Source of the DNA: Pseudophaeomoniella oleicola
Taxonomy: Eukaryota; Ascomycota; Eurotiomycetes; Phaeomoniellales; Phaeomoniellaceae
Assembly: GCA_003868215.1 (NCBI GenBank)
Contig: QWDQ01000055.1
Location: forward strand, 121,341 to 185,340
Reading direction: 5' to 3'
DNA length: 64,000 nt
The notes below the pieces were generated by a model. That model was given only the letters and a program-made list of their open reading frames with translations. It did no database searches and had not been told where the DNA came from. A program made the translations under genes and the position numbers. Every line of letters begins with the position of its first letter. Position 1 is the first letter of the stretch. Positions 1 to 64,000 of this stretch are shown here, in pieces.

Positions 1-1881
1 TCAAGCTTGCTCGATAGATGAAATGTCTTGCGCAACAATGGTGATGAAGCTAGGAAATAATAGAAGTTCAATATGCTGGCAATGGCAGACAGAGTGGGGG
101 CGATGACCATCGACAGGATCTCAGCATCGGTGTTGGAGAATGCCGAGATATCCCAGAAGATCTCATCGGACAGCCCAGTGATAAGATTTGGGTCGGCGAA
201 GAGTCTTGCTTCTGTAGCAGCTTCACCTTCTCCCAATGATTGAGCTCTTAGTATTTCGTTTTTGAGCCAGCTAATTGAGCTTCCCTTCAAGAGCAGACGT
301 GGGCCCGATTCTGTTATCTTGAGAAATGACCTTATCATCTCCAATCTGACTTTCTCATCTGGGTGGCTGGTCAACGCGGTTTGAACGAGAACATGACTAG
401 TGTAGCGCCACTGAGGGTCGGGACTGTCTGCGGACAAGTTGATGAATGGCTTGGCGTAGCTCAAAAATTGATCAAAGGATGGGGACGCCGTAAGGAGGTC
501 TTCTCCAGCCACAGCTCGAAGATTGATAGCAAGAAGAGCATCAATAACAGACTGGCTGTTCCCCATAAAAGAATCACCCAAAAGGAACCGCCCGTTGAGT
601 TCTGAAAGGACCGACAACCCATCAAATGTTACAGGGGCAGCCTGGACTGCGGGATGGCATATGGGAGATGTCTTGTATGCTGCAAGGAAAGCCAAGGATC
701 CCGTAGCTGAGAATGGTATGTCTTTGGGACTTGTAGGATATTCGCTTGGCGACCCAGGATCTTCTGCGGATTCATGGGGTAGGTCATCCGAACTCGAAGG
801 GATCAGATCGTTGATCACAGCGTTTGGATGTAGCCCTAAAAGCAAGCAAGTCTCCTAGTGCAGTGTTAGTGAGTGTGCAGTATCATCTGTGATCGCAACC
901 GACCAAGATCTTTTCCATTGTAGAGTTTCTCTGTTGGAGAGCCACTTCCCTCCGAAATCGTTCTGTGCATGTAGTAGAGCCTGGTACAAGCTTGTCTGGA
1001 AAGGTAGATTCTCGCACCCTTGTGGACCAAGCGAGTCCTTCATACTCTCCAGTCAGACTGTCAACGTAGTCTTCGCATATTTCCAGTACAACTGCTTGAA
1101 ACAGTCTGTGAATGAGTGCTTTCTCGTCTGCAGACAATGGTTCAGACAGCAAATCACCCTCTGGATCTGGTAACGATACTTGTTGTACTTGTACTTGGGC
1201 TGTGGAAGTCTCGCTGGCTCCACGGGGAGGTAGAACTGGTTTCTTGCGACCGGAAAGTGTCTTTATGAAGTCGAGAAAGAGCAATGTTGTTTCGGTGGTA
1301 ATATTGCGGCGATAAGCGGCCAGCGCCGGGGGTAGCGACGTCGCTAGGAACCGACTCGGGAACTTGGTCTTGATACGTGGGTGTAATATGGCAAGCATTG
1401 AAAGCAGCGTAGTGAATGCAATGCTGTTATTACGATCTTCATTGCTCTGACTTTCCTCAACGACCTCTGCGCCAGTAGAGACCTCTGGCTGCGGCATACC
1501 ATCTAGAACCATATCTCCTAGGTGAATTCTCTCAGCCTCACCTTGAAAGGTTGGAAGACCGCCATCGTTGGAGGACTGGTCTTGCACCTCGGCGTCCTTA
1601 ACAAGTGTGTCTAGATATTCAGTCACTCTGATGATGACTTCTCGCGGATTGCCTTTCCTTGCAATTAAGTCAAGGCATTCTTTCGAAGCGGGCAACATAG
1701 GTACGAGAAGGTGAACAAGATCCCAACCGATGTTTTCAGTCAAGGTGTCATCTTGCAAGACCTTCAATAGTGAAGGCAGCCTTTCGACCGTCAATTGGTA
1801 CTCCAGAATGGTCAAATAAGTGATATAATCCGTCTCCGGGGGTACCGCTTTGAGCACTGGATTGTCTTCCTCAGCAGGCAT
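1..1881 (-). CDS. Ybp1/glomulin (ALF4)-family protein, partial at window edge
   Basis: The family includes yeast Ybp1/Ybp2, which bind the oxidative-stress factor Yap1, and plant/animal ALF4/glomulin, all alpha-helical repeat proteins. Exon 1 runs from 1881 to 904, an intron of 49 bp follows (903-855, phase 0, acceptor CACTAG), and exon 2 is open from 854 to the window edge, so the C-terminus is missing. The frame extends upstream to 1953 but only from a GTG; the first ATG gives an N-terminus MPAEEDNPVLK and is preferred. The protein is Leu-rich and helical throughout, with an acidic Ser-rich loop (SSSDDLPHESAEDP) just after the intron. No catalytic motif is expected. Family assignment rests on recalled resemblance (the N-terminal YLTILEYQL and the helical segments around LLAINLRAVAGEDLLTASPSF) and is moderately certain; a role in Yap1 signalling is inference. 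Confidence 0.7.
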
Positions 1882-4800
1882 CGTTGCACGAGAGCAATGT
1901 GCAGCACTTGGTCGGAGATGGGTTTTTGTTATCGAGGCTTGCGTCAAGGCCACAACGACTTTGATGAAGCAGGATTATTGATAATTGTTGTCAATCGTTG
2001 CAACATATTACATTGTAGTTGCTACCTTACTCATGTCTTGGCGGTGAACTTCTATTAGGATCTTACAATGCCTGCCTGCCAATACTTCACGGCAGAAAAC
2101 ATGTTCTATATCTTATGTATATTCATTACTACTGACTCACTGTGACATTCCGTCTGGTATCATGACCCCGGAAACCACTATTAACTTCTGCTCTGTCTTT
2201 AGGGCAAGTTCATGAGCATGAGCATATTGGTTCTGACGTGGACAGTATCTCCAGCAACCAGCGATACTGATAAAGAAGGAGATCTGCAGCTTTATATGAC
2301 CCCACGATGGCTTAAGTTATCGGCAGCTTTACAGGAACCAGAATTGCTGATCGTGTCGGTCTGAGTGCATGGAGGTCGACTACTCGAGTGCAGTCGGTAT
2401 AGGATCACATTCAAAGCGAAGGCGCTGGCTTTTAGGCATCAAACATTAAGACTGCTGGGCCACATAGCTTCACAACACCTTCTTGTAAGCGAGCGCGCGG
2501 TTCAGCGGGATATTCTCAATAATCCGCGCGTCGAGCAAGGTCCGAACGTGGTTCGCTTCCGTGTTGGGTCCCATAAATTAATCTCCGGTGGCTAGAAGCT
2601 CAGAGACGCATCATTCCGCCAGCAGAGAGAAGGAAAACGTGGCGATGACAGCCATGTTGTTCTTCGTTGTCGCATATTCGATCGGTTCGATCTTAAGCGA
2701 GACGCAGGAACGCCTCTCAGTCTACAAGGCAAAGTACGGGTCATCAACTAGGCCACAGGGTAGGGGACCCTGATTCAATTCAGAGGGCCATCGTAAGCAT
2801 AGGAAGACTCATCGTGCATTCCCCGGACAAGACGCAATGACTACGACTACGACGATTGAGGCAGATTACCGTCGGCCGTGGTTGAAGGTGTTAGAGTTAG
2901 ATCTGTTGAATGCACGTCGAGGCACGACTTTCCTTCAGGTCTGTACCAGAAGAAATATACCTTGGGTCCCCGACTGAAAGTCAAAGTTCCACAAGCCATG
3001 CGATGAGCAATATCCCAAAAGAGCGGGAATTTTCTATGTCCGGCATCCGCCTTGGGCCCGATCATACTGCAACGTATATGGTCCGTAAGCTATGTCAGAA
3101 CTACGGGTCCCAGGAAGCGGTTAAGCGGCCGATTTTCTCGTGTCGTCTGCTCTGGCTGGCCCTGCCGCCTGGAGCTGCCTGCGCTGATTCACAACGTGAA
3201 AGCTTCACAGGGTGCCAATTACGGGATGCAAGGCCTAGTGTATAAACCGTTCAAGAAGTCCTCATAGTGGGCGACGGAAGATTCCCTGTTCGCGTGAAAC
3301 CTCGGCCTCGGGAACCAACTCTGAGTCCTTACTCGCCAGCTCCCGAGCATCAGTGGGCCCAAAGCCCAGCTGCACTTGTTATGTTACTACGTAGTACTAC
3401 GTGAGCAATGTGGATTAACGAACATCGACGGCGTGACGGCACGGCGGCTTCAGGATTTTCGAGCTTCCCCCATATCCACGTCTCCTTACTTCATCGTCTT
3501 TCATGATCAACAGTCACTCGGCATGAGAACAGGGAATGAGTCCCAGGAATTGCTTAGCTAACGCGTTGCAGATACTGGGATTCCCGCAATTCACAAAGCT
3601 CTAAGATGTCAACTGTCCGTATTCGTATAATACTGTGCTGAACAGATGTCGTCTCCGTTCTGCACTAGGGAAGGTTACACCAGGGGTCACCATCTGCCAG
3701 TGAGCTAAGAAATGCTCCGAAATACAACTTAAGGTCATCTTGTCCAGGGTACTGTACTGTTTTGCGATACTAAGAATAGGTTACTGAACATACTGATCTC
3801 GCTTATTTACGAATCGAAGATGTTTACTCGGCAGTTTGCATTCATCAGACCACAATAGGACTGGATCTGGGTTAGCACGACAAGATCTCCGGCAGTACTA
3901 CGTATTGGAGCGTTGAAAGGAGCGTATTCCCTGAAGCAGCAGAGCTTAAGTGTGAGTTTGCCGGGGGTCATGGACCAGGGGATTATGTCGTACTGCTCGA
4001 CTGTTGTAAATATGGTACCTATGGTACCTATGCATGGATGACAGACTCGTGCAAGGTCTATTCGGGGGTTCTATTATTGGCCTTTGAAAGAGGGTAGTTC
4101 GCTTAGCCATCAGCCTCCCAAGCGAAGGAACATGAAGCTGCTGGTAACTCGCGGGATATTTTGACGGACGTGACCATCGGGAGCTGTGCAAGTGAAGGCT
4201 GATGCTTGGTTCTGGCGAGCTGGTTCTGTTAGGGATTGATACACTTCGATCGCTCTTTCGATGGATCATCGTGTTATTGCCCTGGACCATATATCACTAG
4301 GTAGTATGGACCTAAGTCGCCCTGGGCTACAAGAACTATTCAATAGACCACGACGATCAAGTTGGCTAATACGATTCAATCCTTTCCCAGAGGAGGTTTA
4401 TTGACATCCGAATCAAGAAGCGATGAAGATCTCAATCGACATGTTCCCTGTTTATTCGATGCTTTTCTGAACATAGTTACTTTGGTACATCGTTCCCTTT
4501 TGGCCTCGAAGCTTCTTTTTGCCTTGAATCCCAAATGTAATTCCCATCTTTTTCCCTTTTTTTGTGGTTTTTTTTTTCCTTCTTCTTTCCTTCTTTCCGG
4601 ATGAGAAGTTTCGTGTCCACAAGGACTGGGGATCCTCTCTTGACGCTTTTCCATAATCTGCAATCATTCGTCTTTTTTCTCTCTCTTCTCGCTCCTCTTC
4701 AATTTGGTTGTATAGTCCAAGGTCTTGCGATTGGTCGATCATGATACCTAAGCTCAACGACAGAGAAAGTAATACGTATACGATCACTTCAGACCTGTCG

Positions 4801-6646
4801 CACGTCCTTTTCCACGCGTACGATGTAAGCAAGCAAGCAAGCCTCGTCTCAGAATATCCGGTCTCCCACGCGTGTGACCCAAATCATGCAGGTCTTGCAT
4901 CGAGGGTCATGGTATGGTCACCTTTAAATCATAGCCCTTCGTCTCTTCTCTTCCACACCGAGACAAAGAGGAAACAACAGGCTACTGTATACCGTAACTA
5001 CTACGATACTACGTATCCGAATGCTCGCCGACTTGAGTGGATGCCACTAAAATCCTTCGTGCAAGTCTACGAACAGCCTCTCGGAACATAATCAATTCCC
5101 CCAGAGTGCCACAATTCCCAGGACAATTTACTTTCCATGCCGAATTGGTAAATCATCTTATGGTCCCGGCCTAGGCGACTAGACGATCAATCGGACAACG
5201 GCGAGCACGGTTCAGCGATCTTCAAATTTCATTTATTTGCCCCTGTCTTGCCCACACCACCGTTGGCGTCCAACCAGCTATCCCTCTATGGAATCCTTAC
5301 TAGCCTAAGCAGTCTTTGGTTCCCCGCCAATACCTGTTGATAGTACCAACTTCCGGACGCCCATTTGGATCGTTGAACTTGTGGAAGGCCCGATACTAAG
5401 TCGGGACACTATGGATAAACGAAGGCTTGCCGGATCCTTGATAGATCGACCAATTCGTCCAGCAGTCCTCGCTTCCATACCAGGGTTGCTCCAAAAGGGA
5501 AATCACCCATGATCCTTTCTAAACTTTGCTAGGCTCAGCCGGACATGAGAGGGCCCTCCGTCCCATTCCCCGTACCAGCCGCCATATCATTCTTGCTGCT
5601 CAGTGTTCGGTCCCAGAGCGTCGGCCTTCCATGTGACATATTCACTGACCTATTGGCCTTGCTTTGGTCGCCTCTGGAGCGGGTAAATACAAGCTTGGAA
5701 GGCCAGTCCCTATCACATCCACCGAGCGCCATGTCCAACTTCACAGACAGATCCCCCCCCCTTCTTTAAGTCTACAACCGAAAAGCCCCCATGCTTTTAC
5801 CATGCTGCGGCTGCATGTCCTGTTCATCAAATGCCACTTCCGATTAGTATCCACCTTCAGCGTGGCCCGATTGACAGCGGCAAGCCCGTCCTAAAATTCC
5901 GTCAGACAAGCTTGGGAGGCGCTCCCATGCACGACTTGTCCATCAAGGGCTGGCCTAGCATAGTATTCCCTTTTCGTACTCACTTATGGTCTGATGCCCG
6001 CCTTGACCGTCCGTGCTATTGGACTGAGCCGTGGTCTGGCTCAAAAAGGCAATCGTTTTACTATTGTCTTTCCTAGCCTTGGATTTCCCTTATTGCTTAT
6101 TGGTCGTGTACTGGTAGATTTTTCACTTCATCCTATGAACTCATCTCATCGTCGACCTCGTTCTTCCTCGTTTCGCTTGATCGGTCTTTTTGTTCCATCG
6201 TAGGTGAATGCGACCAACTTCTCATACATCTACTGAGCCTGGAGACTTCATGACAGAGTCCCTCTTTTGAATCGCAACATCATTCGGTGGTGAGAATTGG
6301 TCTGAGCAACCATAATAAATCAAGGCGGCGTACTTCGGTGCTTTGAGTCGGAATTGAGCTTTGAGAATTTGACGTAAGTAGCTCAGTTCATGTTCCCTAC
6401 ATCTCGCGAATGGCTCTCTAGTTGCACTTGCCTCCTTGGATTACCAACAACAATGTGACCTGCTCCTCGGAATGAATATTTGGACGCTGACCTCTCGATA
6501 TAGGGCTTTCGTCTTGTTGCATTGGAGGTCTACAGTAACGGAGCATCAGCAACTCTCAATCTCCAGGTATTTCGTATTGTATCAGGCATACTCTAGTGCC
6601 TCCTTTACGAATATCTTCGCATGCTCCTAATGACCTTGGGCACCTC
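1882..6646. other. 4.8-kb gene-poor region, probable long leader of the next gene
   Basis: No reading frame here has family resemblance or a convincing splice structure; all open frames are under about 130 codons. The part from about 4540 to 4700 is strongly pyrimidine-rich on the + strand, with T runs and TTCC repeats, as often seen in long promoters and 5' leaders of fungal regulator genes. GTAAGT-like donors near 6374 and several TTNCAG sites before 6647 would allow a 5' UTR intron. Palindromic ACTACGTAGT-type motifs occur near 3384, 3894 and 4995. Confidence 0.5.
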
Positions 6647-8179
6647 ATGCACTTCTTATCAGCACACAATCCACCTTTGCCTTCTCCGCCTCCCGTGAAA
6701 CCTGGATTTGGCTCCGATCCCTTGAGATTCACCTTGAACCTGGGGTCGTTCAAAGGTGTTGAATTCCCGGCTGCGGCCTCTTTACCCTCCCCTCCTATGT
6801 CAGGATCTCCCCCTCCTCCGACGCCGCCGCATCTTTCGCAGACATCAAGCCGTCGTCGTAAGCGTTCTGATTCCTCGGAGTCCTATCAAGTCCAGCACCC
6901 GCAACCACCACATCCGGCGTATGGTGTCTCGAGACCAATTTATCCCCCCCTTCCAACTCAACCACACGCACTGCCCTCGTTTCCGGGTGGTATATCAGCT
7001 CCAGTTCCTTCATTTCCGACCGCGTACCCTCACTCGAGCACATTTCAGCAGGGTTATCCTAATGTGTATGTTGGGCCACCGGTACAAATTCAGGGCCCAT
7101 CATTTCTGCCGCCAGGACAGACTCTACTTTCCCAATCGGACGCTCCGACTGCACGTGCGACCCGCAAGCCAAAAGCACACGTAGCATCAGCGTGTGTGAA
7201 CTGCAAAAAGAAGCACCTCAGATGTGACAACGGAAGACCTTGCCGTCGTTGCATTCAAGCTGGGAAAGAGGTATGTAGAATACTTTGTATTGAAGCCTGT
7301 TTTGCTGACTACCTTCAGGATACATGCGTAGACGTGACGCACAAGAAACGAGGGCGACCGCCTCTAAAGGCGGATGACAATCAACCACGGAGACCATATG
7401 AAACTTCTATGGGGTCGCTGACGACTTCTGTCCTCGCGCCTTCTAGGCCACCTTCCAGTGCTCCACCAAGTATTTCCCAACATTCAGCATTGCCTGATCC
7501 GCGTGGGCTACGACCCGAATCAATTTCAGGAGAGCCGGAGCTTAGACGGAGGCCACCACCCTTGTTTCAGCCTTCTCAACCTCCACCGCCACCGCGTCAG
7601 CACTACGGAGAAGGCCAGCCTACGCCATCAGGAGGGTCGGGCCATCGCCATTTTCCGAGTGAGTCATCATCTGGATCGACTAGGCCTCCTTCGCCTTATA
7701 TCATCTCTCCTTTCAATTCGCCGCCTGGAATCGGCCAGTCACGATTCGAGCCTTATGGGAGATATTATCCAGCACCATCTGGCTACGCAAACTTAATGCC
7801 ATATCCGGTTTCACCCGACCGTCGTTACTACCAGTCCATCGCCTCAGTAACAACATCGGGTCCTCCTGGACGCCCAACCTCATACCCAGATTCATCGCCT
7901 CAGGATCGACCTTTGCCAAGCGTAAACATGCAACTACCACCTCTTCAGCATAGCCAGCCTGCGCAATATCATCATCCAGCAGCCACGTCAGGATCGACTC
8001 AGCGTCCTCTTGCTCCTGCGCCCTTGATGGGACCCCCAATATTACAACCTCCACCTAGCGCATCTACGCAGCGACGACCAGAGCAACTTCAGAGCGATGA
8101 TGGTTCTGACACCCGTTCTGCGAAACGGCAACGAATGGACCTGGGGAACATGCTTTCGCGGACAGAACCACCACGCTGA
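6647..8179 (+). CDS. Zn2Cys6 transcription factor with proline-rich flanks
   Basis: Nuclear DNA-binding regulator of the fungal GAL4 class. After removing a 48-bp intron (7271-7318, GTATGT..TTCAG) the protein is 494 residues. The zinc cluster is complete: Cys183-x2-Cys186-x6-Cys193-x5-Cys199-x2-Cys202-x8-Cys211, followed directly by a basic KKRGRPP segment that resembles an AT-hook. The intron lies between the fifth and sixth cysteines. Residues before and after are Pro/Ser/Gln-rich and look disordered; no fungal_trans middle domain is visible. The open frame begins upstream at 6596 with GTG, but 6647 is the first ATG (MHFLSAHNPP). The zinc cluster ending in HKKRGRPP resembles regulators of the ERT1/AcuK/Rds2 type, but the rest does not allow a firm assignment. 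The long gene-poor region upstream fits a highly regulated gene. Confidence 0.85.
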   Translation: MHFLSAHNPPLPSPPPVKPGFGSDPLRFTLNLGSFKGVEFPAAASLPSPPMSGSPPPPTPPHLSQTSSRRRKRSDSSESYQVQHPQPPHPAYGVSRPIYPPLPTQPHALPSFPGGISAPVPSFPTAYPHSSTFQQGYPNVYVGPPVQIQGPSFLPPGQTLLSQSDAPTARATRKPKAHVASACVNCKKKHLRCDNGRPCRRCIQAGKEVCRILCIEACFADYLQDTCVDVTHKKRGRPPLKADDNQPRRPYETSMGSLTTSVLAPSRPPSSAPPSISQHSALPDPRGLRPESISGEPELRRRPPPLFQPSQPPPPPRQHYGEGQPTPSGGSGHRHFPSESSSGSTRPPSPYIISPFNSPPGIGQSRFEPYGRYYPAPSGYANLMPYPVSPDRRYYQSIASVTTSGPPGRPTSYPDSSPQDRPLPSVNMQLPPLQHSQPAQYHHPAATSGSTQRPLAPAPLMGPPILQPPPSASTQRRPEQLQSDDGSDTRSAKRQRMDLGNMLSRTEPPR

Positions 8180-9382
8180 GACATAGCGCCGAATACTTTT
8201 GGTTTCTTGGGCAACATAGTTCACTAGAATCTCATTCGATACACGGAAGCCCTGGAATTGGGGACAAGGGAAGGCGGAAAATCTCAATTTCCTCCCCTTG
8301 GCTCATACGGACCCATCTCTCGTTTTTCTTTCGGGTCATCTGTTACGACATGCGCAGCTCTAGACCATCAGAGACGAACTCACACCACTTCTCACTATCG
8401 GGATATTGCAGCAATTACTCGTGGGAGAAGAAGAGAGCGAAAATACGACGAATTAGACCGCACAACTATCGTTATTACCCTTTTTCCTTTCTCTATTTAT
8501 CTTTTGGCATTCTCATCTGTAAATGATACCCCCGTTTAATATTGTTCATGTACATCTATACTCTATTTTCCTTTTTTACGGATACGTACATAATGTTTAT
8601 CTTCTCGTTGGATCAAAAAACCTTCTGGTGATCCTTGCCTTCTTCCAGCAGTACCCGTCTTTTCTCTCTTTGGGAAATATTGAGCACTGGTATCAGAAGA
8701 TGTAAATTTTTGAACATGTTATGGCGCTCTTTTTTGTATATAATGTCCGAATTGAGGCACATATGGACCTGCTAGGTACCTACCTAGGCGGGTGCGTGTA
8801 TGGTTTCGAGAACAGGGGGAAAAAGAATGGGCTTGAACTGGGGTTTCCGGCAAGTTTTGCCGCGAGATATGAAGAGAGGGGGAGAGAGAGAGGATGAAGA
8901 GTCTCTAATTTCTCCTTTTCTCTTTGGAGACATGAAATAAAAATCAAACGAAGACTTACTCAGGATCACCATATCTGTGCTTATTGACGACAAGGCTGCA
9001 TACGACGAGGCTGCATACGACGAGGCTGCATACTATTTTGAAAAGTCTTTCACATGATCCCGATATCTTTGGGTCTTGAATCGGGTTTACACACACGAAT
9101 GATTCGACAGGATAACTTTTTTTCACGTGACAACTAGGAAAGCAGATGGGACAGGATACTTCGAGTATAGTACATTAGATACCTACCCACCGATAAATAG
9201 ATACCTCATATATAGGTACATAGTAGAATCTACGAGCAATCGAAATACACGACGTGAGAAAAGAATCTTTCTTTCTTGGAAAGGGATTGGAACAAACAGC
9301 CTGATTAATCTATCAAAGTAAGGATAGGTTGTCAATTTGAGATACGTGATGCGGGCTACAGGTAGATAGTAAGTAGCAGCAA
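8180..9382. other. Convergent intergenic region, 3' ends of the TF and DBP4 genes
   Basis: No gene seen. It holds the 3' UTRs of two convergent genes, T-rich stretches around 8460-8700, a purine-rich tract at 8870-8900 and a 15-bp triplicated repeat. A near-palindromic TAGGTACCTACCTAGG lies at about 8774-8789. Confidence 0.5.
8989..9033. repeat. Three tandem copies of a 15-bp unit
   Basis: The unit gacgaggctgcatac occurs three times head to tail; the first copy differs by one base (gacaagg). It is intergenic, so it does not encode a protein repeat here. It is likely a replication-slippage minisatellite and could vary in length between strains. Confidence 0.9.
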
Positions 9383-11920
9383 TCAGCCACGTAAAACGCC
9401 CAAGGCCATTGCTTCAAGATCTTCGACTGTCTGAGGACCTCGTTCGTCGTCGTCTACTTCGTCTGCTGCAGCAGCGCGGGCCTTCGCAGTCTTTCTCTTG
9501 GACTTTCCACCCCGAATTGTAGTAGATACGTCTTCATCGCCGGAAGAGGCGTCTTGGAACCACTTCTTCGGTTTTTTCTTCGCGGGAGCCTCGATATCTT
9601 CTCCATCGACGACATCATCATCGTTTCGGTAATCCAGGGTGTCGAGGTCGACGCCGATGTCTTCGGCGGCGGGATCGACGACGGCAGAGCGCCGGCCTCC
9701 AGCTTCGGCCTTTTCACGTTCTTTTCGTTTGATCTTCTTCTCCCTGCGTTTCTGTTTCAACAGTTCTTTGTCGGCGTCGTCGATGTCGGCGATCCACTGT
9801 CTCTCTCCTTCGAGGAATGCTTCACGTTGCGTGTCAGCAGATCCCTTCTTGGCGAATTCTTCTTCTCTTTCGTAGTATTCGGCTTCGTGACCCAGACCTT
9901 CGTCGTCGAAATGCATGTGAGAACCATGACCTTTGAATTTGAGGAGGGCTTTCTTGGACTTGAGGAGCTTTGCGCGGCGATTAGAGTCGATAACCAGGGT
10001 TTCATCTGGTTTGTTGGATAGTTGTATCTTCTTCGGCTCGCTGCGTATTTCACCATTTGGAAGCACAATGGGCTTCGGTAACTTCGTAGTACTAATCTGA
10101 GTACCTTCCTGCTCAGAAGCAAATTCACCTTGATCGAGACCTTCGTCGCCGGCCTCGAAGCGCCTCTTGACGGCAAGGAAGTCACCCTCGTCGTCCTCAT
10201 CGCCTGCAGTCCCATTCACGCCATCAGTCCTGGGTTGGATCTCTTGCTCAATCATCTTGGAGTAATGAGGTGCAAGGATATCCTGGTTCGTACGTTCGAA
10301 CATTCGATCATATTTCGTCCGCACGTTCTGTTTTCTATCCGTCTTTTCCCCTTCGTCTTCGGATCCGGAGGTCTCTGCTAGCGCTCTTGGTCTGTTCTTC
10401 AGCTTCTTTGCGTCTTCACCTTTTACGAACTTCACACGGGGGGTCCCTGGGAGTCCCATACTCGTTGCATACTCGTCTAACGATAACTCTTTGACCTTGA
10501 ATATGTCTTTGCTCTTCTGTATGTAGACTGAACGCACATAACTCATGAAAGCTTTCTGACCAAGATATTTCAGCTCGGGATCTTTAAAACACATGTTCTG
10601 CAACTGGCTTTTGATGCTGGTTTGCTTCTTTTGTCGAATGTTGATCTTCTCAAGACTGATCTTCTTGGCTTCAAGCGCCTTGAGCATTCCGTCTTCCTCG
10701 CTCGGGTCGAGAAATAGGACTGCCCTACCATCGCTGTTGTACCGTGCTGTTCGACCCACTCTGTGAATATAAGTATCCACATCTTCGGGACAGTCGACTT
10801 GAACAACCCAGTCCACCGCTGGGAAATCGAGACCTCGGGCAGCCACGTCTGTTGCAAACAAGACGGCACTTTGGCTCCTGGAGAACCGTGTAGTAACGTC
10901 AAGACGTGCTGTTTGTTTTTGACGGCCGTGCACGTGCAGCAAGGGTATACCAGGCTGCATATGACGGAAGGACTCATAGACAAACCGTACCTGCTTTCCG
11001 CTGCTCAAGAATACCAAGGTCTTTGACTTCAAATTTGATCTGATGAACGACCAAAGAACATCTAATTTTTCTGGAAGCGGAGTGACAACGTAGTTCTGTT
11101 GGAGCTTTTCTGGCGTCACCGGCTCACCGTGTTTGCCGGCTTCGTTGACCGATACGAACTGCGGGTCCTTCAGGCTCAAGCGAGCCAGATCGCTCACACG
11201 CTTGGTCTGTGTAGCTGAAAATAGCATTGTCTGCCTTTGTCCAGCTGGGGGCAAGTGCTCAATTATAGCGTCAACAGTCTCCCGGAACCCCATATCCATG
11301 ATCCTATCCGCCTCATCAAGGACCAACATTTGTAGATTCCCTACATCAAGCTCCGCCGTCTGGTCCATGTGCTGTAGCATACGCCCGGGAGTCGCAACAA
11401 GAATGTTCATTCTGCCTAACCTCTCCCGCTCCTCTTGTAATGACTTGCCTCCGATGACCAATCCGGCTGAGAATGTGTGATTTCGACCAATTTTCCGTAG
11501 AACTCCGAATGTCTGGATGGCCAGCTCCCGAGTTGGCGAGAGTACTAGCGCACCCAAGCCATCATACTCTGTCCACTTCTTGCGATATAAGTTCTCCAGT
11601 ACTGGTATCAGGAAAGCCAACGTCTTGCCAGAGCCTGTTCTGGCAGCCCCCAGAATATCATTGCCTCGAAGAGCTGAAGGAACCGCTTGCACTTGGATAG
11701 GAGTCATGGTCTCAAAGGATGATGCTTTCAAGCCGGATTGTGTAGGCGACGACAATGGCAGCTCCTTGAATTCTGTGGGAGGTTCATCACCCGCATCGAA
11801 TTCATCGACCTGGCGCTGGAGGGAGGTAACATCTTCTTCGTCTCGCTTCCTCTTGAGTGGCCGGGGTGGAGGTCGATTCTTCGATGACTTCGAACCACCT
11901 CTTCGAAGCCCTGGCGCCAT
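9383..11920 (-). CDS. DBP4: ATP-dependent RNA helicase Dbp4 (DDX10 family)
   Basis: DEAD-box helicase of the nucleolus; yeast Dbp4/Hca4 acts in early 18S rRNA processing, releasing the U14 snoRNA from pre-ribosomes. It is a single exon of 845 residues, a normal family length. Visible motifs: Q-motif region around 52-77 (FKELPLS..MTPIQ), Walker A AARTGSGKT at 92-100, PTREL at 129-133, DEAD at 202-205, SAT at 235-237, and in the second RecA lobe the Dbp4-like HVHGRQKQTARLD and DFPAVDWVVQVDCPED followed by HRVGRTAR. The C-terminal third is highly charged with Lys- and Asp/Glu-rich blocks, also typical. It is divergent from SEN54, with about 300 bp between the two start codons, so they may share a promoter. 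Assignment to Dbp4 rather than Drs1 or Has1 rests on the lobe-2 signature. Confidence 0.95.
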   Translation of the reverse strand: MAPGLRRGGSKSSKNRPPPRPLKRKRDEEDVTSLQRQVDEFDAGDEPPTEFKELPLSSPTQSGLKASSFETMTPIQVQAVPSALRGNDILGAARTGSGKTLAFLIPVLENLYRKKWTEYDGLGALVLSPTRELAIQTFGVLRKIGRNHTFSAGLVIGGKSLQEERERLGRMNILVATPGRMLQHMDQTAELDVGNLQMLVLDEADRIMDMGFRETVDAIIEHLPPAGQRQTMLFSATQTKRVSDLARLSLKDPQFVSVNEAGKHGEPVTPEKLQQNYVVTPLPEKLDVLWSFIRSNLKSKTLVFLSSGKQVRFVYESFRHMQPGIPLLHVHGRQKQTARLDVTTRFSRSQSAVLFATDVAARGLDFPAVDWVVQVDCPEDVDTYIHRVGRTARYNSDGRAVLFLDPSEEDGMLKALEAKKISLEKINIRQKKQTSIKSQLQNMCFKDPELKYLGQKAFMSYVRSVYIQKSKDIFKVKELSLDEYATSMGLPGTPRVKFVKGEDAKKLKNRPRALAETSGSEDEGEKTDRKQNVRTKYDRMFERTNQDILAPHYSKMIEQEIQPRTDGVNGTAGDEDDEGDFLAVKRRFEAGDEGLDQGEFASEQEGTQISTTKLPKPIVLPNGEIRSEPKKIQLSNKPDETLVIDSNRRAKLLKSKKALLKFKGHGSHMHFDDEGLGHEAEYYEREEEFAKKGSADTQREAFLEGERQWIADIDDADKELLKQKRREKKIKRKEREKAEAGGRRSAVVDPAAEDIGVDLDTLDYRNDDDVVDGEDIEAPAKKKPKKWFQDASSGDEDVSTTIRGGKSKRKTAKARAAAADEVDDDERGPQTVEDLEAMALGVLRG

Positions 11921-12217
11921 GTCTAAGTCTCAGGTCGTACGTGGTTACGTCCACAGATCGCAATTTGCAGCTTGTCCGCTTGTTACTGTAGATATCGATC
12001 TCAAAAAATTTATATGGGCCTGCGGCGATAGTCGAGATTTCGCGAGAATCATCCCCACATTCGGTCTGATACGAATGGAGCGGATTCTTACTTATGCGTT
12101 TGATGTAGACAATCTTTCAGCGTTGACTACAATACACACACCGCAACAGTACAGCATGGGGATGTTCTTGTATTATTCTGCAGTTGCTGATACACATGCT
12201 CATTGAGAACAGTAATC

Positions 12218-13481
12218 ATGGCGGATGCTGATGAGGATACCCCAGTTGCGTCAGACCAAAATAATGTCGAGCTCGATGAAGAGACTCAGGATTACCGGCT
12301 GTTAAGCAGCTTGAGCCTGTGAGTGTTGCTTATCAACGTTGATCGAGACTTTCTCATTAATGGATTTCCCTAGAAACGGCGCCGACTACCCAACCCTACC
12401 ACGCCGAGGAGAGAAAGATTTTGAACCGAATCCGACTCGGCATCAACGATCAGCACTAGATGCTTCCCGAGATGCTATGCACGATGCGCTCGCACATCCT
12501 CGACTCCACAACCCAAAGAACCATGTCATAGGGTACTATGAACCAGACAGCTCTTCCGATTCGTATATATCAGTTGCAAATGCGCGTGGAGCCTTCTTCC
12601 GAACCATGGGGACCGCAGACAGTCAGAATACAAGCTGGCTCCTACCCGAAGAGGCGCTGTGGCTATTGGAACGTGGGAGCCTGGATATTAGGTGGAAGCC
12701 CGACGCTTTACGCGCTGATAAAGATGACGAAGGAGTGCCAATGAGTTTGGAAGCGGCATATGCAACCTTGCTTGGGAAGTCGGGATTAAATCTGGAACGC
12801 TATCATGTCTATGCAGGGCTCAGGCGGCTTGGATATACAGTCAGGAGGGCACCGACCTGGAATGACGCCGCAGTTGTGGATCCAGCGTTGCAGCTTGTGT
12901 CGAGAAGGTCGACTAGTCCCAACGAAAGCCTTCTCGCAATATTCCGCCGAGTATTCACCTCTCTCTTCAGCCATTCGAGAATGGGTTCAGCTGCAACTGG
13001 CCCTCTTGTGGCACCCGGACTGTACAGAAATTATAACGATATCTACCGAGCACTTTCCTTAATCAGATCACATCGACCGGAAGATTCGTTCGCAGAACCA
13101 CCTAAAGCACCGCCACCTCCCTTCCGTGTGGTATTTCACGTCTGGAAGCCGGCAACGCCTTTCAAAAAGTCTGCACCGCCCTCTCCAGATTTCCGCATTG
13201 CAGTAGTTGACGCTCGTTCAACCCATGTTCCAAGTTTAGAGCAGATAAGCACTTTGCTTGACAGCTTGCCAGAAGATCCACCTGCTTCGGACAAGAGAAT
13301 GGAGGTCAAGCTCAAATATGGCTATCGCAATGTCATCCTCGCGGTAGTCGACACAGGGGTTGTGAGCTATATGAGGTTCAGTGATGCTGCATTCGGTGAG
13401 GAGAAGCTATATCAGCATAGATCGAAAAGAAGCGGGAAGGGAGGTCAGCGGAAGGCACGAGCGAAGGCTGTCGGTAAATGA
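12218..13481 (+). CDS. SEN54: tRNA-splicing endonuclease subunit Sen54
   Basis: Structural subunit of the heterotetrameric SEN complex that cuts introns out of pre-tRNAs. The predicted protein is 402 residues after removing a 55-bp intron (12319-12373). Exon 1 encodes MADADEDTPV..LLSSLSL, an acidic start. The N-terminal family signature is seen as LPRRGEKDFEPN followed by a central LLPEEALWLLERGSLDIRW, and the C-terminal part (FRVVFHVWKPATPFKKSAPPSPDFRIAVVDA) carries the endonuclease-like fold without the catalytic triad, as expected for Sen54. The C-terminus is basic (KRSGKGGQRKARAKA). The open frame also begins within the intron, but only the spliced start restores the acidic leader. It converges on elongin C, 213 bp away. 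Confidence 0.93.
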
Positions 13482-13694
13482 AGCTGAAAGGCGAAATGTA
13501 TCGTAAAGGCCAGACCTATGACTCCGCCAAAACCACCAAAACTCCTCGCCATGCAACAATCAAGCAGATAGTGACGGGCCCTCGCCCGACACACTTCTTC
13601 GTTTCATGCTTTATCTCTTCCCGTCACCAACGCGTACGCTCTCCTCCTCTTCGCCCCTCTCACAGCACTCCAGATATCTTGGACGCCCCCCAGC

Positions 13695-14095
13695 TCATGC
13701 ATCCAGATAATCCGCTGCCATCAATAACTCCAAACATAACTCGCTCGGAATCTCCATATCGGGAACCTGCGTGCTCTCCTTGTATTTCTCGTTGTAGTAG
13801 AAGTATTCGACGACCTTGCTCAGCACGACGCCGTTGATGTTCTCGAGGCGACAGATTCCGGTTCTGGCTTCGCTAAAGCCGCCTTTTTTGGGGAGATGGT
13901 TAGTATGAGGGCAGGGTTGCGGGGTAGTAGGAGGGTGGAGGGCCTACTTTGCGTATCGAGCATGCGCCGTAACGTGCCGGATATACAAGCCGCCGAACGA
14001 CGGATGTGGAATTCGAAGCCATCGTTGGATATCAGCGTGACCCATTCGGACGGTTTTGTTGTTGTAGAGTTATAGGAGCCGTTGGTGTAGGCCAT
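13695..14095 (-). CDS. ELC1: Elongin C
   Basis: Skp1-like POZ-fold adaptor of elongin/cullin ubiquitin ligases; in yeast Elc1 works with Ela1 and Cul3 in degrading stalled RNA polymerase II. The gene has two exons: 14095-13948 and 13882-13695, split by a 65-bp intron with a perfect TACTAAC branch site. The joined protein is 111 residues, the normal length. Landmarks are the start of the POZ fold (WVTLISNDGFEFHIRRSAA), SGTLRRML, a variable loop at the intron, INGVVLSKVVEYFYYNEKY and the invariant end ELLMAADYLDA. Reading through the intron would replace the second half with unrelated residues, so the splice is well supported. Confidence 0.95.
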
Positions 14096-14557
14096 GGAGG
14101 CGGATGCGTATTATGAGCTTTTTAAGCGCAACCGTGCCTTGGTTGGATTTTCGGTGTATGACAACCGAAGAACCTGTGGCTAGACGACCGACCTGGGATG
14201 GGAGGAAATGCTTTACATAAATGGGTATATTAAATCAAGAGAAAAAGATATACTATAGGTACGTTGAGACTGTCGCAATAGTGAAGCGCGTGCCACTTTA
14301 CGCGAGATTTTGGATATTAATTAATAGGCGAACATTGAATAATAATCTACTCCGCGGAGGTGAGCACGGACCACTTCCTTCTTTAGGTAAATAGCTTGGT
14401 TCTCGAGCTCTAACTTACCACTCTCCATGCCTAGGGAATTAGTAGGTACACCATTCTATATTGCAAATGAAGAGGATGTCTTGAATTGCATGTCCCCGAT
14501 CATACCATTCTTCATGTCTATCCCAGTTTCCTGTTAAACGCTCACATCCACACCACC
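14096..14557. other. Divergent promoter between elongin C and the reductase gene
   Basis: 462 bp between two divergent start codons. The central part (14210-14350) is AT-rich, with TTAATTAATA. No gene seen. Confidence 0.5.
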
Positions 14558-15626
14558 ATGTTTCCCACCCGTCCAATCACAACCCTCACAACACCCCGTC
14601 ATCTATATTCCTCCTCCCCTCTCCGTTTCCGCCGCCTACTCTTCTCCCCCCATCACACGCGGCACTCACACACCAAGAGCCCGAGTCTACGTGGGAGACG
14701 CTGTCTCATCACCGGCGGGACATCGGGGATCGGGTACGAGATTGCGAGCACGTTCGCGAAAGCGGGAGTCCGGGCTGTTGGGATCGTAGGACGGGATCGG
14801 GGGAGGGTTGATGGGGCGATTGAGAAGTTGATGAGGGGAGAAGTTGGGAATGGGGATGTAGAGTATATCCCTGTGGTGGCTGATGTCGGAAAGGGAGCGC
14901 CGGATTTGACGAAGGTGAGTCTCTTTTGGGTTTCTTAGTATTGTCGCCTGGTCTATCAAGGGACAATCACCTGCCCTAGATGACGCTGAGACTCACATCT
15001 AATTACTGTCTAGTACGGCGGATTTGATATCCTAGTCAATGCTGCGGGAATTACGCATCAGAGTCTCCTACTGTCTACCACGGAAGACGTTGTTCGAAAT
15101 GTGGTCGATACCAATTTACTCGGGACTATCTTGATGTCGAAGGCTTTCATCAAGCACGTCACCAAGTTTCGTCTGAAGAGACGGAGTAGTGGGAGTGACG
15201 ATGCCAGTTCGACAGATGCCTGTATCATCAATATCTCATCTCTCCTTGGGGTCAAAGGCGGGCGTGGATCAAGCGTTTACGCAGCAAGTAAAGCTGGAAT
15301 CATTGCCTTCTCAAGGGCATTGGCATTGGAATGTAGCGTCAAGAGAGTAGGCGATGCTACTATTCGGGTTAATACTATTGTTCCCGGCTATATTGATACA
15401 GCCATGACCGAAGGTACATGCCGAAATATTTCTAGCTATCTCTGCAACGCTGATCAACCAAATTCTAGCTTACTCGGATGTTACTCGCTCACAGATCTCT
15501 GAGTCTATACCCCTCCATCGATTCGGCACCGCATCAGAAGTTGCGGAAGCGGCCGTCTTTCTTGCGACCAATACATATGCACATAACTGCGTTCTCAACG
15601 TCGATGGTGGCTTGAGTGCGTCATGA
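14558..15626 (+). CDS. Short-chain reductase, probable mitochondrial 3-oxoacyl-[ACP] reductase
   Basis: Rossmann-fold NAD(P)H reductase of the FabG/Oar1 type; yeast Oar1 reduces 3-oxoacyl-ACP in mitochondrial type II fatty-acid synthesis. Three exons (14558-14914, 15014-15413, 15469-15626) join in phase to 304 residues. The first 45 residues are rich in Arg, Ser, Thr and His with no acidic residue, like a mitochondrial presequence. Then come the cofactor loop TGGTSGIG, NAAG, the catalytic Ser in NISS and YAASK with the Tyr-x3-Lys pair, a PG turn (VPGYIDT) and a C-terminal NVDGG that closes the fold. The frame extends upstream to a TTG; the ATG is chosen. Substrate is inferred from family resemblance and the presequence; another SDR substrate is possible. 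Confidence 0.85.
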
Positions 15627-15829
15627 TCCTGCTGTTGTGGAATGAGCCTCGACCATCGACGATTGGCAATTGCAGTCCCACTAAAAACAAGTCTGTAGGA
15701 CGAAATACGATCACGACAACCTTGCGTCGAAGTCTAGAGATTCGAATGAGTTGACGCATCCTGTTGGAGACTGCCTTGGTGGGAACAAACAGCTTCGCAT
15801 CCATGTTACACGCCATTAGGCTGTTGCAA

Positions 15830-17768
15830 TCAGTCAATAATGATTGCTCCATCATCTGTTTCATCTCCAACGATCAAAGCATCTCCGTTCCCATTTGGTG
15901 CCGTCTTGCCCTTTTTAGCAGACTCAGGCTCGTCCACATCACCACCATCATCCCTCTTCCGCTTGGCGGCAGTTCCGTTCATAAGCGTCGTCGTAGCTTC
16001 TTCCTTCGCTATATCTACTTCCACCTCAGCCGCTGCAGGTTTGGGTTTATGTCCAATTTGTGGCTTATCGGCTAGGACAACAGGGCTTGAGTCAGCGGGT
16101 AGCTCCTTGGGTGTGATGGAGAGCTGCAGGTTGACTCTCGGGTTCTCCTCGGCATCGTCGATAATCGTCAAGAAGCTTTCATCGGCGATCCCTAGATCTG
16201 AGAAGCTCTTTTCGAGATTATCCTCCAAATCTGGATCATATACTGTCCCGACTTCATTGTTGACTGTTATTTCTTCACCATAACCGAGTTCGTGACGAAG
16301 GATACCTTCGACAAGGTCAGCCAGTTTAGCCCGAGACTTGTCGACGAACAACTGAGACTGAGCAGTTCCACAAATGGGACAAATTGGGTTGGGTGGCCGA
16401 AGGCTCTCGGAATTGATAGCACGGGCGCCGGATCGTTCCAAAAAGAGCATTTTCGTTCTGCTCCAGTCCTCCTTTATGACCTTGAAAGCCTGCATCACAC
16501 ACAAGCTGGCGGTCATCGCGTTCGTTGTAGCAATCGCAGGTATGATATTGCCTGCCATCTGTTTGATATCAAACTTCGACTTTGTGGGTATGCCGAAAAT
16601 AATGGAACGAAGATTAGCGCTTGCGACGACGAAGTCCAATGTATCGTCATCGTCCTTGTCAAATGAAATCAATGGTACCGGATCAGTTGGCGACGCTTCC
16701 GACTGCATCTGCTTCAGACGTTTGCTGAGTCGATAGAGGGAGTCCTTGAATGCGCTGAAATTTTCCGATTTGGACCATGTTCGTTGGTCATCAAGAGATG
16801 TGCTCTCTGTAGATTCCTCTTCTAGAAGGGCATAATCCAGCGCTTGAGGTGGCGTTCTTGATTTCCACATATCTTCCATAGATCGCAACCGTTCGATGTC
16901 TTCCTTGAAAACCTTATCGAATACCTTCTGCGCAAATTCATCGGAGCCCATCGACTGCCGTATTTGTTTCAAAGCCTCTGCTTCACGTCTTAAGTGATCA
17001 ATCTCGTCTTTATTCTCGGCATCCTCGCTGGTGTCTAGCTCTGGCGTCTCATCCTCCGATGTACCAAAAAGTTCCGGCAGCAGGTAGCTCTTCGCCCACA
17101 CGATACAATGGAGCGGTTGACTTGGAGTGCTTCGAATCGTGCAGACTGGGAATGACTTCGGCACTTCCTTCGCATTGCAGTCGTAGCATTCAGTTTTCCC
17201 CTTTTGTATTACTTGAACTTGTCCACTGAAACCCGTCGTTCCTGATTCTATCAAAGGCACATTGGCAGCGAGGCACATTCTGTTGACATGTCGCCGTGCA
17301 TCCAGGTTGTCAAGCGCATTGAAGACGAGCGCAAAGCTTTTGAACCAGTCAACGTTGAACTGTGACTCTTTGATATTGGCATGATAAGCCTCAATCTTGA
17401 CATTTGGATTAAATTTGCCCGCAGTCTCCTTCGCGACCTAGATCATCTGTCAGTTGTCAATCTAAACAGGGTGCGCATGGGCGACCTACAATAGCCTTGG
17501 GCTTCTTGATATGCTCATGTCGGAACAGGAACTGTCGATTCAGATTACTGAGATCAATTGTATCCAAATCAATGACATGTATCTCTCCAAAGCCGGTCAG
17601 AACCAAGTTCTTAAGAAGTTCGCAGCCTATTCCTCCTGCGCCAACGAGCAGCACGCGAGACTAGAAACATCAGCCTCACCACATATATTTCGGCAAGATG
17701 CGCCTTACCTCTTTGATCTTTTTATGTAGTACCCCCAGCGATTGCTGAGGAAAGCGATCCCTCCCCAT
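15830..17768 (-). CDS. UBA2: SUMO-activating enzyme subunit Uba2
   Basis: Catalytic half of the heterodimeric SUMO E1 (with Aos1); it adenylates SUMO, then holds it as a thioester before transfer to Ubc9, mainly in the nucleus. Three exons (17768-17709, 17660-17490, 17437-15830) give 612 residues. The first exon encodes only [20 protein letters not shown]. The nucleotide loop GAGGIG lies at 27-32; [16 protein letters not shown] follows. Cys161/Cys164 and a later CPIC pair (about 434-437) form the zinc site; the thioester Cys is Cys176 in [16 protein letters not shown] ubiquitin-like domain and a basic/acidic tail with a KRKRDD nuclear signal finish the protein. The next gene on the same strand encodes the NEDD8 E1 subunit Ula1. 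Its 3' end converges on the reductase gene, 203 bp away. Confidence 0.96.
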
Positions 17769-19007
17769 GATCCTTTTGAGTTTTATGTTGTCTCCAGGGC
17801 TGGTGTTGAGGATAGCAGTCGGATTTCTCTCAAAAGTCGCAGAGTATGCGCAATCGGATGCGATAAGGGATGGAATGAGTAGGATAAGAAGTGATGAGGA
17901 TGAGCAGTATGAAGTTGAGCGCGCAAGTAGAGGGTAAGGCTGAGGGCGGGAGACAAAGGAAAAGGATGGTTCATGTAGATTGTCAATCAAGACTACAAGT
18001 GAGACCAAATTGTTACGTGAAGGGACAGCGTTGAATTGATGATAAATGAATGAGATCGTCCAGGTACATGTTCTTAAAGCTTATTGCAAGAGTTCTCTCT
18101 ATCGCGGCCGCTGGGAACAATTGAGCTCTTTCATCAGTTTACGTTTACTATGAGACATGACGGGAACGCCAAAGCTTGTGTAGGTAGGAGGTCGTGTATT
18201 ACTTCCGACGATATAAAAATCTCTCCCTTATCTTCACGTTATCCTTCTACCACAGCTACATCATCTCAGATCACCTCAGATCAGGCGACAGCTGTTTCTC
18301 TATGCAGTTCTACCTTTCCCGGTGACTGTTTCAAGACACGCTGATAACGTTGAAGGGACCAAACTCCTGCTTGGCAGAAAGGTGACCTATATGCACGCGA
18401 TCGTTGATCTACCTGCAGGTTGCTAACAGCCTCGGTAAGGTAACGTTAGTTAGTAATTAGGTAGGCAACCTCAAATGGTAGTGGCATGAGCTTTTCTACT
18501 ACGTACAGTGGATTGGGGGTAGCCGAAACGCCATGCCGCCTTTCGCTTAGAAGGCGATTCCCATATCACATACAGTACACCGAACTTTCGACGTCTTTCC
18601 TCTATCGATGCGGCTGCAGAGACGCTAGATTGCAGTGCGCAGATGGCTACATACACAACTCAGGAAGCTAAAAGGACAAAATGTGGCATGACTGAGGCGA
18701 TGAACAAGCTTCCCACCAGAATCACGAGGGGTGCACAAAACTACCTTCCGTTGCTTCCATGAGATCTATCTTATTGGCCTACTGCAGCCAGCTAAAATGA
18801 AGATCCTGCACAACAACAGACAACACATCAGATCTTCGATGGATCGTTCACTCTGTGCACTTTGACATTGATTTCCCAAACCTCATTTCCTCATGACTCG
18901 TAAATCCCATGATAGCTTTGCTCCAAACGCTGTGGCGCTGTCGATAGGACGCCTCCCGCTAGCTATGCATCAACTGAAAATAGCCCACATGGCAAACTGG
19001 CTCTCAT
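17769..19007. other. 1.2-kb intergenic region between the two E1 genes
   Basis: It contains the UBA2 promoter and the ULA1 3' end. All open frames are short and lack family resemblance or start context. A TCTACTACGTACAG motif lies near 18495. No RNA gene seen. Confidence 0.5.
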
Positions 19008-20667
19008 TCATAGTGTCAGCGTTTCTGTTCGGCTTCTGACTCCGTCAAAAATGCATGTGTTGTGAACGGGAACATATTGTTTAGTGATGACCTTGATGGC
19101 CTCTTGTGCAACCATTCCTCCCAAAAGTGACGAGATATTATGCAGTTCTCCTCCAGCAGCCCGTTGAATTTCCTGGTATGCATCAACCACCCGCTGTCGT
19201 GCCACTGAATTGATGATACCACCCTTGGCATTGCCCTTCAATACACCCTCCAAAAGCTCGGTCACCGCCGCCTCACTGTCGACAGAGGGTCCAGTTTCTG
19301 CCGCCAGAAATATGGGTATGAGCGAGTCTTTGTTGTCTAGGTTTGATAGGATAACCTGTGTTGTTTTTGGATTGTTTTCGACGAGTGGTAGCTTGGTTCC
19401 CGAAATCACTTTTATGTGAGCGGCATTCTTGCAGAACGCCTCAATTTCAGTTTCTATCGTCGGCTTTCCACCTTGAACTTCCTCTTCGAGAGCTCGCACA
19501 GTTGTCAAGACTTCCTTTACATCTGCTCTTGCTTTGCCCTTATAGATATTTTGTAGACGAATATACTGAGCCGACCTTGCTTTCATATCGGGTAATGATC
19601 CCGGAAGTGGTAGAACCCCATGTTTTTCATAAAATTGCTTTACTGCCGCTGCAATGAACCAGAAGCTCGATGATTTGTTCGTCAAGTTACGACAATGTTC
19701 AGCTCCAAATACTTCGCGAACCCCACTGCTTACGGTCGGGGGGTTGATAGTCTTCAAAACGGCTGCCACAGCTTCGTCAAAGTTTTCTTCGCCACCTTCT
19801 GGATTATTTGTTCTCGCGCCTTGACGGACCAATTCCCTGAATTGAGTCTTCTCTTTGAAGTTCTCTGGTGCTTTGCCGTCATGAGATTTCCTCCATTCCT
19901 GGAGGTAATGTAAGAGTAGTAGAATGTATGGAACATGACCGTGGTCGTCGTCACTCAATTGTTCGATATCTCCTACTGTTTCAAGCTCTTCAAGTAATTC
20001 TGGCCATGGAGCCAATAGTCGTAAGTCCTGTGTCGACTCGGGATCTGGGTGAGTATCCACAATGGGAAAGTCGGAAGGTAATTGCACGCTGAAATACGCA
20101 TAAAATCCCCTCGATTGTACGTAGATCAATGCCGCCTCATTCTGCCACGCCGCCTCGCTTATGGACTTCACGACGCTCCTTGGCGCTGGCCCACAGAGTA
20201 GTATGAGATTGTATTCCTTGAGCCGTCTAGTATCCTGTAGGAATTGCTCTGCGCTCTGCAGATTCGTTAGGGGAAGCAGTGTCAAATACGCATAGCGTAC
20301 TTACCTCTGTGATAGAACGGCCTTTCACATCCGGATTTAATTCTTCCAACAACCGCCGTGCCTCATGTGCTCTTGACTTCCCCAGACTATCTGCCTCAAG
20401 AAAGAAGTTGATACCAAGATCTGCTTCTGAGACATTTGCTGAGTCGACGATTGTGTACTGGCCAATGCTTGGAAGAATGAGATTCTTCAGGGCCTCAGAG
20501 CCAGCTACACTGGAAGATGACCCTTCGTCAGAGTCAGGTACAATAAGGAGTACATGGCTTTCTTCAAGCGCTCTCTGACCACTTGCGGCCCACAGGCGAA
20601 GCTGCCTATCGTATTTCCTCTCCTTTGCTGTAGGCGCTTGTATTGGCGGAGGAGTCTCGTTGGACAT
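19008..20667 (-). CDS. ULA1: NEDD8-activating enzyme E1 regulatory subunit Ula1 (APPBP1/NAE1)
   Basis: Non-catalytic partner of Uba3 in the NEDD8/Rub1 E1, which drives cullin neddylation. Two exons (20667-20305 and 20255-19008; 49-bp intron with a CTAAC branch site) give 536 residues, normal for the family. The start of the adenylation-like fold is seen in KERKYDRQLRLWAASGQRALE, then GSEALKNLILPSIGQYTIVD and DLGINFFLE. As expected for the inactive half, there is no active-site cysteine motif. The C-terminus has the conserved HNISSLLGGMVAQEAIKVITKQYVP with a closing NTCIFDG. The open frame continues upstream of the ATG without a further start. A 69-codon ORF ends 25 bases before the ULA1 start. 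Confidence 0.95.
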
Positions 20668-20692
20668 CGTTTCAGGAAGCAAAGAGTGAAGA

Positions 20693-20902
20693 TCAGACAG
20701 AGCCTTCAAGCATGTAGTCCGCCGACGCTTCCTGCGACCTCTTGATAGCGTTGATATTGACCGGCAGTACAGCCTCGTGAATTGGAGACGCGGAATCACC
20801 AGAATTCGGAGTGTTGCTTATGTCATTCTTGACTGCCCCACGAGACAATCTTCCTACGTAGTAATTCTCTCCAATTCGTTCCTTTGGCTTGTGCCCCGCC
20901 AT
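20693..20902 (-). other. 69-codon ATG ORF in the ULA1 leader (possible uORF)
   Basis: A complete ATG-to-TGA frame beginning MAGHKPKERIGENYY lies upstream of ULA1 on the same strand and ends 25 bases before its start codon. No family is recognised, and it has neither a signal peptide nor membrane segments. If the ULA1 transcript starts above 20902 this frame would be met first by ribosomes and could lower ULA1 translation. It may instead lie in the promoter. Confidence 0.3.
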
Positions 20903-21222
20903 TCCTCTCGTGATTCAGCAAACTTCATCGGCTAAAGTCCTGGAACTGACCGGATCTTGTCACTGAAGGCTGCAAATAAGGGACTAGAGGAATAGGTATC
21001 GCCATATAGATTAGACCATTTCATCTCTTTTCTACCGCTTCATGCAAAAGATCGCCTACAGCGTTATTAATTCACTTACACGGTGAATATTGAGGGACCT
21101 GCTATTGAGTTCCATAACTTCTGACAGTACATCACAGAGCTTCATCTCGATATACAACTGTTTCTTGCAGAGTACCAATACGACCCCAACTGCAACGACC
21201 GATACCTCTTGTTCAATCCAGA

Positions 21223-22112
21223 ATGGCGACTGCGGCGATACAGCTTATAGAAGAATCGAAGCGGAGAGCTGCCATCCAAGCAGTTCAAGAGAACTTTCCC
21301 AAAGATCCTCGTTTTGTCGGCATTGGGAGCGGCACAACCATTGTTTATGTTGTGGAGGCAATCGCAGCCCTCGGCGTTGATGTGTCGCGGATTTGCTTTG
21401 TACCCACTGGTTATCAGTCAAGACAGTTGATTATCAATGCTGGCCTTATACCGATCCAATTCGATTCCTTGCCAGAAAACGAGGTAATCGATATTGCATT
21501 CGATGGAGCAGATGAGGTGGATGAAGACTTAAACTGCATAAAGGGAGGCGGCGCATGTCTTTTCCAAGAAAAGCTCGTTGCCATGCGTGCGAAACGGTTT
21601 GTTTGCGTTGCAGGTAGGTGTGGGAAATACAGTTATGGTATTTGCTGATTGATGTAGACTACCGCAAACTCCAAACTCGACTTCTGTCAAATTGGCCCAC
21701 TGTTCCCGTGGAGGTTGCTCCAATGGCTGCCCGTCAGGTCCAGCATCGGCTCAAAGTACTTGGAAGTCCGAATCCCACAATCAGAGAAGGCCATATGGCG
21801 AAGACCGGGCCAATCAAGACCGATCAAGACTTTTTCATAGTTGATGCTCCTTTCCCACCTCTTCTCACTAGCGCAGATATCGCAGCGGGCAAGGTCGGTG
21901 ACGGCAAAGATGGCGTCTGGCAAGTAGAACTGCTGTCGCAGAAGATCAGAGAAATACACGGTGTTCTCGAAGTCGGTATCTTCTCTGGTTTGACGGGACC
22001 ACAGGCTCTGGCAGCAGGAACCGGAACCGTCGGCGGAGAGAAACCGGTCGCTTGCTACTTCGGAATGCAAGATGGTACAGTCACAGTGAGGAAGGCGAAG
22101 CAGCTATCGTAG
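21223..22112 (+). CDS. RKI1: Ribose-5-phosphate isomerase
   Basis: Cytosolic RpiA-type isomerase interconverting ribose-5-phosphate and ribulose-5-phosphate in the pentose phosphate pathway. Exons 21223-21613 and 21658-22112 (44-bp intron, phase 1) give 281 residues. Landmarks: GIGSGTT phosphate loop, FDGADEVD with the catalytic acidic residues, [23 protein letters not shown] and the C-terminal VGIFSGL. The intron interrupts FVCVADYRK, and splicing restores it. It converges on BUB3 with only 86 bp between stop codons, so the two 3' UTRs probably overlap. Confidence 0.96.
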
Positions 22113-22198
22113 AATGTTAGTTTGTATTTTCCGATCCCGTCCTTTCAGCATCTATCCAACGCCTTGCTAAGTTGCAAAATATCACCTGGTAGACTCAT

Positions 22199-23359
22199 TT
22201 ATTTGGCCGATTTGGCTTTGGCTTCCGTTTCATTCAGTTCTCGGACGAGGATCTTAATGGAACCTTCAGGGATCTCATCCTTGCCGTCTTCGAAACCCGG
22301 ACTGACACCTACGACGAGGTATTTGCCATCTGTGCTGAACGCAAGTGCCGCAACGCTGCTCTGGTATTTCTGATATTGTCGGATTCTTCGCTTTGCGATC
22401 GCATCCCAAAGAGCGACCACGCCATCGCCCCCACCAGACGCAAAAGTACCATAGACAGGGTGGAATGCCAATGCGTGAACAGGATATACGACATCTACCC
22501 CATCTACATTCTGTCTGTGACATTTGAATGCATAGTTTTTGGCTTGTGCATCCTTCGACGGGTCAAACCATTCCACTGCCACACGACCCTCGATACTGGA
22601 AGAAGCATAAGCTTCATCGTTTGGCATGCACGCGACAGCTCTTGTCATGAATTTCAAACTGCTCTCGCGGCGTTGCCATGGCTCGACTTCGATGATATTG
22701 GGCGGAGGGTTTCTTGCGGTCGATAACGCCGCTGCAAATGACTGCAATTCATATATATGTAGTACGCGAGCTGCCATGGCAACCACCAACCTCGTCGACG
22801 ACAGGGAAACCGAGAAAGGCTTTCCGGGGAGAGAGACGGTAGCGGGGATTGAGCTTGCCTCGGATGGGTCGTGGATATGCAGGGTACAATCCCAGGAAGC
22901 CGAAATTAGCAAGCTGCGGGTTTGATCGTAGACAACCGCTCGGACACCTGCATTGTGGGTGCTCAGCACCGTCTGTTCTGATGTAGCCACATCGATTCTA
23001 GAGCTCATCAATATGAATTCCAAGCACATAGATAGCGACAACATACTTTCGAACATCAAAGTCAAGACCAGCCGTGAAGATCTCCGAGTCATCTTTTCCG
23101 AAGCAGGCGTCCAGTACTGGCGCACGATGCTCAAAGGTAGCGATTTGGCGACATTGACTCTCTCCTCCAGGGACGATCTCGTACAAGTAGACATTACGAT
23201 CCCATGACGAGACTAAAAACTTGAGGGACGAGGCGTGGGGTGAGAAGCGAATCGAGGAGATGGCATCCTCGGGTGGTATTTGTACAGCGAATTGATCTGA
23301 AAGCTGAGTTAGTATGACCGCTATCACTATAGGTATCATATGTACCCACTAGAAGACAT
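22199..23359 (-). CDS. BUB3: Spindle-checkpoint WD40 protein Bub3
   Basis: Seven-bladed WD40 propeller that binds the GLEBS motifs of Bub1 and Mad3 and brings the spindle checkpoint to kinetochores. Three exons are needed: a 10-base first exon (23359-23350, MSS plus one base), 23296-23047 and 22997-22199, with introns of 53 and 49 bp; the joined protein is 352 residues. Family signatures include ISSIRFSPHASSLKFLVSSWDRNVYLYE at the start, EGRVAVEWFD (ERVAVEYFD in other Bub3 proteins), YAFKCHR and VNALAFHP-like VHALAFHPVYGTFASGGGDG. Reading without the first intron loses the start, so the micro-exon is important. Confidence 0.93.
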
Positions 23360-23614
23360 ATTGAAGAAACTAGACTTTGGTCGGAGGTACTGTTGCGAAT
23401 AAACCCAAGATCAAGACTGTTGTCGTGTTAAGGTACCTCTATGTACATCGCGGAGAGAGCCCGCGGAATAAAATTCTGCCCGTTCAATTCTGTCACTAGC
23501 CCGACCGCCTTCTGACCTGTACTGCCCGTCGTCATAACTGTAGAGTGTATCGCATGAACCCCATTCCGACTCTTTCCCCTCCAACCCAAATAATGACTTG
23601 ACTCTCAACAATTG

Positions 23615-24680
23615 ATGCCGTTCGCTCAACTGGTCATCGGACCGCCTGGCTCCGGCAAATCCACCTACTGCAATGGCATGCACCAGTTCATGTCTGCGAT
23701 CGGGCGGAAATGCTCGATCGTCAATCTCGACCCGGCGAACGAGCAGACGTCGTATCCGTGCGCGCTCGACGTGCGCGACATGATCACGCTGGAGGAGATC
23801 ATGCGTAACGATGAGCTGGGTCCGAATGGAAGCGTGTTGTATGCGCTGGAGGAGTTGGAGCACAATTTCGATTGGCTGGAGGAAAGGCTCAAGGAGTTTG
23901 GGGAGGATTATGTATTGTTTGATTGCCCCGGACAGGTAGAACTGTTCACTCATCATGCTTCTTTGCGCAATATATTCTTCAAACTCCAGAGAATGGGTTA
24001 CAGAGTAAGTGAACTTGTAACAGAGTTGGATTAGCGCTGACATGCTACAGCTTGTTGTATTACATCTGGTCGACTCTTATACCTTGACTCTCCCATCCTT
24101 GTATATCTCGGCGCTGCTATTATCCCTACGAACGATGATGCAGATGGACCTCCCCCACATCAACGTCTTGACAAAGGTCGACAATCTATCGAAATACCCC
24201 AACCTCCCGTTCAATCTTGACTTTTATACCGAAGTACAAGATCTCGACTACCTCCTACCGCATCTCGAAAGCGAGTCACCCATGTTTAAGACGGGGAAGT
24301 TCTCAGCGTTGAACAAAGCTGTCGTTGAGCTTGTCGAAGAGTTTGGACTGGTACAGTTTGAGACGCTGGCAGTCGAAGATAAGAAGAGTATGATGGGTTT
24401 GCTCCAAACGATCGATCGGGCCGGGGGTTATGCATTTGGTAGCGCGGAGGGTGCAAACGATACGGTCTGGCAAGTCGCTGTTCGTGAAGGCATGGGTACC
24501 ATGGATGTGAGGGACGTCCAGGAGCGATGGCTTGATGCTAAGGATGCCTGGGACGAGAAGGAGAGACGCGACTGGGAGGAAGAACGCAAAGCGACGGAAG
24601 CTCAAGCTCGCGCCGCGGAAGAGGAAATGCCCCAGTTTCCATCACACGATGTCAAGGTAGTTCGTACGCCTAAACGTTGA
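23615..24680 (+). CDS. GPN2: GPN-loop GTPase 2
   Basis: Small GTPase needed with Gpn1/Npa3 and Gpn3 for cytoplasmic assembly and nuclear import of RNA polymerases II and III. Exons 23615-24004 and 24051-24680 (46-bp intron, phase 0) give 339 residues. The P-loop GPPGSGKST is at 9-17, the family-defining GPN loop at 69-71 (ELGPNGSVLYALEE), the DCPGQVELF switch near 120 and the base-specificity motif LTKVDNL in exon 2. The C-terminal tail is a charged helix. A TTG just upstream is in frame but the ATG begins with the usual MPFAQLVIG. It is convergent with POP5; the stop codons are 29 bases apart. Confidence 0.95.
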
Positions 24681-24709
24681 AAAGTCGTGAACCATCCAAT
24701 GTCGTAATT

Positions 24710-25342
24710 TCATCCATCCTCACTGTCATAGTCATGCATCGCGATGTCCTCCTCATTCTCCATGCCTCCGTCTCTTGCGTCATCATCCACAACGTTCTCA
24801 GGCCCAGCCATAGCCCCAAACATCTCCTCCAGAGTCCCCTTCCCCTCCCCTTTAGCCCTTAAAATCAATGCCTTCGCCATCCTGATCGCTTGCTCCTCAC
24901 ACTTCTTGATAGTCCCGCTGACTCTCACGACCCTGATCACAATATCTGTTTTGTCCCCATTGAGATGACCTTCGCCTCTTCCACCCTTACCCCTCCCATC
25001 GAATCTACCGCTCTCACCTACCGTTACGCTTGTAAGAAACGTCAAAGCCGCCCAAACAACCCTCCACGCCGCCCGAGAACATCGAATGATCGCCATCGAA
25101 GTTGTTGGGCTGAAGTATTTGACCGTCAGAGAGTTGAGGGTCAACGAGGTGCCATAGTCTCCGAAATTGGTGGAGATGGAGTTGCGGAGATGGGCGAGGA
25201 GGGATTGGGGGGTGGAAAGGGAACGGGGGCAGGGGCGGTGGTACTGGAGAGTCGGGTCGATCGTTGTGATAGAAGGTGAGGAGGATGGAGATGCGGGAAA
25301 GAGGATTTCAATCAGGAGATAGCGGTGCTTTAAGCGGACCAT
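24710..25342 (-). CDS. POP5: RNase P/MRP protein subunit Pop5
   Basis: Shared protein of nuclear RNase P (5' end of tRNAs) and RNase MRP (rRNA processing). A single exon encodes 210 residues, starting with the diagnostic MVRLKHRYLLIEILFP. The central part contains LNSLTVKYFSPTTSMAIIRCSRAAWRVVWAALTFLT, the conserved RNA-facing strand and helix, followed by VRVSGTIKKCEEQAI. A Gly/Arg-rich insertion (about 113-126) and an acidic tail (EDIAMHDYDSEDG) are extensions beyond the yeast-like core. Confidence 0.95.
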   Translation of the reverse strand: MVRLKHRYLLIEILFPASPSSSPSITTIDPTLQYHRPCPRSLSTPQSLLAHLRNSISTNFGDYGTSLTLNSLTVKYFSPTTSMAIIRCSRAAWRVVWAALTFLTSVTVGESGRFDGRGKGGRGEGHLNGDKTDIVIRVVRVSGTIKKCEEQAIRMAKALILRAKGEGKGTLEEMFGAMAGPENVVDDDARDGGMENEEDIAMHDYDSEDG

Positions 25343-26009
25343 CCTGCGCTTCTTCTATTGAATCCTTCGTCTTCTTCCTCTTTTACCTGAAGGGCGTGAC
25401 GAAGAGAAGAAAATATCAAAGATATCAAGTACTGACATCGATCTATGATCTCGAGCTCACGTAAGTCGTAAGATAAGGAGACAGGACTTGGCCTCCCGCT
25501 TGCAGTCACACGTCAGAGACCTTGCATACGGTGTACGTTGACTGTAGCACTGTGAAGTACCATGCAGAGGAGGATGCTGTGTAACTTCGGAAGCTGAGAG
25601 ATCCATACGTTTATGTTCTTCATGAGGACGCCTGAGACTTCCGAACTTTCTGCGTAAAGTGCCGCTTCGGCGGCTGTATTGTAGATTCAATATCCCTGCT
25701 GCTCTTCCATAACACGCACTTCTCAGTAGACATCGGGTTTACATGTTTGTCTAAGCTATAGCCTCGATTTAAATGCAAATATATTTATCCCAGTGTTGGA
25801 GACAGTGCGAGTCATTGTCTAGAAGATACGACTAGTACGTTATTTTTGAAAGACCGTACACCTGATCCTGCCGGTCATAGTAGTAATGCATCAGTAAATC
25901 ACTCCACGAAGCAGTTAGGAGGAAATATTATTTCTTTAGACAATTCGCATCGCACTTTTCCAATACGCCTGCCCCTTTATATGGGTATTCTTCTGGGTAT
26001 CATCGCACC
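25343..26009. other. Intergenic: POP5 promoter and TF 3' end
   Basis: No gene seen. From about 25750 to 25930 the sequence becomes AT-rich, marking the border between the housekeeping block and the accessory island. Confidence 0.45.
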
Positions 26010-27308
26010 TCAATAGCTGACCAGATCTTCTATACATACCCATTCGCTTCCAGACTTCACGACCAGCTTCACCCGTGCAACCCTTTGCCCAGGAATGAAT
26101 TCGGTATAGACTGTACGCACACGTGCTGATTCTGGGATGTCTTTCGCTTCGTTAACGGTTTTACCACGCTCCTCAAATTGCATGACCTTTTCTGCAATCC
26201 TGGATGCCGCAGGACTATACCAGATGCCTTCTTGCCTAGGGGTCCTTAGCAGCTCAATGGCTCTTCTCCTAAGCTGAGGATTCCTGGCTTTGGTAGCAAC
26301 ACAAAACAGAGGCACTGTCGTACCAAGTTCAAGCGAGAAGCTTCTGATTTTTGCCAGGGGTGCAGCACAGTTCGTGGCTGTCTCCAATAGATCGTAGTGA
26401 TCATCCCAAGCTGTCTCGTAAACTTCGCATCCTGGTTCAATCATTAGGGTGGCCAGTATCCAGTACAACTTTGGCATCGGAATCCAATGTTCATGTTTCG
26501 AGCGATCAAAAGCTGCCTTCCATTCCCGGAGTTTTTGTCGACATGCTTCTCGTGCCGCGACTATAGTCTCTGAGCGATCATTGGCTTGATATGCCTCCAT
26601 CACAGACATTGCCCATCGTTGAATATCAACCATTGCAGTACGTGCGTCCCGCGGCGTTTCAAAAAAGTAGGGTATCGTAATGGCCAGCACGCGGGGCCTT
26701 AGCCACGGAAACGGATTTCCTGCATCAGCAAAGGTCATCGCCTGAAACTCAAGTCGGTGTAGAATTTCGACTATATCATCCTCGGCATGGGTCTGCCTTG
26801 CGATGGCTAGCCCATTCTTAAGATGCATACAGGCCATTGCGTAATTGCCATTGATGTTTTCGAAACAGGTGAAGATCACACAGGCCGCTAGGATCTTGTT
26901 GGTATCCCGTAGAGATCTTGTGTATTGTACAGCCTTGTCATATGAGCGTAATGAGCTGGCAGCATCGTTTTCGAACTCATGATGCAAGGAGCCTAAAGCA
27001 AGTACCCCATGTCTGATGCTGGGTTCTATATGGGTCAACTGGAGGATCATGTCCCAATCGGCTTTCGCGGTCCGTAATCGGAAGAGCTCGAAACATTTCC
27101 GTTCAAAGGCAGAGAAATTGGGATCAGGGAATTGACGGGCAATGAGTTCTCGGCGGCTGATTGGCACCGAGGAATAACCATCACAATGGCGACCAGTCTT
27201 GGTGCAGCGGATGCACATTGGTTTTGTCTCATCGCATTTGACTCGACGGACCCTGCATGTGAGACACCCTGTCTTGGTTCGAAGTAGTCCGGTTCGAGGG
27301 TCGGCCAT
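26010..27308 (-). CDS. Zn2Cys6 transcription factor (fungal-specific TF, Fungal_trans_2-like)
   Basis: Probable nuclear regulator of 432 residues in one exon. The N-terminal zinc cluster reads TKTGCLTCRVRRVKCDETKP then CIRCTKTGRHCDGY, with all six cysteines in place (C-x2-C-x6-C-x5-C-x2-C-x6-C). The rest is helical, with LGSLHHEFENDAASSLRSYDKAVQYTRSL and an ACVIFTCFENINGNYAMACMHLKNG segment typical of the regulatory region of this class, often found near secondary-metabolite or nutrient-use genes. Its neighbours are a P450 pseudogene and a siderophore transporter, so it may once have controlled a small cluster; the target is not known. The true ATG is at the start of the zinc cluster region (MADPRTG). 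Confidence 0.88.
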   Translation of the reverse strand: MADPRTGLLRTKTGCLTCRVRRVKCDETKPMCIRCTKTGRHCDGYSSVPISRRELIARQFPDPNFSAFERKCFELFRLRTAKADWDMILQLTHIEPSIRHGVLALGSLHHEFENDAASSLRSYDKAVQYTRSLRDTNKILAACVIFTCFENINGNYAMACMHLKNGLAIARQTHAEDDIVEILHRLEFQAMTFADAGNPFPWLRPRVLAITIPYFFETPRDARTAMVDIQRWAMSVMEAYQANDRSETIVAAREACRQKLREWKAAFDRSKHEHWIPMPKLYWILATLMIEPGCEVYETAWDDHYDLLETATNCAAPLAKIRSFSLELGTTVPLFCVATKARNPQLRRRAIELLRTPRQEGIWYSPAASRIAEKVMQFEERGKTVNEAKDIPESARVRTVYTEFIPGQRVARVKLVVKSGSEWVCIEDLVSY

Positions 27309-28683
27309 GTTTGAGCGTCGTCATCATCAAGTCTCTCATTGACCGAAGATATATTGACAAGCCAATTTGCTGCTTCGGATTCGGATTCGGATTGGGAGAA
27401 CAGAAGCATGCAAGAGCCGAGCGAGGACAGGACAGCGATGTAGCTAATACGTTGAAGAATTAATTATACCGAGCAGCGAGCGAGGATAGGTGAAAGCATG
27501 TATAGAGGGAGATGGAGATTGATCACATCATTAGAAACATCACAGTCGAAAAGAATGAAGTTCGACTACCACGTCCTTTCTGTATCGTATGGTAGGTCAA
27601 ATCAAATCAACAAAGGAAATGCGAATGGGAACTTTTGTGGGCGATGATGAACGAGGCGCATCGTGGGGAGTTTGGGGGCAGGAACCCGCTACGGTGGTCT
27701 TGATAAAGGAATTGCTAATACTAACTTACCCGCAGTATACCTGCGCCCTCCCGTACCTGTTTTAACGGGATAGAGTAGATCTCCAGCTGATAGACTTACC
27801 TATCTCGGTAAACGCCTCAAAGCCCGATCGTCATCTTTTACCTATAACAGCCGGAAGATCAAGTGTATCTTTTGCCTGGAAGAGCATCTCTGCCGCGCGT
27901 AACGCAGCATCCACCATAAAGTTCAACTACCACCCTTAGGCACCTCAGGTAACCTCCAACGGTCGGCATAATGGCAGCTACGAATAATTATCATGTTGAT
28001 ATGCCGATGATTGAGAATGATTGCTTATTCGGCTCGCCGGTTTGGTCGGAAAGAGCGCCGGATGAAAGGAGACCTAGGAGACTTAGTTCTATTGCGACAA
28101 CGTGGAATCGTCCGGAGAATGAATGCTGTATCATTCAATCGGTATATTATCTACATACATCCTTCTTTCAACGCCTTCGTGATCTGTACAAGCTGGGTTG
28201 ATACGAGGACATATCCATTCCCCAACCAAGTGAAAGAGTAATACATGACCGTTCTCTCACAGTGCTATCAACCTTGACGCCTCCGTGCTGCCATGAAGAT
28301 GCTCCAGGAAAACGCCTTCTAGTTATCATCTGGTATTGCTCTCCCACCGAGAAGGAAGCCTTCATTCTATTGGCAACATCCTTGGTCTGGCCTCAACGGA
28401 ATCTTCCAACTCGTGATTGTACTCCATCATCTTAACTGAGAACAAACTTCCTGTTTCTAGAACGGTGAGATATGTAACTCCAAGACTTTTCGCTCGCCCC
28501 GAGTACCACGGCGACAGAAGCTAATCGCATATGCTTCGTCATGAGAAACGTTTCGAACGCAATCAGATGGGAAGAGCGATATAGGTGGAGGGCGTCTTAG
28601 GATTGTGAAAGCCTCAATGGACCACTCTTGAGACCCCGACTGCTTGAATCCGGGACAGGGTGTGGTAAGCTCACAGAACACCT
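27309..28683. other. Promoter region and gene-poor stretch
   Basis: No supported gene. A (TTCGGA)3 microsatellite lies at about 27375-27392. Open frames here are short and unrelated to known families. Confidence 0.45.
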
Positions 28684-29215
28684 TTATTCGTCGTCACCGA
28701 TAGCTGTACCCTTTAACATTGTCCCCCACGCACGAACAATGTTGCCGAGAGGCATCAGTATCTCCACGATAGCTAGACTCTGTCCGATACAGTTCCGGCT
28801 TCCACGACTAAATGGCGTCCAATGCTTATCGAGGTTCTTCATTTCTTCTTCTGGCATAAGCCGCCATTTCGGTACCAATGCGGATGGGCATGGGCCGAGA
28901 ACGATAGGTGAAAATGTAGACCAAAGCTCGTGACTGGTCGTCTTGGGTGACAATTCGTATTGTGCATAGACGATTAGATGATTCGTTGTATTGGGGTGAG
29001 TCTAGAGAGGCGACCGGCGACAGGAGAGTTGCTAACCGTAAGCATTCCGTGATGCAAACATTGGAATAGGCAATGTCGCGAAGGCTTTATAGCTCTGAAC
29101 CCTCCTAGATCATCCTAGGCCTTCACGGTACCAATCTTTGGGCGAAGTCGTTTGACGCATGCTTCGTATGCAGGTGAGCTGACATACCATTCAACACCAG
29201 CTGTTGCTTCATCGC
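28684..29215 (-). pseudogene. Cytochrome P450 C-terminal remnant, broken
   Basis: On the minus strand the 3' part is open and carries a good heme-binding motif, FSRGSRNCIGQSLA, with the preceding LDKHWTP and the stop codon after GDDE. Further 5', P450-like pieces are found in different frames: DIAYSNVCITECLRLATLLSPV (K-helix with ExxR as ECLR), then AGRLSRLTP one frame away, and KRLRPKIGTVKA followed by an in-frame TAG where a Trp is usual. At least one frame change and two stops (TAG near 29120, TAA near 29090) interrupt it, and the N-terminal two thirds are absent. The TGG-to-TAG change would fit RIP or ordinary decay. An undetected set of very small introns could explain part of the breaks but not the missing front end. 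Confidence 0.65.
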
Positions 29216-29434
29216 ATAGAAGGGGTCAGTATAGAAAGAAATCCACAACCACCTCAGCCCAATGGGTGTACTCCTGGCATAGCTTGCGGGATCCATCCAC
29301 GATCCTAAGTCTCAGTTCGTAAGGTTCATCGATCCCACAAAAATGAGTACATGACAGCTCATACTGTTATTGAGAAAGGAAAATTGGCGAGAGACACCAA
29401 CGAGGCCGAACACTTAAGACTGAGAGATTGGTCA

Positions 29435-31512
29435 TCAGAAAACAGTGCCTTTGGTTTGTCTGACTTTCTTAAGGTCGATGTCTCTCCACAGCAAAACGCT
29501 GACCAACGCGATAGGCATAAAGCAAGCACCAGTAATCACAAGGCGCTGTTGAACAACACCGTAAGCCATTACGATGCCATCTCGTACTGGGGAGTCCGGT
29601 GGATATGACAGAGCAACCTTGATATCGCCATAGATGGCATCTGCCTGATCTTTCGCATAATCCGGTAGGTACTTCAGCAGCAGCTTCGGAAGCGAGTTGG
29701 TCCATATGGATCCTGATATTGATTGGCCGATGGACCCGCCGATAGACGAGAAGAGACCGAGTAGTGCTGTCACCACAGCAACCTCATTGTGACTAACGGC
29801 CGCCATGACGGCAATCTGTTGAGTGACGACCATCGTACCTCCAGCTATTGCAATGAGAACTTGGCACATGACGATGAAGCCGATGCTTGTACCCGGATGA
29901 CGGAAATGGACAAGAAGGATAGTTCCCAACGACATGACCGGGATTGCGATGAGCGCAAGCCATTTGAAATGTCCGCTCCGACGGATCAGCCTGGATACTG
30001 CATTAGATTGCACATATGAAAATTGCAATATAAATACTTACAATCCAACAATCGGCGACCAGAAGCAGGAACCGATCGTGAATATATTGAGTATGTAACC
30101 AGCATCACGTATATTCTGTCGGTGCACTACCTGAAGATAGGATGAGAAGTACATGTCCCAACAGCTGGTTGTCTGTCAGCCATGCCCTGAAGAGCTGGAA
30201 GTTGATAACTTACTAATAGCTGAGGAAGAGAGTACATGATAGACCGCATGCCCCCATTACCGTCCTATCTTCAAGATACTTGAACGGTAGGAAGGGGAAA
30301 GTAGCAAAGAACTTTTCCCATACGCCAAATATGATCAGTAGCATGACACCAGCAACGAGCATGGAGATGATAATGCCGGAGTGCCATTGATGGGCGGATG
30401 AAGCGGCCAAGGTCAGCGGAAGCAGGATTAGAGAAAACGCTGCAACGACAAGAATCACGCCAATCACTGCGAACTCGGTCAGTAATGGTAGCGTCATAGC
30501 GAGACGATCATACCATCAAATTGCTCACTGTGGTGAGCTATGGAGCGCCGTATCGATCGTCCGACAAATTCCTTTTCGGGCAGCAAGCCTAGCTTTCTCG
30601 CTTTCCTTGTGTTGTAAATGAACATAAAAGCCACGGGTGTCGCCATCACTGGAACAATGATGCACAAGTAGCCAAAAGCCCATCGGAAGCCACATCGTTC
30701 ATATAGAGTCTGTGCTAGTTGGGGACCTATGAAGGTCGTTGCAATATAGGCGGTGGAATTAAGACCAGTGACAACCATGCGGTTGGCCAGTGACGTGGTA
30801 TCAGCAATAAAAATGCCAATGACATATCCCATCCCATTATAGCCAACCCAATAAAGGACCTGCGAGAAAGGAATGAATTAACGTCCACGGAAAAGCGTGC
30901 GTAAAATCCCACCAACGTGGGCATAATCAGAAGAGCACGAACCTGAGCTGCGGCGTATGTCTGAACATTCGGACAGATGGCCATCAGCAGAAGACCTGTG
31001 CGCAATGACTAAGTATATCAATCTCCAGAGTCAGGCATCGACCTACCCGCTGTACAAAACATGGTAGTTAGTATGAAGCCTTCTACACGGCCCCAGACGT
31101 CAATGATTCGAGCAACTGGTAACCTGGAGACGCCGCCAATGATGCTAGCTAAGACATTTGTCGTCGCAAGCAATGAATGCTGGCCGAAACTCGAAGTGAC
31201 GTAAGCGGAGAGGTTGCCAGTGATTTGTTGTTGCAGCGCGTCGACGAACGTCACAATATAGATGCTGCCACCCGTCAGTTGGCAACAGTTCTCCGCGAGA
31301 AGGACTCGATATTACAAGATATAGGTGACGACCAGCGCCCGCATGGTCCATACTGAGGTGACTGCCTCAACGCGCTTGACACCATCTTGCCCGAATCTAC
31401 CCTCTTCTTCCACGGGACCTGCGGAACCTGTCCACGGTGGAAGTAATGTTTCGTCATCTTGAGATTTCGAGAACATGAGCGGACTGCTCTCGTTCGAAAC
31501 AGAGTCGGCCAT
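29435..31512 (-). CDS. Siderophore-iron transporter, MFS (ARN/MirB/Str1 family)
   Basis: Plasma-membrane or vesicular proton symporter for ferric siderophores. Seven exons (31512-31316, 31264-31047, 30995-30943, 30859-30514, 30466-30214, 30164-30042, 29990-29435) keep phase throughout and give 581 residues, the family length. Signatures: TSSFGQHSLLATTNVLASIIGGVSRLP with VWGRVEGF, the tract FDVIGVILVVAAFSLILLPLTLA restored by splicing, and CWDMYFSSYLQVVHRQNIRDAGYI, which is characteristic of siderophore transporters. About 14 membrane segments are expected. The N-terminus is acidic and soluble. Two ATCAGATAA motifs upstream suggest repression by an SreA/Urbs1-type GATA factor under iron sufficiency. 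Which siderophore it carries cannot be told. Confidence 0.92.
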
Positions 31513-32063
31513 CTTGGGAGCTCCGTGATGAAGCCGGCACTCCTCAGTTCAACGATGAGGTATACTGCAGTGCATCAGTCGTGCTAGAGGATGAGGTTGC
31601 TTCGATTGAATGACAGAATCACTACAGATTGAACTGTGAGCACACTTTGATGAATAGAGACGTCAACTCTCAAAGGTGGGGTTCATGAGCCGTAAAATGG
31701 TGTCGCATTAGCAGGCGATAGATATATCATAGTAAATTATAGAGGACGGTCACGAGCACAAGAAAAGGATACCTAGAGGAACCCCTACCTGTCGATGACC
31801 CATACTGACTCATCCAGGTGAGTGGGAGGACCAATAAGGCCATTGACGAGAAATTACGACTGCGAGTGTCATAGCTATTGGATGGGCCGTCTTAGTCGGA
31901 TGAGACGGCGAAACGAAGGATGTTTTGAGACACTGGTAATGCTAAGGCCACTTCGGAATCCAATCTAATCAGATGGTCTCTTATCTCCCTTACTAGGCGC
32001 TCACACCAGTCCGGTTCAAGCACAGGCGACGAGAGACGACGAGAGGCGAGGGTTGCATCTAAG

Positions 32064-32072
32064 TTATCTGAT
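32064..32072 (-). promoter_or_regulatory. SreA/Urbs1-type GATA site ATCAGATAA
   Basis: The minus strand reads ATCAGATAA, an exact match to the ATCWGATAA consensus bound by fungal iron-responsive GATA repressors. It lies about 550 bp upstream of the siderophore transporter start, in the same orientation. Confidence 0.6.
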
Positions 32073-32349
32073 CCGCCGATGAGTTGGCATCTCCAGTTTT
32101 ATTGGCTCTTGTTGCATGCTAAGCGGGATCGGCCTCGTCGGTAGTGTGCGCCTTTTTCCACGTAACTTAGTATGCTCATATCGTAGTCCAACTCCGATCC
32201 CTCATTCTCCGATTTGGGTATCTGCTTCAGCAAGACACCGGCAACGAGAGTGATAGCGTTGGAGTTCCTTTGAGAGGAATAGGCGGAGCGACAGGCGAAT
32301 CCCTAGAGTCATTAGTTCTTTCTAACTTCATTAATTACACCACTGATCG

Positions 32350-32358
32350 ATCAGATAA
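32350..32358 (+). promoter_or_regulatory. Second SreA/Urbs1-type GATA site ATCAGATAA
   Basis: Exact consensus on the plus strand, 286 bp beyond the first site and about 840 bp upstream of the transporter start. The only nearby gene it could serve is the transporter. Confidence 0.5.
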
Positions 32359-35300
32359 TGCGCATATACAAAGGATGCTGGAGAATGTGTTCGCGAAGCA
32401 GATGATACCGATACCGGGGAACCATGGAAACATAAAGGTGGGCTTTGTGTCCAGGGAACGCTCCTTGACTTTGCCGAGGTAGCTGATGACCACTGAGATC
32501 ATTCAATCAGAGCATGGCTCTCTCTCACTACCTGTAGACTACTACGTAGTAGAGGAAAACACATCAATCGGTGGTTTGTTGTATATTCGAAACCAACGAC
32601 AACAGATGATTGGAGGTAAAAGCGGCACTGAACCATTGCAAAATGAACGCGTCTGAAAAGCGGCACTGGCCCACACCCAGATTCGGCACGCGTACACATT
32701 GATACGTTAGGTACATTACTTATTCCTGACGCGTCTCTATCATCTTTCCACTTTATCTTCTACAACTGTGCCAATTAGCAGGATATTGTGATGCCATTCC
32801 CGATTGGCTTTTGCTACTCTTCTAGACTCGTGGGTCATTCTACATTTGCCAGGCACCTGCTGGACCTATCGCTTACCTGCGCTTCCCTCGCTGACCCAAT
32901 GGCCCGTCTCTCTCTGCGACAACGACCCTCTCGCCCCTCGTAGGGCTCACCTATACAGACTATGACTTCCCTACAGTTCCCCGTTGATCATCGTGCCTTG
33001 TGCCTCTTAAACGTGCTCTCTTGCTTGAGCCTCTTAGCATGGTCTCACATAAAGCAAAGATCGAGCTCCAAAATCGTTTGGGATGGATGGTTTTCGGAAC
33101 TTAACCCTAAGATATACATCGGTTCTGCGAACTTTAGCTTTGCATCAGCCTCACGGTCAAGTTGTCGACTACCGATTATCCAAACTGTGCCTTACTGCTT
33201 GTCGGATAGCTTAGGCTTGAACGACATCAGGAACGGCCGTTAGGTGAAAGGCAGTTTGACGTCCAGAGCTTCGAAAGAGGCCTTGAAAGAAAGTACAATA
33301 CCATGCGTCTAGTGGTAAGCCTCCAAACGGAGCACGCGTCGGTGTACTTAGCTGGACGGTATACGTGATCATTATGGAATGACCTTTCTGTTACGCAGCG
33401 CACCGGATTCCTTAGGGAAAGAGGAAATGGTTTGCCTTGTCTTGTGTGCTCAATCATATGGACCAGCCTAGAGCACTGCAGTTTGCTTTTGCAATATGCC
33501 CACTTATGCACCCTCGAATCGAGACGGTATTAGCCCTCGAGTCCACTGACCGGAATCAATCTTTCATGTGAGATTGTAGTCAGGCTCTACAGGCGATTAC
33601 TTGCACTTTCTTCGAGTGGTTGCTTTCACTTGGCCTGCTTTCCCGCTCCAGCCCAGCTGTGTCCCGATCGAGCCGACTCGTGCATATCCGCGTGACGCGA
33701 TTTACTTCGTTCACATTCTTCTTCAACCCAGATCCGAGGGCATCGTCTTAACGACGTAGCTCGTACGAAAGGTCGCACGTCACGGCACCAGCCAAAGAAG
33801 TGTACTCCAAGGAGATTCCCGATCAGCCGTGTTAGTTACTGAGGATTTCCCCAGTAAGCGCCGACAGTACGGGCTCGCGACTTTGTCGTGTGGTTCATAT
33901 TGATTTCCTTTTGGAAGTCGAAGGCGATTTTTGACGATGTTATTTGTGCGCCTTGCTTGTCCCAAGCGAATGCCCTCTTGCGAGAGTAAGGGAGGAAACA
34001 AAAACAAGTCTAAGAGGTCACTGCATCACTTATGAGAGAGGCATATTTCCCAACCGTGGGGCACTTGCACGCCGAGAGAGAACGACCATGCAACGGAAAT
34101 GCTCGAAAGTCTGATAACTAGTGGGGAGGTGAATGTGATACCTATGAGGATGACGGAAGAGTCTGCAATTTACTTTCGGAGAGTCTCGATTCCACAATTG
34201 GTCAGTGTTTAGGTTGTCCAATCCCTTCCCCAACATTCTCTTTCCTGAACAACTACTGCCGTCCAAAGGTCAACATCTTGCTTTGAAAGTCCGGGGTTCG
34301 AATTGTCATCAGCGTGGAGTCTTCTGGAGCTTGAAATCATACTTCTGTCTACAAGCAGCTTCCTGGCGAAGATTATCTACGCTTACCTACCGTTATGCAT
34401 ACTGAAATGGCGGTGACCTTCGGCTCGAAAAAGATGCGATCAACGAGTATTGGTGACGGGACTTCACAATAGTGAGGATCAAAGCTTAGGCTTGTCTGTT
34501 TCTCCATTCTCGCGCGACCAATTTGATGTCGTTGGAATCTGTCACGTAGGGTGTACTAGTGTGTTAGAGGGTGGACGGTGCGCCAATAGGGACTGGTAGA
34601 ATAGAACGAGATCAAGCCGAGAAGGGAGACGTCCCCATACTGTACGACGGACTGGAAAGGCATGATGGTCAGACCGGATGACGCGTTTGTGCTTGGTAAA
34701 GGAACAGAAGACGTGTATAGGGTAGCGGAGAGCAGCCTGCCATTCCTCTAAGCAGTCATGCGAGGGGGGATGGTTCTTTTCTTTTCGATAAGTCTCCCAT
34801 GAACCGCTGATGACTGAGGAAGACTAACTATTGCTAGGCTGCCTATTTTGCTTGTCGACACATCTCCAGGCTAACCGTCTCTCAGCATTTCTCGCTCGAC
34901 TTTGTAGCTTCATACACCTTGACGGTAGCGTTCATCCTTTTTTCTTTTGCTTTGATGCATACCTGACTCGATTTCTACGTCTCCGTAATGCTCGTTATGT
35001 GAGATCCCAGTTCTCTCTGGCAAGTGGATGTTGTCCTTTGTACACCAGAGAAGAGACGAGCGTTGTTATGCCAAGCCTTCATGCTCAACTTCAGACCCTC
35101 TGCGAACTATGCCTATTGTGGCTACAAGTACAACATCAACATCTTCACTACGCCAACCTTGTATCAAACTTGTGTCTGCTGTCAATGATAGTAAGTATTG
35201 TACTAGGGTTTGCACTTTCGATTTCTCCAGATGTCATCAGTTCTTTTATCAACCCAAGCTGGGATAGTACAAGGTTGTAGTATCCCTACCAAACTATATG

Positions 35301-35446
35301 TGAGAAGATGCAGCTCTTCGAATATCCATTTGCTACAACAAAGCCACATTTTTCATACAGAGATCTAATCTATAGTATTGGGTCGTCGCTGCAGTCACCC
35401 TTGTTGGACAGATCCATCATTCTCTGTCATATCATCACAAAGTGTA

Positions 35447-36472
35447 ATGGCTCAATCGTTGTTACCGTCACAGTTTATGACCACATCACCATTAACCCGA
35501 TCGCTTCCCATACCAGCCGTTCCATACGTCACTACGGACACCATCGCTGTCATCGGTGAAGCATCTGCCTGTCCCGAGGCAGACCCCGAACCCTTAAATC
35601 ACGTCCCATCCGACTGGACCAACTGTCCTAGCAGCAGCAGCAGCAAACACAACGGAATGGTCCTTGCACAGCTCTTCGGCCTTGAGAAACTTCCATTCTA
35701 CGAGAACGGTCCTAGAAGAAGCAATCGTGTGAAGACCAAGACGCGGAAGGTCCTTGATGGCACATCCATGAACACTTGTAATACCAGCAGCAGCAGCGAC
35801 AATGGCAATGACAAAAGAAGGAAGCCTGAGTTGATCAACGGTCGATCCAATAGGGTTTCTAAACTCTTGATAGTGAGGTTGCCCACGAGGGTCGAATCCA
35901 CCGACGACATTATCCGACGTAATGACGACCATAATGGTGATCCTCTTACCAAACACCGTCAGATTGCTGAAACCATAACCCCGGACTGCCTCTCAACATC
36001 GCTATCGGTCGATCTGCAAAGACACAATGGCTGCAGGAATGGATTATGGCAACTTGTGGTTGCTATAGACGCGCAAGAAATTCCAGTGAGCGGGAATTAT
36101 AGCTATAACGATGACAGCGAAGACGATGACGATGCCACAATATCCGCGCCATCGACTCCCTCTCCCACTCCTACTCCCTCTCCATCTCCGTCTCCATCAC
36201 CGCCTCCCACTCCCACGCCGTCTTACCCTCGACCTCGCCCACCTCCTCTGAACCCACCCCGACCAGCACCCCACGATTTCTTCCACCGCCCTCTCCGCCA
36301 CCACAAACGTACCGGCCGCATGCTCTGCCAAGGCCGTCCGGGTCCATCAGATAGCGGATGCGTACGCAGGCCCGCCCGAGAGCTTAACGGGACGACGCTC
36401 TGTTGGGATTGTTTTGTTGGAGTACGAGACGGGGAGCGGTTGTTGTGGGACTCGAGGTGGTATGAGCGGTAG
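35447..36472 (+). CDS. Hypothetical protein, proline-rich with C-terminal cysteine cluster
   Basis: An unspliced frame of 341 codons from the first ATG (MAQSLLPSQF); the frame begins earlier only with TTG. No family is recognised. Order of regions: a Ser/Asp-rich first third with SSSSS and a basic PRRSNRVKTKTRK patch; a middle with a second RSNRVSK patch; an acidic DDSEDDDD stretch near 230; a Ser/Thr-Pro repeat region (PSPTPTPSPSPSPSPPP); and a conserved-looking end with cysteines at LCQGRPG, SGC, and LCWDCF, spacing C-x10-C-x13-C-x2-C, which could bind zinc. Likely lineage-specific. A 5' UTR intron near 35191-35231 is possible. Confidence 0.6.
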   Translation: MAQSLLPSQFMTTSPLTRSLPIPAVPYVTTDTIAVIGEASACPEADPEPLNHVPSDWTNCPSSSSSKHNGMVLAQLFGLEKLPFYENGPRRSNRVKTKTRKVLDGTSMNTCNTSSSSDNGNDKRRKPELINGRSNRVSKLLIVRLPTRVESTDDIIRRNDDHNGDPLTKHRQIAETITPDCLSTSLSVDLQRHNGCRNGLWQLVVAIDAQEIPVSGNYSYNDDSEDDDDATISAPSTPSPTPTPSPSPSPSPPPTPTPSYPRPRPPPLNPPRPAPHDFFHRPLRHHKRTGRMLCQGRPGPSDSGCVRRPARELNGTTLCWDCFVGVRDGERLLWDSRWYER

Positions 36473-36764
36473 AGGCTCGTTTGTTTACGGAATGCGGATG
36501 GTTGGTGAGAACTATCCATGGCGATGGTAATGCATGGCATGCGAGATTTCTGGCTTTTCATATACCATCGTTGATGTTCCCAGGCGCTAGGAAATATATT
36601 GCAAGAAAGTATGTCATCATTGATGCTGTTATCGCTCATTCTAAGCCGCCAACGTTGCTTGAGAAGTTACGTCATTTTGATATACACATATCGAGCGCGT
36701 CGTGCGATGAGAATCATACCGACCGTCGCAACACTCCGGTGATCAAGGGGTCGTTGCGAACGAT

Positions 36765-38960
36765 TCAGCAACTCCACACGCCGACAACCCCGTTCTTCCG
36801 TCCCTCGATCATGTATCCATCCTTTATGCGTACCCTCTCAACAGGGCTCTTGGTCCCCACGATATCCGAGTCGTCAATGTAATTGTCTGCACCAGCACCA
36901 CAATCCCAATGTCGACCTTCCGTCTTGTCATAAACTTTCACGACATCCTCCCCAACTGCCGATACGATCCGTCTATTGTCAAACATCATGCTAACTATAG
37001 GACTATCGTATGCGTAGGCGTCGAAGATGGAACCGGTCCTAAGATCCCATATCTGATATAGGTGTTAGTTTAGCTTCCTGCAAGACCGATGATAACTTAC
37101 CCGAATACTTCTATCAGCGCTCCCTGTGACAAGGTGGGCATCATCGAATTGTAAGCAAGTAACAGGTCCTGTATGGCCAACGAGGCTGCGGTGGACCTGG
37201 CCACTTCTCAAGTCCCAGAGCCGGACCATGCCGTCTGCTGTTCCGCAGGCTAAGGCAGCCTCGAAGCTCTGTAATGCACCAACAAAGTCAGCATTAGCAT
37301 CATGAGTTCTTCCCATAGGTCGCCATTGCGTCTCAGCGGGATTGACTGTAGCGGACGCTTGAGCGGCTGCCCAAAGGACATCTAGTGTTTGCACGCATCG
37401 ACCTTTGACGAGATCCCACTGGCGAAGGGTCTTATCGGCTGAGCCCGATACTAGAGTATCCCCCCGAAGGTGAAGGGCAGTGATCTCGTCGACATGGGAT
37501 TCTAACGTGAAGATGGGGCAATCTCCCATCGCATTTGTAGTGGGTGGGGGACGACTCTCATCTTCCTCGTTGCCATAGCGGAGGCCCTCTTCTTCATCTT
37601 CATCGCCACCTTCCTCGTCGATGTCAAAAGCATCATACTTGGCTCTTGAAAGATCCCATAACCTTATTGAGGCATCCATGCTACCGGTTGCCACAAAATT
37701 GTCCTCCACTTGCAGACAGCGCACGGAAGCCGTATGGCCTTCCAAAAATCCCATGCACCTCCCGGAATTGAGATCCCAAACTCGGACAGTGTCGTCCAGT
37801 GCTGCAGTGACCATAGTGCCGAACGGTATGTCAAAATCAAGAGCAGTTATGCTATCGTTATGAGCAGGAATTATCTTCAAATTACTTCCGGCTTCAAGAT
37901 GTTCGTGGAGTACAGGCATTGACTTCCGCCCTAAAACAGTGGTCAGCACTTGTATGGGTCCTTTTGCATGTAACTTACGGGTGATCTTGTGGGGTTTCTT
38001 CTTGACGGATGGAGAAGGAAGCTTTTCGTATATTGATTCGGACATAAATGAAGCATCCATCGCCTGGGTCTCGGGGGTTGCTTGGCCCTCCGTTATGGTA
38101 CCTGTTGACTCCTCAATGGCTCTCTCATCCTCAAACTCTTGCAATTCTTCCACTTGATTTTCCAGCTCGAGCACTACCTTTGTCAGTTACCATTGCCTTT
38201 GAAACGAGTTTTGTTCCTTACAGTCATGTTCCAGTTGTGCCTCGTCTAATTCAATATCTGCCAGACGATCAAGAACTATCTTTCGCATGTTGTTCAGGTT
38301 TGCGATCTTGTTGTCTATCTCATGTATCTCCGTGCTGCACATGTTCTTCCTGATACCCATCATCTCGAGTCTGTGATTGAGTGCATCGCGTTCTTTCTTC
38401 AGCTTCTTCAATGACGGTGGTCCATCTTCTAACACAGATACGCCTTCCAATGTCTTGTAGGGCTTAGACGCCCGCCGCCTATGACCCTTTCGGTGCTCAT
38501 TCTCAGTCTCTGGTAAAGTGGCTTGAAACCCTTGGAACAAGGAATATGTGCTTGACTCTTCGGGGATGTTAATAAGAAGCTCGTCGGGAATGTATGCTAC
38601 TGCGCGGTGAGAGATTTCGGAGGTCGATAGCTTGGAGCGAACGAGATCTGTAGGTGAGGTCTGAGTGAAGGAGAAGAGGCTCCTTTGTAAGCCAGGATGC
38701 CGTAGCTGCTTGTGTATATTCGACATAGCATGGTTGTAATGTACTGAGTTGGATCCATCGCCCATGAGGTGATTCGCTGTCGTCGTGACTTTGCGCCCGA
38801 AAGCTTCTAATTGTCGGCTCTGCGCAGAAAATCAGCATGAATGGCGTCAAAAAGGAGGATCGATCCATACCGCCAACGCACTCCCTAATATAGAATCATC
38901 TTCGTTGTGAATAGACTCCCGCCTTGACCGGGAGGCGTCACGAGCACGAGAGCCAGCCAT
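36765..38960 (-). CDS. MDV1: Mitochondrial division protein 1 (WD40)
   Basis: Adaptor linking Fis1 on the mitochondrial outer membrane to the dynamin Dnm1 during fission. Five exons (38960-38871, 38819-38222, 38173-37979, 37930-37101, 37052-36765) keep phase and give 666 residues. The N-terminal extension (to about 160) ends in a long coiled coil (about 165-250, [18 protein letters not shown] to [17 protein letters not shown]). [11 protein letters not shown] precedes a seven-blade WD40 domain (about 305-666) with [11 protein letters not shown] and [13 protein letters not shown]. An acidic insertion ([14 protein letters not shown]) sits between blades, as in other filamentous fungal Mdv1. The third intron is 48 bp and has no stop, so it can be mistaken for coding sequence; splicing gives the expected KITRRKSMP. 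Confidence 0.94.
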
Positions 38961-39509
38961 GCAGTCCTGCCCAGCCGACCTTCGGCGAGGGCAATGCTAT
39001 AATGTAGAGTCCGGTGATAGCAGGCAATAGTCCAATTCACACGAGAAGATACCAAGCACTGAAGAGTGAAATTCAAGGGCGTTGTGTTGAGAATTGCATC
39101 TTCATCTTGAATGAAACCTGATTGTTATTATATTGTAGGATGACCTCGAAGCTCCGCGGTCCCTTGACTCCTTCTCCACCTTTCCAAGCTTCCCCGTGCT
39201 GTACCTTGCACTATCGACGAAAACAATCCCTACCGTTGATCAGATACAGTACAGCATCACAGATTCTCATAATTTGTCACTGTACCTCTTCCAAACCACA
39301 TACGGCATTCATGAGTTGCCAACCGGTACAAGCAACTATTTCACCGGCGTGGAACTACACATTGATCTGAGAGATCGCGCACGAGGAGAACATCGAATCA
39401 TTGGAACCCAGACGCTTATTGTCAGCTTCCGCGGGGAACAAGAAACGAGCGATTCGGTCAGATACGATTGACGACTTGTTTTTCATTTCGGTGTATGTGT
39501 ATTGCAGGT
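38961..39509. other. Divergent promoter between MDV1 and chorismate mutase
   Basis: 549 bp between divergent starts. Small open frames here have no family resemblance. A TTNCAG just before the chorismate mutase ATG could be the acceptor of a leader intron. Confidence 0.45.
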
Positions 39510-40360
39510 ATGGATACAGCCATAGATCTCTCGGATGCCTCAAAGGCACTTGACTTAGCAAATATACGTTATCAATTAATGTAGGCAAGCTCTGCACTCC
39601 ACCGGAGCCTTGGAACTGACCCCGTCACAGTCGATTAGAGGATACCATCACGTTTCACATGATCGAGCGAGTCCAATTCCCTCTCAATAGCACAATCTAC
39701 ACCCCTGGCGGCGTGGAGATTCCAGGAAGCGTTCTGAGCCTAGCAGACTGGTGTCTGCACGAACAAGAAAAGCTCCAATCCTTGGTGCGCCGTTACGAAT
39801 CGCCCGACGAATATCCATTCTTCCCAGATGCACTCCAGACGCCTATCCTCAAGCCAATCAAATATCCCAAGATCTTGTATGATAATGACGTTAACGTCAA
39901 TGCGACCATCAAAGACAAGTATATCAACGAGGTTCTACCACGCGTCTGTCGTGATTTTGGGAGGGAAGATCGAGGAGAAACACAAGAAAACTATGGCTCT
40001 GCTGCAACATGCGATGTCGCATGTCTCCAGGCTCTTTCGAGGCGCATCCATTTTGGAAAGTTCGTTGCTGAATCCAAGTTTCAAAAAGAGACCGAGAGAT
40101 TCGTGGATTTGATTAAAAGAGAAGATCGAGAGGGTATTGATGTCGCCATAACTGATGCCAAGGTCGAGCAAAAGGTGCTTGAGCGGCTACGACTAAAGGC
40201 AAAGACCTATGGAAGAGATCCCGCGGCTGGAGAGGATGCATCAGAAAAGATCAACGTCGAGGCGGTGGTAGATATGTACAGATCTGTCGTGATTCCCCTT
40301 ACCAAAGTCGTTGAGGTGGAGTATCTCATGCAGAGACTCAAAGGCACTCAATGGGAGTGA
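39510..40360 (+). CDS. ARO7: Chorismate mutase (AroQ, fungal Aro7 type)
   Basis: Converts chorismate to prephenate, the first step to Phe and Tyr; the fungal enzyme is a cytosolic all-helical dimer activated by Trp and inhibited by Tyr. Exon 1 (39510-39580) encodes [23 protein letters not shown]; a 50-bp intron follows; exon 2 (39631-40360) resumes [18 protein letters not shown]. Total 266 residues, the usual length. The catalytic helix region is [28 protein letters not shown], then [19 protein letters not shown]. There is no signal peptide, so this is the metabolic enzyme and not a secreted effector mutase. It converges on BCP1, 42 bases away. Confidence 0.95.
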
Positions 40361-40402
40361 ATGGGTCATCTCATGTCAACGAGCCGACACCCTACCCCAG
40401 GC

Positions 40403-41281
40403 TCATGAAGGAGGTGCGAGATATTGAGAGACCTCTTTCACAGCCGACTCGAATTTATTGGCTTCAATGAGCATCAGATGTCCCTGAGGCTTAATTCCTA
40501 GCTCCGAGAATGCACGCTTCGAGTCTGAATGGCCATCATCCCTTTTTGAGGAGTACTCAAAGGACCCATGAGCAAGAGCATGTCGCTGAAAAACTTCATC
40601 TTCAGGGTGGAAATAGAAGGTCTCTGCGGCGGAACCGGAAGATTTCTTTTTCTTCATAGGTCTGTCGTCCTCTTCATCGAGCTTGGAAGCAACTTCCGTA
40701 TACGTTTTCGAAAGTATCAGATAATGAGTGAACGTGTATGGCTCCTTTTCTTCTAATGCCCATTGTATCTCTTCCAAAAGCATAGTGTACATTGGGGGTG
40801 CAACCTCTGACGGTACGTTGATCAATCGTTCTGTTAGTATCAGTCCAATAGGAGGCACCTCTGGTTGAGATAGTAGTCGTGTTAATTGAGCGTGGGCCAG
40901 ATCCGAGCTCGACTTCACTTGCAAATATCGTATAATATTGGCAATGAAGGGTTTCTCTTTATGTGCTTGAAGATTGATGACCGATAGGAATGCATACGGA
41001 TCTGTCTCCATACCATCCACCTTGACGGTCGATCCTAACAAAGGCTGGGCAAGGATCAGGTCTGTAATGGCTGAAATGTCGAACATTTGCGCATCTATAT
41101 CGAAAAGCTGCTGAAGAAGCGCTTTGATGCCATGGAAATCGATCTCAGGTGAAGGGTCGAACCATTCAAACTCGACATCCAACATATCAAAGTCATCATC
41201 AGTGCCGGAGTCGTCTGCATTGGCCACACGTTTCCCATCCCTAGTGACAGTGTCGCTCTTGACTTGCTTTCTCTTTGACAT
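40403..41281 (-). CDS. BCP1: Bcp1 / BCCIP-family nuclear protein
   Basis: Nuclear chaperone and export factor; yeast Bcp1 escorts ribosomal protein Rpl23 and aids export of the lipid kinase Mss4. One exon, 292 residues. A basic start (MSKRKQVKSD) and an acidic segment (DDSGTDDDFDMLDVEFEWFDP) precede the BCCIP fold seen in IDFHGIKALLQQLF, GSTVKVDG and DPYAFLSVINLQAHKEKP. A Lys-rich patch (RPMKKKKSSG) may be a nuclear signal. It shares a 215-bp promoter with GMP synthetase. Confidence 0.93.
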   Translation of the reverse strand: MSKRKQVKSDTVTRDGKRVANADDSGTDDDFDMLDVEFEWFDPSPEIDFHGIKALLQQLFDIDAQMFDISAITDLILAQPLLGSTVKVDGMETDPYAFLSVINLQAHKEKPFIANIIRYLQVKSSSDLAHAQLTRLLSQPEVPPIGLILTERLINVPSEVAPPMYTMLLEEIQWALEEKEPYTFTHYLILSKTYTEVASKLDEEDDRPMKKKKSSGSAAETFYFHPEDEVFQRHALAHGSFEYSSKRDDGHSDSKRAFSELGIKPQGHLMLIEANKFESAVKEVSQYLAPPS

Positions 41282-41496
41282 GGTGATAATATGCGTGTAT
41301 TGAGTGTGCAGACTGCAACTGCGAATCGCTGTGAGAACCTCTTTTTGCGGGGGAGAAATTCTGCCCCAAATTCTCAGAATTTATTTCTTGACTGCCCTTC
41401 AGCCCCACAACGTAATGGCTCAGGATTCTCTGCACCAGTTGAAATCAATCAATCAAGAGAATTGGTCGCTGCGTCCATAGAACAATTCTTCCAGAG
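41282..41496. promoter_or_regulatory. Bidirectional promoter of BCP1 and GUA1
   Basis: 215 bp separate the two divergent ATG codons. Both products serve growth and ribosome or nucleotide supply, so joint regulation is plausible but inferred. Confidence 0.5.
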
Positions 41497-43174
41497 ATGG
41501 CCGCCCATGGTGAGACTGTCAATGACCCTCACAAGTCGTTCGACACCATTCTGGTGCTCGACTTTGGGTAAGATGCGTGCTTGAACTGAGCCCTTCCTCC
41601 GCTGATGATCCCTTAGGTCGCAATATACACACCTGATTACCCGACGCATGCGCGAGCTTAACATTTACTCTGAAATGCTCCCATGTACTCAGAAAATCGC
41701 CGATCTCAAGTTCAGACCCAAGGGTGTTATTCTGTCGGGTGGCCCTTATTCTGTTTACGAAGAGGGTGCCCCTCATGTCGACCCTGCAGTGTTCGACCTG
41801 GGTGTTCCAGTGCTGGGAATTTGCTATGGACTGCAAGAAATGGCCTACCAAATCGACAATAAGAACGTCGTTGCTGGAGAAAGACGGGAGTATGGACATG
41901 CTACGCTCAAAATTCAACGCCACGAGGGTAAAGAGGAGCATATTGATAGATTGTTCAACGGCCTCCCCGATGGCTTGGAGGTATGGATGTCGCATGGTGA
42001 CAAGCTTGCAAAGCTCCCTGAAAACTTTCACCCGATCGCCTCTACATCGAATTCGCCATTTGCTGGAATCGCAAGTACCTCGAAGCCCTACTTCGGAATC
42101 CAGTTTCACCCTGAGGTTACGCATACCCGTCAAGGCACCCTGCTGTTGAAGAACTTTGCTGTTGAGATATGCCACGCCAGGCAAGACTGGACCATGGAAC
42201 AGTTTGTCGGTAAAGAACTTGATCGCATACGGGAATTAGTCGGACCTAAAGGTCAGGTGATTGGTGCCGTCAGCGGCGGTGTTGACTCGACAGTTGCAGC
42301 GAAACTCATGCAAGAAGCAATTGGAGACCGCTTCCACGCTGTTCTCGTTGACAATGGTGTTCTCCGTCTGAACGAAGCAAAACAAGTCAAGGAGACTCTC
42401 ACCAAGCATCTCGGCGTCAACCTCACAGTCGTTGATTCCAGTGACCTCTTTCTCTCCCGGCTAAAAGGAGTGGGCGATCCAGAACGAAAGCGTAAAATAA
42501 TCGGTAACACGTTCATCGAGGTCTTCCAGGACAAAGCAAAAGAGATCGCAGCAGCAGCAGCAGGATCTGCACGAGAAGGGAAGATCGAATGGCTCCTCCA
42601 AGGGACCCTTTACCCGGATGTAATTGAATCCATTTCATTCAAAGGTCCTTCCCAAACCATTAAAACCCACCACAACGTCGGCGGTCTTCTCGAAGGGATG
42701 CACCTTAAATTGATCGAACCTCTGCGGGAACTTTTCAAGGACGAAGTTAGGGCCCTCGGCACTAATCTGGGGATCCCAGAAGATCTCGTCTGGCGCCATC
42801 CATTCCCCGGTCCCGGTATTGCAATCCGTATCCTAGGCGAAGTAACCCCCGAACAGATTCGGATCGCTCGAGAAGCCGACGAGATCTTCATAACCGAAAT
42901 CAAAGCCGCAGGTCTTTATCGCAAGATCTCTCAAGCTTTCGCCGCCCTACTCCCTGTCAAAGCTGTCGGTGTTATGGGCGACAAGCGTGTTCATGCACAA
43001 GTCATTGCCCTGCGAGCTGTCGAGACAACAGACTTCATGACAGCAGACTGGTACCCGTTCGATGGCGAATTCTTGAAGAAGGTCAGTAGGAGAATTGTGA
43101 ACGAGGTTGACGGCGTGTGCAGAGTTCTGTATGATGTTACCAGCAAACCTCCTGGGACCATTGAGATGGAGTAG
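41497..43174 (+). CDS. GUA1: GMP synthase (glutamine-hydrolysing)
   Basis: Cytosolic enzyme turning XMP, ATP and glutamine into GMP. Exon 1 (41497-41567) encodes [17 protein letters not shown]; a 49-bp intron follows, and exon 2 (41617-43174) begins [10 protein letters not shown]. Total 542 residues. The glutaminase triad is Cys93 (GICYGLQ), His188 and Glu190 (QFHPEV). The ATP-pyrophosphatase P-loop SGGVDST lies at 243-249. The C-terminal dimerisation domain ends in the conserved [13 protein letters not shown] (family end ...TIEWE). Everything needed for activity is present. Confidence 0.97.
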
Positions 43175-44286
43175 AGAAGTGAGACGGGACTGCGATTTCG
43201 GACCAACGGCGTTATTGGAGGGCTATGTGGACTGGCGGTGGGCTGGTGGTGAATAAAATCAGAGAAACGAGATTACATGGGACAGATGAAGAAGAGACCA
43301 GGCAATTCTCTCTTACGGTGGCTGGTCGGGCGGAAAACAAAAGGTTGGAGAGGGAGCTTAGACTTCCGATCTCTGGCAGACTAGAATAGGCATGTATCTC
43401 AGGTAATCAGATCTTGTTCGTTGCTCAACAAGGGCAAATTTTAATACCCTCATCATCCATCTTCCTGAGACGAACAAAATCACTGCGAAGCTACATCCAT
43501 CTCCTTGTCTCTGTCTCTCCTTGGCTGTTTCTTCCACACTAGATTAAACACCACATACTCTTACATTGGGAGTTCAGGCTGTAAGTGTCCAGGTTGATCA
43601 CTTTGCTGAGCCTGTTGTGGTTGTTGGTTCGCTGCTCCTCCCTCTCTCCTCTTCCGAGCCCGATTCATCATCTGTATCGAAAGGGCCGTGGCATTAGCTT
43701 CTTCGGGCTTCTCGCGTATCTTGAGAAGGGTCTGTCCTCATCTCGCAAGCGTTTATCAAGCTGGATCGCCAATTATTTGATCCATTGCAGCTACAGGACT
43801 GGAGTAGAGCATTGCCAGGAGTCCTCGGCATATAAGGAGTGTGCAGCGAATAGGCAACGGTTAGACCTCATCTACGATGACAGCCTCTAGATACAGCTGA
43901 TACCACGCAGGGGCCTGATTGGCTTCTCAGCCTTACTGCTTGTACCCGAGATGACATCTCTCATGAATGAAGATTACCTACGGATGTATATCGCCGTGAC
44001 TTAAGTTACCATAGTAGTTCTACCCCTGACGAGCTCACTCAAAATGTAGTACCGTTAATTATGTGGGTCTGACAGGGACGCTGTGACGTGACATGACGAT
44101 GATGTTCGTTAAATTGAATTTGTGGGTTGCTCTGCTCTGACATCATTCAATATCTCTGCCACCACAAATACAAATTGCTTCACTTGCTCTTCTCACATTT
44201 GATTTCTCACTTACAACATTCGAACCGTACAAGATACTACATTCTGAAAGACTTTCTATCCTGCCCTCGCATTTACATCACTCAAA
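43175..44286. other. Intergenic with possible undetected small gene on the minus strand
   Basis: No complete gene could be built. On the minus strand a frame ending at TAA 43561 reads like hydrophilic coding sequence (IREKPEEANATALSIQMMNRARKRR, then a Gln/Pro-rich tail). A second piece (QLDKRLRDEDRPFSR) lies just upstream in another frame, and a third (NQAPAWYQLYLEAVIVDE) further up near 43865-43920. They could be exons or a frameshifted remnant. The last 250 bases are the promoter of the following small gene, with pyrimidine-rich ACTTACAACATTC sequence. Confidence 0.3.
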
Positions 44287-44808
44287 ATGTCCGGTCAATC
44301 ATCAGTCGGCAACAGCCAAGTCTATGAGGCTGGCGACCAACGCAACCTTCCAAAGTCCGAGGTCAACAATGCGGAGAGATACGAGGAAGGAGTTCAACAC
44401 AGCCATCTTCCCAATGACTCAAGTACGTGTTTGACTCTTCTCTCCATCAGATCGCTCGCTCATTAGCAGCGTAATCTGACTACGACAACGGCTCGGGCTA
44501 ATGACTCGCAGAGGATGAGCGCTCGATAGCAAACAGACTCGCCAATGAGGAGAAGAAGGACAAGCAGAAGGACGGCCCACCGAGCGCAGAGGCAGCCAAG
44601 TCACAAAAGGACCCTACTCTTCCAGTAAGTGATACGCGCCTCTGACCCTTTCTGGTCCTCAATAGCCTTGTTAACAAATTCTCTACTTTAGGCACGATCC
44701 CACGGCAATGCACCAAGCAAAGGTGCTCAAATTGACGCCGAACTCCAAGCCGAGGAAGAGGCTGCCGTCAGTAAGAAGGGACACCTCAACATGCCTGGCA
44801 AGAAGTAA
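44287..44808 (+). CDS. Small hydrophilic protein, stress/LEA-like
   Basis: Three short exons (44287-44422, 44512-44624, 44692-44808) with good GTACGT/GTAAGT donors and phase kept give 121 residues. The protein has no Cys or Trp, no signal peptide and no membrane segment. It is rich in Glu, Lys, Ser, Asn and Ala (SIANRLANEEKKDKQKDG, QIDAELQAEEEAAVSKKGH) and ends LNMPGKK. This composition is that of intrinsically disordered, heat-soluble proteins often made under stress or in spores. The family is not recognised; the function is inference from composition. Confidence 0.75.
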
Positions 44809-45263
44809 AGACGTCATGGCCAGACGCCTTGGATTGGAATCGAAAAGGGGGTTGGTTTTTTTGAAAGACAAGAATTGTATTAGTAAAACATATCTGAAAT
44901 ACCTTAGAGACACCCGTCGCTCGCTGCCGGCTTGTTGAGATGGGGAAAATGGGTATCACGAAATCACGCATGTAACGGGTACGCATCGCACGGGGACAGG
45001 CACGCAGCGTAGTTGGGCTGCAGTGATTAGGTAGTCACAGCGCTATCACTGAGAGGTCGAAGAGTTAACTTCGTACCAATAAATACAATAAGTGAAATCA
45101 TAAATCAATAAATCAATTCATCCTCCCCAGTGTGACCCGTTTTCTTAGGCTTGCTTTGAAATGCATGCGGACTACCAAGTTTCCGGCACCAACCATTTCA
45201 TCTCTATACTGCACTGTTAACACAGTTCTCTACCTTCGTCCTTGAAATCAGTCAGAATTTAGT
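44809..45263. other. Convergent 3' region
   Basis: 3' ends of the small hydrophilic gene and APP1. A run of AATAAAT-type elements at 45077-45117 fits poly(A) signals on the plus strand. No gene seen. Confidence 0.5.
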
Positions 45264-47939
45264 TTACCGCCCTCTTTCCCGTATCCTCTCGGAACCCTTC
45301 CCCCTCTTCGCCTCTACGGTCTCCTGATCCCTCAATTCCCGCTCCACGATCTTCTGGCATTCCTCCAGAACTTCCCACCCTACCCTCCAAGTCCGGAGAA
45401 TAATCCGTTCTCTTCTCAGCATGTCTTCAGCTCTCAACCAGCGGCGGCGCCACATCTCTTCTTTCTTGCTGTAGATGGCAGGACCCTGGGCGGTGGGATT
45501 GGCGGGAGGATACTGGGTATTGCCAGTAGCAGCGTTGTGGTGGTTCGGGTTAGCGTCCGGGGGGTTGTTTGAGTTCGAACCCCAGGAAAGGCGATTGCTG
45601 GCGTACTGAGCGGCGAGGCCAGGGTAGGATGACAGAGTACGGCGAGGTGGAGGGGCGGCTGGTCTAGAAGTGGATGAGGTGGAAGAGGGTGTTGGGCTGG
45701 AAACGTCGGCGGGGTTGGTGGTATTGATACGTGTAGGTTGGCCCCGTGCACTGCCTGGAAGAGCATTATATGCTGCAGAAATCTGTCGACCCGCCGTGGC
45801 AACGAACCCCTGACCAGTGGCTTGCGAAGAGTTCATTTCCTGGTCACGAGCTGAGGCGACAGAGGTTGAGACTGGAGCCCGAGTTTGAGAAGATTGAGAG
45901 GAAGGATCGCTGGAAGGCTGTTGTGTGCCTTGTCGTCGTGGCTTTGGCGGAGGCGGCGGCACAGACTTCTTCGCGCTCTGATTAGTCGAGTGAGATAGGA
46001 CTGCAGATTGCCGGACCTGCGTATCATCCTCATTCTGATTCGGATCACTCCGTAGGGACAGTGGCTTGGCTGGACGCCGGGGTGGTTGTTTTTTCCCTCC
46101 ATCACTGAGCAGCGCCAGATCGCTCGTGCTGGAACCGCTCCGTTGGCTAGGCTCCTCGGGTTGATCGTCCAAGTCGATCAGGTTTCCTGACTCTTGCTTG
46201 GGAGTTTCCTGTCTAGGCAGAGCTTGCCTTGATCGCACTGGAAGGGCAGGGCGTTCATCTGGCGCATTTGAAGCCTTAGAATGTATTGACGATGCATCGC
46301 TTCCTCGTTTCGTAGAGGCACTATCAGAAGCAGGGTCCGGTCTCATGTCGATTGGCTGTCTATCCTCCTTTGTTGTAACATCTCGGATATATATCGCCAA
46401 CACTCTTCCAGGATTTTCAAGAACTATGTCAGTATAAACCTCAAGATCTGCCTCACCACTGTCTCCAACTAGTACAAACTTGCGGTCGGGGAAGTCACGC
46501 AGGATTCGTTCCAAGGAACCTCTTTTCCGTTCTGCGGCGGGTTCAAAAATACCTTGTAACATGCCAGTATATGCCTTGAGATGGAAGCTGCCTGGAGGCA
46601 GACCTGCCAAGTTGAAGTAACTTCTGAGCAGGGGATACAGTTGCCAGGGGGAGTTGGATACGTAATGAAACTTGACGCCCATATCGTATAATTTGCTGTA
46701 CCATTCCTTGATCCCTTCGACCGTCAAATCCGAGAGATCGCGAATGAAAGTGTTCCTGAAAATCTCTTTTGCACCACTTGAAATAGCAGAATGTTTGATG
46801 GTGTCATCAACGTCACTGATGAGACTGACACCATTGGTCGCAATGACTTGTACCTCTCCGATAGCGGATAGATTGTCAGATGCCAGAACGCGGACATGGG
46901 TAGGGACGAAATCTAGAGATGCGCGAACGTTGAAATGCCCAGAGTCATTAGTATATACGGTTCTTGACTGGGACTTTTCGTCGTTGAAAAAGAAAATCGT
47001 GATAGGAATGTTGGTCAGTGGTACTGTCATGAAAGGCCGCAACCGAGTCATGAGGTTTTCATTGGCAACTTTGAGCTCCTCCCTTGACATTTGGTCAGGC
47101 TGCAGCCATGATCTTCTTTTCTTTAGGGACTGTGATGCGTCAACATCGGATGACAGTGATGAATCAGTCAATGCTTTCCGAATGGATCCTGGCGTTGGTT
47201 CTCGGGGTGACTCTGGTGACGTTGGACGACTATCAAACGGACTTTCATCTTGCATTCCTTCACGGGTGGGCTCCTCGCTGTAACCGCCTTGCTGTGCAGC
47301 GCGTGCCTCTCGTTCACCATGTTGTACAATTTTCTGCGCCTCCTGAGTCGCCGTCTCTTCCTCGTGAAGGGAGGATGTGTCATCCAATTTCTCTCGATAC
47401 GTTGAATGTCTACTACTCGAACGACTCGCTGTTGGTGAGGCCGTCGGAGCCGGAATTCCACTGAGCCTCCTCGCAACAGCTAGCAAGAGGCGGTTCTTTC
47501 TTGTCAACGGTCCGCGATGTGGCGCGTATATCCAACCTCTTACATCCACATCCACAACCGCATTATCATCTTCGTACTTCTCCCATTCCCGCCTCCAGTA
47601 ATCTGCGTCGCCGTTGATTTCTGGATGTGCAAGATCTTCGTTTGCACCCGGGAGACCCCGATGGTCAGGCCGCTTCCTCACATGATGGCGGGCATAGCTG
47701 GGAAACAGTACCATTTCTTCATCGCCATTCCTCACTACCTCAACGTCAGGGAAAGCCCCGGGTATGCCTTGCTCATCTTCATTGTATGCAGGTCTCTGCG
47801 CCCATTGTTCTTGATATGACTGTCTGATATCGTTCGCTGCTTTTAGATAACCGTACAGCTTCCGTCTGCGTGCGCCTCTTTCTTTGCCTTCTGCCCAAAA
47901 TCCACCCGTCACCGATCCTGGGGGATCTGTATTCGACAT
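45264..47939 (-). CDS. APP1: Phosphatidate phosphatase App1 (DUF2183)
   Basis: Mg2+-dependent phosphatidate phosphatase of cortical actin patches; it makes diacylglycerol from phosphatidate during endocytosis. From the ATG at 47939 (MSNTDPPGSVTGG) the protein has 891 residues. The HAD catalytic motif DVDDT is in SLISDVDDTIKHS near residue 375, followed by IRDLSDLTVEGIKEWY, FHYVSNSPWQLYPLL, GSLERILRDFPDRKFVLVGDSGEADLE and YIRDVT. The N-terminal part has KLYGYLKAANDIRQSYQ. After about 560 the chain is disordered and Pro/Ser-rich with PPPPPKPRR tracts that fit SH3 partners. The same frame is open for 64 further codons, to 48131 and beyond, with an Arg-rich coding-like sequence but no ATG; an upstream exon may supply the true start. 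Confidence 0.88.
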   Translation of the reverse strand: MSNTDPPGSVTGGFWAEGKERGARRRKLYGYLKAANDIRQSYQEQWAQRPAYNEDEQGIPGAFPDVEVVRNGDEEMVLFPSYARHHVRKRPDHRGLPGANEDLAHPEINGDADYWRREWEKYEDDNAVVDVDVRGWIYAPHRGPLTRKNRLLLAVARRLSGIPAPTASPTASRSSSRHSTYREKLDDTSSLHEEETATQEAQKIVQHGEREARAAQQGGYSEEPTREGMQDESPFDSRPTSPESPREPTPGSIRKALTDSSLSSDVDASQSLKKRRSWLQPDQMSREELKVANENLMTRLRPFMTVPLTNIPITIFFFNDEKSQSRTVYTNDSGHFNVRASLDFVPTHVRVLASDNLSAIGEVQVIATNGVSLISDVDDTIKHSAISSGAKEIFRNTFIRDLSDLTVEGIKEWYSKLYDMGVKFHYVSNSPWQLYPLLRSYFNLAGLPPGSFHLKAYTGMLQGIFEPAAERKRGSLERILRDFPDRKFVLVGDSGEADLEVYTDIVLENPGRVLAIYIRDVTTKEDRQPIDMRPDPASDSASTKRGSDASSIHSKASNAPDERPALPVRSRQALPRQETPKQESGNLIDLDDQPEEPSQRSGSSTSDLALLSDGGKKQPPRRPAKPLSLRSDPNQNEDDTQVRQSAVLSHSTNQSAKKSVPPPPPKPRRQGTQQPSSDPSSQSSQTRAPVSTSVASARDQEMNSSQATGQGFVATAGRQISAAYNALPGSARGQPTRINTTNPADVSSPTPSSTSSTSRPAAPPPRRTLSSYPGLAAQYASNRLSWGSNSNNPPDANPNHHNAATGNTQYPPANPTAQGPAIYSKKEEMWRRRWLRAEDMLRRERIILRTWRVGWEVLEECQKIVERELRDQETVEAKRGKGSERIRERGR

Positions 47940-48552
47940 GTCGCGACCGTTAACATTCTCTCCTGTGAGTAAGCCTTGTATTCTTGCCCTCCGTTGTCGT
48001 ATGAACGGTATCAGGCCTTGTCCTCTCGCATACCGTTCCCTCTTCCTTTTCTGATGCGCGACGATAGCCTTGTATATCCGAGACTGCGCACGTTGTTTAA
48101 GAAAAGGGAGCGTCTCGTGTTGGAAGTCCAAGAGTCTGCTTTGTGCTAACTTTTGGCTCTTCGGGAAAAGGTAGCGGAGGAAGGAAGAGGTGTTGTGCGT
48201 TCGCGTAGGAGGCCTCAGAGGATTCGGCGGAGCCAGATTGTGCGATTGACGGAGCCAAAAGAGGCTTAAAGCAGGCTATGCCGCTGTCAGGAAAAGAATA
48301 TTGATTCGTTAAGATTATAAGAGTAGTTGGAAATATAAAGCACAAGGATGATCCTAAGGTACAAGATAGGCTCGGTAAGATGTGACGTAAAGGATCCCGC
48401 TTCCAGCCCCGGATCGACCTCCGATATAATAAATACTGTAATCCAAGTTCCAAGCGGAACATATAATATACTACATACCTACGTAGTAGTGACCAATTCA
48501 TACCAAACATTGCACTGGAATATTTGCATACTGTTTGACTATGACACATATC
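47940..48552. other. Unresolved 5' part of APP1
   Basis: On the minus strand the APP1 frame stays open to a TAG near 48285, and no ATG occurs in any minus-strand frame between 47939's upstream codons and about 48463. A candidate acceptor with a pyrimidine tract (TTCTTTTCCTGACAG) lies near 48285-48300. The first exon could begin around 48460-48540, where several ATGs occur, but no model is convincing. Confidence 0.35.
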
Positions 48553-51181
48553 TTAGTGCCAATGACAGTCGAAATTTGTATTTAATCTTTGAGCTGCTCT
48601 AAGGCCAATAGTTTTCGTAAGAAGCCTGATTCGTTCATGACCTTCCATGTTTATCAATGCTCTCAAGCCAGTCAAGTCACCATGCCTGGTACTCTTAACC
48701 ATGTCAACTGCACTTTGTGCTGCATACGCATTTAAGCCAGCTTTACGGAGGAACAATTCCCATTGTGTTTCTTCCTGCAATAACCTTGCTATGTTTTCGG
48801 ATCCCAGTCTACGATCAGCAATCACCAACAGCCACCGCGACAAGTGGTGATGCATGTGAGCATGCCTGAGATCTGCACTATCCTTAGCGACGCTATCCGG
48901 GGACATTGGTGGGATGACGAAGAGTTGTATCCGGCACACGTCGGAAAGACGAGCAGCGAAGCCTGCCATGCTTGCAATGGCAGAGCATGATGCATAAGAC
49001 AGTTCACCGGATTCCGGGCTCACTGCTATGATATATACTGTTTCGTAGTGCTCCGACAACTTCAACAAGTATGCTTGCAATGGACCATGGTGGACTATAT
49101 GGCCATCTCGGCTCGGCAGGGGAAGTTGCTGGACCGCCTGCAATGTGGTAAGGATTGCGCACGTTGTAGGACTTATTATGAAGTCCGGAAAAATCTCCTG
49201 CGGCAGCGGGTCACGAAAAACCAGTGTTTGCTCCTCTTGCTCTAGACGACCTAGCAGTGACTGGTGAGTGTTAAGAAGCGAAGTGTTAACCACCAATGTT
49301 CGACCGACACTCTTCACGTGAAGCTCGGGGATAGGAGCGCCAATCGTTGTGTTTTCCGTATCTGGACTTCTAGGAACAACAACCACAGATGAAGGATGAT
49401 CTATGTTGACCGACTTTCGATGCTTGGCTGATGATTCCACTGATTGCTTTGGACTCTCGGTCGGTGTATGTGAGCATGCCTTTCCCCGCAGAAGCATGAA
49501 ACCCGACAACGCCTCGAGGTTCGAGGATTTATAGGTGCTTTCCTTTCGGGGGATTTTAGTGGCGTGTAATAGATGTGACGCTGCTCTTTTGAGACTGGAT
49601 ACAGTCACAGCATCACTGCGAAGCCGCTCTTCAGAGGATAGGGGATCCTTTTTCTGCTTCGCGGACTTGCTATCTATTGCAGACTGTCGCGGACCATCAC
49701 CGGTCACAGCCTCCATTGTCAATTCTTCTTCACTATCATCGGAGTCAAGAATGCGAAGCCCATCTGGCTTCCAGAGAAATTGGTGACTTTTTCTGCATGG
49801 CATCGTAAACTCCACTAGGCCATCCAGGTAGTCACCACTCTGCGAAAATGCCTCCTCTTCAATTCCAGATCTTTTCAAAGGGAATGGAGCCCATGGTAAC
49901 TTGCATTCAACCTCAGGAGGTACACAGAGCTTGGTATCTCGAGATATATTTTGCTCTAGCAGCCTGTTCAAGTTCCCAGTCTCGTCTTCTCCGGTGTGCT
50001 CACAAACCCATGGAGCTGACAAAGCAACAGGTCGGAGTTGAGGGCGGTCAATGTGTGCGACAATGTCCGCTGACCCAATGTCCTCCATGATAGTCTCCTC
50101 GACCGTTTTCAAAGCTGAAACGGCTAATTCGGGGAGGCTTCTATCGCCCAACAAGTCCTTCGAGTTAGTTGCAATGATCTCTGGTACGCCACATGCCTTA
50201 AGATCGTTTCCCAAGCCCAATGGAGACAGCGCCTTCGGTCGATCGCATATAAAGCCCAAGGGTGCTTCGACTCTGAGATACTCCCGGTCCTCATAGGTTT
50301 CTGTCATGTCTCGTTTGGGGTAGGATATGTCAATGACAGGCGGATTGACGACCTCCTTAATCAAACCTTGTCCGCTCTCCGTACAGGTGTCTGTGAAGAG
50401 CACATCCTCTTTGTCACTGATTGCCAGGTCTCTTATATTCAAACTCGCCTCCGCAGAGTTTCTGCCGTGTTCGGCGAGAAACGCCAGCATGGGCTCAATC
50501 TCAACGGGTTGAGTTGCATGATCCAAAGGGAGCACTACGGGGGTCAGTGGTTGTACTAGCTTTGTCTGCTCCATAGTTAGTTCCTTCCTGATGGCCTAAC
50601 GTCTCCATACACACCTTCTTACGTTCAAGGTCACATTCGATGATCCTTGCTCGGTCTTCAGGTGTATGCGCATCGTTCAAATGAGCTTGGACAGCCAAAA
50701 GGCCACGCCTCCCGATCTTGACTTTCTCCGATTCTATGACTGGAACAATATGCACTAATATCGCGTTGTCTACCGATGTTAATTCGTCTGTATCGGTGGC
50801 GCGGCCCTCTTCATCGATGAAGTGTTGAAGGAGGGGGCTGAGATCGATACCTGGAGATATATCCCTTCTCCGGGAACACCGCACAGGTAATAAAGGAGGT
50901 TCTAGTCGTAAGGCCTTGCGACTTCGATATTTGGCGAACACGGTGCAGCCGATAGCATGACTGTAGGGTTCGATGGACGTAGACAGGAACGAGGCACCGC
51001 TCCTCTCTGCCGCCAACTTCTCTTGCAACCGGATGCCTTTACATGGCAGATCCTCAAAGTCATCGAAGTCGTTGATATCGAGCGCTGCTTCTTGTATAGC
51101 CAATAGGGACTTCGTTACGTCGATTGCAATAGGGTCCGTTGCAAGTCCATGATTTCGAGCATATTCCAGAGCGGTCGACAT
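48553..51181 (-). CDS. Fungal DUF7102-like protein with possible XPF/HhH C-terminus
   Basis: Two exons (51181-50615 and 50565-48553) with a 49-bp intron whose CTAAC branch site lies 12 bases before the acceptor; the joined protein is 859 residues. The first 190 residues begin MSTALEYARNHGLATDP and contain DINDFDDFEDLPCKG. The middle is acidic and disordered. A core segment (about 600-859) starts after NLEALSGFMLLRGK, has alternating strands and helices (RTLVVNTSLL; DFIISPTTCAILTTLQAVQQLPLP; HYETVYIIAV) and ends with two helix-turn-helix-like pieces (WELFLRKAGLNAYAAQSAV; LRALINMEGHERIRLLTKTIG). That layout resembles the nuclease-dead XPF-like domain plus (HhH)2 of Zip2/SHOC1 meiotic proteins. 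No ERKxxxD nuclease motif is visible. The assignment is structural guesswork; the DUF is recalled from family resemblance. Confidence 0.7.
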
Positions 51182-51436
51182 GTCGCAAACAATGCGAAAG
51201 GCTATAAGGCAATAGAAAAGAAAAAAAAAGGGGAAAAAAAAAAGGCACGGGAATTGTTTGAAAGGGAAGAAGGGCTTCAGAAGGATATGAATCATCCGAT
51301 ATAACAGCGGCCTCGTGAATGGATCTACTAACCCAACAATGCTTGGCATTGTCAAGATGGAAAGACAGAACAAGACATAAAATGTGGAATGATAAAAGAA
51401 ACAGCTTTTTTGACAGGGGTATCTACATTTGTCCTT

Positions 51437-52950
51437 TTACCATGCAAGCCTGCTTTGTCCCAACCGCGAATCTGCTTGAGCTTTTCCCAACACCAACTCC
51501 TGTACACCATCCCTAGCGTTGCCAATATGGTCCGCCGCATCGTAAATGCTTCGCTCAAAGACGCCCAATGCATATCTCAGATTACGAACTTGTTCACCTG
51601 CGCCTCTTCCCATAAGTCCAGAACGGCTCTCGTTGAGTTCTCTTTGCTTTGTGGCAATGCTCAGCTCAACGCCATCCAGATGTTCTTCGATTTGATGCAT
51701 GATGTTCTTATACCCTTGCAGAGTATCACCCATCTCTGAAGTCCGCTTCTCAAAGAAGTCGACAAGATTCGAAGGTCCCTTGCCATCTTCCTCGTCATCT
51801 GGCAATTGAAGATTTCTTCTCCCACCAGCAGCAGATGCACCACGGACGCTCCTCTGTAATGTCTGTGGATGATTCCACCAGCCACTTAAGCCGCCAGCGC
51901 TAGCACCGTTGACAGACTGGTACAGTTGTTGCTGGTAATGTGCTGGCATCTTCAGACGGTCCACCCCACGGAAGCAAAGCTTGGCCTCAGCAGCATCCTT
52001 TGACACGACCTTATCCCTTAGCTCGTTGATTGCAGTCGCATCATTCTCAAGCCCAAGCTCCAATTCGTCCAACTTGTCAGAAACGAATGTCACGTCGTTG
52101 GGAAGGTTGGCCCCGCCAGCAGCAACCGCCGGTAGAAGATCTGCAACTTCATGCGAAAAGGTCATCTGTTGCAAGATGAATGAGTCTAGCAGTTCAATCT
52201 CCTTTTGTAGATCATCGGTCAACTGCTCAAATCGGGTGGTTGTGCGCAGATGCTCGAGATTGATCTTAACAGCCGAGGACTGATTTGCTGTCTGCGTTGT
52301 GCCTGCAGCCGTTGTGCCCAATATAGAATTCGATGGGTTCGTTGTGGCGGCTCCACCGAACAAACTTGGCTGTTGAGGATTTGTCCCGTTGGATGTTTGA
52401 GCTGGGGTGTTTCCAAATAAAGAGGTACTCTGTTGTGGTTGCGATGTCGGGTTTGTTGGCCCAAACAGACTGCCAGATGGTTGACTCTGTGGCTTCCCTA
52501 ACGTTCCAAATAATCCGCTGCTTTGCGCTGGTTGCGAGGAATTGCCAGTCTGCCCGGTATTACCAAAAAGGCCATTTGCCTGTGAAGCTTGTGTAGTGTT
52601 CCCAAAAAGACCTCCACTTTGCTGGGGTAGTGATGAAGTTGTACCCAAACCGGAGAATAGTCCACCGGATGATGATGGTTGTGATGTTTGTGTCGAGTTT
52701 CCGAATAGACCACCTGACTGTGGTTGAGATGTTGAGGTAGATCCGAATAGGCCTCCTGTAGATGGTGCCTGACTTGCAGCACCACCACCGAAAAGACTAC
52801 TGCCACTGGTAGTCGACATTAGCAGAGCACGAGATGACGAGGCTTGTTTCATGATCGGATATGCTTGCACGGAGAAGCAACTTACCCAGAATTAGCAGCA
52901 GTAGTGTTGAGAGTAAGGCCAGGGCCCGACTTCTGCCCAAAGAGTGACAT
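51437..52950 (-). CDS. NUP49: Nucleoporin Nup49 (Nup58 family), GLFG repeats
   Basis: Central-channel nucleoporin of the Nsp1-Nup57-Nup49 (Nup62-54-58) complex. Exon 1 (52950-52886) encodes MSLFGQKSGPGLTLNTTAANSG; after an 80-bp intron exon 2 (52805-51437) begins SSLFGGGAAS. Total 477 residues. The first 200 residues hold about 11 GLFG/SLFG repeats separated by Ser, Thr, Gln and Asn. The rest is coiled-coil: LLDSFILQQMTFSHEVADLLP, KLDELELGLENDATAINELRDKV, and the C-terminal YKNIMHQIEEHLDGVEL helix used in trimer assembly. Without the first exon the start would be a poor internal site. Confidence 0.93.
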
Positions 52951-53284
52951 CGCGCAGATATCGGAAGACCAGCAAAGTCTTATTGGTACATTGAAGGGGG
53001 ACAAGCAACGGTGATCGTCTTGAGATGTAAATGTTGAATTATGAAGGCGCGCGACTGGTCTCGCGTAAACTAAGATCAACTCCGAAAAATTCATTATGTA
53101 AGCATTGTATACTTTAGCAACCCAAGAAACAATGCTCTTCCAATTAACTGCACACCCGTGATCTACTACGTCCAGAACTTCTGTTTATATTGGCTGAATT
53201 TCATAGCCATGCACCTGAACCCGACCCCCAGTCAGGTCGACGAGAACAGAAAATAGCCATCTAGGTCGAACGTATTAAGGGCAG

Positions 53285-54711
53285 ATGACCTCCCTCTCGG
53301 AACTCGAGATTTCAGAGGAACATGAACATGGACCATCGAAATTGGAGCCAAAGCTTGTGGCATCAACATCGAGCACACCGGGGAGGACGAACCCCGGATC
53401 CGGAGTGATCAAACAAGATCAGTTCAACTATTTCTCCCAAGCACAATGGTCGGTGTCTTCTCTACGGCAATATTTCTGAACTCATATTATTTAGGACTGC
53501 GGATGGCACAACTCTCATCACCAATTCGGCTGACCAACAGATTAGAACATACATTGTGTCAGTTCGCTCTCTTAGTGCGAGGTTCCGTCATTGACCGAAT
53601 TGTGTGCAGACCGCCGGATCTACTTGATGAACATGAGAGCCCACATGTTTTGAAACAATACTGTGCGATTCCTTCCACGGAATCGGTATATGCAACTACC
53701 CTTTACCCTGGCTTCAATCTCCAGGATCCATCCACTACACTTGTATTATCTTCCATCAGGGATCATCCAATACGACTAAATTCTGCCCTTTCAGCTGGTC
53801 TCGTCTCATCCTACTCACTCATAAATCAGAACACCGAAGCCTATATTTGCCCCCACTCATTGGTCTTCTCCGGCAATGGCAGCCGCTTCTTAGCGGGTTC
53901 AGATAGCTTGATTTCAGTATTCGATATATCCCGTCCAGGGTCAGGACCACTGAGCCAGCTTCCGACCGTTTCAAGCAAACGAAGGAAAAGTCTCGGTGGT
54001 GGGATCGGCATGAAAGGAATAATCTCAGCCATGTCCGTTGAACCTTCATCCTCGATACTTGCTGTGGGAACTTTCACTAGTCAGATCGGTCTGTACGCTG
54101 CTGCAGGAGAAGGCGATACCATTGGGGTCCTTCCACTTGCAGGCTCTGAAGCACATGATAGAATTGGTGGCCGAGGAGTAACTCAGGTCAAATGGAGTCC
54201 ATGTGGAGCGTATCTGTATGTGGTCGAGCGCATGAGTGATGGTGTCTTGATCTATGATATTCGAAATACCGGTCAGCTGTTGGGATGGTTGGAGGGCCGA
54301 CAAGCATTGACCAACCAAAGGCTTGGTGTGGACGTATTTGCCACGAGCCAGACTGGAGGACACGAGGTTTGGGCTGGAGGGGCAGATGGATTCGTCAGAT
54401 TTTGGACCAATCCACATGCAAGTGTAGGTGCGCAAGTGCCAACATATGGATGGAAAGCTCATAACGGTGAGTCGATCACCTGAGCTTTTGATCACTCGAC
54501 TGATACTAGGACAGACGCGGTTGCTTCTGCAACCTTACACCCCGCCGGCAGTGTTGCCGCTTCTTGTTCAGGTCAACGGCATTTTCCCGTATATTCCGAA
54601 GTTTCGGATGAATCTACTTCCGATGATGGACCGTCTATGAATCTCGCAGCAGACAATTCTCTGAATATCTGGGATCTCTCCTCAATGTCTTTCGAATCGC
54701 AATTGGGATGA
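53285..54711 (+). CDS. WD40 protein of the WRAP53/TCAB1-Swt21 family
   Basis: WD-repeat protein; the animal member TCAB1 binds CAB-box RNAs including telomerase RNA, and the yeast relative Swt21 has been linked to splicing. Four exons (53285-53448, 53495-53557, 53610-54466, 54515-54711) keep phase and give 426 residues. The first blade appears only after splicing: QWTADGTTLITNSADQQIRTYIV. Later landmarks are ATTLYPGFNLQDPSTTLVLSSIRDHPIRL, VFSGNGSRFLAGSDSLISVFD, VTQVKWSPCGAYLYVVERMSDGVLIYDIR and VWAGGADGFVRFW. The last exon ends SLNIWDLSSMSFESQLG. Another acceptor for the last exon (ACTAG) is possible but gives an unrelated tail. Confidence 0.88.
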
Positions 54712-55231
54712 ATTGTGCGACGTGAGATAGCACAGACTTGACCAAACAGGTTTTGTTGGCAAAGCGTACTTTCATGCGCGAACCCGTTATTTCGTACTAC
54801 CTGACATATACTGTCAATCACTAACCAATCACGGCCTCCAAATGAGGACCTTGACCATCAATTTCGAAGTGGCACAACAGCTTGCAGCGTTACATATATA
54901 TACGATTCGTCAGTATTGTCGATCTCAACCATGACACGAGGATTTCGACCAGTGTTTGACTGGATGATCAGGAAGGGACACCACCTTGCCCTTGATCCAG
55001 CTCAATCTCTCCTCACTGCTCTGCTGTGGGTGAAAAGATGCAGGGCTGCATCTGCAGCTCGCTCAAAAAGGCAACGAGAGATGGACAGATGATGGAGAGG
55101 ACATGATGGCAATTGAAGGATAAGAAGGGCTCGATCTCGGCAGCAAAGATGCCCAATGGAGGAGCTGATTTCAGCACTCAATCGTTGAATCTCGTTCCTC
55201 CGAAAGCCTCCGACCTGTATCACTACCCAAA
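54712..55231. other. Intergenic, promoter of the small secreted protein
   Basis: A 53-codon ATG frame at 54931 (MTRGFRPVFDW) lies in the leader region and could be an upstream ORF. No other gene signal. Confidence 0.4.
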
Positions 55232-55620
55232 ATGAGGTACCAGCTCCTCGCAGCTCTCTTCATCATGTCCATCCTGTTGGTACTGGCCCCTGCACTGCCA
55301 GTATCCCGTGAAAAACCCGTGTACTCAGTGGAAGAATCAGCAGTTACTTTGACTCCGCGTCGGTTATGGCATTTGGTGCCTCCCATCCTGTGAGCTCTCT
55401 TGTGATCCGTTTGAAATTGCCTAACAAATAAAGCATCGTTTCATCCACCACGGGAGCCGCCGCCTCAAGTCACAGGATGGCTTCATCATCGGGACCTATT
55501 CCAAGTTCCACAAGCAAAGGTTCTCCTCATCTATCTGCAAAGAGGGAGGACGCAACGGTTGATGCTGGAGCGTCTTCACCGTGTGTCCGTGCGTCTATGT
55601 GCCGGCGAGTGAAGAAGTAA
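55232..55620 (+). CDS. Small secreted protein with Kex2-like site
   Basis: Two exons, 55232-55389 and 55434-55620, separated by a 44-bp intron with GTGAGC donor, CTAAC branch and AAG acceptor; the phase is kept and the second exon is open for 61 codons. The 114-residue protein starts with a clear signal peptide (MRYQLLAALFIMSILLVLAPALP, likely cut after about residue 21-23). The mature part is Ser-rich and ends in a basic tail with only two cysteines (Cys103, Cys109). A Lys89-Arg90 pair could be cut by Kex2, releasing a peptide of 24 residues holding the CVRASMC loop. No family recognised. Candidates are an effector, a cell-wall peptide or a signalling peptide; none can be chosen from the sequence. 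Confidence 0.7.
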
Positions 55621-56173
55621 AGCTCTTGAGCATGGTCAATGGAAGGACGATGACAAGTGAAACAGTTACATATCAACCTCATTAAATAAAGAATACGCAA
55701 AGCGAGAGCTTGCCTAATAAGCGAAAGAACTGAATAAGTAAATCAACAAATATAACAGCTCAGTTAAAGATTAAATCAAAATGTAGACTTGAGCACGAGT
55801 GTTCCCACCTCAGTATCTCCACTCCGGGGTGGACAGTCGGATAGAAAGGCTTTTTACACGCTCAGAAATCTTGATGTAACAACGAAAGTGCTAACATATG
55901 TTAGAATTGAGCGCTTTGCCACACCATCAGCATCAGTCAGCTCGAAAGGCAACTATCTAAGAATGTTGGGAAATCTTGCGCTCTCCGTCCCCAATTCAAT
56001 TCTCCGCTCCGCAAAACCTTCTATCATCTTTGTGGGGGCACATCGAGCGTTATTAACATTGAATATCTCGTGTGATCGCTGACACTTGACGGAACCAGCC
56101 GTTAAGACTAGCAACTATTGGTTGATAGCCTACCTACTTCATATCTATCCCATGTTCAGACGACGACTGAAAC
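55621..56173. other. Intergenic, promoter of the subtelomeric regulator
   Basis: AATAAA-like elements at 55683-55740 fit the 3' end of the secreted-protein gene. The remainder is the promoter of the next gene. No gene seen. Confidence 0.45.
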
Positions 56174-58462
56174 ATGAACGGAAAAAGGGCTGAACAACGA
56201 AGGAAGGTACGTATTGAGCCTCAGTTGTAACCTTCATAATTGTCTTTCCGTGACTGAAACGTAATGACAGGCTTGCGACACTTGCAGGAGGAAGAAAACT
56301 CGGTGTGATGGGGAAAGGCCTGTCTGCGCATCATGTAGAGCTTTCCACCTACCCTGCAATTTTCAGGATCATACCAATAGCCGACGCTCAAATAAGTATG
56401 CCTTAACCTTCCCCCTCCCAAGTGCGGCCTTTGACAGGTCCGATATAGGGAGTATGTCCGGGAGTTAGAAGATAAAGTCCGGTCAATGGAGGCTATACTA
56501 CAGTCCCGAACGCCGTCTGTAGATGAATTAACGGTATCCGAAGGAAATCGGGTCAATGCAGATGCACCCAACGTCGACCTCGAGCAAATCACTATCGGGG
56601 AGGTCGGACAATCAACAAGAGATCACTATCAGCCAATCGATCAAACGAGCGCAATTGACGAAGGTCAAGTTCCCTATGTTATGAATGCTCCCAACGGGTC
56701 AATGCGATTCTTTGGTTGGTCTCACCAGCTTTCCGTCCATGACAGCTTCAAAAGCTGACCATCATATCAATAGGACCTTCTTCTGGGTTTTCTGCCATCT
56801 CTTCTCGAGGTGATTCATATTCAGGATACCCAATGGAGTCGAAAAAACGTCTTGAATTTGACAACAGTGCTAGTCGATGGCAAATCACTCCTTGGATACC
56901 CCAGATTCTCCAAGATGAGCCAGCACATCGAGTGTTCCAATCCCTACCGAATAAACAAACGACAACGAATTTGGTCAGGCAACTTCTCACAGGCTTCAAC
57001 ATGGCTCTCCCACTATTTGAAGAACAATCCCTCATGAAGCTGGTCGAAAACCATTTTTCATGGAATCCTGACGAGAGACCTTCTTGGTGGGCAGCTTTGA
57101 ACGTTGCATTGGCTATCGCTTATCGAGATCAAGCACAGCAGCTGCCAGATGGGAGCGAATACTGGAAGTTGTCTTTCGGGCATATCAAGAATGCTTTGAA
57201 CGTCGTGATCCAACTTTTCATGCGAGCCGCAGACTTACTTGCTGTGCAAGGAATGCTGGGTTTAGCTCTTTATTTCCAAGATACTCCGAATCCCCAACCC
57301 CTTTTCATGTTTGCAGCGGCAGCAATACGCTTAGCTCAGTCAATTGGGTTGCATAGATCAAATGTATCTGGATGTTCCCCATCTCAAATCGAAGAACGAA
57401 AGAGAACTTACTGGTTAGCCTTCATCCTTGATGCAGATATTTCTCTCAGAACCGGACGCCCTCCAGCACAGGACGCCAATGACTACGACACCCCAGCCTC
57501 ATTCGGAGATGATGTAGGTATCATCATATTGAATGGGATCAAGATGAATTATTTCAGAACCTTGGCACAATTTGCCGTGATCCAGCGCCAGCTCTATCAT
57601 CAGCTCTACAGCGCGGCTGCGACCAAGACTTCCGGCATGAGTAAGATCACGAAAGTATTGGATTGCGAGAAGTCCTTACTTGAGTGGCGACGCTCAATAC
57701 CGGACAAATTTTGGTCAGAGCCTGATGTTTTCACTCAGAATCATCCTCTAATGTCCCACGTCTTGAGGTTACACTTTGCATATCACAGCTGTTATGCCAA
57801 CTTGCATCGTATTTTCTTGGCTTCTAAGCAGCATATTCAATCTCTCGAACAGAGCGTAGACGCCCTCACGACGGCGAAGAATCTTGAAATATCGACTGCT
57901 AGATCTCTTAATTCAGCGCGTTCTGCGATAGACCTGACAGAATACGTTGAGCTTTTCAGCCCATCTTTCGCATGGTATGTTTCTCAGATATCCTATGCCG
58001 TCCAAACTAAACATTTCTAGGGGTGTCCTCTACTTTCCCGCTGTATCAACGGTGACGTTGTTCGCAAATATATTAGTGAATCCGTTTCACGTAGAAGCCA
58101 GATCCGATCTTTCGAGGATTCGTCGAGTCGTCAAATTCTTGACAAAACTATCCTCACAGGACCAGGGAACGTATGTGGATTACATTCTCAAACATTGCTC
58201 CAATTTCGAGGCCGAAGCGAAGCGAATTCTAGACAACGCTGAGCGAGACGCTGCACAGGCCTCCGTAATCCCAGAAGTATCTGGCCTACAAGATCATCCC
58301 ATGGCTCATATCCAAGGTCCAGCTCAGCCAAATATCCTCGAGACCTCATTGAATATGTCCGATCCATATGATCTATCTGCGTTTGACTTGCCAGATGCTT
58401 CTTATCAGTTTTCCACTTGGAGCTGGCAAGACATGGCTTCCGGGATGCCACCATCTTTTTGA
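56174..58462 (+). CDS. Zn2Cys6 transcription factor with Fungal_trans domain
   Basis: Likely pathway regulator of the neighbouring CoA-transferase and AtuA-like genes. Five exons (56174-56206, 56271-56395, 56449-56714, 56774-57974, 58021-58462) keep phase and give 688 residues. The zinc cluster ACDTCRRKKTRCDGERP then CASCRAFHLPC is complete and is broken only by the first intron, which sits just before it. A coiled-coil linker follows (EYVRELEDKVRSMEAIL). The middle-homology domain shows LGLALYFQDTPNPQPLFMFAAAAIRLAQSIGLHR and RKRTYWLAFILDADISLRTGRPPAQ. The C-terminus (about 660-688) is Asp/Trp-rich and may activate transcription. The third exon's acceptor (GATATAG) was chosen because the nearer GACAG breaks the frame. 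Stop is 76 bases from the convergent CoA-transferase. Confidence 0.9.
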
Positions 58463-58538
58463 ACACTAGCAAAGATTTATTCCGATACATTTAGTAAGGT
58501 ACTTAGGCTTGTTCATCTTTTGTGTTATAGTGTCGACA

Positions 58539-60310
58539 CTACAGCCAAGCGATATCACTGTCGTGATAGCAGTTCGGCACGGACGGGGTGACCCATCTAG
58601 GAGTTGCTTCCCCGTCATCCAGCTTAGCAACAGGCTTGAGTATAGTTTGGCGCCCCCATACACCAGATTCATACGTCGTCATGAGAGGCGAGCTTTCTTT
58701 GAGAAGATCAGGGAGACCCCGCTTCCAACCATCAACAACTTGCACCAGAATCTCTGAAACAAATTGGTCTGGGGTTGAAGGGACAAAGCCAAATTTCTCG
58801 ACAATTCTTCGAACGACCTCGGGCGGGTACAACCCAACTTCCTTCTCGAGTGAAATTGCGTCTGATGCAACAAGGGAAGTGACAACATGGTATGAGCCAC
58901 CTTTCACGGCTCGGTCACGAATAGCCATCATAATTGCAAGTGCACCAACCAAGCCACAAATCATATCAGAGACTGGTAAAGGGGGAAGAATACTCTTGCC
59001 TCCTTCATGACCCCACGATTTTCCCATGATATAGGAAGAGCCCGAAGCTGCGTCACCAATCTGCTGCCATCCCGGTCGTTGGGCAAATGGTCCATCTGGA
59101 CCATAACAGTTCTCATCAGCATAGATAATGCCCTTATTTCTCTTTCCTGCCAATTTCAACAGGTCACGAAGCCCAAGGCCCTTCCGTTCCAAAGAACCAT
59201 AACGGAAGCCTTGAACAAAGACATCGACGTCTTCAAGAAGCTTTTGAAGTCGAGCAAGATCCTGGGGGTTTCCAATATCAAGGTCTATCGTGCGTTTTCC
59301 AGCGTTGAGGGTCAATTGCAAAACCTGTGAGAGTCAGCAGAAGTGGTACAAAGGGTGTGGGGTCCTACGTTAAGATCTGCAAGCTTGCTACAATTGACTC
59401 TTATAACGTCTGCTCCGTATGAAGCGAGCGTGACGCCGACAGTTGGACCTGCGATGATTCGTACCAACTCTAGTACCTTTACACCCGCAAGTGGTCTTCT
59501 ATCCGACATCTTCGGGAGAGGGACTCTCGGTGTGGGAATAGCGTAATCCTCGTGAGTATAATTGACAAGTGGATGTTTGGCTAATCGCATGCCCATCTCA
59601 GTCTTCCTCCAGCCTTCAGGCGTATAACAGATGCTACCACAGAGTCCGTTGCGGACGTTGTGCATCTCTAGCTCATCAGGATTCCACTCAAGAACATGTT
59701 TTTGGATATAGTCATAAGTTTCCTTTGGTGTCTTGGGGGTGAACGTGGTGTCGATCCCCATGGATTCAAGTGTCAGCTTTGCATCGAGTGATCCATGAAG
59801 TTGGTACCAGACATTGGGCTGCTTTGTTTGATAGATCGCTGTTGTCCTACCGGCGAAGCCCTTCCCAAATCCTTTCTCAAAGTCGTAGTCAAACAGCCCA
59901 GTCAGTTTGCCCGCTCGAGCAAGAGTCGAAACATCAGAGCCGTCGACATAATTGGTGAATGTTGAGCCAAGCCAGATACCAGCATGGTCGGTATTAACCA
60001 CGACGCTACTCTCACTCAGTGGCTTTCCATCGCGAAGTTCAAGAAGTTCATTTGCCACAAAGCCACACATTGCATGAAGGGCGGCAGCGACGACGGGTGA
60101 TTTGATGGGGCCTGGTATCATAGGCTCTGCACCGCCTTCCATTTTGACCGTACTCCATGCCTTTTTGTCTTGGCTAAAGCCTGGTGTCTTTGAGGCAAGG
60201 TATTCGAAAACTCGACGAGCATCTTCTGGGACTGGAAGAACGGTTTGATCGATAAAGGTTCCCGGGCCATAGACATCAGTCCCTGTAATACTGTTGTATG
60301 AGGCAGTCAT
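58539..60310 (-). CDS. Class III CoA-transferase (CaiB/BaiF family), two-domain
   Basis: Family members move CoA between carboxylic acids (formyl-CoA transferase, carnitine CoA-transferase) or racemise acyl-CoA. Two exons (60310-59369, 59324-58539; 45-bp intron, phase 0) give 575 residues. The N-terminal half (1-300) looks like a degenerate CaiB domain (SPVVAAALHAMCGFVANELLELRDG), and the second half begins RPLAGVKVLELVRIIAGPTVGVTLASYGADVIRV, the classic start of a CaiB domain. Then DLDIGNPQDLARLQKLLEDVDVFVQGFR and GIIYADENCYGPDGPFAQRPGWQQIGDAASG. The usual catalytic Asp position (RPGYD in many members) holds Gln401. The substrate is unknown. It is divergent from the AtuA-like gene. Confidence 0.88.
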
Positions 60311-61000
60311 CTTGTGAAATTTGCTACAGATGTTATTGTTTACTACTTTACAGCAAGGAAGAGAAATCAGAATCCCTCTTTATGTTTTGCAGATCAAGGC
60401 CGAGCTCCTGGAAGTGCCGCGATAGACGTTTCATGACCCACATCAATTCGGACATCAGAACGAATACTACGTATTACACAGGATGAGCATGTGCACTAGG
60501 TATCACCAGAGAGGACTTATGACCACGCCGAGGTCAAGGAGCAATGTCAACCCTTGCTCATTGGAGGCTTTCGATCGCCGCGGAACTTAAATGCCTCGGA
60601 GACAAAACTCCCACGGAGTAAAACTTGCCGTGGTCAACCCAAAGCCCGTGGGATCGGATGTACATGGTAATTGCATGGTAAGTCGTTCCAATGAATGTAC
60701 TGTGTTCAGAGTCCAATCTTTCTCTCCATTGGTATCCGACAGGTCACGAGGTGGATGCATGTCTTATAGCGGACAATTCATTCTTACGCAGTGGAGCGCT
60801 TCTCACGTATACCTTTTGTGTATACTTCCCTCTTTATAAATTGACATTACGCATTTTAGAAACACGTTTTCGCAAGTCTATTTCATCTATCCGAATCTGC
60901 TACTCCGACTATTTGTCTCGTAGTTGGCTGGTTGAGCCCTTCCGCCACAACTCTTCAGGCATATACTATTCTCTCGGAAGAAATACACGGAATTCCTAAT
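60311..61000. promoter_or_regulatory. Shared divergent promoter of CoA-transferase and AtuA-like genes
   Basis: 690 bp between two divergent ATG codons. A cluster of CGG half-sites lies at 60598-60619, where CGGAG occurs twice and a CTCC lies between in inverted orientation, as expected for a Zn2Cys6 dimer site. A TATAAA-like TTTATAAAT is at about 60833-60841. A leader ORF of moderate length at 60591 has an ATG (MPRRQNS) but no family. Confidence 0.5.
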
Positions 61001-63032
61001 ATGGCGCGTCCTATCGAACATCGCCCCGTGCGCGTGGCCAACTGTTCTGGTTATCATGGAGATCCAGCGATTGAGATGTATCGACAGGCAACTCTGGGAG
61101 ATGTTGATTTTATTACTGGAGATTATCTCGCAGAAGTCAATCTAGCACAGAACGCGCAAGCCTACCGCGAAGGGAAACATCCAGGCTATGAAGAAACTGC
61201 ATGGGAAGGAATCGAGCAAACAATCGATGTTATTGCTCAAAAAGGTATTCGAGTTGTCATCAATGGAGGAGCCTTGAACCCAAAAGGTCTTGCTGAGAAG
61301 GTTGCTTCTCTTGTAAGTATTTGGAATTTCCTGTTGGTTGTCTGTTATTGACTAGTTTGATTCAAGGTCTCAGAGAAGCAACTGAATCTACAGGTTGCTT
61401 ACTTGTCCGGGGATGACTTATTCGACAAAGTTGGTCCATGTATGCCCACCTCGAAGACCGGGTTGCTACATTTGGATTCAACGAATCATTCTGTCAAGCC
61501 TTCGGACCTGACCTACTCTTTTCTTCGTGGGCCTGCTGTACCAATGGTTTCAGCTCATGCGTATCTCGGCGCTCGAGGGATTGTAGATGGTCTCAGGCGT
61601 GGCGCAGATATCGTCATTTGCGGTCGTGTTGCTGATGCAAGCCCTGTGATTGCCGCAGCTTGGTTCTGGTATGACTGGTCAGAAACAGACTATGACCTTC
61701 TTGCTGGCAGTCTCATTGCGGGGCATCTCATTGAATGCTCGGCGTATGTCACCGGGGCAAACTTCGCAGGATTCCATAACTATAATCTTAATGACTTGGT
61801 TGCTCCTGGGTTTCCAATTGCCGAAATATCCAAAGACGGGAGCTGTGTCATAACCAAACATACCAACACCCAAGGAATGGTCAACGTTGACACTGTTCGC
61901 TGTCAATTCCTTTACGAATTACAAGGTAATGTTTATCTTAACAGTGATGTCAGTGCTCACATTGGAGATGTTGTGGTGGAAGATGCAGGCAAGGATCGGT
62001 GAGTAGAAATGGGATCATTGAGTTTCAACTCTGACGCTGCAATAGAGTTCGCGTTTCCGGAATCAAAGGCTCCCCTCCACCACCGACCACAAAACTCGCG
62101 GTTTTCTATCAAGGAGGTTACGAAGCCGAAATACTTGTCAATGCCACTGGCTATGCAACTTCACAGAAATGGGATTTGCTGGAGAAGCAGATTCGTCATT
62201 TCATCCCAGAAGATGTCCACGGTAGCCTGGAAACCCTTGAGTTCCAAAGGTAAGTTCCTTGCCCTACCCAGGGAGGGATACTAATTTGTAAGAATCGGTG
62301 TCCCGGCTTCGAATCCGACTTGTCAACTTGAAAGTACCACATACCTTCGAATCTTCGCCGCATCTATTTCGCAGGACTCTGTGGCAGCGGTTGCCAAGTC
62401 CCTAAAGAACATCTCGCTGAAACACTTTTCTGGTATTCATCTCTCTATATATGAAGGGAGTGTATACTAACATCAGAACAGGCTTCCATGCGTCCCTTGA
62501 TACAAGGACTGCCGTGCCGCGCCCATTCTTAGCTTATTACCCGGCTATCATTTCCCAGTCTGATATTGACGAAAAGATCAACTTTATAGAAGAGTCGTCG
62601 ATCAGGTCATTTGATACCGGTCACCCATCAGCATATGAAAGTCTTCAACCTCGTGACAATTATGATGCTCCGACTATACAATCTTTCAATACCCCTCATA
62701 AGGACATTTGCCTTGGTGATGTTGCATTTGCCAGATCAGGCGACAAGGGTGGAAACTTGAATTTCGGAGTATTCGTTCCTAACCCTCAACATTGGGCATG
62801 GCTACAGTCGTACATGTCCCGGGAGCGTATGCAGATCCTGCTTGGTAAAGACTGGGATGACTCCTTCCTCATCGAAAGGGTGGAGTTCCCCCATATCTTT
62901 GCTGTACACTTTGTCATCTATGGCATCCTGGGACGTGGCGTAAGCAGCTCAAGCCGGCTGGATGGATTTGGTAAGGGATTTGCAGATTATGTTCGTGATA
63001 AGATAGTGTCTTTCCCAGAAGAGCTTCTGTAA
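61001..63032 (+). CDS. AtuA-like (DUF1446) acyclic terpene utilisation family protein
   Basis: In Pseudomonas AtuA belongs to the citronellol/geraniol degradation cluster; its reaction is not established. Five exons (61001-61312, 61367-61998, 62046-62249, 62293-62432, 62482-63032) keep phase and give 612 residues. The N-terminal domain has ANCSGYHGD, DFITGDYLAEVNLA, VVINGGALNPKGLAEKVASLVSEKQLNLQVAYLSGDDL, and GADIVICGRVADASPVIAAA. Later come the GLHASLD-like GFHASLDTRTAVPRPFLAYYP and a C-terminal ferredoxin-fold-like domain from about 510 with DICLGDVAFARSGDKGGNLN. The acceptor of exon 2 at 61366 was chosen over a later one because it restores SEKQLNLQ, which matches the family. Upstream neighbour is the divergent CoA-transferase. 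Confidence 0.9.
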
Positions 63033-63785
63033 CTTAAGGATCAGGACATAATATTGCTGCTGAGTATTCTAGTACCAGCGTACGGCTTAAGGTCAGGATT
63101 TCCCCGATCATCTTTAATACTATTTATCGTGAAATCCGATATAAAATTTATATTAATAAAATACGTTATATTCTATAATTTAAAAAATATTATTATTATT
63201 TAATTATTTTTATTATATTATATTAATTATATTTATATTCGATATAATTTATATTAATAAAAATATTATATTATTTTAATTTGTTCGTTTTCTTTTTCTA
63301 GTTCGTTTTATATTATATAAAATAAAAGAATTATTAATAACTCTATTTTATAAACTTATTTCATTAATTATAAATTATATTTTAATTTTAATTTTTTATT
63401 ATTTTTTCTACTTTATATCTTTTTATTATGATTTTCTTCCTTCCTTCGGGCAGCGGTGTATGAGATTAATCATATTAATATATTAAATCCTGCATTCTCA
63501 TCATCCTCCGCTGCATCCGCTTTTACCTTCTTCCTACTTAATCCTATACTTGATGGTATTCTATTCAGAATATTGTTTAAATAGGTTTAAATTAGGATCT
63601 AAAATTAAATCTTAAAAGAATAAAATATTTTTATTAATATTCTACCTACCTATATGCACCAAGCAGTTTACTATGGCATTAGCATACTGATGGGAATTTT
63701 GGGTAATCTAATGTTAGAAGGTTAATAAGAAAATTATTAAAGTTTAGAGTCTAATACAGAGTCTATTAATTCCGTTAAAACTAAA
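63033..63785. other. AT-rich subtelomeric DNA
   Basis: From about 63110 to 63640 the sequence is almost only A and T, with many TATTAAT/ATTATA words, apart from short GC-bearing islands near 63440-63540. This fits repeat-induced point mutation of an old repeat, or simple subtelomeric sequence. No coding signal. Confidence 0.6.
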
Positions 63786-63880
63786 AGATTAATAATCCCA
63801 CAGAAGGTTAATAATCCCGTAGAAAATTAATAATTCCGTAAAAGATTAATAATCCCGCAGAAAATTAATAATCTCGTATA
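63786..63880. repeat. Five tandem 19-bp subtelomeric repeats
   Basis: Consecutive units of 19 bp starting at 63786, 63805, 63824, 63843 and 63862 follow the pattern aRRttaataatcccgYaga, with up to five changes per unit. A weaker related unit may precede (about 63767). The block lies 43 bp from the telomere tract. Confidence 0.85.
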
Positions 63881-63923
63881 GAAAATAAATAAGGAATATT
63901 AAGATCTTAACGAAACCGAATAA

Positions 63924-64000
63924 TTAGGGTTAGGGTTAGGGTTAGGGTTAGGGTTAGGGTTAGGGTTAGGGTTAGGGTTAGGGTTAGGGTTAGGGTTAGG
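63924..64000 (+). repeat. Telomere (TTAGGG)n
   Basis: Twelve complete TTAGGG units plus TTAGG reach the window edge without a mismatch. The G-rich strand reads toward the 3' end, so this is a right-hand chromosome end. The length is probably cut short by the assembly. Confidence 0.98.

Follow-up and report, generated by a model that had tools for sequence, protein, structure and literature searches.

A telomere-proximal cluster in Pseudophaeomoniella oleicola holds three intact, spliced genes, for a Zn2Cys6 regulator, a class III CoA-transferase and an AtuA-family protein, at positions 56,174 to 63,032 of the window (the whole stretch of DNA analysed, 64,000 nucleotides in length). At a rough probability of 0.5, the three genes act as one small catabolic module that loads a 3-hydroxy-3-alkylglutarate-like acid with CoA and then cleaves it, with no carboxylase taking part. 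This reading draws on the domains and predicted fold of the encoded proteins, on the recurrence of the same neighbourhood in other fungi and on the contents of the genome.

Gene layout at the chromosome end

All three genes have open reading frames with GT..AG introns, the splice sites having been picked from the reading frame and by comparison with relatives (Table 1). The telomere repeats reach position 64,000, which is the final base of the 185,340-bp contig, and begin 891 bp beyond the AtuA stop codon, so that the module occupies the final 8 kb ahead of the telomere and the subtelomeric siting proposed in the first-pass annotation is confirmed. Its gene order, 76-bp convergent gap and 690-bp divergent spacer agree with the coordinates found here, and its account of domains and splicing is borne out by intact spliced models and by Pfam, which finds Zn_clus and Fungal_trans, CoA_transf_3 and AtuA in the respective products.

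Table 1. Positions of genes, exons and intergenic features in the window
Feature	Position	Strand	Details	Basis
Zn2Cys6 regulator gene	56174..58462	+	5 exons, 688 aa	spliced model, Pfam
Regulator exons	56174-56206, 56271-56395, 56449-56714, 56774-57974, 58021-58462	+		spliced model
Gap between regulator and CoA-transferase stop codons	58463..58538	.	convergent, 76 bp	sequence
Class III (CaiB/Frc-type) CoA-transferase gene	58539..60310	-	2 exons, 575 aa	spliced model, Pfam
CoA-transferase exons	60310-59369, 59324-58539	-	one 44-bp intron	
CoA-transferase/AtuA spacer	60311..61000	.	divergent, 690 bp	sequence
AtuA-family gene	61001..63032	+	5 exons, 612 aa	spliced model, Pfam
AtuA exons	61001-61312, 61367-61998, 62046-62249, 62293-62432, 62482-63032	+		spliced model
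Telomere (TTAGGG)n	63924..64000	+	contig end	sequence

The regulator carries both domains by which a fungal Zn2Cys6 regulator is recognised, Zn_clus (E 1.9e-9) and Fungal_trans (E 5.5e-14), and among the matches listed its relatives are at most 47% identical. The divergent spacer presumably acts as a shared promoter of the CoA-transferase and AtuA genes. The motif CTCC-N3-GGAG was rejected as the regulator binding site, as it occurs once in the spacer, and its total of two in the window, where 1.21 would be expected, was reached in 39 of 100 shuffles.

The two enzymes and their possible substrates

The CoA-transferase contains the CoA_transf_3 family domain (PF02515), with only half of the Pfam model covered, and its relatives are no more than 73% identical among the matches listed. 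The catalytic aspartate, Asp434, is kept, is invariant in 29 of 29 sequences and aligns with Asp175 of Rv3272 (position counted on the alignment; the mutant is named in the title of 5yiy). An alpha-methylacyl-CoA racemase was rejected as an identity for the protein, as the position of the catalytic histidine of the racemase GHD motif is taken by Trp400 within RPGWQQ, whereas a relative encoded on another contig of the same genome (C47) carries RAGHD. We take the histidine of GHD to be H126 of the Mycobacterium tuberculosis enzyme, a racemase for which H126A and D156A mutants are on record. The match to human succinyl-CoA:glutarate CoA-transferase (SUGCT, PDB 9br6) is confined to residues 261-574 of the fungal protein, which has 268 additional N-terminal residues in comparison. 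This N-terminal half was rejected as a second CaiB half, with an hhalign probability below 1% and a resemblance that is merely visual, and a fold search with it gave no match, which is not proof of a new fold. The protein scores 76.8 bits against the succinate-glutarate NCBIfam model, where the cut-off is 750, and lies well under all NCBIfam equivalog cut-offs; its sequence therefore does not tell which acid it uses.

The AtuA domain (PF07287, E 4.9e-156) spans profile positions 1-436 of 437 and is fused to an AtuA_ferredoxin domain (PF23544, E 2.8e-17). The sole strong structural relative of the fungal protein is the citramalate lyase subunit CmlA, which has pyruvate bound. The match to 9evf has 16% identity with a predicted fold common over 407 residues, and a fungal-only AtuA profile searched against the PDB did not recover this entry. 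GRxxD, EC and LYE stretches, from fungal residues 190, 226 and 286 onward, are common to both on alignment. The AtuA-family protein is probably a C-C lyase, a role newly proposed here. A family member of Aspergillus nidulans, the DUF1446 gene AN10086, appears in a published expression table (PMC5371717).

The likeness to CmlA also raises the possibility, in our view an unlikely one, that the substrate is citramalate, a branched C5 di-acid. The CoA-transferase would then form citramalyl-CoA, or AtuA would split citramalate itself, to give pyruvate and an acetyl unit, and the genes would serve as an outlet for citramalate made by fungi from itaconate or via citramalate synthase. A DUF1446 gene does lie within an enterobacterial glutamate-to-citramalate cluster (PMC4682846), and citramalate is the end product of Aspergillus niger itaconate breakdown, its role being called unclear (PMC6862759). 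However, the fungal AtuA is much nearer to actinobacterial proteins of the fused AtuA type (31-39% identical), for which the majority of the loci examined include genes for an acyl-CoA carboxylase, than to CmlA, and HpcH_HpaI-family loci elsewhere in the genome could provide a citramalyl-CoA lyase.

Membership of the AtuA family, together with the carboxylase genes that adjoin many bacterial AtuA genes, might instead point to acyclic terpene (citronellate/geranate) breakdown as in Pseudomonas, with the remaining steps encoded elsewhere in the genome. The first-pass annotation had doubted this route, as the rest of the pathway lay outside the window, and the doubt can be carried further. The three module genes include no carboxylase, dehydrogenase or hydratase, and the genome has only two Carboxyl_trans loci, on C49 (a 1924-aa frame) and C37, which we interpret as those of acetyl-CoA carboxylase and methylcrotonyl-CoA carboxylase, leaving no candidate for a geranyl-CoA carboxylase among the Carboxyl_trans loci of the genome. 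Membership of the atu pathway was rejected on these grounds, and we regard it as highly improbable.

The neighbourhood in other fungi and in bacteria

Linkage was tallied from rows with both a name and a contig (119 of 120 for AtuA, 110 of 120 for the CoA-transferase and 96 of 120 for the regulator), each row being one representative contig on which gene order, rather than strand layout, was read. Among the matches listed, all three genes lie on one contig in 13 assemblies, while AtuA shares a contig with the regulator in 30 of the 38 species found in both lists and with the CoA-transferase in 21 of 42; no common contig was found in 8 of 38 species for AtuA/regulator and in 13 of 30 for CoA-transferase/regulator. 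The distance between AtuA and the regulator is exactly two genes in 11 of the 12 pairs with readable tags. Twelve of the 21 AtuA/CoA-transferase misses have only distant CoA-transferase paralogues (51-60% identical, by eye). The other nine have a module-like CoA-transferase (at least 65% identical, by eye), namely A. californicus, A. flavus, A. lucknowensis, A. nanangensis, A. niger, F. lateritium, P. atrosanguineum, P. herquei and P. salamii. Because each row is a single representative contig, some of these nine probably mix different assemblies of one species, but A. nanangensis is a true exception, with AtuA (FE257_000228) and the CoA-transferase (FE257_001324) on separate contigs.

Where the neighbourhood is kept, it is found in Aspergillus, Penicillium, some Fusarium, Pseudogymnoascus and Sarea. 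Since the same genes adjoin in other fungi, the linkage exceeds chance, and the three gene trees each place Fusarium amid the same Eurotiales, a topology which suggests that the module reached Fusarium from that order. The adjacency that the first-pass annotation proposed to look for in sequenced fungi is therefore present in part of them, half of the species compared having no common AtuA/CoA-transferase contig among the matches listed. Likewise, its suggestion of a joint fungal acid-CoA unit gains from the several genera and the concordant trees, but the linkage is not universal.

The exceptions could mean that the neighbours are functionally unrelated, joined by chance or by a common promoter, with AtuA and the CoA-transferase working in separate pathways. 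The second AtuA of the P. oleicola genome lies on a contig (C38) that lacks a class III CoA-transferase, and this fits with the unlinked pairs. Such a reading nevertheless seems quite improbable given that the gene order repeats across these genera with apparent joint transfer, and that a class III CoA-transferase came to lie beside AtuA in bacterial operons (L047 and L048) too. With bacterial queries, such a CoA-transferase adjoins AtuA in two of 37 distinct bacterial loci, a third having one about 4.3 kb away on the opposite strand; a scan of 36 loci found it in two, and scanning eight loci with the fungal CoA-transferase profile gave no matches. The pairing is thus rare in bacteria, which counts against the joint-module reading.

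Proposed route and comparison with known systems

Within the proposed module, the regulator would sense the acid and switch on the divergent pair. The CoA-transferase would transfer CoA, with succinyl-CoA as its probable donor, to a branched di-acid in free form that bears a tertiary hydroxyl. A 3-hydroxy-3-methyl- or 3-hydroxy-3-alkylglutarate type of acid is the most likely one, and AtuA would break the C-C bond by the tertiary alcohol in a retro-aldol reaction, releasing a 3-oxoacyl-CoA and acetate. Because the substrate would arrive as a di-acid, no carboxylase would be needed, in contrast to most of the bacterial AtuA operons examined. More tentatively, and at rather less than even odds, the genes may represent a fungal pathway not described before. 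The module would then be able to move horizontally as a set of three genes, and its architecturally unusual class III CoA-transferase would act with the fused AtuA lyase to split 3-hydroxy-3-alkylglutarate-type acids without a carboxylase. No description of the fungal AtuA/CoA-transferase pair was found in the open-licence PubMed Central papers searched.

Fungal AtuA/DUF1446 proteins are many and mostly without a name. If correct, the proposal would provide the first function for many of them, make AtuA a general retro-aldol lyase family, explain the bacterial AtuA role as well and add an acid-utilisation route to moulds that serve in organic-acid production. The regulator, the CoA-transferase linkage and the C-C lyase fold together make the AtuA family testable with two purified enzymes and a few acids.

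The fungal itaconate pathway (IctA-IchA-CclA) similarly uses a CoA-transferase followed by a C-C lyase on a branched C5 di-acid (PMC6320622). The A. niger itaconate genes are unclustered, and the module CoA-transferase was rejected as an IctA orthologue, as its A. niger relatives bear An02 names whereas IctA is An07g00760, a separation made by gene names. CclA is, to our knowledge, not an AtuA protein.

The Pseudomonas atu pathway resembles the module in its AtuA family member and in chemistry around 3-hydroxy-3-alkylglutaryl-CoA intermediates, although a review assigns the lyase step to LiuE and not to AtuA (PMC4097962); the fungal AtuA is instead paired with a class III CoA-transferase. CmlA (PDB 9erq and 9evf), known from its entry title and molecule name, belongs to the AtuA family and has the predicted fold in common, but is a separate subunit. 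In the ThnP-ThnQ-ThnS system of anaerobic naphthalene degradation (PMC12016498; PMC11659651), a CoA-transferase gene is directly followed by genes for an AtuA-like lyase that acts on a tertiary hydroxylated carbon, the ThnQS result being cited as unpublished in a review. ThnP belongs to the intramolecular CoA-transferases of family I whereas the fungal enzyme is class III, the Thn lyase is made of two proteins rather than one fused protein, and the Thn genes sit in a large operon that also encodes dehydrogenases, hydratases and a thiolase, in contrast to the three genes of the fungal module.

The module and its chromosome end

Contig C64 (185,340 bp) of the 26.1 Mb, 112-contig source genome ends, on its right, with the window. 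Between the module genes the sequence bears out the 76-bp and 690-bp gaps that the first-pass annotation had reported, and comparison with relatives placed the start of AtuA exon 2 at 61367. The stretch from the last gene to the telomere is AT-rich.

Features of the chromosome end
Feature	Position	Length	Remarks
Zn2Cys6 regulator	within 56174-63032	688 aa	open frame, GT..AG borders, Pfam support
Class III CoA-transferase	58539-60310	575 aa	strand opposite to the other two genes; open frame, GT..AG borders, Pfam support
AtuA-family protein	within 56174-63032	612 aa	open frame, GT..AG borders, Pfam support
Final low-GC stretch	62001-64000	2 kb	GC 0.36 vs 0.47-0.52 in the rest of the window
Telomere repeats	63924 to last base of C64

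The N-terminal half of the CoA-transferase (residues 1-268) is conserved in fungal relatives, and no relative of it was detectable by Pfam or hhalign. By eye it resembles a worn CaiB half-domain; if it is one, the enzyme would be a rearranged double. In Fusarium graminearum a 998-aa protein (P0232) combines a relative of this CoA-transferase with cupin and NAD-binding dehydrogenase domains, through gene fusion or because gene models were merged.

Linkage and descent in other fungi

The three-gene module is real and often conserved, and is probably mobile. Searches with each module protein, the best 120 matches being listed for each, returned relatives from Aspergillus, Penicillium, Pseudogymnoascus and Sarea and from a few Fusarium, the best match being 75% identical to AtuA and 73% to the CoA-transferase, and the regulators reaching 47% across most of the protein. 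All named rows with a contig were tallied (119 AtuA, 110 CoA-transferase and 96 regulator); a common contig was called from the same species and an identical length, with one representative contig per row, so the misses include different assemblies and paralogues. Among these matches a single contig carries all three genes in 13 cases, and a common contig is found for AtuA and regulator in 30 of the 38 species present in both lists; for the CoA-transferase paired with the regulator the figure is 17 of 30. The linkage of CaiB and AtuA homologs that the first-pass annotation had proposed seeking in fungi was found in 21 of the 42 species on both lists, the other 21 having no common contig; in 12 of these 21 the only CoA-transferases among the matches listed are distant ones.

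Locus tags, which give gene order, were compared wherever both were readable. Of 12 AtuA-regulator pairs, 11 have tags separated by two and the other (P. antarcticum) has non-serial tags; CoA-transferase and regulator tags are consecutive in all three pairs. For AtuA and CoA-transferase, three of five pairs have consecutive tags (F. torreyae, S. resinae and P. malachiteum); the tags differ by one step of ten in Fusarium VM40 and by two in P. brevicompactum. In P. malachiteum, N7488_004357, 004358 and 004359 encode AtuA, CoA-transferase and regulator, a tag order matching the window. Linkage largely holds, with A. nanangensis a true exception by its tags (FE257_000228 for AtuA and FE257_001324 for the CoA-transferase).

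In FastTree trees of the three families, Sarea resinae AtuA comes out as the sister of the window protein (support 0.97). Fusarium AtuA shares a 14-row clade of support 1.0 with sequences from Penicillium and Aspergillus, and Fusarium CoA-transferase falls in a 12-row clade that includes P. malachiteum, P. angulare, P. brasilianum and three Aspergillus species, amongst others (0.997). A 6-row clade (0.996) unites the F. sarcochroum regulator with those of A. aculeatus, A. uvarum, A. karnatakaensis and A. venezuelensis. A CoA-transferase tree built with more care from 32 rows gives the matching clade 100/100 support and rejects constraining the 21 Eurotiales rows together (p-AU 4.6e-6), a group chosen after a first tree had been seen and with an outgroup that is not one side of a branch. 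Since, moreover, rows besides Fusarium fall inside the tested group, these sequence comparisons count as support, not proof, that the module was transferred into Fusarium.

Lyase role and candidate substrates

A lyase-type role for AtuA is well supported, the substrate of the module being putative. PF07287 is present in 26 of 119 sampled genomes from the phylum of Gordonia sihwensis. Scanning 38 bacterial AtuA loci of 4.9 to 21.8 kb, one of them twice, gave 37 distinct loci, and 21 contain acyl-CoA carboxylase genes. A class III CoA-transferase directly adjoins AtuA on the same strand in two, L047 (carboxyltransferase, biotin carboxylase, AtuA, class III CoA-transferase, aminotransferase) and L048 (TetR regulator, MaoC, AtuA large, enoyl-CoA hydratase, AtuA small, class III CoA-transferase, thiolase, methylmalonyl-CoA mutase(-like), carboxyltransferase). 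The latter, at 330-9880, is a bacterial operon with a split AtuA, apparently encoding a complete branched-acid pathway. Carboxylase, hydratase and thiolase around bacterial AtuA are consistent with a lyase giving a 3-oxoacyl-CoA.

The only other AtuA gene of the source genome (locus L005, 3917-5987; contig C38, about 17.4-19.5 kb) is also fused to a ferredoxin-like domain and lies near FAD monooxygenase, FAD-linked oxidase, epimerase-like and aldo-keto reductase genes; C38 carries no class III CoA-transferase.

Because the fungal module has a CoA-transferase but no carboxylase, its substrate would enter as a ready di-acid. A terpene pathway was rejected, as only two Carboxyl_trans loci turned up in the source genome. 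An itaconate pathway was likewise rejected: the A. niger itaconyl-CoA transferase is An07g00760, with itaconate genes unclustered according to PMC6320622, whereas A. niger relatives of the module proteins carry An02 names among the matches listed. The module as an outlet for citramalate is kept as a rival, citramalate being, according to PMC6862759, the end product of A. niger itaconate breakdown, with an unclear role. The preferred reading, that the CoA-transferase loads CoA onto a branched hydroxy di-acid which AtuA then splits, is given a probability of about 0.5, a figure the full tally left unchanged. More tentatively, the module might represent an undescribed, horizontally mobile, carboxylase-free fungal pathway splitting 3-hydroxy-3-alkylglutarate-type acids; no description of the three-gene module was found in the open-licence literature searched.

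Comparison with known systems

Two papers likewise point to a lyase: the review PMC12016498, on the ThnP-ThnQ-ThnS system of anaerobic naphthalene degradation, and PMC4682846. According to the latter, a DUF1446 (AtuA-family) gene lies within the glutamate-to-citramalate cluster of enterobacteria, for which the enzyme cleaving citramalate had at that time not been identified; this gene would correspond to CmlA, citramalate lyase subunit A. ThnP, the CoA-transferase of the naphthalene system, belongs to family I, not III, according to PMC11659651, whereas the fungal enzyme is class III, and the parallel between them is therefore one of function.
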